Assembly (NCBI GenBank): GCA_022794495.1
Contig: JAAWEX010000004.1
Coordinates: 1-33,639, forward strand
Source of the DNA: Lawsonibacter sp.
GTDB lineage: Bacteria > Bacillota > Clostridia > Oscillospirales > Oscillospiraceae
Length of the DNA: 33,639 nucleotides
Reading direction: 5' to 3'
Positions 1-33,639 of the stretch are shown here, one piece after another. Position 1 is the stretch's first letter. Every line of letters starts with the position of its first letter. The position numbers were made by a program, and so were the translations under genes. Below the pieces are notes generated by a model. That model searched no databases. It was given only the letters and a program-made list of their open reading frames with translations, and was not told where the DNA came from.

Positions 1-465
1 GTGTCCATCTGTACTTATCCCCCCAAGGGCATCCGGGGCTTCGGCCCCCTCCGGGCCATCGACTACGGCACCCGGAGCTTCCAGGAGTATGTGGAGACGG
101 TAGACCGGAGCTTTTTAAAGATCATGCAGTGCGAGCACGCCGAGTCAGTAAAAAACCTGGATGCCATCCTGGATGTCCCCGGGGTGGACGCCGTTATCTG
201 CGGCCCCATGGACCTGTCCGCCTCGGTGGGCAAGATGGGCAACTACTTTGACCCGGAAGTACTGGGATTGATGCAGACCATCATTGACAAGTGCAAGGCC
301 CACAACAAGCCCTTCGGCCTGTCCATCGGCGTGGACATGGAGCTGATCAAGTTCTGGCTGGACCGGGGCGCCAGCTTCCTGTCCATGGGCACCCCCCAGG
401 ATTACTTCCGCGAGATGAGCAAAACCGTGATCCAGCAGGCCCGCGCCATCGAGGCGCAGAGATAA
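1..465 (+). CDS. HpcH/HpaI-type aldolase/citrate lyase family protein, 5' end cut by window
   Basis: ORF reads in from window start; VDAVICGPMDLSASVGKMG...GLSIGVDMELIKFWLDRGASFLSMGT is characteristic of the HpaI aldolase family. Confidence 0.8.
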   Translation: MSICTYPPKGIRGFGPLRAIDYGTRSFQEYVETVDRSFLKIMQCEHAESVKNLDAILDVPGVDAVICGPMDLSASVGKMGNYFDPEVLGLMQTIIDKCKAHNKPFGLSIGVDMELIKFWLDRGASFLSMGTPQDYFREMSKTVIQQARAIEAQR

Positions 466-496
466 ACTATGTGTCATGTAAAGGAGGGGAACCAAG

Positions 497-1027
497 TTGC
501 AGCAGAGCTATTTCTTTGGTAAACTGGTGCCCGGCGTAAAGCGGGGGGCGGAGACGGCCATCGATTGGATGTCGGTCTTCCTGCTCACCGGAATCTTCGT
601 CCTGGGCATCGCGCAGGTCTTCTGGCGGTGGATTTTAAAAAATCCCATCGTCTGGTCCGAGGAGCTGATTCAGCTGACCTATGTTTGGATCTGCTACCTG
701 GGCTGGACCATCGCCGAGCGCAAGGACTCCCACATCCGCATCACCGCCGTCTCCAACATGCTCCCCAGAGGCGCCCAGAAGTATCTCCAGGCCTTCAACC
801 ACATCCTTTGCATCGTGTTCTCTGTGCTGATGGTCTACTTCGGCATTAAGCTGGTAGGGGCCGGGCTGAAGCGCACCGCCGTCTCTTTCCCCCTGAACTA
901 CGCGGTGGTCTATGTCATGGGTCCCATCTGCAACGGCATCATTATCCTTTACGAGCTGGCCGGCCTGGTGGAGTGCTTCACCAAGGGCCCGCGGGACTAT
1001 AGAGAAAAAGGAGGGGATGAGGAATGA
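497..1027 (+). CDS. TRAP transporter small permease (DctQ-like)
   Basis: TTG start preceded by AAGGAGG (481-487); small 4-TM protein with WSEELIQLTYVWICYLGWTIAERKDSHI; overlaps the next gene by 4 bp. Confidence 0.88.
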   Translation: MQQSYFFGKLVPGVKRGAETAIDWMSVFLLTGIFVLGIAQVFWRWILKNPIVWSEELIQLTYVWICYLGWTIAERKDSHIRITAVSNMLPRGAQKYLQAFNHILCIVFSVLMVYFGIKLVGAGLKRTAVSFPLNYAVVYVMGPICNGIIILYELAGLVECFTKGPRDYREKGGDEE

Positions 1028-2310
1028 GCGACGCTATGATAATCGTTTTGGTCGTGTTCGTTGTCCTGCTCTTCACCGGGCTCCCCCTGTATGTCAATCT
1101 GGGCCTGACGTCCTTCCTGTACATCTTCCTCACCGGAACGCCCCCCATGGTGGTAGTCCAGCGCATCACCCAGGCCTCTAACTCCTTCACCATGATCGCC
1201 GCCCCCTTCTTCATCCTGATGGGCAACCTGATGAACACCGGCGGCGTCACCCGAAAAATGTTCCGATTCGCAAATGTGCTGGTGGGCACCGTCCCCGGCG
1301 GCATGGGCCACGCCAATATCCTGTGCTCCGCCCTCTTCGCCGGTATGAGCGGCACCGCTGTGGCCGACGCGGGCGGCCTGGGCAACATCGAGATCCAGGC
1401 TATGCGCGAGGTGGGCTATGACGACGACTTCTCCTGCGCCGTCACCGCCGCCTCCTCCGTGCTGGGTCCCATCATCCCCCCCTCCCTGCCCATGGTCATC
1501 CTGGCCGTGACGGTGGGGGCCTCTGTGGGCCGCTGCTTTGTGGGCGGCATCATCCCCGGTATCCTCATCGCCGGCTCGCTGTGCACCATGGTGGCCATCT
1601 ACGCCAACAAGCGCCACTACCCCAAGAACCCCCGGCCCACCGCCCGCGTCGTCTGGGTCGCCTTTAAAGAGGCCTTCCTGGCCCTGATGGCCCCTGTCAT
1701 CCTCTTTGCCGCCATCTACACCGGCGTTGTCACCACCACCGAGGCCGCCATCGTGGCCGCCCTGTACTCGCTGATTATCGGCCTGTTCTCCTATCGGGAC
1801 CTGAAGTGGAAGGACATCCCCAAGATCATGCTCTCCACCTGCGAGACCACCGGCGTGGTGCTGGCCATCGTCATGACCGCCAACATCTTCGGCTACGTTC
1901 TCACTGTGGCCCAGATTCCCCAGGCCATCACCGCCGTCCTCACCAGCATCTCCAATAAGTTCCTGTTCTTGATTGTCATCAACCTGTTCCTGCTCTTTGT
2001 GGGCTGCTTTATGGAGGGCACCGCGGCCATCCTGATTCTGGGCCCCATCCTCATCCCCGCTATGATGGCAATGGGCGTGTCTGAGACCCAGGCCTGTCTC
2101 ATCATGATCCTGAACCTGATGATCGGCGTGGTCACGCCCCCTGTGGGCGTGGTACTCTATGTCACCTCCAATGTGGCGAAGGTATCCGCCAACCGGGTCA
2201 TCAAGGCCACCGTCCCCTTCCTGCTGCCCCTGTTTATCGTCCTGATGATTGTGACCTTTGTGCCCGCCGTCTCCGACTTCCTGCCCAACCTGGTCTACGG
2301 CGTCCAGTAA
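1024..2310 (+). CDS. TRAP transporter large permease (DctM-like)
   Basis: 428 aa polytopic protein; PFFILMGNLMNTGGV, SVLGPIIPPSLPMVILAV, LMIGVVTPPVGVVLYVTSNVAKVS are DctM signatures. Confidence 0.93.
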   Translation: MSDAMIIVLVVFVVLLFTGLPLYVNLGLTSFLYIFLTGTPPMVVVQRITQASNSFTMIAAPFFILMGNLMNTGGVTRKMFRFANVLVGTVPGGMGHANILCSALFAGMSGTAVADAGGLGNIEIQAMREVGYDDDFSCAVTAASSVLGPIIPPSLPMVILAVTVGASVGRCFVGGIIPGILIAGSLCTMVAIYANKRHYPKNPRPTARVVWVAFKEAFLALMAPVILFAAIYTGVVTTTEAAIVAALYSLIIGLFSYRDLKWKDIPKIMLSTCETTGVVLAIVMTANIFGYVLTVAQIPQAITAVLTSISNKFLFLIVINLFLLFVGCFMEGTAAILILGPILIPAMMAMGVSETQACLIMILNLMIGVVTPPVGVVLYVTSNVAKVSANRVIKATVPFLLPLFIVLMIVTFVPAVSDFLPNLVYGVQ

Positions 2311-2334
2311 TTTCCGCCGTCCCTTGGCAGTACC

Positions 2335-2349
2335 CGGTCCTCCGGACCG
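2335..2349 (+). other. Short intercistronic stem-loop CGGTCC-TCC-GGACCG
   Basis: Perfect 6-bp inverted repeat between dctM-like and dctP-like genes, no following T tract. Confidence 0.4.
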
Positions 2350-2391
2350 ATACTGAATACATCCATCAAACTAAAAATGGAGGAAACGAAC

Positions 2392-3432
2392 ATGAAGAAA
2401 CTTCTCACAGCTGTTCTTGCCGCATGTATGGCCCTGTCTCTGGCCGCCTGCGGCGGAAACGCCAATCCCCCTGCCAACTCCGGCGCCAACTCTGGCTCCG
2501 GCTCCGGTACGCCCGCCGGCTCCAATCCCCCCGCCCCTCCCAGCAACACCAAGGTGGTTGAGCTCAAGTGGGGCTCCGTCCACCCTGAGACCCAGGTGGT
2601 CACTCAGATGATGATGAAGGCCATCGAAGAGATCAACGCCAACGCCGAGGGCATCCACATCACCGGCTATCCCAACGGCGTTCTGGGCGGCTCCTCCGAC
2701 CTGGTGGAGGGCGTCCAGGAGGGCCTGGTGGACATCATCACCGAGGGCCCCGCTCAGTTTGCCGCCTGGGTTCCTAAGGCCGCTCAGGTCGAGGCCCCCT
2801 ATCTGTGGCAGAGCGTAGAGCACATGCAGAAGGCCCTGAACGGCGGCTATAAGGACACCCTGAACGAGCTGTTCCAGAGCATCAACGTGCGCATCATGGG
2901 CTCCTTCTACTATGGCACCCGTCAGCTCACCGCCAACAAACCTGTCAACACCCTGGACGACCTGAAGGGCATGAAGATCCGCGTCCCCCAGAGCGACCTG
3001 TACGTGAAGATGGTCGAGGCCTGGGGCGCCGCCGCCACCCCCATGAACATCAACGAGCTGTATATGGCCCTGTCCACCGGCACCGTTGACGCCCAGGAGA
3101 ACCCCCTGACCACCTATGAGAGCTACAAGTTCTACGAGGTGGTGAAGAACGTCATCCTCACCGACCACATCATCTGCCCCAACATGATCTTCATCAACAA
3201 CGACGTTTGGAATGCCATGTCTGAGCACGACCAGCAGGTCGTCCAGACCGCCATCGACAACGCCGTGAAGTGGCAGGACGAGCAGATCATCGCCGCCGAG
3301 GAGACCCTGGCTGAGGATCTGAAGCAGTACGACGTGGTGGTCACCACCCCCGACGAGACCATCCGCGAGGCCACCATCCCCTACATCAAGCCCAGCATCG
3401 AGGACTGGGACTACATCCAGACTCTGGCCTGA
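2392..3432 (+). CDS. TRAP transporter substrate-binding lipoprotein (DctP-like)
   Basis: MKKLLTAVLAACMALSLAACGG lipobox; DctP fold residues (MKIRVPQSDLYVKMVEAWGAAATPMNINELYMALSTGTVDAQENPLTT); start placed at 2392 rather than 2377 because GGAGG sits 5' of it. Confidence 0.92.
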   Translation: MKKLLTAVLAACMALSLAACGGNANPPANSGANSGSGSGTPAGSNPPAPPSNTKVVELKWGSVHPETQVVTQMMMKAIEEINANAEGIHITGYPNGVLGGSSDLVEGVQEGLVDIITEGPAQFAAWVPKAAQVEAPYLWQSVEHMQKALNGGYKDTLNELFQSINVRIMGSFYYGTRQLTANKPVNTLDDLKGMKIRVPQSDLYVKMVEAWGAAATPMNINELYMALSTGTVDAQENPLTTYESYKFYEVVKNVILTDHIICPNMIFINNDVWNAMSEHDQQVVQTAIDNAVKWQDEQIIAAEETLAEDLKQYDVVVTTPDETIREATIPYIKPSIEDWDYIQTLA

Positions 3433-3442
3433 TTCAACTCTT

Positions 3443-3481
3443 AAAACCCCCGCCGGGCGCTATACGCCCGGCGGGGGTTTT
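3443..3481 (+). terminator. Rho-independent terminator after TRAP operon
   Basis: AAAACCCCCGCCGGGCG-CTATA-CGCCCGGCGGGGGTTTT. Confidence 0.93.
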
Positions 3482-3517
3482 GCTGCGCCCTCCACGTGAC
3501 CGCCCATCCCGTGTCCT

Positions 3518-4342
3518 TATGAAACAGCGCCCCATGTGGTGGAGCCCAAATATCCCGGCGTGGTGGAGCGCTATGTTAATTTGGGCAGCTGCTATGCCAC
3601 AGAAGCCCTGTGGCCCCTGCGCCGGGAAATTATGGGCTGTATGGCGGGCTATAAGGGCTGCTATCAGCGGGCCTACCGCTGTCTGGGCGCGGCTGCGGAG
3701 ATTATGGAGGACCAGCGCTCCATTCTGCTCACCGACGCGCTGGCCCAGAAGCTGGCCAAGCGGGCCCATGGCATTCTGGCCCGGGAGGTCCCCCGGCGCA
3801 GGACAGAGCGTCCCGGCCTGGTCAAGCAGCGCTTTTTGGGCGCGGTGACCCACCGGGGCCCTGTCTGTCTATACAACACCGCCCTTGCGCAATGCGGCAA
3901 GGTATATGAGCTGACAGACAGCTGTTCCCTGGCACACGACCTGCTCATCCATCTCCTGGCCGGAATCACCGCCAACGGCTACGACCTGGTAGCCTGTCCT
4001 GACCCCATGGCCCCTGACCGCCTGGCCCATCTGCTGGTCCCCCAGCTGGAGCTGGCCTTCCTGACCGCCTCCCCCTTGTACTCCTTCCCCTGCAAGCCCT
4101 ACCGCCGCATCCGCCTGGACACAGCCGCGGACAGCGAGATACTGCGCCGCAGCCGTCCCCGTCTCCGGTTTGCCAAAAAGGTATCCGCCGCCCTGGTGGA
4201 CGAGGCGGTGTCCTCTCTGGCCCAGGCCAAGGCCATGCACGACAGCCTGGAGGCTATCTACAACCCCCACGTGGACTTCAGCCTGGTAGACAGCACCGCC
4301 CGGGCCGTCTGGGATGAGATACAGTCCTTCCAAGTGGAGTAG
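3518..4342 (+). pseudogene. N-terminally truncated remnant of a Clostridial P-loop ATPase-like family
   Basis: Frame is open from a stop at 3497; translation ...YETAPHVVEPKYPGVVERYVNLGSCY begins mid-motif (family usually has ...GYVDGTAPHVVEPKYPG... about 100+ aa after a Walker A motif); no ATG/RBS and no P-loop upstream. Confidence 0.6.
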
Positions 4343-4416
4343 CACGGCACACAGGCCCTCCCGGCCAAGCGCATTCGCTCCGTGGCAGGTAAGCCATATG
4401 TTTTCAATAAAATAGA

Positions 4417-4446
4417 TTGACAAGCCTATCAAAGAACTGTTAAAGT
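4417..4446 (+). promoter_or_regulatory. Candidate sigma70-type promoter for ion channel gene
   Basis: TTGACA (4417-4422), 18 nt, TAAAGT (4441-4446). Confidence 0.45.
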
Positions 4447-4473
4447 GTAGAGAGACAACACAGCGTCGGGAGC

Positions 4474-5697
4474 GTGGACAGGACTATGGCAGACAATGAC
4501 AGCTGGCTTCAGCGCAGGAAGCGAATTTCAGAGATTATTGAGGTAGGCTCCTCAGGGGACTGGATCAGCCGGTTTTACGATCTGGTCAACTCAACATCCA
4601 TTGTACTCAATCTGGTGGTCAGCGTGCTGTATACCTTCGAGTCATTTCGTGGGGCTTTCGGTGGGATACTGCTCAGCGTGGAGACGGTCACTGTGGCCTT
4701 CTTCGCCGCAGACTACCTCTTGCGGCTGTGGACTGCCCGGTTTCTCTTCCCCAAGCAGACCCGGCTGAAGGCCCTCTGGAGCTACACAACCTCCTTCAGC
4801 GGGCTGGTGGACCTGCTCTCCTTCCTGCCCTACTACCTGCCCATCTTCTTCCCCTCAGGGGCGGTCGCCTTCCGGATGTTCCGGGTGGTGCGCATTTTCC
4901 GTCTGTTTCGCATCAACGCCTACTACGACTCCCTAAACGTAATCACCGAGGTCATCGCCAGCAAGCGACAGCAGCTGGTATCCTCTGTGTTCATCATCCT
5001 GATCCTCATGCTGGCCTCCAGCCTGTGTATGTACAGCCTGGAGCACGAGGCCCAGCCCGAGGTGTTCACCAACGCCTTCTCCGGCATCTGGTGGGCAGTA
5101 TCCACCCTGCTCACGGTGGGCTATGGCGACATCTACCCTGTCACCAATATGGGGAAGCTGTTCAGCATTGTCATTACCTTCCTGGGGGTAGGCATGGTGG
5201 CCATCCCCACCGGCATCATCTCCGCCGGCTTTGTGGACCAGTACTCCCGCATCAAGCGCATCAGCGAATATGGCAACGAGGCCGACGTCCACTTTATCAA
5301 GGTCCATCTCACTGAGCGGGACCGCTGGTCCGGGCAGACCGTCCAGTCTCTGGGCCTGCCCTCCGGCATCATTGTGGCCGCCATCCAGCGGGACGGGCAG
5401 ATTGTGGTACCCAGAGGCAATGTGGCTCTGCTCCCCGGCGATACCCTGGTCCTGGGGGCATCTGCGGTGGGCGGCGACAAGCACATCGACCTGAAAGAGG
5501 TGGTCCTGCGCAAGCAGCACCACTGGAACGGCCTGGCCATCCGCGATCTGGATATCTCCCGCCAGACCATTATCGTCATGGTCAAGCGGGGCGGCAAGAT
5601 TTTAATCCCCAACGGCAGCCTGGTCCTCCAGGAGGGGGACAACATCATCCTATACACCCAAACCCACCTGCGGGATGCCAGCACCATCGAGGTTTAG
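4474..5697 (+). CDS. Voltage-sensor-type potassium channel with two C-terminal RCK_C (TrkA_C) domains
   Basis: S4-like FRMFRVVRIFRLFRI, selectivity filter STLLTVGYGDIYPV, followed by two RCK_C-like modules (LGLPSGIIVAAIQRDGQIVVPRGNVALLPGDTLVLGAS and ISRQTIIVMVKRGGKILIPNGSLVLQEGDNIILYTQ). Start could be GTG 4474 or ATG 4486. Confidence 0.92.
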   Translation: MDRTMADNDSWLQRRKRISEIIEVGSSGDWISRFYDLVNSTSIVLNLVVSVLYTFESFRGAFGGILLSVETVTVAFFAADYLLRLWTARFLFPKQTRLKALWSYTTSFSGLVDLLSFLPYYLPIFFPSGAVAFRMFRVVRIFRLFRINAYYDSLNVITEVIASKRQQLVSSVFIILILMLASSLCMYSLEHEAQPEVFTNAFSGIWWAVSTLLTVGYGDIYPVTNMGKLFSIVITFLGVGMVAIPTGIISAGFVDQYSRIKRISEYGNEADVHFIKVHLTERDRWSGQTVQSLGLPSGIIVAAIQRDGQIVVPRGNVALLPGDTLVLGASAVGGDKHIDLKEVVLRKQHHWNGLAIRDLDISRQTIIVMVKRGGKILIPNGSLVLQEGDNIILYTQTHLRDASTIEV

Positions 5698-5699
5698 GC

Positions 5700-5741
5700 A
5701 AAAAGCGGCCCGCCCCATCGGGGCGGGCCCTCTGCTTTTTA
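5700..5741 (+). terminator. Terminator after K+ channel gene
   Basis: AAAAAGCGGCCCGCCCCATCGGGGCGGGCCCTCTGCTTTTT. Confidence 0.8.
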
Positions 5742-6326
5742 AAGCTGGAATACTGCGCCGACGGCGGCCGCCGCCGCGATAAAGGCCACCGGGTGCAGCT
5801 TTTTCAAGGGGGTATAGCGCATACAGACAAACACGGCCACGGCCAGAATCAGGGCGGGCCAGTGGACCACAAACACACAGCGCTCCCCACCCTGGAAGGT
5901 AAACAGCACCGACAGGGCCACGCTCAGTCCAGCCGAGGCGATCAAAGCGGTGGAGGCGGGCCGCAGGCCGGAAAAGACGGCGTCCACCGTTCTCGACTGG
6001 CGGAATTTTTGTAAAAACCCGGCGATCACGATAATAACGATGACGGAGGGGGTAATGAGGCCCAGGGTGGCCAGCACCGCGCCCGCCGCGCCGCCCAGCG
6101 GCCCTCCCGCCAGACTGCCCGCCTGGAAGCCCACATAGGTGGCCATATTCACCCCCATAGGGCCAGGGGTGGACTCGGACACGGCAATCATGGTGGTCAG
6201 GTCCACGTCGGTAAACCAGCCCGTCCGGACCCCCATGTCCTGGAGGAAGGGGATGGTCGCCAGCCCGCCTCCCACGGCGAAGAGGCCCACCTTGGCAAAC
6301 TCAAAAAACAGCCGCAAAAAGATCAT
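5739..6326 (-). CDS. Chromate transporter (CHR family), second subunit
   Basis: MIFLRLFFEFAKVGLFAVGGGLATIPFLQDMG...STPGPMGVNMATYVGFQ; start trimmed from the ORF track to overlap the upstream gene by 4 bp. Confidence 0.88.
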   Translation of the reverse strand: MIFLRLFFEFAKVGLFAVGGGLATIPFLQDMGVRTGWFTDVDLTTMIAVSESTPGPMGVNMATYVGFQAGSLAGGPLGGAAGAVLATLGLITPSVIVIIVIAGFLQKFRQSRTVDAVFSGLRPASTALIASAGLSVALSVLFTFQGGERCVFVVHWPALILAVAVFVCMRYTPLKKLHPVAFIAAAAAVGAVFQL

Positions 6327-6928
6327 TTCCCCGCACCGCCTTTCTTCCTTCCGAAGAGCAGAAAGCCCGCCGCTCCCGCCAGCACGATAAGCGCCGCCGG
6401 GGAGGTGACCAGGTCCAGCGCCTGTCCCAGCGCCCCATAGGCCCCGGCGCCGAAATTGCCCAAACTCCCCGCCGCCGCCAGGACCAGCACGCACAGGAAA
6501 ATGGCCACAGCCGCGCCGTTTTTCAGGGTGCTCTTCCCCAGCTTCAGCACACTGGCGGCGATGAGGGCCACCACAGCGGCGTTGATGCCCGCCAGGGCGT
6601 GCTGAACCACCGGGATATCAGCGAAGTTGGACAGAAACGCGGCGATGACGGTGATAATGACCAGAGAAGGAAACACCACCCCCAGGGTGGTCAGAACGCC
6701 GCCCAGGACGCCCTTGTGCTTGCAGCCCACAAAGGTGGCGGTGTTGACGGCGATAATGCCGGGAGTACACTGGCCCACAGCGAAGTAGTCGGTGAGCTCC
6801 TCGTCGGTGGCCCAGCCCTTCTTTTCCACCACCTCCCGCTGGAGAATGGGCAGCATGGCATAGCCGCCCCCGAAGGTACACACCCCCACCTTAGCGAAGG
6901 TGAGGAACAGATCCAGGTAGATGTTCAA
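6323..6928 (-). CDS. Chromate transporter (CHR family), first subunit
   Basis: MNIYLDLFLTFAKVGVCTFGGGYAMLPILQREVVEKKGWATDEELTDYFAVGQCTPGIIAVNTATFVG. Confidence 0.9.
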   Translation of the reverse strand: MNIYLDLFLTFAKVGVCTFGGGYAMLPILQREVVEKKGWATDEELTDYFAVGQCTPGIIAVNTATFVGCKHKGVLGGVLTTLGVVFPSLVIITVIAAFLSNFADIPVVQHALAGINAAVVALIAASVLKLGKSTLKNGAAVAIFLCVLVLAAAGSLGNFGAGAYGALGQALDLVTSPAALIVLAGAAGFLLFGRKKGGAGK

Positions 6929-6951
6929 CTGGTTTCACTCCCATTGATTTG

Positions 6952-7017
6952 TGTAGGGCCGCCGCCCTCAACGGCCCGTTCCATAACAGCGGGCCGGCCA
7001 GCGGGCCAGCCCCTGCA
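6952..7017. repeat. GC-rich TGTAGGG...-type intergenic repeat, degenerate copy
   Basis: TGTAGGGCCGCCGCCCTC...GGGCCAGCCCCTGCA between convergent-side gene ends; inverted outer ends. Confidence 0.45.
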
Positions 7018-7019
7018 AG

Positions 7020-8108
7020 TTATACATTAAACCGGAACAGGATAATATCCCCGTCCTTCACCACATACTCCTTGCCCTCAGAGCGGATGAGGCCCTTCTC
7101 CCGGGCGGCAGCCATAGCGCCGCAGCTCATCAAGTCGTCGTAGGAGATGACCTCGGCCCGGATAAAGCCCCGCTCGAAGTCGGAGTGAATCTTGCCCGCC
7201 GCCTGGGGGGCCTTGGTGCCTCGGGTGATGGTCCAGGCGCGGCACTCGTCCTCGCCGGAGGTGAGGTAGGAGATGAGACCCAGCAGGGTATAGCTGGCCT
7301 TCACCAGCCGGTCCAGGCCGGACTCCGCCACCCCCAGATCATCCAGAAACATCTGCTTCTCCTCCCCGTCCAGCTGGGCAATCTCCTCTTCCAGCTTGGC
7401 GCACACGGGGATGACCTGGGCCCCCTGCTCCCTCGCCCGCTGCTCCACCTGCTGGTAGTAGGGGACGGCAGAGGGGTTGGAGAAGCCGTCCTCATCCAGG
7501 TTGGCGGCATAGATCACCGGCTTGAGGGACAACAGCTCGCAGTCGGGATACTCTGCGGCGATGTCCACCTCGGTGTAGCTCCGGGCGGACTTTCCGTCGT
7601 TGAGCCAGTCCCGCAGGCCCTCGAAGTCGGCGGCCTCCTGGAGAAACTTCTTGTCCCCCTTTGCCGCCTTTTTTGCCTTGTCAATCCGCCGCTCCACCAT
7701 CTCCAGATCGGCCATGACCAGCTCCAGGTCGATGGTGTCCATATCCCGGACGGGGTCGGTGCTGCCCTCTACATGGATGACGTTGTCGTCGTCGAAGCAG
7801 CGGACCACATGGACGATGGCGTCGGTCATGCGGATGTTCCCCAAAAATTTGTTGCCCAGGCCCTCGCCCCGGCTGGCCCCCTTCACCAGGCCGGCGATGT
7901 CCACAAACTCGATCACCGCCGAGGTGGTCTTTTTGGGGCGGTACATCTCAGACAGCCGGTCCAGCCGGGCGTCGGGCACCGCCACCATGCCCACGTTGGG
8001 GTCGATGGTGCAGAAGGGGTAGTTAGCGCTCTCGGCGCCGGCGTTGGTAATGGCGTTGAACAGAGTGGATTTCCCAACATTTGGAAGACCCACGATTCCC
8101 AATTTCAT
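7020..8108 (-). CDS. ychF: Redox-regulated/ribosome-binding ATPase YchF
   Basis: MKLGIVGLPNVGKSTLFNAITNAGAESANYPFCTIDPNVGMVAVPD; C-terminal TGS domain ending KDGDIILFRFNV. Confidence 0.97.
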   Translation of the reverse strand: MKLGIVGLPNVGKSTLFNAITNAGAESANYPFCTIDPNVGMVAVPDARLDRLSEMYRPKKTTSAVIEFVDIAGLVKGASRGEGLGNKFLGNIRMTDAIVHVVRCFDDDNVIHVEGSTDPVRDMDTIDLELVMADLEMVERRIDKAKKAAKGDKKFLQEAADFEGLRDWLNDGKSARSYTEVDIAAEYPDCELLSLKPVIYAANLDEDGFSNPSAVPYYQQVEQRAREQGAQVIPVCAKLEEEIAQLDGEEKQMFLDDLGVAESGLDRLVKASYTLLGLISYLTSGEDECRAWTITRGTKAPQAAGKIHSDFERGFIRAEVISYDDLMSCGAMAAAREKGLIRSEGKEYVVKDGDIILFRFNV

Positions 8109-8152
8109 GGCGGACTCCTCTTTTCCTCTTATTTTTCCAAGTCAGCCCAAAT

Positions 8153-8181
8153 ATTATATCCGGTTTGGCCCCAGGATGCAA
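8153..8181 (-). promoter_or_regulatory. Candidate promoter for ychF
   Basis: Minus strand TTGCAT-17 nt-TATAAT (within CCTCTTGCATCCTGGGG...TATAAT). Confidence 0.65.
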
Positions 8182-8247
8182 GAGGGAGTTTTCAAAGAGA
8201 AGTGCCCTGCTGCACATTTTACCCTGTGTAAATTTCTATGACATCCC

Positions 8248-8275
8248 TGTAGGGGAGGCTAATAGCCGCCCCACA
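8248..8275. repeat. Palindromic intergenic repeat TGTAGGGG...CCCCACA
   Basis: TGTAGGGGAGGC-TAATA-GCCGCCCCACA directly 3' of the GntR gene. Confidence 0.55.
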
Positions 8276-8285
8276 GAAGAGCCAC

Positions 8286-9008
8286 TTAGGATTCAGAAAA
8301 ATCCTTTCTAACATCCCCATAAATCGCCTGATAGTGCTGGTAATTAGGAAACTTATTCTGGAAATGCTCCGCCATGCACCGCGCGGCCCCCGCGGAGTTC
8401 CCAGCTTTAATGGCCTCAAAAATTCTCAGATGGCTTTTATAAAAATCCTTTCCATCCGTATAGCTGATATGGTCTGAGATCAGGCCCATCATACTGGAAT
8501 AGATAGACTCAATCAGTTTGTTATCGCAGAGCTCAACGATTTGATAGTGGAACAGATTGTTATAAAATTTCCGTTTTGCCATGTCCGCGCCAGCTTCCGT
8601 CTCCCGTCTCATGGCATCCATCAGCTCCTGAAACTCCGCCAACTGCTCCCGGGTAATTTTCACCGCCGCCAGGGCCGCCATTTGGACCTCCATAATATAG
8701 CGGAACTCCAAAATGTCATCTCCGTTTTTGTGGTCCAGATAAGAACGGACAGCCAGGGGATTGAGAAGCTCTACCGAGTCTGAGGCGACGTAATTCCCAT
8801 CACCCTGGCGGCTGCGGATAACCCCCATCATTTCCAGCGCGCTGATAGCCTGCTTCAATGCGGGACGTCCCACCTGAAGCATCTCCGCCAGCTGCCGCTC
8901 GGGAGGAAGGCGGTCTCCTTTTTTCAGCTCCCCCCGCTCAATCATGTCCTGAATCTGCGCGGCAATTTTTTTATATACAGATACATTGCTCTCGATTGGC
9001 TGAAACAT
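8286..9008 (-). CDS. GntR-family (FadR/FCD-type) transcriptional regulator
   Basis: IAAQIQDMIERGELKKGDRLPPERQLAEMLQVGRPALKQAISALEMMGVIRSRQGDGNYV winged helix plus helical FCD-type C-terminal half. Confidence 0.93.
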   Translation of the reverse strand: MFQPIESNVSVYKKIAAQIQDMIERGELKKGDRLPPERQLAEMLQVGRPALKQAISALEMMGVIRSRQGDGNYVASDSVELLNPLAVRSYLDHKNGDDILEFRYIMEVQMAALAAVKITREQLAEFQELMDAMRRETEAGADMAKRKFYNNLFHYQIVELCDNKLIESIYSSMMGLISDHISYTDGKDFYKSHLRIFEAIKAGNSAGAARCMAEHFQNKFPNYQHYQAIYGDVRKDFSES

Positions 9009-9082
9009 ATCAAATGTACCTTTCTGTTAAATTTTGATTCATGTATCTGCATTTTATCACACGGGGGCGTTGAAAATCAAGC

Positions 9083-9877
9083 CTAAAGAAACTGATAAAA
9101 GTTGTAGACGCATATTGCCATAATAACGCCCATCAGCCCCAGAAAAAGCCTGTTCACCGCTGCCGCGTCCATTTTCTGGTTCAGCGCCCGGCCTGCCATA
9201 CCTCCTCCAATCCCGCCGGCAATCATCAAAAGCAGCATACCGGCCTCGATATCGGGGACCGACCCCGTCCAGCAGGTGTAGAGCAGGCTGGCGGCTTGAG
9301 AAAAAAAGATGATGTACAGGGAATTCTGCGCTGCGGCTTTCATATCCATGGAAAATAAAAAAAACAGGACAATCAGGTCGATAGGCCCGCCTCCAATTCC
9401 CAAAAACGACGACATCAGCCCCAGAGCCCCGCCGGCCAGAAGACAGGAAAAGGGATTGGTGAGATGATAGGTTCTGATCCGGTCCCGCTTGACGGTGTAG
9501 AGCATCAGGCCCAGCATCACGAAAAACAGGCAGCACGACTGGACCGCTCCCACCCGCTCTGAGTTCGGAAGCCTGGACAGCAGAACACGAAAAATCTCCT
9601 TTCCCGCGATGCCGCCGAGGGCTGCGCCAATAGCCAAAGGCGTGCTCACGCTGCGGTTAATCAGGGTATCCCCCTTTTTAAACGCCCGGAGCATGGAGCA
9701 GCTGGTCATAGACAGGACGGTGCAGGCCGACAAAAAGCTGACTGCCGCTACGCTCAGACCGCTGACCGCGTCCAGGACTGGCTTAATCAGCACGCCGCCG
9801 CCAATGCCGCAGATCGCCCCCACAACAGACGCGCCAAAGCTGACGGCCAAAAATAATAGATACAGACCAACACCCAT
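9083..9877 (-). CDS. TauE/SafE-family sulfite/organosulfonate exporter-like membrane protein
   Basis: GASVVGAICGIGGGVLIKPVLDAVSG...LGLMSSFLGIGGGPIDLIVLFFLF repeated motifs of TauE/SafE. Confidence 0.9.
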   Translation of the reverse strand: MGVGLYLLFLAVSFGASVVGAICGIGGGVLIKPVLDAVSGLSVAAVSFLSACTVLSMTSCSMLRAFKKGDTLINRSVSTPLAIGAALGGIAGKEIFRVLLSRLPNSERVGAVQSCCLFFVMLGLMLYTVKRDRIRTYHLTNPFSCLLAGGALGLMSSFLGIGGGPIDLIVLFFLFSMDMKAAAQNSLYIIFFSQAASLLYTCWTGSVPDIEAGMLLLMIAGGIGGGMAGRALNQKMDAAAVNRLFLGLMGVIMAICVYNFYQFL

Positions 9878-9900
9878 GATATCCTTCCTTCCCTGTCGTT

Positions 9901-11295
9901 CTATTTTTTAGCGCCGCGCCTTCTGCCATAGGAGAGGGCCTCCAGCAGGATATAACAGAGCAGAATCAGCGCAGGTACCGCTATAAGGAAGCCTGTTTGA
10001 CCATCCTCCACCCCCATCAGCGCAGCGGGCGTTATAACATTGGAGTGCCATGGAATCCAAAGGCTCATAAAGAGACAGCCCACAAAAGCGGAACGGACTA
10101 AATCCAGCCGGTTCCATCCCCTTTTTGCATAGATTGGCGCCAGACATGAGGCCGTAAAAATAAAGGAGCACATCCCGGAGGCCGATATCAAATTGGTGAC
10201 AAAGCCCGCTAAAACGGTGACAAGGTCTCCTTTCCAGCTCTGGTCCGCCCAATTCAGCAGCGGGCCCAGCACCGCCTCGGTCACGCCTCCACTCTCAAAC
10301 AGGCCAAACAGGGCAAAGGCAAACACAAATAAAATAGCGGTGTCCGCCATGCTTTTGATTCCGCCGGTCTCAAAGACCCGCAGCAAATCTCCCGTCCAGT
10401 CAGAAAAATTTCCGCCCTCCCAAAGGGCCTGCACCGCCTGTTTTACCGAAACGCGCTGATAAAACAGCGACAGCAGAACCCCGGCCAGTGCGCCGGACGC
10501 CAGAGTAATCACCGTCGGCTGCCGTTTGACCAGCAGAACCACCACAAGCACCAGGGGCAGAAGCGCGGGCCATCCCAGCCGCATCGAGACAGTCAGTTCC
10601 TGGTAAAACGCTTCCCCTCCGGCTTCTGTTCCGCCCTCCAAGGGGACCAGGCGGTTTAAGACCCCATACATCACCGCGCACAGCACGGCAGCCGGGCCTG
10701 TCATTCTTCCCTGATACCGAATGCTTTTCATCAGATCCACACCGGCCAGAGAGGCCGCCGCATTGGTGCAGTCCGCCGCGGGGGACAGGGCATACCCGAG
10801 AAAACCGCCCGCCGTAACCGCGCCGACGCACAGCTGAGCCGGAAACCCCATAGATCTGCCCGTCGCCAAAAGCACTGCGCCAACCGTGCCGCAGGCGCCG
10901 AATACCGTCCCGGTCAGAAAGGCAAACAGAAGAACCACGCAAAAGGCGACAGGAAGATACCACTGAGCGCGGATGATCGAAACGCCCACCGCGGTCATGA
11001 ACGGAATGGCGCCGCACTGATTCCAGGCTCCGATCATTGCTCCAGAACAAAAGAGAATCAGAATGGGAGAGACCGCCTTTTTGCAGGAATCGGTCATGCC
11101 GGTTTGCAGTGCTTCAAACGGATACCCTTTCCCACGCAGAAGCAGAAACGAAGCTGTCCAGGCCAGAAAAAAGAGGGGCTGAACCTTTGTTTGAAGCAAA
11201 AGGGTGGGGAGAAGGATCACCAAAAAGGAGACTGACAAAATCAGCAGAGCATATCCGAACGGAAGCTGCTCCCGTTTGGGATGTTCGTCTCTCAT
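9901..11295 (-). CDS. NhaC-family antiporter-like transporter (copy B)
   Basis: GAMIGAWNQCGAIPFMTAVG...FLTGTVFGACGTVGAVLLATGRSMGFP...GYALSPAADCTNAAASLAGVDLM. Confidence 0.82.
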   Translation of the reverse strand: MRDEHPKREQLPFGYALLILSVSFLVILLPTLLLQTKVQPLFFLAWTASFLLLRGKGYPFEALQTGMTDSCKKAVSPILILFCSGAMIGAWNQCGAIPFMTAVGVSIIRAQWYLPVAFCVVLLFAFLTGTVFGACGTVGAVLLATGRSMGFPAQLCVGAVTAGGFLGYALSPAADCTNAAASLAGVDLMKSIRYQGRMTGPAAVLCAVMYGVLNRLVPLEGGTEAGGEAFYQELTVSMRLGWPALLPLVLVVVLLVKRQPTVITLASGALAGVLLSLFYQRVSVKQAVQALWEGGNFSDWTGDLLRVFETGGIKSMADTAILFVFAFALFGLFESGGVTEAVLGPLLNWADQSWKGDLVTVLAGFVTNLISASGMCSFIFTASCLAPIYAKRGWNRLDLVRSAFVGCLFMSLWIPWHSNVITPAALMGVEDGQTGFLIAVPALILLCYILLEALSYGRRRGAKK

Positions 11296-11316
11296 AAGAA
11301 CCTCCTGTCATGAAGA

Positions 11317-11346
11317 AACAGGGACTGTAGCCACGCAGTCCCTGTT
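11317..11346 (-). other. Intra-operon stem-loop between the two NhaC-like genes (attenuator or processing site)
   Basis: Minus strand AACAGGGACTG-CGTGGCTA-CAGTCCCTGTT followed by TCTTC: 11-bp perfect stem. Confidence 0.6.
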
Positions 11347-11366
11347 CCCTTTGCTGCTTTGGAAGC

Positions 11367-12809
11367 TTATACCTCGGCCTGCTGTGTGCCGCCCATCTCG
11401 GCGCGTGGAATCCTGGCGATGCCAAATCCTGTAAAGCCCCAGAGGATGGCAAACAGGAAGCCGGTGTAACAGAAAATGGTCCAGGGGAAATATTCCATCG
11501 TAGGCACGCCCAAAGTGCCCGCCATGTATGCTCCTCCGGCAGACCAGGGCACCAAGGGGATGACGCAGGTGCCGGCGTCCTCCAGCGTCCGGGAGAGGTT
11601 CTTAGCGTCCAGTCCCCGCTCCTGGAAGGCATCCTTAAACAGCTCGCCGCACAAGAGAATCGGAATATAGGCGTTGCCCACCACAATTCCGGTAATCAGG
11701 GTGGCAATAACAGTTACCAAAATCAGGGAGCCATCGCTGTGGACAAAGCTCTTCAGGGTATCCAGAATCGTCTCCATAAAGCCGCCCGCGCTCATGGCCC
11801 CCGCGAACAGGAAGGCGCATAGGACCTTCAGCACAGTGGTCATCATGCTGTTCATGCCGCCCCGCTCCAGAAGAGCTTTGATGGGAGCGGCGACAGCCTC
11901 GGGATCAATCGCCGGGAGCATGGACAGCTGGAAGCCCCCAAAGCCCGCCGTGATGACAGAACCGATTGCCGCCCCCTGGAATATCATTGCCAGAGCGCCC
12001 GCCGTCAGGGCGGCGGTGAACATAACCGGAATGGTGGGCTTTCCCATGGCCGACCCCACCAGAACGATAATCAGCGGGAGCAGAAGCAGCAGATTAAACT
12101 GGAACGTGGAGGCCAGGCCGTCCATCATCTCGGTGGCAGCGGAGGACTCGGCGGTGGAGACCACCGCGCTGGAGCGGCCCGCGATGAAGTAGACTGCCAG
12201 GCAGACCAGGCTGGCCGGGAGTGTGGTATAGAACATATGCCGGATGTGCTCAAACAGAGTTGTCCCGGCGGCTACCGGGGCCAGATTGGTGGTGTCGGAG
12301 AGAGGGGACATCTTATCGCCGAAATAAGCGCCCGAGATAATGGCGCCGGCCGCCGCCGCCATATTGACGCCAAGCCCGGAGGCGACGCCGATCAGGGCCA
12401 GGCCCACCGTGCCCACGGAGCCGAAGGAGGTGCCGGTGCAGACGGAGACAATGACCGTGATGATAAAGGCGGACACAAGGAACATGGACGGGCTGAGCAG
12501 CTTCAGGCCATAGTAGATCATCATGGGGATGGTGCCGGAGAGCATCCATGTGCCAATAATCAGGCCGACAAACACAAAGATAAAAATGGCCATAAAGGAT
12601 TTCCCGATTTTTTCCGATACCGCCTCCGATACCTGATCCCAGGTGGTGCCGTACAGCCGGGCCAGCACGACAGTGAAGAAAGAGACGACCAGCAAAAGCA
12701 GCTCCACACTATAGCGGTATATTCCGAAGCCAATTCCCATCACCAGGGCCATCACAATGATGGGCAGGACCGCAACAGCAAATGGGGGTTTTTTATTCAT
12801 ATGAGTCAC
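11367..12809 (-). CDS. NhaC-family Na+/H+ antiporter-like transporter (copy A)
   Basis: FVGLIIGTWMLSGTIPMMIYYGLKLLSPSMFLVSAFIITVIVSVCTGTSFGSVGTVGLALIGVA...GAYFGDKMSPLSDTTNLAPVAAG. Confidence 0.93.
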   Translation of the reverse strand: MTHMNKKPPFAVAVLPIIVMALVMGIGFGIYRYSVELLLLVVSFFTVVLARLYGTTWDQVSEAVSEKIGKSFMAIFIFVFVGLIIGTWMLSGTIPMMIYYGLKLLSPSMFLVSAFIITVIVSVCTGTSFGSVGTVGLALIGVASGLGVNMAAAAGAIISGAYFGDKMSPLSDTTNLAPVAAGTTLFEHIRHMFYTTLPASLVCLAVYFIAGRSSAVVSTAESSAATEMMDGLASTFQFNLLLLLPLIIVLVGSAMGKPTIPVMFTAALTAGALAMIFQGAAIGSVITAGFGGFQLSMLPAIDPEAVAAPIKALLERGGMNSMMTTVLKVLCAFLFAGAMSAGGFMETILDTLKSFVHSDGSLILVTVIATLITGIVVGNAYIPILLCGELFKDAFQERGLDAKNLSRTLEDAGTCVIPLVPWSAGGAYMAGTLGVPTMEYFPWTIFCYTGFLFAILWGFTGFGIARIPRAEMGGTQQAEV

Positions 12810-12839
12810 CTGTTACCCTTTCTTCTCAATTTTGCCTGA

Positions 12840-13796
12840 TTAGTCAATGGACTCTCCCAAGGTTTCGGTCATCTTTTTGTATTCCTCCGCAAATTTTACA
12901 GTGATTGGGCCCGGAACCTGCTGGCCAATCTTTTTTCCGTCGATCATTTTAACCGGCACAATTTCGCCTACGGTACCGCAGATGAATACCTCGTCAGCGT
13001 TGTAGTACTCAGAGACGGAGACATTGCGCTCCTGTACCTCCATTCCCATATCCTTGGCAATCTGAATCATGGTTCTCCTGGTAATGCCGGGGAGCTGGGA
13101 GTCCAGAGTAGGTAAAACCAAGGCCCCATCCTTGATCATTTGCAGGTTGGTGGAGTTTGTCTCCGCCACATAGCCGTTTTGGTCCAGCATAATGGCCTCG
13201 TCGGCTCCCTGGCGGATGGCCTCGCAGGCCGCCATGATCTGGTTGAGCTGGTTGCAGCAGTGAATCTTTGGGTCCATGTAAGAGGGGGAGTAGCGCTTGA
13301 GCCAGGTGGTAATCAGAGTAATACCGTCTTTATTGAAAATCGGAGGCTTCTGGTCTACGCAGATTACAATGGAGGACTGCGTGATGTTCAATGTGGGGTG
13401 CATGCCGGTCTGGGCCTTGAAGCCTCTAGTGACCTGAAGGCGCATGTGAATGTCGTGGAAACCGGCCTCAATATTTCTTTTTACCAGCTCCTTAACAATC
13501 TGCTTCATCTCGTCCTTGGTCTTGCCAATCTCAATGCCCAGAGTATAGCAGGACTCATACAGCCGCTTGATGTGCTCGTCCAGCCGGTATACCCTCCGGT
13601 CATAAGCGCGGATCCCCTCATACACGCCGTCGCCGTGCTGGAAGCCGCTGTCGTAAACAGAGATGACCGCTTCTGATTTTCTTACGAAGTCCCCATTAAC
13701 ATAGAGAATTGTATCCGCAATTTTTTCACCATTCAGCATAATGGAGCCGTCAGGGGTAAGCTGGGACAGTTTGTACATTGTAGTCTCCTCCTTCAA
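12840..13796 (-). CDS. Class IV (fold type IV) PLP aminotransferase, branched-chain/D-amino acid type
   Basis: VYDSGFQHGDGVYEGIRAYDRRVYRLDEHIKRL...HCCNQLNQIMAACEAIRQGADEAIMLDQNGYVAETNSTNLQMIKDG...LPGITRRTMIQIAKDMGMEVQERNVS. Confidence 0.93.
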   Translation of the reverse strand: MKEETTMYKLSQLTPDGSIMLNGEKIADTILYVNGDFVRKSEAVISVYDSGFQHGDGVYEGIRAYDRRVYRLDEHIKRLYESCYTLGIEIGKTKDEMKQIVKELVKRNIEAGFHDIHMRLQVTRGFKAQTGMHPTLNITQSSIVICVDQKPPIFNKDGITLITTWLKRYSPSYMDPKIHCCNQLNQIMAACEAIRQGADEAIMLDQNGYVAETNSTNLQMIKDGALVLPTLDSQLPGITRRTMIQIAKDMGMEVQERNVSVSEYYNADEVFICGTVGEIVPVKMIDGKKIGQQVPGPITVKFAEEYKKMTETLGESID

Positions 13797-13844
13797 TGAT
13801 GCTTCTTATTATGTTTCGCTTTGGGTATTTGGTGTTATGGACAT

Positions 13845-13857
13845 TTGGTAATACCAA
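13845..13857. promoter_or_regulatory. Putative GntR/FadR-type operator TTGGTAATACCAA
   Basis: Perfect 13-bp palindrome containing TGGTNNNACCA, located at the predicted transcription start of the promoter below. Confidence 0.65.
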
Positions 13858-13885
13858 TAATAAACGACCATACAGAGTTTGTCAA
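13857..13885 (-). promoter_or_regulatory. Strong sigma70-type promoter for aminotransferase operon
   Basis: Minus strand TTGACA (13880-13885), 17 nt, TATTAT (13857-13862). Confidence 0.75.
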
Positions 13886-13988
13886 GAGATATAAAGAGAT
13901 TTTTTCATAGCAGGGTGTTTTTTGTCATAACACACAGCTTCCTTTGGCCGCTATGGTGTATTTTAACGCCGCAAATAATTGTTAAAAG

Positions 13989-14055
13989 GCTGGCATTCAT
14001 CAGAATGCCAGCCCTAGCTTGTCGAAAGGCCGCCCTGAAAGGGGCGGCCTGTTTT
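13989..14055 (-). terminator. Tandem hairpins/terminator after aspartate kinase gene
   Basis: Minus strand AGGCCGCCCC-TTTC-AGGGCGGCCT then GGCTGGCATTC-TGAT-GAATGCCAGCC-TTTT. Confidence 0.8.
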
Positions 14056-14059
14056 GCTT

Positions 14060-15283
14060 TTATGCGTTGCCGAACTCGCTGAAAAAGCGGTCGTGGACGG
14101 CCTGGACGGCCCGGTCGGCGTCCCGCTCATCCACCAGGACGGACACCTTAATCTCGCTGGTGGAGATCATGTTGATGTTGATACCGGCGGAGAACAGGGC
14201 CTCAAACATCTTGCAGGCCACGCCGGCGTTGTTCACCATACCGGCGCCCACAATGGACACCTTGGCGATCTCCTCGTTGACCTCCACCGACTTGCAGCCG
14301 ATGGCCTCCTTATACTCCTCCATAACCTCACGGGCGGACTGGGCGTCTCCCCGGGCCACGGTAAAGCTGATATCCTTGCTGCCGTCCCGGCCGATGGACT
14401 GGAGAATGATGTCCACATTGATTCCCTTCTGGGCCAGCAGAGAGAAAATTTTAAAGGCGATGCCGGGCTGGTCGGCCAGCCCCACTAGAGCGATGCGGGC
14501 CACGTCCTTGTCCTTTGCCACGCCGCTGACATGGGTTTTTTCCATAGTCTTTACGACCTCCTTCACTTTTGTACCAGGTTTTCCGCTGAAGCTGGACAGC
14601 ACCTCCAGATTGACGTTGTACCGCTTGGCCATCTCCACCGAGCGGTTGTGGAGCACCTGAGCCCCCAGGCTGGCCAGCTCCAGCATCTCGTCAAAGGTGA
14701 TCTCGTCGATCTTCCGGGCTCCCGTCACATGGCGGGGGTCGGCGGTGTAGACGCCGTCCACGTCGGTGTAGATCTGGCACAGGTCCGCATGCAGGGAGGC
14801 GGCCAGAGCCACGGCGGAGGTGTCGGACCCCCCCCGGCCCAGAGTGGTGACGTCGTCATACTTGTTGATGCCCTGGAAACCGGCCACCAGCACGATCTTC
14901 CGCTTGTCCAGCTCCTTGCGGATGCGCTCGGTGTGGATGCGCTTGATCCGGGCGGCGGAATAGGCTGAATCGGTGAGCATCCCCGCCTGCCAGCCGGTGA
15001 GGGATATGGCCTGATAGCCCATGCGCTCGATGGCCATGGCGCACAGAGCAATGGAGATCTGCTCGCCGGTGGCCAGCAGCATATCCATCTCCCGCTTCGA
15101 GGCCTTGGGATTGAGCTCCCGGGCCTTTTCAATCAGCTCGTCGGTGGTGTCGCCCTGGGCGGACAGAACCACCACCACGCTGTGGCCCTTGCGGTAGGTC
15201 TCGGTGACGATCCGGGCCACGTTGCGGACCTTGTCCGCGTCAGCCACCGAGCTGCCGCCGAATTTTTGTACAATAAGTGCCAT
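14060..15283 (-). CDS. lysC: Aspartate kinase
   Basis: MALIVQKFGGSSVADADKVRNVA; LGRGGSDTSAVALAASLHADLCQIYTDVDGVYTADPR; two C-terminal ACT domains. Confidence 0.97.
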   Translation of the reverse strand: MALIVQKFGGSSVADADKVRNVARIVTETYRKGHSVVVVLSAQGDTTDELIEKARELNPKASKREMDMLLATGEQISIALCAMAIERMGYQAISLTGWQAGMLTDSAYSAARIKRIHTERIRKELDKRKIVLVAGFQGINKYDDVTTLGRGGSDTSAVALAASLHADLCQIYTDVDGVYTADPRHVTGARKIDEITFDEMLELASLGAQVLHNRSVEMAKRYNVNLEVLSSFSGKPGTKVKEVVKTMEKTHVSGVAKDKDVARIALVGLADQPGIAFKIFSLLAQKGINVDIILQSIGRDGSKDISFTVARGDAQSAREVMEEYKEAIGCKSVEVNEEIAKVSIVGAGMVNNAGVACKMFEALFSAGININMISTSEIKVSVLVDERDADRAVQAVHDRFFSEFGNA

Positions 15284-15361
15284 GTATGCTATTCCCCCTA
15301 AAGGTTTAAATCAATTCGTCGGGGGCGGCCTGTGGCCGCCCGCGATTCCCAAACGGTATCA

Positions 15362-15466
15362 TGTAGGGCGCGACGACCTCGGCGCGCCGCCCGAAACAAG
15401 CCGGCACGTTGCTGCGAGCCGGGCACATTGGACAGGCGCGGGCCGCCGGGGTCGTCGGCCCCTACA
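15362..15466. repeat. About 105-bp element with imperfect ~30-nt terminal inverted repeats between hom and lysC
   Basis: Left end TGTAGGGCGCGACGACCTCGGCGCGCC; reverse complement of right end TGTAGGGGCCGACGACCCCGGCGGCCC. Confidence 0.65.
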
Positions 15467-15476
15467 TTCTATTCCG

Positions 15477-16688
15477 TCAGGCCAGCACCCGGAACAGGGA
15501 GCCGGTCTCCAGGCCGGCCAGCTTCTCTCGAATCTCCGGCTCGGTCATAGGCGCAGTGAGGAAGGCGGCCTCGCCGGCCGGTGCGCCGCCCCTGGCCAGC
15601 AGCTGAATCTCGCCGCAGCGCTTTCTGGCCTCGTCGGCGGAGAGCTGGGCCCGGACATACCAGGGGGAGACCAGGCAGTCGGCGGACACCACCAGGTCGT
15701 CGGCCCCCTCCTCCCAGCCGTTGTGACGGTCCTTCTTCAGGTCCTTGGCAATATCAATCACATCGGCAACCACGGCGGAGGCGGTGGGCAGCTTGCCCGC
15801 TCCCCGGCCGTAGAACATCACGTCACCAATGGCGTTGCCGGTGACGGCAATGGCGTTGAACACGTCCTCCACCCCGGCCAGGGGGTTCTCCCCTGGCACC
15901 AGGTGGGGCGCCACAAAGGCGCACACCTTGTCCTCCGGCCGGCGCAGGCAGCGGCCCAGCAGCTTGATTTTGCAGCCCACCGAGTCGGCGTAGGCCACAT
16001 CCTCCAGGGTAACGCCCCGGATGCCCTGGGTGGGCACCTGGTTGGGATAGACGTGCCGGCCGAAGGCCAGGGCGGCCAGGATGCAGATCTTCCGGCAGGC
16101 GTCGTGGCCGTCCACGTCGGCGGTGGGGTCCTTCTCGGCGTAGCCGTTGGCCTGGGCCTCCTTGAGCGCCAGATCAAAGGTGAGCCCCGCCCGAATCATC
16201 CGCGTGAGGATATAGTTGGTGGTACCGTTGAGGATGCCGGTGACCTGCTCCAGCTGGTTGGCAGCCAGACAGGAGGTGAGAGGCCGCAGGATGGGGATTC
16301 CGCCGCCCACGCTGGCCTCGAAGAGATAGCTGCATCCGTTGGCGCGGGCCAGCTGGAGCAGCTCATAGCCGTGGGTGGCTACCAGCTCCTTATTGGAGGT
16401 GACCACACTCTTGCCCGCCTTCAGGGCCCGGGTGGTGAAGTCCAGGGCAATGGTGGCCCCGCCGATGGTCTCCACCACGATGTCCACCTCTTGGTCGTTC
16501 TCAATGGCGGCGAAGTCCTTCACGAACAGGTCCTTGTAGGGACTGTCGGGGAAATCCCGCACATCCAGAATATATTTCAGCCGCACCAGGTCATCGACCC
16601 GGTGGTCGATGAGCCCGCCATTGGTGGTAAGCACCTCGGCCACGCCGGAGCCCACGGTGCCAAATCCTAAAATTGCTACGTGTACCAT
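15477..16688 (-). CDS. hom: Homoserine dehydrogenase
   Basis: MVHVAILGFGTVGSGVAEVL; VTSNKELVATHG; LTSCLAANQLEQVTGILNGTTNYILTRM; DPTADVDGHDACRKICILA. Start trimmed to 16688. Confidence 0.96.
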   Translation of the reverse strand: MVHVAILGFGTVGSGVAEVLTTNGGLIDHRVDDLVRLKYILDVRDFPDSPYKDLFVKDFAAIENDQEVDIVVETIGGATIALDFTTRALKAGKSVVTSNKELVATHGYELLQLARANGCSYLFEASVGGGIPILRPLTSCLAANQLEQVTGILNGTTNYILTRMIRAGLTFDLALKEAQANGYAEKDPTADVDGHDACRKICILAALAFGRHVYPNQVPTQGIRGVTLEDVAYADSVGCKIKLLGRCLRRPEDKVCAFVAPHLVPGENPLAGVEDVFNAIAVTGNAIGDVMFYGRGAGKLPTASAVVADVIDIAKDLKKDRHNGWEEGADDLVVSADCLVSPWYVRAQLSADEARKRCGEIQLLARGGAPAGEAAFLTAPMTEPEIREKLAGLETGSLFRVLA

Positions 16689-16718
16689 TTTTTCTCCTCC
16701 AGAATTCATTTTGTCATC

Positions 16719-16747
16719 TGCGGGGGCGGCTGTCAGCCGCCCCCACA
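16719..16747. repeat. Palindromic intergenic repeat TGCGGGGGCGGC-TGTCA-GCCGCCCCCACA
   Basis: Near-perfect inverted repeat matching the TGTAGGGGCGGC/GCCGCCCCTACA pattern. Confidence 0.6.
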
Positions 16748-16762
16748 GATTGTCTTCAGCTT

Positions 16763-17203
16763 CTATCCCGCTAAAATCTCGCACTTAATGACCCCGGCCC
16801 CGGCGGAGACGTGGGCCAGCACTTCCTCCAGACTGTCCTGGAGGGCGGAGGTCTCCGCTGTCATCGTGACCACGGCGCAGCCGTTCACGGGGATGCTCTG
16901 GTTGATGGTGAGGATATTCACTCCGGTGCCCGCCAGCACATTCAGCGCCCCGGACAGCACCCCCGGCTCGTCCTTGAGCAGCACCTGAAAGGTGACAATG
17001 CGGCCATGGAGCATGTCGTTGAAGGGGCGCACCGCATCCTTATACTTATAAAAGGCGCTGCGGCTGATGTTTACCGCCTGGGCCGCGCCGTTGACGGTCT
17101 TCTCCTCTCCTGTTTCCAGCAGGCGCTTGGCCTCGGCCACCTTCCGGAAAATCTCCGGCATGGCCTCGGCCTCCACGATAAAATATTTCGCTGGACCGCT
17201 CAT
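16763..17203 (-). CDS. ACT domain-containing protein (PheB/UPF0735-like)
   Basis: KYFIVEAEAMPEIFRKVAEAKRLLETGEEKTVNGAAQAVNISRSAFYKYKDAVRPFNDM followed by ACT domain; upstream of hom. Confidence 0.9.
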   Translation of the reverse strand: MSGPAKYFIVEAEAMPEIFRKVAEAKRLLETGEEKTVNGAAQAVNISRSAFYKYKDAVRPFNDMLHGRIVTFQVLLKDEPGVLSGALNVLAGTGVNILTINQSIPVNGCAVVTMTAETSALQDSLEEVLAHVSAGAGVIKCEILAG

Positions 17204-17268
17204 AGCTCTCCTCCCCTCTCACAGAGATTGTCCGTGTTGTGCGGCCATTTGTTTTTAAGCTGTGGTCT

Positions 17269-17297
17269 ATTGTAACACAGCCGCCTCCAGGCCGCAA
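17269..17297 (-). promoter_or_regulatory. Candidate promoter for ACT-protein/hom/lysC cluster
   Basis: Minus strand TTGCGG-17 nt-TACAAT. Confidence 0.4.
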
Positions 17298-17369
17298 CCG
17301 AAATAGTTTCGTCTTTACGGAGAAACTTCACCTGAAAAAAGGGGGGTGCAGCCGTCATATTATACAGCA

Positions 17370-17401
17370 ACAGCGCCGCAGGCGGCCGCCTGCGGCGCTG
17401 T
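17370..17401. terminator. 32-bp perfect palindrome downstream of the PBP gene, likely terminator/3' stem-loop
   Basis: ACAGCGCCGCAGGCGG|CCGCCTGCGGCGCTGT, self-complementary without spacer; only a weak T tract on the minus strand. Confidence 0.6.
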
Positions 17402-17411
17402 CAGTCTTGTC

Positions 17412-20171
17412 TTACCCCGCCATGCCGTCAGAGGGGCGCAGGGGGTCGGAGGGCAGAGTCGGCACATTAGGGAACACCGAGCCTCCGCCGGGGTTGGGGT
17501 TCCAGGGATTGACCTCCTCCCAGGGCTCATCCGGGCTGGTGGGATTGCTTGGATCGGTTGGATTGCTGGGGTTATTGGGCTCACTGGGATCAGTGGGATC
17601 GTAGGGGTAATACGGGGCGTTTGGATCAACGGGATTATTGGGGTCGTTGGGGTCGGGGTCCGTCACAGGGGCCTCGGTGTGGACGGTGCAGGGCCCGCAG
17701 GAGGAGACGTTGGCATAGCGCCAGATGTCGTCGTCCGCCACGGCGGTGGCAACCTGCTCCCGCTCGAAGTTGGGCGGGCAGAATTGCCGCTTGCTCTCCT
17801 CGGGGCAGAACTCCCCCGCCAGGTGATACAGGCCGGTGGCGCTGCCGTCCTCCTTAAGGACAGGGCTGTCCACACAGACGGTAATCACGCTCTCCGCAGT
17901 GTGGAAGGTGCAGATCTGGCCCTCGGGGTAGTCCTCGGGGAAGATGGAGCCGCTGGCCGTCCGGCCGCCCCGGGGGTCCATGGAGCAGTACTCGGTGGCG
18001 GGCAGGCCGGAGTCCAGGCAGTAGGTGATGGTCCGCCGTCCTCCCGGGTCCTCGTAGTTCTTGTCGGGCAGGCCCTCGTGAAGCCGGGTCATCACCTTAT
18101 TCCACAGCACCAGGGCGGGGTTCTCATAGTTTCTGGTAATCATCTTCTGGTTCCGGGCATAGCCTGTCCACACCACGGTGGTGTAGTAGGGGGTGTAACC
18201 GGCGAACCAGCGGTCGTAGTCCTCGCTGGTGGTGCCCGTCTTGCCGGCGGCGTGCTGACCCTTAATGCCGTAGCCTCCGGCGGTGCCGTTAAACACACCC
18301 TGGAGCATATTGTTCATATACCAGGCGGTTGATACCTTGATGACCTCTTCCTCCTCGGGCATTACCTCCAGCAGGGGAATCTCCTTGCCGTCCACCATTT
18401 GGGTCACCCGGGTGAAGGTGCGGGAGGAGTTGTATTTGCCCTGGTTGGGGAAGACGGAGTAGGCCTCGGCCATGTCCCGGGCGTTGGTGCCGTTGGTCAG
18501 GCCGCCCAGGGCCAGGGGGGCGATGCTCAAATCGCTCTTCCACTCGCCGTAGACCATCCGCCCCGGCTCCAGCTCAATGTGGTAGCGGTCCTGGACAAAT
18601 TTGAAGCTCTCCTCCGGGGTGACGTAGTCCCCCATAAGACGGACGGCCACCGTGTTCACCGAGCGCCGGAGGGCGTCGTAGATGACGGTCTGCCCCCGGT
18701 AGTGGGCGGCGCCCGAGTTCACCGGCCAGGCCTTGCCTCCCAGCACCTGGTAGGGGTAGTCGTCCACCACGGAGTAGGGGGTGATCTTCCCGAACTCGAT
18801 GGCGGGGGAGTAGACGGCCAGAGGCTTGATGGAGGAGCCCGGCGGCCTGTGGCCGTCGCTGGCGTAGTTGCTCCAGAGGTTGCCTGTCTTCTCGCCGAAC
18901 TGGCCGGCGATGGCCACCAGGTCGTGGGTCTCGTTGTTGATCACCGCGATGGCCGACTGCATCAGCTGGCCGTCCTTGGCGGTGTAGTTCAGGTTCTCGC
19001 GGTTGGTGTAGATGTCGTCCACAATGGCCTGTGCCTTGGGGTCGAAGCAGGTGTAGATGCGCAGGCCGCCCCGCTGGAGGGCCATGTTGGTCTGCTGGGC
19101 GGACCAGCCATACTCCTTGGCCAGGGCCTCCCGCACGTCGGAGATGACGGTCTCCTCATACCAGGTGTAGATATCCGCCTGGGCGCCCTGGCCCTCATCC
19201 CGGACAAAGACCAGCTCCTGGGCCATGGCCTCGTCGTACTCCGCCCGGCTGATCATCTCCTGCTCCAGCATCTGGTTCAGCACCACCCCCTGGCGGTACT
19301 TGTTCCAGCGCCGGGCGTCCCATATCTCGTCGGTGTTCACGCCCTGAGACCGGGCGAAGGAGTAGGGGCCGTATTTCGAGGGGTTGTTGGTGATGGAGAT
19401 CAGGCTGGCGCACTCGGCCAGGGTGAGCTCTGACACCGGCTTGCCGAAGTACTCCAGCGCGGCCGCCCCCACCCCCTCGCAGCCGCTGCCCAGGGGGATG
19501 ATGTTCAGGTAATACTCCAGGGTGTACTCCTTGGAGTTGTTCTGGGTGAAGCGGAAGGCCCGGACAATCTCCGTAATCTTCCGCTTTACGGTGGTCTCGT
19601 TGTAGTCGGTGGTGTTTTTAATGAGCTGCTGGGTAATGGTGGAGCCGCCCGAGATCTCCTGGCCGGTAAACATGGCCAATACCGCCTTGGCCGTCCGCCG
19701 CCAGTCCACGCCGGGGTGGGTCCAGAAGCGCTTATCCTCGATGGCCACGGTGGCCTGCTTCAAATACTCGGGCATCTCCTCATAATCCACCCAGATGGAC
19801 TTGGTGACGCTGAGCAGGGTGGTCATCTCCTTGTACTGCCCGGTCTCCTGATCCAGGTAGTACATGATGCTGTTCTCCCCCAGGGGGAAATCGTCCAGGC
19901 TCAGGTCGGCAATGGGTACGATGACCTCGTTGATGTACACCGCCGCGAAGCAGCACATCAGCGCCCCGGTACACAGGCCGATAAGAACGAGGGTGCCCAG
20001 CACCTTGAAAAAGGTGCCCAGGCCGGCTAGGACGGGGCTGCGCCGGCGCTTGCGCCTGTGCTTGCGGGTCCCCGCGTCCCGAGAGGACCGCCGCTCCCCG
20101 CCGGGCGCCTGCCTGCGGGAGGGGTAGTCGCTGTTCTCATAGAGAGAGTTGTGATCGTTGTAGTCTGACAC
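17412..20171 (-). CDS. Class A penicillin-binding protein (PBP1A-like, GT51 + transpeptidase) with Asp/Pro/Asn-rich C-terminal tail
   Basis: ATVAIEDKRFWTHPGVDWRRTAKAV, GGSTITQQLIKN (GT51), PPGSSIKPLAVY (SxxK), KTGTT; GTG start at 20171 has AGGAGGT-type RBS (GGAGGT) 6 nt upstream. Confidence 0.93.
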   Translation of the reverse strand: MSDYNDHNSLYENSDYPSRRQAPGGERRSSRDAGTRKHRRKRRRSPVLAGLGTFFKVLGTLVLIGLCTGALMCCFAAVYINEVIVPIADLSLDDFPLGENSIMYYLDQETGQYKEMTTLLSVTKSIWVDYEEMPEYLKQATVAIEDKRFWTHPGVDWRRTAKAVLAMFTGQEISGGSTITQQLIKNTTDYNETTVKRKITEIVRAFRFTQNNSKEYTLEYYLNIIPLGSGCEGVGAAALEYFGKPVSELTLAECASLISITNNPSKYGPYSFARSQGVNTDEIWDARRWNKYRQGVVLNQMLEQEMISRAEYDEAMAQELVFVRDEGQGAQADIYTWYEETVISDVREALAKEYGWSAQQTNMALQRGGLRIYTCFDPKAQAIVDDIYTNRENLNYTAKDGQLMQSAIAVINNETHDLVAIAGQFGEKTGNLWSNYASDGHRPPGSSIKPLAVYSPAIEFGKITPYSVVDDYPYQVLGGKAWPVNSGAAHYRGQTVIYDALRRSVNTVAVRLMGDYVTPEESFKFVQDRYHIELEPGRMVYGEWKSDLSIAPLALGGLTNGTNARDMAEAYSVFPNQGKYNSSRTFTRVTQMVDGKEIPLLEVMPEEEEVIKVSTAWYMNNMLQGVFNGTAGGYGIKGQHAAGKTGTTSEDYDRWFAGYTPYYTTVVWTGYARNQKMITRNYENPALVLWNKVMTRLHEGLPDKNYEDPGGRRTITYCLDSGLPATEYCSMDPRGGRTASGSIFPEDYPEGQICTFHTAESVITVCVDSPVLKEDGSATGLYHLAGEFCPEESKRQFCPPNFEREQVATAVADDDIWRYANVSSCGPCTVHTEAPVTDPDPNDPNNPVDPNAPYYPYDPTDPSEPNNPSNPTDPSNPTSPDEPWEEVNPWNPNPGGGSVFPNVPTLPSDPLRPSDGMAG

Positions 20172-20383
20172 AATGATACCTCCAGTCGGCCCGGGAGAGA
20201 CTCCTCTCCCCGCCCCGACTTTCTGTGGACAGGCCGCCGCCCGCCCGGATGTTCTGCTTGTTTTCGCTGAGCCTGTATCAGACCCAGCATAGGGTATTAT
20301 ACCAGATTTTCCTTGTTTGTCCACCCATAATCGGGCCCGCCCGCCATTTTTCAAAGATTATTAAAATTTACCTGTCTTTCCTC

Positions 20384-20412
20384 TTGCATTTTTTCCGCCG
20401 ACGGGGTAAAAT
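20384..20412 (+). promoter_or_regulatory. Candidate promoter for DUF1292 gene
   Basis: TTGCAT-17 nt-TAAAAT. Confidence 0.65.
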
Positions 20413-20442
20413 AAGAGCAAGAAAACACAGGAGGACGCCCCT

Positions 20443-20760
20443 ATGGACGACAGCTTCGGCCCCGATTTTATCACCGTCACCGACGAGGAAGGCAACGACT
20501 TCGAGCTGGAGATGGTGGACTCCCTGGAGCACAACGGCATTACCTACTACGCCATGTTCCCCGCTGTGGAAGAGGACGAGGCCACCGGCCAGCCCAAGGA
20601 CGTGGACGCCGACGACGAGGAGTATGGCCTGGTCATCATGAAGGCCATCCAGGAAAACGGCGAGGAGCTGCTGTCCACCCTGGACTCCGACGAGGAGCTG
20701 GACCAGGTGTATGAGCTGTTCATGGAGCGCTTCTTCCAGGACGAGGACGAAGAAGCGTAG
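20443..20760 (+). CDS. DUF1292 domain-containing protein (YrzB-like)
   Basis: FITVTDEEGNDFELEMVDSLEHNGITYYAMFPA...EEYGLVIMKAIQENGEELLSTLDSDEELDQVYELFMERF; RBS AGGAGG upstream. Confidence 0.88.
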   Translation: MDDSFGPDFITVTDEEGNDFELEMVDSLEHNGITYYAMFPAVEEDEATGQPKDVDADDEEYGLVIMKAIQENGEELLSTLDSDEELDQVYELFMERFFQDEDEEA

Positions 20761-20815
20761 GGGGCGGTCTCCGTGCCGCCCCGGGCAGGCGCAGAGGCCC
20801 GCCCTTACAGATGAC
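20758..20815. repeat. GC-rich palindromic intergenic repeat (TAGGGGGCGG...CCGCCC...CCCGCCCTTACA)
   Basis: TAGGGGGCGGtctccgtgCCGCCCCGGGCAGGCGCAGAGGCCCGCCCTTACA. Confidence 0.45.
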
Positions 20816-21071
20816 GAATCAAAGCATTGGGCCGCCGGGGGCGGCGGCCCTCATTCCTGCTCGGTGCGTGATGGGCTCTTTTAAACCCACATTTCTAAAA
20901 CGGGACGCCCCCCTCACAGCGCGGCTTGCAGGCCTCCCGGCCCCCTATGAGGTCAGCTGGACGTTGGAAGCAGAAAAACGCTGTGGAGGCGACCCACCTG
21001 CCATTCGTGCAGGTTTTAATTGGGCCCACACGGCCAGAGCGGGGTAAAAAAACAGATGTCTCAGCCTTTGG

Positions 21072-21100
21072 CCGCGGCAAAAGCCGCGGTCTCTTCTTAT
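21072..21100 (+). terminator. Possible terminator hairpin
   Basis: CCGCGGC-AAAA-GCCGCGG followed by TCTCTTCTTATTTT. Confidence 0.5.
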
Positions 21101-21134
21101 TTTATAAACAAAATGTAAAACTCCCCTCCGCCTC

Positions 21135-21163
21135 TTGCATTCAGGGGCGGATTTTAGTATAAT
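21135..21163 (+). promoter_or_regulatory. Candidate promoter for foldase gene
   Basis: TTGCAT-17 nt-TATAAT. Confidence 0.75.
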
Positions 21164-21168
21164 ATTTC

Positions 21169-21191
21169 GGAAATGCCCGGAGGGCATTTCC
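21169..21191 (+). other. 5'-UTR stem-loop of foldase mRNA
   Basis: GGAAATGCCC-GGA-GGGCATTTCC, perfect 10-bp stem beginning about 6 nt after the -10 box. Confidence 0.6.
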
Positions 21192-21226
21192 CTTCTACTA
21201 TTGAAAATGAGAGGACTGAATCAACT

Positions 21227-22729
21227 GTGAGTGCATCTCCTGAGAAAAAGTCCCGGAGCAGCCAGCGCCGGGAAGAGGAACAAAAAGACCGCCGCTCCGT
21301 GGCCCTGTACAGCGCAATCGGCCTGGCGGTGATTGTGTTCGCCGTTGTCCTGATGTTTTGGAACAGCGGCCTGCTCCAGCGCAATCTCACCGCCCTGGAC
21401 CTGAACGGAACCAAATACTCCGCCGCCGATGTGCAGTACTACTACAACAGCATCTACGCCTCCTACGCCAACCAGTACGCCTTCGACCCCAGCACCTCCG
21501 TGAAGAAGCAGGTCTACCAGGAGGAGACCCAGATGAGCTGGTACGACTACCTGCTGGACCAGGCCCTGGAGACCCTGCGCAGCAACGCCGCCCTGGCCGC
21601 CAAGGCGAAGGCTGAGGGCTTTTCCATCACCCCCGAAAGCCAGACCGAGCTGGACGCCTTTCTGGCTCAGCTCAACACCGCTTGGCTCAGCTACGGCTAC
21701 AACAGCCGCGAGGCCTTTATCAAGGCCAGCTTCGGCACCTACATGACCTACGACCGGCTGGCTGAGCTGGTGGGCATGGAGTATCTGGCCGGCGACTACG
21801 CCCAGTCCAAGCTGGACGCCATCGACCACCCCCAGGCCGACTACGACACCTACTACCAGGAGCACGCCGACGAGCTGGACACCATCGTGTACTCCCAGCT
21901 CACTTTCCGGGCCGTCCTCCCCACCACCGACGCCGAGGGCAACACCATCCAGCGCACCGAGGCGGAGCAGGCCTCTCAGCTGGAGCTTCTGAAGGTGGAG
22001 CAGAAGGCCCTGGCCGACGAGGTCAGAGCCAAGCTGGAGGGCGGGGCCAAGGCGGAGGACCTGGCTGAGGAGTACAAGGACCAGCTCTACAGCTCCTCCC
22101 TCTCCCGCCGCTCCACCGGCGCCAGCGCCAGCAACGCCTCCTACGGCGAATGGCTGCTGGACCCCGCCCGGAGGGCCGGGGATGTCACCCTCTCCGGACA
22201 GGACCTGAGCAGCTCCTCCAACTACTATGTGGTGGTCTTTGAGGAGCGGCTGCTGGACGAAAACACCACCCACAATGTGCGCCGCATCCTGGTGCAGGCG
22301 GGAGACAACAACTCCACCCCCACCCAGGAGCAGTACAGCGAGGCCGAGAAGAAGGCCCAGGAGCTGCTGGACCAGTGGAAGGCGGGGGACGCCGATGAAG
22401 CCTCCTTTGCCGACCTGGCCGTTTCTGAAAGCGCCGAAAGCGCCACCGCCCAGACCGGCGGCCTGGTCTCCAACATCACCCCCAACTCCAGCTACGGGGA
22501 GGACTTCCTGAGCTGGTCCACCGACCCCGTCCGTAAGGCGGGTGAGACCGGACTGGTTAAGACGGAGAACGGCTGGTATGTGACCTACTATGTCTCCTCC
22601 GGCGACCCCATCTGGAAGCAGACCACAACCGCCGCCCTCCAGCAGCAGGACTTCGACAAGCTGGCCGGCGATGCCAGCGAGGGCTGGACCGTCTCCACAG
22701 GCATGGGCATGAATTTCGTCAAGGCATAA
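21227..22729 (+). CDS. Membrane-anchored peptidyl-prolyl isomerase/foldase, PrsA/SurA-like
   Basis: N-terminal TM segment (SAIGLAVIVFAVVLMFW), SurA_N-like region, PpiC-like C-terminal region (VRRILVQAGDN...ASFADLAVSESAESATAQTGGLVSNITPN). GTG start at 21227 preferred because the ATG at 21173 lies in the 5' stem-loop. Confidence 0.82.
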   Translation: MSASPEKKSRSSQRREEEQKDRRSVALYSAIGLAVIVFAVVLMFWNSGLLQRNLTALDLNGTKYSAADVQYYYNSIYASYANQYAFDPSTSVKKQVYQEETQMSWYDYLLDQALETLRSNAALAAKAKAEGFSITPESQTELDAFLAQLNTAWLSYGYNSREAFIKASFGTYMTYDRLAELVGMEYLAGDYAQSKLDAIDHPQADYDTYYQEHADELDTIVYSQLTFRAVLPTTDAEGNTIQRTEAEQASQLELLKVEQKALADEVRAKLEGGAKAEDLAEEYKDQLYSSSLSRRSTGASASNASYGEWLLDPARRAGDVTLSGQDLSSSSNYYVVVFEERLLDENTTHNVRRILVQAGDNNSTPTQEQYSEAEKKAQELLDQWKAGDADEASFADLAVSESAESATAQTGGLVSNITPNSSYGEDFLSWSTDPVRKAGETGLVKTENGWYVTYYVSSGDPIWKQTTTAALQQQDFDKLAGDASEGWTVSTGMGMNFVKA

Positions 22730-22733
22730 AGAA

Positions 22734-22768
22734 AAACCTCCATTCAGAATTGAATGGAGGTTTTTTGC
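22734..22768. terminator. Bidirectional terminator between convergent genes
   Basis: AAAAACCTCCATTCA-GAAT-TGAATGGAGGTTTTTT. Confidence 0.92.
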
Positions 22769-22770
22769 AT

Positions 22771-23970
22771 CTACTTGGTGTAAGGCTTATCGCTCTCGAT
22801 AAACACACCCTGGGTCTTGCTCCAGCCCACGTTGAAACCCAGCGCCGCACCCAGGTCCCGGAGCTTGAAGTAGTTGTAGCCGCCGCCGTTGTCATCCACC
22901 AGGGTGATGGCCTCCATGCTCACCGCCTTGCCGTCTATTTGGACGGTCTGGGTTCCGCCGGTATAGGTCCGGTCGCCGGAGAAGGGAGTCTTCATCTCGG
23001 TGCCCCCCGCCTGGTAGCTGTGGCCTGTGGTGACGGAGATGGACTTAGTCGCGTTGTCATAGCCCACCGAGAACTGGGCCTTGGTCCCGTTCAGCACATA
23101 GGCCATATCCCGCAGCTTGATATAATTGGTGCCGTTGCCGCTGGCGTCCGTCAGCGCGTACATCTGGAACTCCACCTTTTTCCCGTCCACGGTGACGCTC
23201 TGGGTGCTGGCCAGGGCCATAGGCCGCTGGGTTTCCGCCGGGCTGCCGCTGTCGAAGTGGACCGCCGCATCCACCAGATACCGGTTCCCCGCCGCCCGGT
23301 TATCCACCACGATGGCGCTCCACTGGGCCTTGCTCCCGCCGTAGTAGACATCCGTCAGCCTGACGCAGTCGCCGAAGGCAGAGCTGTCAATGCTGGTAAC
23401 GCTGGCCGGGATCGTAACCCTGGTCAGGTTGGTGCAGCCCATAAAGGCCCCCTCACCGATGTTGGTATAGCCCTCTGGAATGGTCACGCTGGTTAAGCCG
23501 GTGCAGTCCTCAAAGGCGCCGGACAGCAATTTGGCGTTATTGCCGGGGAGATTCACACTGGTCAGGCCGGTGCACCGCTGAAAGGCCCCCACTCCGATGG
23601 TGCGGACGCTGGAGGGAATGGTGATGCTGGTCAGGCTGGTGCAGTCGTTAAAGGCCCGGGTGCCGATGGCGGTAACGCTGGTGGGGATGGTCACGCTGAC
23701 CAGCTTCTCGCAGCTGCGGAAGGCCCCCTCCTCAATGCTGGTGACCCCGGAAGGGATGGTCACGCTGGTCAGGTTGGGGCGGTTGCTCACCGCATAGGGC
23801 CCGATTTTGGTCACACCCGCCGGGATTGTCAATTCGCTGTCGCCGCCGAAGTAGCTGCGAAGCACACCATCCTTGATATCAAAGTCTCCCATATAGGCGG
23901 CGCCGGCCGCGGGCAGCAGGCCCAGGCACAGGACCAAAGCCAGCACAAGGGCGAATAATTTCTTCTTCAT
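22771..23970 (-). CDS. Secreted BspA-type leucine-rich repeat protein with C-terminal copper-amine-oxidase-N/stalk-like domain
   Basis: MKKKLFALVLALVLCLGLLPAAGAA signal peptide; seven 23-aa LRR_5 units; C-terminal YIKLRDMAYVLNGTKAQFSVGYD...YFKLRDLGAALGFNVGWSKTQGVFIESDKPY. Confidence 0.9.
   Translation of the reverse strand: MKKKLFALVLALVLCLGLLPAAGAAYMGDFDIKDGVLRSYFGGDSELTIPAGVTKIGPYAVSNRPNLTSVTIPSGVTSIEEGAFRSCEKLVSVTIPTSVTAIGTRAFNDCTSLTSITIPSSVRTIGVGAFQRCTGLTSVNLPGNNAKLLSGAFEDCTGLTSVTIPEGYTNIGEGAFMGCTNLTRVTIPASVTSIDSSAFGDCVRLTDVYYGGSKAQWSAIVVDNRAAGNRYLVDAAVHFDSGSPAETQRPMALASTQSVTVDGKKVEFQMYALTDASGNGTNYIKLRDMAYVLNGTKAQFSVGYDNATKSISVTTGHSYQAGGTEMKTPFSGDRTYTGGTQTVQIDGKAVSMEAITLVDDNGGGYNYFKLRDLGAALGFNVGWSKTQGVFIESDKPYTK
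23350..23832 (-). repeat. Seven tandem 69-bp units encoding 23-aa BspA-type LRRs
   Basis: LTIPAGVTKIGPYAVSNRPNLTS / VTIPSGVTSIEEGAFRSCEKLVS / VTIPTSVTAIGTRAFNDCTSLTS / ITIPSSVRTIGVGAFQRCTGLTS / VNLPGNNAKLLSGAFEDCTGLTS / VTIPEGYTNIGEGAFMGCTNLTR / VTIPASVTSIDSSAFGDCVRLTD. Confidence 0.95.
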
Positions 23971-24069
23971 GTTCTTTTCCCCTCTACATTTTACTCCGGC
24001 AGCCCGCCGGGCTGATAGGTTCACCGTCATTTTACCCGAAATCCCATCAAATTGCAAGGTGTTTTCAGC

Positions 24070-24106
24070 AAAAACCGCTCCGCCTGTTTCTGACAGCGGA
24101 GCGGTT
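24070..24106 (-). terminator. Terminator after deoC
   Basis: Minus strand AACCGCTCCGC-TGTCAGAAACAG-GCGGAGCGGTTTTTGC. Confidence 0.85.
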
Positions 24107-24111
24107 GGGAT

Positions 24112-24756
24112 TTATCTGACCAGGCCCACCAGGGCGCTGGCGCCAATTCTGTCAGCCCCGGCCTCAATCATAGCCTGGGCCTGCTCGAAGGTGCGGATGC
24201 CGCCGGCAGCCTTCACCCGCATATCGGGGCTGATATGGGTGCGGAACAGCAGAACGTCCTCTACCGTGGCCCCGCCTGCGGCGAAGCCTGTAGATGTTTT
24301 GATAAAGTCCGCGCCTGACATCGACACCACCCGGCACAGGGTCAGCTTTTCCTCCTGGCTGAAGTTACAGGCCTCCACGATGACCTTCAGGATGCGGCCC
24401 TTGCAGGAGGCCTTTACCGCCTTGATCTCCTCCAGCACGCCCTCCCAGTCGCCCGACTTGGCCAGGCCCTGATTGATGACCATGTCGATCTCATCCGCGC
24501 CGTCCCGGATGGCGTCCTCCGTCTCGAACACCTTCACCTCGGGGGTGCAGTAGCCGTTGGGGAACCCGATCACCGTGCATATCTTCAAGCTGTTCCCCAC
24601 ATAGTCGCTGGCCCGCTTCACATAGCGGGGCGGGATGCAGACGCTGGCCACACCGAACTGCCGGCCCTCGTCACAGACGGCTTTCACCTGATCCCAAGTG
24701 GCGGCGGGGGCGAGGATGGTGTGGTCAACCCGGCTTAAAATTTCATTTTGATCCAT
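24112..24756 (-). CDS. deoC: Deoxyribose-phosphate aldolase
   Basis: SRVDHTILAPAATWDQV; EIDMVINQG; LKVIVEACNFSQEEKLTLCRV; DFIKTSTGFAAGGATVEDV; KAAGGIRTFEQAQAMIEAGADRIGAS. Confidence 0.96.
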   Translation of the reverse strand: MDQNEILSRVDHTILAPAATWDQVKAVCDEGRQFGVASVCIPPRYVKRASDYVGNSLKICTVIGFPNGYCTPEVKVFETEDAIRDGADEIDMVINQGLAKSGDWEGVLEEIKAVKASCKGRILKVIVEACNFSQEEKLTLCRVVSMSGADFIKTSTGFAAGGATVEDVLLFRTHISPDMRVKAAGGIRTFEQAQAMIEAGADRIGASALVGLVR

Positions 24757-24798
24757 GATTGCGCTCCTTTCCCCGCCAGAGGCGGGTATTTTCTCCTT

Positions 24799-24827
24799 AT
24801 TTTACCCTTCTGCCGGGCAGTTGTCTA
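24799..24827 (-). promoter_or_regulatory. Candidate own promoter of deoC
   Basis: Minus strand TAGACA-17 nt-TAAAAT. Confidence 0.45.
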
Positions 24828-24921
24828 TTTATGGAAAGTAAAAAAATCAGACCGCTGAATAGGCCTTTTTTGTCTTTTCGACAACCTCCAGGGCCTTACG
24901 CGCCCAAACGCCCCTGTTTTC

Positions 24922-25662
24922 TCAGGACAGGCTTTTATTGGGCGGGTAGCCCACATATTTTTTATAGACCTTATTGAAATATTTATAGTCGGAAAAGCCA
25001 ACCATCTCGGCAATCTCATACATTTTCAGGTTCCCCTGCTTCTGCAGCTCCATCGCCCGGCTGATTCGATAGTAGTTTAAAAAATCGTGGAAGGTATACC
25101 CCACCTCCGCTTTAAACTTCGCGTTCAGGTGGGTACAGGAGACGTTCAGCTTCTGGCTCAGGTCGGTAATGGAGATGCGCTCGGCGTAGTGCTCCAGAAT
25201 GTATCGGAGCATCTCGGCGGCGTAGCGGTTGGAGACGGCCCCCGGGTCGAGGCTGAGCGCCGGGGAGGCCTCAGCCTGCCCCTGGCTGTCCCGCTGCCGC
25301 CGGGCCATGATTTTCTGGATGCACCGCTGCAAATCGTTAAAATCCACCGGCTTTAGAAGATACTCCACCACCCCCAGCCGGATGGCCTGCTGGGCGTAGT
25401 CAAATTCGCTGTAGCCCGAGACCACAATCGCGTCGAAGGCGCACAGCTCCAGCCCCCGCTCCAGCATCTCCAGCCCGTCCATGTCCTGCATCCGCACGTC
25501 TGTGATGACTACGTCGGGCCGCAGCGCCCTGATTTTTTCCAGCCCCTCCTCGCCGCTGCGGGCCTCGTCGGCCACCACGCAGCCCGCGGCGGTCCAGTCC
25601 ATCTGAAACCGGAGTCCCCGCCGGATTAGGTCCTCGTCCTCCACCAGCAAAACCTTCAGCAT
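24922..25662 (-). CDS. Response regulator with AraC-type DNA-binding domain (YesN-like)
   Basis: MLKVLLVEDEDLIRRGLRFQMDW receiver; PDVVITDVRMQDMDGLEML; C-terminal AraC HTH ISRAMELQKQGNLKMYEIAEMVGFSDYKYFNKVYKKYVGYPPNK. Confidence 0.95.
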   Translation of the reverse strand: MLKVLLVEDEDLIRRGLRFQMDWTAAGCVVADEARSGEEGLEKIRALRPDVVITDVRMQDMDGLEMLERGLELCAFDAIVVSGYSEFDYAQQAIRLGVVEYLLKPVDFNDLQRCIQKIMARRQRDSQGQAEASPALSLDPGAVSNRYAAEMLRYILEHYAERISITDLSQKLNVSCTHLNAKFKAEVGYTFHDFLNYYRISRAMELQKQGNLKMYEIAEMVGFSDYKYFNKVYKKYVGYPPNKSLS

Positions 25663-25665
25663 GGC

Positions 25666-27363
25666 TCACTCCTCCATTTCCCAGGGCATTGTCAGCGTCA
25701 CCCGAGTGCCCGCGCCGGGGGCGCTCTCAATGCTCAGGCCATATTCAGGCCCGTAGAGCAGAGAGACCACCTTCTGTACATTATACAGTCCAATGCGCCG
25801 GACAATCCCGCTGTCCAGCTCCAGGGAAAAGCTCTCCCGAATGGCCTCCAGCCGTTCCCTGGGGATGCCCGCGCCGTTGTCCTGCACGGTAAAGCGCAGA
25901 TCGCCGCCCGCCTGCTCCGCCTCCACCAGAATCTCCAGCGTCTGGCCCTGTACAAAGCCGTGGCGGATGCTGTTTTCAATCACCGGCTGAAGCAAAAGCT
26001 TGGGCACCTGGCACTCCAGCAGCTCGTCCGGGATATTCAGCTGGAAGCGGAGGGCGTTGTTATACCGAATTTTCTGGAGAAGCAGGTAGTCGTTGATATA
26101 CTCCACATCGGTCTCCAGGGCCACCTTGGTGTGGCCGTAGTTGATGCTGTACCGCATCAGGTTGGCGAAGGACTGGAGCATCTCGCAGGCGGTCTCCGGG
26201 TCCTCCCCGATCTGATAACGCACTGTCTCCATCACATTGAAGACAAAGTGGGGATTGAACTGCTCCTCCAGGTGCCGCACCTCCATCCGCCTGCGCCGCT
26301 CCTGAAGCTGGTTGTTGTTCCGCACCAGCTGCTTGAACTGGCTGTAAAGGCCCTGGAACTCCTCTGAGCACTGGGCAGACAGCTCGTAGCCCACGTCGCC
26401 GTGGTCCAGCGCGGCCACCGCCCGGGTCAGCTCTCTGATCTCCCCGGCGTTGCGCCGGGCGAAGGCCTGGGTCAAAATCATGATAATGACAAACAGCAGC
26501 ACACACAGCAGGGAGAAGAGCAGCAGACTGAAGCCCAAGGTTTTCACCTGGATCTCCAGAGAGGTCAAGGTATACACCTGGATGTTTTTTGGGGTGACCG
26601 TCCTGGGGCAGACATAGTGGTAGTTCCCGTCCAGCAGGAAGATACCCTCCCGGTCCACGCGGAGGGAGTACTTGCCCGAGGGCAGCTTGTCTTCCGGGTC
26701 GGCCTCCCGGTCCAGGGTGGTGTAGATGACGTTGTCGTAGGCGTCGGTGATGAGGATATCCTGAGACATCCCCCGCAGGTAGCTGGAAAAGCTGTCGCTG
26801 CGCAGGTTGAAGAAGAGGTAGCCCGCCGCCCCCTCCGCTCCGGGCACCGCCCGGCAGAAGGAGTAGCAGCAGGCCTGGTCGCTGGTGACAGGGGCGGTGC
26901 ATACAAAGCTCAGCATCTGGTCCGGGGCCTTGTCCAGCCGGGATGCGGCGCTGCGGATAAAGGTGGAGCCGGCAAAAATGGTCTGGTTGCGCTGGTTGAA
27001 GCTGGAACAGACAATCTGCCCCTCCCGGTCTGTGAGACAGAAGTAGGGGCGGAAGGTCTGGGCGTTGGCAAAGGCGTACAGCGCGCCGCTGGCGGCGGCC
27101 CGGTCGCCGGCGGTCCCCTCCTCCAGCGCCCGCCGGATGGCGGGCAGTCCGGCCAGGCGCTCCAGCTCCTCCTCACAGGCGGCGTACTGCTCCGCGAGGG
27201 CGCCGGACAGCAGGCGGCTGCTCTCCCGGTTGGCCCGCACCACCACCGAGGAGAAGTTCAGCAAAAAGCCCCCCAGATAGAGCAGCAGGATAATGGCCAG
27301 CAGCAGGAAGATATAGCGTACAAAGGACCTGCGCAGCTGGTCCTGAAATTTCATCCTTGCCAT
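25666..27363 (-). CDS. Sensor histidine kinase (YesM/LytS-type, His_kinase + HATPase)
   Basis: Two TM segments with extracellular domain, HAMP-like region, RHLEEQFNPHFVFNVMETVRYQIGEDPETACEMLQSFANLMRYSINYG; HATPase VIENSIRHGF...DNGAGI. Confidence 0.94.
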   Translation of the reverse strand: MARMKFQDQLRRSFVRYIFLLLAIILLLYLGGFLLNFSSVVVRANRESSRLLSGALAEQYAACEEELERLAGLPAIRRALEEGTAGDRAAASGALYAFANAQTFRPYFCLTDREGQIVCSSFNQRNQTIFAGSTFIRSAASRLDKAPDQMLSFVCTAPVTSDQACCYSFCRAVPGAEGAAGYLFFNLRSDSFSSYLRGMSQDILITDAYDNVIYTTLDREADPEDKLPSGKYSLRVDREGIFLLDGNYHYVCPRTVTPKNIQVYTLTSLEIQVKTLGFSLLLFSLLCVLLFVIIMILTQAFARRNAGEIRELTRAVAALDHGDVGYELSAQCSEEFQGLYSQFKQLVRNNNQLQERRRRMEVRHLEEQFNPHFVFNVMETVRYQIGEDPETACEMLQSFANLMRYSINYGHTKVALETDVEYINDYLLLQKIRYNNALRFQLNIPDELLECQVPKLLLQPVIENSIRHGFVQGQTLEILVEAEQAGGDLRFTVQDNGAGIPRERLEAIRESFSLELDSGIVRRIGLYNVQKVVSLLYGPEYGLSIESAPGAGTRVTLTMPWEMEE

Positions 27364-27431
27364 CCGCCGCTCCTCCCCTCCAAATCGAATGGCAATAGTT
27401 TATCACAGTCCGGGCGGTTTGGCAAACCGGC

Positions 27432-27457
27432 GGGGGCCGCCCTGTCGGACGGCCCCC
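27432..27457 (-). other. Intra-cluster stem-loop between permease and histidine kinase genes
   Basis: GGGGGCCG-CCCTGTCGGA-CGGCCCCC, no T tract. Confidence 0.45.
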
Positions 27458-27478
27458 GGAATGTTTGACGTCCGCGCT

Positions 27479-29137
27479 CTACACACTCACGTCCTTGCCC
27501 CCTGAGACCTTGAAGAAGATCAGCAGGGAGATAATGGAGGTGAGGGTCAGGATGGTGGAGTAAGCGGCGGCGGTGCCAAAGTTGCTGCGGATGACCTCGG
27601 AGTAGATGGCCACCGTCAGGGTCTTCGTGCCGCTGTTGTGGAGGATCACCGAGGAGCTCAGCTCGCTGATGAGGGTGATCCAGCTCATGATGGCTCCGGC
27701 CAGCACGCCGGGCAGCATCATGGGGACGGTGACCTTTAGAAAGGTCTTTACCTGAGAGGCCCCCAGGCTGATGGAGGCCTCCTCGATGCTGGGGCTGATC
27801 TGTCCGATGATGGCTGTGCTGGAGCGGATGGTATAGGGCATCCGGCGGATGGACAGAGAGATAATCATCACCAGGGCCGTCCCCCCCAGGAAGAAGGGGG
27901 CGCCATTGAAGGCGTAAATGAAGGAGATGCCCAGCACCGAGCCGGGGATGATGTAGGGGAACATGGTCAGAACATCCAAAATACCGGTGAGCGCGCTGCG
28001 CTTGCGGACGCTCAGGTAGGAGATGAGGATGCCGCAGACCACCACGATGGCAATGGCCTCCAGGCCGAAGAGGTAGGTGTTTTTGATGGCCATCAGGTTC
28101 CCCTTGGAGAAGATGCTCCGGTAGTTGTCCAGGGTAAACTCCCCGGTGAACAAAGAGCCGTTGATGGTGCCGATAAACGAGGTGACAACCACCGTCAGCT
28201 GGGGCAGGGCAGCCACAAAGGTAACCAGATAAACCGTCAGATAAGCGCATACCTTCCGCCAGCCGGCGGCCTTGTGGGCCTCCATGGGCTTGAGGGCGGT
28301 CATGGAGTAGGTAAACCTCCGGCCCAGGAGCTTCTGAATGAAGAAGAACATCAGGGCGATGATGATGACGATAATGCACATGGTGGCGGCAAAGCCGTCG
28401 TTGGTGCCCACCTCGCCCATAAACTGGGTGTAGATCATCTGGGGGAGGGTGCGGTAGCCCTCGCCCATAATCATGGGGGTGCCGAAGTCAGAGAACACCC
28501 GCATAAACACCAGAAGCATACCCGCCAGCAGCGAGGGCATCACCAGGGGGAACACAATTTTAGTCACCCGCTGAAAGGCGTTGCAGCCCAGGCTCTCCGC
28601 CGCCTCGTTCAGGGAGTTGTCCAGGTTCTTCATGGCCCCTGAGACATACATGTAGATGAGGGGGAAGGACTGAAGGGAGAAGACCAGGATAATTCCGGCA
28701 AAGCCGTAGATGCCCCGGAACTGAATTCCCAGCAGGCTGTTGATGATCCGGGTGAGGAAGCCGTTCCGGCCCAGCAGCTGAATCCAGGCGTAAGCCCCGA
28801 TGAAGGGCGGGGAGAGGTAGGAGATCACAATCAGGATATTGAGAAGCTCCGAGCCCGGAATTTTGATGCTCCGCAGCAGATAGGCCATGGGCACGCCGAT
28901 GAGACAGGACACCAGGGTGGAGATCACCGTCACCTGAAAGCTGTTTATCAGCGCACTCCAGTAGTACTTTTTGCTGAAAAATTTTACAAAATAGCTCAGG
29001 TCCAGGCTCTCCCCGGTAAACAGGCTCTTGACAATCAGCATCCCGATGGGGTAGATGACAAACAGAAGAAAACAAGCCAGCAGAAGCAGGGTGAGCACCG
29101 TCCACAGGTTAAACTTTTTTTCTCCGGCATATCTCAT
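27479..29137 (-). CDS. ABC transporter permease, fused two-domain FbpB/AfuB-type
   Basis: Two BPD_transp_1-type halves (NEAAESLGCNAFQRVTKIVFPLVMPSLLAG and EEASISLGASQVKTFLKVTVPMMLPGVLAG); start trimmed to overlap ATPase gene by 4 bp. Confidence 0.92.
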   Translation of the reverse strand: MRYAGEKKFNLWTVLTLLLLACFLLFVIYPIGMLIVKSLFTGESLDLSYFVKFFSKKYYWSALINSFQVTVISTLVSCLIGVPMAYLLRSIKIPGSELLNILIVISYLSPPFIGAYAWIQLLGRNGFLTRIINSLLGIQFRGIYGFAGIILVFSLQSFPLIYMYVSGAMKNLDNSLNEAAESLGCNAFQRVTKIVFPLVMPSLLAGMLLVFMRVFSDFGTPMIMGEGYRTLPQMIYTQFMGEVGTNDGFAATMCIIVIIIALMFFFIQKLLGRRFTYSMTALKPMEAHKAAGWRKVCAYLTVYLVTFVAALPQLTVVVTSFIGTINGSLFTGEFTLDNYRSIFSKGNLMAIKNTYLFGLEAIAIVVVCGILISYLSVRKRSALTGILDVLTMFPYIIPGSVLGISFIYAFNGAPFFLGGTALVMIISLSIRRMPYTIRSSTAIIGQISPSIEEASISLGASQVKTFLKVTVPMMLPGVLAGAIMSWITLISELSSSVILHNSGTKTLTVAIYSEVIRSNFGTAAAYSTILTLTSIISLLIFFKVSGGKDVSV

Positions 29138-30246
29138 CTCGATTCCTCCCATATAATCAGGGGGGTGCTGCCGTCGGCGGTAAAGACGTTGATTTTCTTC
29201 TCCTTCACCGTGAGCCGCACCTGAGTCCCGTTGGGGATGATCTCCCACAGCTCGTCGGAGTGCTGAATGGCCTCCACCTCCCTGCCGCTGGGCAGCGTGA
29301 GGAAGTAGTGGGTGGCAGTGCCCAGGAACACGCTGTTCTGCACCGTGGCCGGAATGCCCGTCTCCCCCTTGGTGCTCATTATGAATTCCTCTGGCCGGAC
29401 CGCCGCCATCACCTCCTGGCCCTCGGCCGCCTCCCGCTTCAGGAAGGGGATGGCCGTCTCATAGCCGCCCTCCGCCTCAAAGCACAGAGAGGCCTCCGGG
29501 CCGTTCCACTTCACCCTGGCGGTTAGGAAGTTGGACAGGCCGATAAAGTTGGAGACAAACTGGTTTGCCGGCCGCTGATACACTCTGGAGGGGGTGTTGA
29601 TCTGCTGGATAACCCCGTTATTCATCACCGCCAGCCGGTCAGAGACCGCCAGGGCCTCCTCCTGGTCGTGGGTGACGTATACGGTGGTAATGCCAATCTG
29701 CTGCTGAATCCGCCGGATGGCGTTGCGCATCTCCACCCGGAGCTTGGCGTCCAGATTGGACAGCGGCTCGTCCATGAGCAGAACTTGGGGCTCAATGACG
29801 ATTGCACGGGCCAGGGCCACCCGCTGCTGCTGGCCCCCCGAGAGCTTGGCGGGCATTCGGTCCTTCAGATGGTCGATTTTGACCACCTTCAGAATGGCCT
29901 CCACCCTCTCCTGGATTTCCTTTTTGGGCAGCTTCCGGTTCTTCAGGCCAAAGGCCACATTGTCAAAGACCGACATGTGGGGGAACACGGCGTAGTTTTG
30001 AAAGACCATGCCGATATTCCGCTTGCTGGTGGGGATATCGTTAATGACCTGATCGTCAATTTTAAAGACGCCCCCCTCGATGGTGTTAAAGCCGATGATC
30101 ATGCGCAGCAAGGTGGTCTTGCCGCAGCCGGAGGGACCCAGGAGGGTAAAGAACTCTCCCGGCCGGATGCTCAGGTCCAGGCCGTTGATAATCGTGTCAT
30201 TTCCAAACCTTTTTACGGCATTTTCAATGGTAATCGTAGCACTCAC
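29134..30246 (-). CDS. ABC transporter ATP-binding protein (FbpC/AfuC-type with TOBE)
   Basis: LLGPSGCGKTTLLRMI; LSGGQQQRVALARAIVIEPQVLLMDEPLSNLDAKLR. Confidence 0.96.
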   Translation of the reverse strand: MSATITIENAVKRFGNDTIINGLDLSIRPGEFFTLLGPSGCGKTTLLRMIIGFNTIEGGVFKIDDQVINDIPTSKRNIGMVFQNYAVFPHMSVFDNVAFGLKNRKLPKKEIQERVEAILKVVKIDHLKDRMPAKLSGGQQQRVALARAIVIEPQVLLMDEPLSNLDAKLRVEMRNAIRRIQQQIGITTVYVTHDQEEALAVSDRLAVMNNGVIQQINTPSRVYQRPANQFVSNFIGLSNFLTARVKWNGPEASLCFEAEGGYETAIPFLKREAAEGQEVMAAVRPEEFIMSTKGETGIPATVQNSVFLGTATHYFLTLPSGREVEAIQHSDELWEIIPNGTQVRLTVKEKKINVFTADGSTPLIIWEESR

Positions 30247-30289
30247 GCTGTTTCACCCTTCCTCATGTCAATGATGTGCTTTAAGCAAG

Positions 30290-30315
30290 GGGCCTGCGAT
30301 CAACACCGCAGGCCC
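30290..30315 (-). other. Stem-loop between substrate-binding protein and ATPase genes
   Basis: Minus strand GGGCCTGCG-GTGTTGAT-CGCAGGCCC then CTTGCTT. Confidence 0.6.
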
Positions 30316-30332
30316 GCTTCTTTCAAATGTTC

Positions 30333-31418
30333 TCAGCCGGCGTTCTCCAGGCACTCGGTATAGCGTTCCGTGATGGTGCCCTTGTTTGCCGCCACCCAGT
30401 TGCCATCGTAGCTGGTAAGGGGGACGATGTCGGCCCAGGGGGTCAGGCTGTCGTTCAGGGCCGCGTCAGAGCGCAGGGGGCGCACTGTCAGATTCTGGCC
30501 CACATAGCTCTGGCAGGCCTCGCCCAGCATATAGTCCACAAACTTTTTGGCGTTGTCCATATGGGGCGCGCCCTTGATGATGGATACGCACTGGCCGGAC
30601 ATGATGGCCCCCTCCTCGGGGAAGACCACCCGTACATTCACGCCGTCGCGGACATAGGCGGCGGCGGGGTCCTCCCAGGTAAGGCCCACAATGTACTCGC
30701 CCTCAGCCACACCCCGGTAGACCTGGGAGGAGCTGCTCAGGCTGACGCCGTCCAGATTGGCAATGAAGCCCTCCACCCAGTTCCACGCCTCGTCGGACAG
30801 GGGGTCGCCGTTGCCCACGCCGTATAGGCCGGCCACCAGGCACTGGAAGGCGGAGCTGGAGTTCACCGGGTCTCCGGCGGCGATCTTGCCCTTCAGGGCG
30901 GGGTTGAGCAGGTCCTCAAAGCCGTTGATCTCGATGTCGCCCGCCAGGTCGTTGTTGACAATGAACACAGTGGGGTCGCAGAAGGCGGGGGCGGAGACGC
31001 CGGACTTGTTCTTGTAGCTGTCCAGCATTTTGGCGTCCTCGGGAGAGACATAGCTTTCAAAGTACTCCGCATAGTCCTTCAGCATGGACTCGTCGGCGGC
31101 CCAGCAGATGTCGCCCTGGGGGTTGGCCGCCTCGGACTGGACCCGCTTGAGCACCTCGCCGGTGCCGCCGGTAACTACCTCCACATGGATGCCGGTGTCC
31201 GCCTCGAAGTTTTCAATTACCGCATTGTTCAGGCTCTCACTCCGGGCGGTGTAGACCACCAGCGTGTCTCCTCCAGTGGGGGCGGCGGGCTGCTGGCTGC
31301 CGCTGCCAGGGGTCTGGCTGCCCTGATTTCCTTGGTCTCCCTGTTTCCCTCCGCCGCATCCGGCCAGGAGTCCAAATGTTAAAACAAGCGCAACCGCAAG
31401 TGCAAGCTTTCTTTTCAT
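30333..31418 (-). CDS. ABC transporter substrate-binding lipoprotein, FbpA/AfuA-type family
   Basis: MKRKLALAVALVLTFGLLAGCGGG lipobox; DTLVVYTARSESLNNAVIENFEADTGIHVEVVTGGTGEVLKRVQSEAANPQGDICWAAD; RBS AGGAGG upstream of trimmed start. Confidence 0.92.
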   Translation of the reverse strand: MKRKLALAVALVLTFGLLAGCGGGKQGDQGNQGSQTPGSGSQQPAAPTGGDTLVVYTARSESLNNAVIENFEADTGIHVEVVTGGTGEVLKRVQSEAANPQGDICWAADESMLKDYAEYFESYVSPEDAKMLDSYKNKSGVSAPAFCDPTVFIVNNDLAGDIEINGFEDLLNPALKGKIAAGDPVNSSSAFQCLVAGLYGVGNGDPLSDEAWNWVEGFIANLDGVSLSSSSQVYRGVAEGEYIVGLTWEDPAAAYVRDGVNVRVVFPEEGAIMSGQCVSIIKGAPHMDNAKKFVDYMLGEACQSYVGQNLTVRPLRSDAALNDSLTPWADIVPLTSYDGNWVAANKGTITERYTECLENAG

Positions 31419-31580
31419 CGTAAAACCTCCTAAAAAATTATTTTGTATCGCCATGTTTATTGTACAATTTTTTATCCAAAAAAGAAATCCCAAAAAACAC
31501 AACTTTTAGTAGTAAAATAAACAACACCCCGCCCCGGGAGAATTTTGGATTTTTTTGCCGCCGCCCTCCCCAAGTTTTCG

Positions 31581-31594
31581 TGAAAACGCTTGCT
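31581..31594 (+). promoter_or_regulatory. Candidate catabolite-responsive element (cre)
   Basis: TGAAAACGCTTGCT fits TGWAARCGYTWNCW at every position; overlaps -35 box of the promoter below. Confidence 0.55.
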
Positions 31595-31618
31595 ATTTCC
31601 CGCTCAATCCGTTATGAT
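31590..31618 (+). promoter_or_regulatory. Candidate promoter for hypothetical/YgjV gene pair
   Basis: TTGCTA-17 nt-TATGAT. Confidence 0.6.
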
Positions 31619-31651
31619 TTAGAGGAGTAGACAACAAACGGGAGGTGCGCC

Positions 31652-32206
31652 ATGGACAAGGACTATTGGAAAAAAGCCTATCGGGACATGTGGGGGGATT
31701 CCTCTAAAAGAGAGATCGTCTTGGCCCGGTGGATTGAACAGCTGACAGGCCGGCAGGTTGAGATTATCGGCCTGGGGGCTGGGAGCAGCGAATTTATCAG
31801 CGGCAGCGCCGAGGAACACGGGCACGACAAGGGGGACGCGGACCTGCATATCATAGACACCAATCTTTATATCGAGGTCACAGGCCCCCTGACCACCAAG
31901 GTTCCGGCCAGCGACCCCCTATGGTTCCGGCCGGATAAATTCAACAACGCTGTCAAACACGCGCGGCTGAATCACGACACCTTCTTTGCCCACCACTGTC
32001 CCGCAGAAAACCTCTGGCGGGTGATCCACATCGACCAGCCCCTTATCGACCGGCTCTTGTGCCATGAATTTCCCGTAATTCACCCCAGAATCCGCGGGAA
32101 CGTGGAGACCTATGTGGAGGTCCCCGCCGAAGATTCCTGCGTACAGCCGCTGGAATTTCTGGCGTGCTACCTGCTGGAGCATATCCCCCAGCCGGCGGAG
32201 GGATGA
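31652..32206 (+). CDS. Hypothetical protein, possible nuclease-like fold (weak)
   Basis: Clear RBS (GGGAGGTG) and ATG; 184 aa; region KGDADLHIIDTNLYIEVTGPLTTKV and FFAHHCPAENLWRVIHID. Confidence 0.8.
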   Translation: MDKDYWKKAYRDMWGDSSKREIVLARWIEQLTGRQVEIIGLGAGSSEFISGSAEEHGHDKGDADLHIIDTNLYIEVTGPLTTKVPASDPLWFRPDKFNNAVKHARLNHDTFFAHHCPAENLWRVIHIDQPLIDRLLCHEFPVIHPRIRGNVETYVEVPAEDSCVQPLEFLACYLLEHIPQPAEG

Positions 32207-32210
32207 AGCT

Positions 32211-32807
32211 ATGATTGAATTGATCGGGTATCTGGGCTCCGCCCTTGTGGTGCTCTCCATGCTGATGTCCTCCGTGGTCAAGCTGCGGGTCATCAACACC
32301 ATCGGCAGCGGCATTTTCGCGGCCTACGCCCTGATGATCCACTCCTACCCCACCGCTCTGATGAATTTCTGTCTGGTGGGCATCAATATCTGGAACCTAA
32401 TCAAGCTGCGGCAGAAGGACCAGCGCTACGAGCTGGTGGAAGAAGTGCAGGGGAACGGTCTTCTGGACTACTTGCTCAGCTATTACCGGGAGGATATCAA
32501 AAAATATTTTCCCGCCTTTCCAGAGGACGCCGGAATGGACCGGGCCTACATTGTCTGCTGCAGCGGAAATCCCGCCGGCGTTCTGCTGGGGACGGACGGC
32601 GGCCCCGGAATATTGAGGGTGAGCTTGGATTACTCCACCCCCACCTACCGGGACTGCTCAATCGGGGCCTACCTGTACGCTAAGCTCCCCTCCAGAGGAA
32701 TCCACACCCTGGTTTTCACCGGGGACGGCTCCCAGGAGCACACCGCTTACTTGACAAAAATGGGCTTTGCAAAAGAGAATGGCGTTTACATTAAGCATCT
32801 GGACTGA
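32211..32807 (+). CDS. YgjV-like membrane domain fused to a GNAT-like C-terminal domain
   Basis: IELIGYLGSALVVLSMLMSSVVKLRVINTIGSGIFAAYALMIHSYPTALMNFCLVGINIWNL then ILRVSLDYSTPTYRDCSIGAYLYAKLPSRGIHTLVF...AYLTKMGFAKENGVYIKHL; start at 32211 with GGAGGGATGAAGCT upstream. Confidence 0.8.
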   Translation: MIELIGYLGSALVVLSMLMSSVVKLRVINTIGSGIFAAYALMIHSYPTALMNFCLVGINIWNLIKLRQKDQRYELVEEVQGNGLLDYLLSYYREDIKKYFPAFPEDAGMDRAYIVCCSGNPAGVLLGTDGGPGILRVSLDYSTPTYRDCSIGAYLYAKLPSRGIHTLVFTGDGSQEHTAYLTKMGFAKENGVYIKHLD

Positions 32808-32828
32808 CGCCTGTCATATTGGGGAAAC

Positions 32829-32861
32829 GAAAAGCCCGGAGCGCAGGCTCCGGGCTTTTAA
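32829..32861. terminator. Terminator between convergent YgjV-like gene and groEL
   Basis: GAAAAGCCCGGAGC-GCAG-GCTCCGGGCTTTTA. Confidence 0.85.
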
Positions 32862-32870
32862 TGTTATGGC

Positions 32871-33639
32871 TTAGTACATGCCGCCCATGTCGGGGGCGGG
32901 AGCGGGGGGAGCGGGGGGCTGGGGCTTGTCGGCCACCAGGGACTCGGTGGTCAGCAGGATGGAGGCGATGGAGGCGGCGTTCTCCAGGGCGGAGCGGGTG
33001 ACCTTGGTGGGGTCCACGATGCCGGCGGGGATCATGTCCACATAGGTCTCGTGGTAGGCGTCGAAGCCGTAGCCGGTCTTGCCGGCGGTCTTCACCTTCT
33101 CCAGCACCACAGAGCCGTCGATGCCGGCGTTGGCGGCAATCTGGCGCATGGGCTCGGTAAGGGCCTTGACGATGATGTTGATGCCGGTGCGCTCGTCGCC
33201 CTCGGTCTCGGCCAGCAGCTTCTCCACGGCGGCCACGGCGTTCACATAGGCGGTGCCGCCGCCGGCCACAATGCCCTCTTCCACGGCGGCCCGGGTGGCG
33301 TTCAGGGCGTCCTCAATGCGCAGCTTCTTCTCCTTCATCTCCACCTCGGTGGCGGCGCCCACCTTGACCACAGCCACGCCGCCGGCCAGCTTGGCCAGCC
33401 GCTCCTGGAGCTTCTCACGGTCATAGTCAGAGGTAGTGACCTCGATCTGACTCTTGATCTGGCCGATGCGGGCCTTAATTTCCTCAGAGGAGCCGGCGCC
33501 GTTGACGATGGTGGTGTTCTCCTTGGTGATCTTCACCTGACGGGCGGAACCCAGCATATCCATCTGGGCCTCCTTCAGCTCCAGGCCCACGTCGGCGGAG
33601 ATGACCTGGCCGCCGGTGAGGATGGCGATATCCTGGAGC
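32871..33639 (-). CDS. groEL: Chaperonin GroEL, C-terminal part (gene runs off right edge)
   Basis: [49 protein letters not shown]...[15 protein letters not shown]...[38 protein letters not shown]; frame stays open from 33590 to the window end. Confidence 0.98.

Follow-up and report, generated by a model that had tools for sequence, protein, structure and literature searches.

The 33,639 nt stretch analysed here (the window) carries five genes on its minus strand, the first of which encodes a class IV, branched-chain-aminotransferase-like aminotransferase (12840-13778; Pfam Aminotran_4, 3.5e-52; NCBIfam PRK08320, 282 bits, below the cut-off of 363). It is followed by genes for an NhaC antiporter (11367-12809; TIGR00931, 479.5 bits, above the cut-off of 370), a second NhaC-family protein (9901-11295; Pfam, 4.5e-28; TIGR00931, 209.6 bits, below the cut-off), a TauE/SafE-family permease (9083-9877; Pfam TauE, 4.4e-28) and, last, a regulator with Pfam GntR and FCD domains (8286-9008). 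These assignments confirm the aminotransferase-NhaC-NhaC-TauE-GntR order given in the initial annotation for the operon headed by the promoter described below. A literature search found no paper joining NhaC, GntR and a branched-chain aminotransferase. Between the operon and the upstream aspartokinase gene, on the same strand, lies an intrinsic-terminator-like hairpin with a 13-bp stem followed by UUUU (13986-14015; fold -23.3 kcal/mol, z -6.5); since it follows the aspartokinase gene, transcription of the operon most likely starts afresh here. Elsewhere in the window there is a 6S RNA (RF00013) at 20851-21049 on the plus strand, scoring 67.2 bits against a gathering threshold of 46.4.

Upstream of the aminotransferase gene, the minus strand reads TTGACA (13885-13880), a 17-nt spacer and TATTAT (13862-13857). 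This promoter scores 11/12, the highest of the seven promoter-like sites in the 6 kb scanned (shuffled sequences gave 4.6 such sites), and its near-consensus character is thereby confirmed; TTGACA occupies this position in 6/6 orthologs. A perfect palindrome, TTGGTA-T-TACCAA (TTGGTATTACCAA, 13857-13845), had been placed directly after the -10 hexamer; it is present, and it shares the last T of the hexamer rather than just following it. The predicted start site, at about 13850, falls inside the palindrome, as had been proposed, and the claimed full match to the consensus operator of the FadR subfamily, TNGTNNNACNA (PMC2230225), also holds, the window reading TGGTATTACCA. The 13-mer TTGGTANTACCAA has a single exact match in the window, with a shuffled expectation of 0.58 when two mismatches are allowed. 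The core TGGTNNNACCA alone is not rare, since it occurs 15 times in the 1.95 Mb genome. The palindrome proves to be one edge, the first unit, of a longer array with an 8-bp period.

Five further genomes have an orthologous aminotransferase-NhaC-...-GntR cluster (L025, L026, L027, L052 and L057). In all five the aminotransferase gene is first (86-92% identical) and gntR last, with NhaC followed by NhaC2 and/or TauE in between; L025 and L026 have NhaC2 without TauE, L027 has TauE without NhaC2, and L052 and L057 have both, in the full five-gene order of the window. The GntR orthologs are 65-70% identical when intact; that of L057 is in two frame-split pieces (68 and 53%). L057 has the operator array and an aminotransferase gene that matches without a break, while both NhaC1 and gntR are interrupted by apparent frame shifts, one per gene; these are either sequencing errors or early decay. 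Close GntR orthologs are rare, being found in three of 64 genus genomes (the window's own included), and the same three have the aminotransferase ortholog. The remaining carriers are Clostridiaceae bacterium 1XD21-72 (L027), one genome in the genus of L027 (L052) and one in its family (L057). No further GntR ortholog was found at strict cut-offs in 401 family and 394 order genomes, an absence that means little because even draws of genomes omitted the two genus members that have GntR.

The comparative test suggested for the palindrome gave a divided answer: an element is present upstream of all five orthologous operons, but the palindrome is perfect in only two of the six leaders (window and L027), and the conserved part is the 8-bp array. 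In the other four leaders the left arm reads GGAC instead of GGTA and the TNGTNNNACNA consensus, found in the window and L027, is missed, with TGGACTTACCA in L025 and L026 and AGGACTTACCA in L052 and L057. A perfect palindrome is therefore the exception in this set. What all six operons share is a run of three to five ACCA(A) half-sites, repeated in tandem every 8 bp, under a TGG/AGG arm. Aligned gap-free on the first TACCAA, the window leader reads ATTGGTAT TACCAAAT GTCCATAA CACCAAAT ACCCAAAG, the direct units covering 13850-13819; L025 reads GATGGACT TACCAATT TACCAAAA AACCAACA TACCAAGA; L026 reads AATGGACT TACCAATT TACCAAAA CACCAACA AGCCAGCA TACCAAAT; L027 reads ATTGGTAA TACCAATT TACCATAA TACCAAAA; L052 reads AAAGGACT TACCAATT TACCATAC ATCCAGAT TGCCACAC; and L057 reads AAAGGACT TACCAATT TACCAAAA GTCCAAAA (A)TACCAAA, its fourth box being one base out of register.

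Conservation is highest in the first direct unit. Mean pairwise identity among the six orthologs is 0.96 in half-site 1 (TACCAAAT, an 8-bp unit at 13843-13850), 0.80 in half-site 2 (GTCCATAA, 13835-13842) and 0.65 both in half-site 3 (CACCAAAT, 13827-13834) and in the inverted left arm (ATTGGTAT, 13851-13858), as against 0.27-0.31 in the flanks of the array; the weak half-site 4 (ACCCAAAG, 13819-13826), with CCA in register in the window, lies at 0.35, slightly above the flanks. All of these are on the minus strand. In 6/6 leaders a TAT-A/T-A/T-T box lies 16-17 nt beyond TTGACA. The distance from the -10 hexamer to the start of the array ranges from 0 nt (window) to 15 nt (L057), which means that array and promoter do not stand in one exact phase.

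The 8-bp period was reached by 0/2000 dinucleotide shuffles of the leader in the window, L025 and L026, and by 5/2000 in L027, and periods of 7, 9, 10 and 11 were far less unusual against such shuffles; the test covered these four loci, L052 and L057 having been found later. A matrix built from the other five leaders scores the window site at 28.8 bits, with the next best site in 33.6 kb at 2.9; when each of the six loci is left out in turn, the sixth site scores 28.8-45.2 bits and the next site at most 11.3 in every locus. We also scanned four whole genomes, including the window's own (about 70% complete), for a three-box pattern, allowing one mismatch over 12 bases. The array was found solely at this operon, other one-mismatch matches being few and scattered; the pattern is the same when read in reverse, which makes the control built into the scan uninformative.

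The protein encoded by the last gene belongs to the GntR family, FCD (FadR) subfamily, combining a GntR winged helix (PF00392, 1.8e-16, cut-off passed) with an FCD domain (PF07729, 9.8e-23). Residues H154, H193 and H215, candidate metal ligands of the FCD domain, are invariant in ten relatives. The recognition-helix stretch VGRPALKQA is invariant in five aligned orthologs, and four of five distant relatives read VSRASxREA, the fifth (L059) reading VSRSAVREA; this difference appears to be in line with a change of motif.

The closest described parallel to the array is the operator of Escherichia coli NanR, (GGTATA)3, read by a Zn-binding FCD member of the FadR subfamily of GntR proteins. The best NCBIfam model for our regulator is NanR, and the NanR structure 6on4 is among its top PDB matches. 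We rejected an identity as NanR itself, since the model score is 104.9 bits against a cut-off of 260 and the protein has no long N-terminal extension. NanR has a 32-residue extension for cooperativity, and residue 13 of our protein aligns with NanR residue 34, making it about 21 residues shorter. The direct repeats of NanR have an 8-bp unit, TGGTATAW (PMC4494728), to which the unit of the present array, read on the other strand as ATTTGGTA, is close, the period being 8 bp in both. Downstream of the polymerase site, three NanR dimers bind the three repeats cooperatively; at least two closely spaced repeats are needed (PMC8012715). By contrast, the operator here includes an arm in inverted orientation and as many as five half-sites, and the operon is without sialic acid genes.

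We propose, with a probability of roughly 80%, that the GntR/FCD protein encoded in the operon uses 13858-13819 as its operator, a NanR-like site of multiple half-sites lying over the start site and serving repression. What we observe is the sequence, its conservation, the confinement of the array to this operon in the four genomes scanned, the gene order and the family membership; we infer the protein's binding, its repression, its arrangement on the DNA and its ligand. An inverted TGG arm and head-to-tail ACCA(A) half-sites at 8-bp steps would lie over the start of the strong TTGACA-17-TATTAT promoter, where, in the absence of ligand, dimers of the FCD protein would occupy several half-sites and block RNA polymerase. 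Binding of a small ligand at the FCD histidine site would then release the protein, switching on aminotransferase-NhaC-NhaC-TauE(-GntR). The presence of the aminotransferase and the transporters makes an amino acid or oxo acid on which the operon acts a plausible ligand. In outline, the operator may thus work like the repeat operator of NanR; we call it and its regulator a variant, as the N-terminal extension of NanR is absent and the FadR consensus is missed in 4/6 operators. The earlier suggestion that the operon's own GntR protein represses this promoter is in keeping with the GntR and FCD domains, the conserved element over the start and the co-occurrence of the orthologs; its premise that the palindrome is the key feature is not, since the palindrome is not what is conserved.

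If this NanR-like reading is right, a so far uncharacterised FCD protein from anaerobic Clostridia-like bacteria gains a precise, testable candidate operator and target operon. The direct-repeat layout is described for NanR within the FadR subfamily in the sources cited, and the present array would be a further case in which related regulators differ in operator grammar, some using a palindrome and others an array of direct repeats. As a tentative suggestion on the origin of the array, an FCD clade without the NanR extension could independently have gone from a palindrome to an 8-bp array, with RPALKQA replacing RASxREA; such a clade might, equally tentatively, line up several adjacent dimers through a different contact.

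A simpler scheme, with one GntR dimer on TTGGTATTACCAA only and the other boxes as weak accessory half-sites having no separate role, seems to us unlikely, although it has several points in its favour. The palindrome fits the FadR-subfamily consensus (PMC2230225), TGGTCAGACCA is present in the loci of distant relatives, and many GntR-family palindromes have weaker accessory half-sites 7-12 nt away (PMC4494728), to which the adjacent half-sites here could be likened. However, 4/6 orthologs depart from the consensus, with GGAC as left arm; boxes 2 and 3 (0.80 and 0.65) are conserved as well as or better than that arm (0.65), and two to four further boxes follow here at the 8-bp spacing, rather than one weak box. 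It is less probable still that some other regulator, encoded elsewhere, recognises the array, or that the GntR protein is an activator rather than a repressor. Several other GntR proteins are encoded in the genomes, but the scan of four genomes met the array nowhere except at the operon with this gntR, and among the genus genomes the operon tracks the presence of the regulator; the array lies at the start site or shortly beyond it, where a repressor site rather than an activator site would be expected. Finally, the predicted transcript includes most of the array in 6/6 genomes, yet it is highly improbable that the ACCA repeats work in the leader RNA as the site of an RNA-binding protein, given that the TGG arm of the window abuts the -10 hexamer upstream of the predicted start, that the leader has no stable fold (z +0.5) and no matching Rfam family, and that DNA operators of NanR and the FadR subfamily have boxes of this kind.

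The closed, autoregulated unit that the initial annotation also inferred has support only in part. The regulator gene is indeed the last of the operon, but it is preceded by a candidate promoter of its own, TTGATT-18-TAAAAT with a TG before the -10 hexamer (extended -10; minus strand, 9080-9051), which has no array. Promoter-like sequences also precede gntR in L025, L026 and L027. Because the scan yields seven sites where shuffles yield 4.6, the gntR promoter is a candidate only; gntR may be transcribed from the operon, and autoregulation is uncertain. The sequence GTGTG(A/C)TAWAMT of window 9051-9080 also occurs in L025 and L026.

Distant FCD relatives (L028-L030, L058 and L059) are without the aminotransferase operon and therefore bear on motif geometry only. 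Those of L028, L058 and L059, 33-40% identical, have TGGTCAGACCA sites in their loci; we take relatives with TGGTCAGACCA-like palindromes to be LldR/lactate-type FCD regulators. They share the TGG...CCA geometry with the window, and differ in reading VSRASxREA rather than VGRPALKQA; the palindrome here is mostly degenerate and the array longer. In L058, an ACCA stands exactly 8 bp beyond the palindrome TGGTCAGACCA, and EtfBA and a FAD-linked oxidase come next. This site (9563-9582, TGGTCAGACCAtaatACCA), next to the gene for a 40% identical FCD regulator, is likely to be the operator of a lactate/hydroxy-acid regulator with the same 8-bp accessory box.
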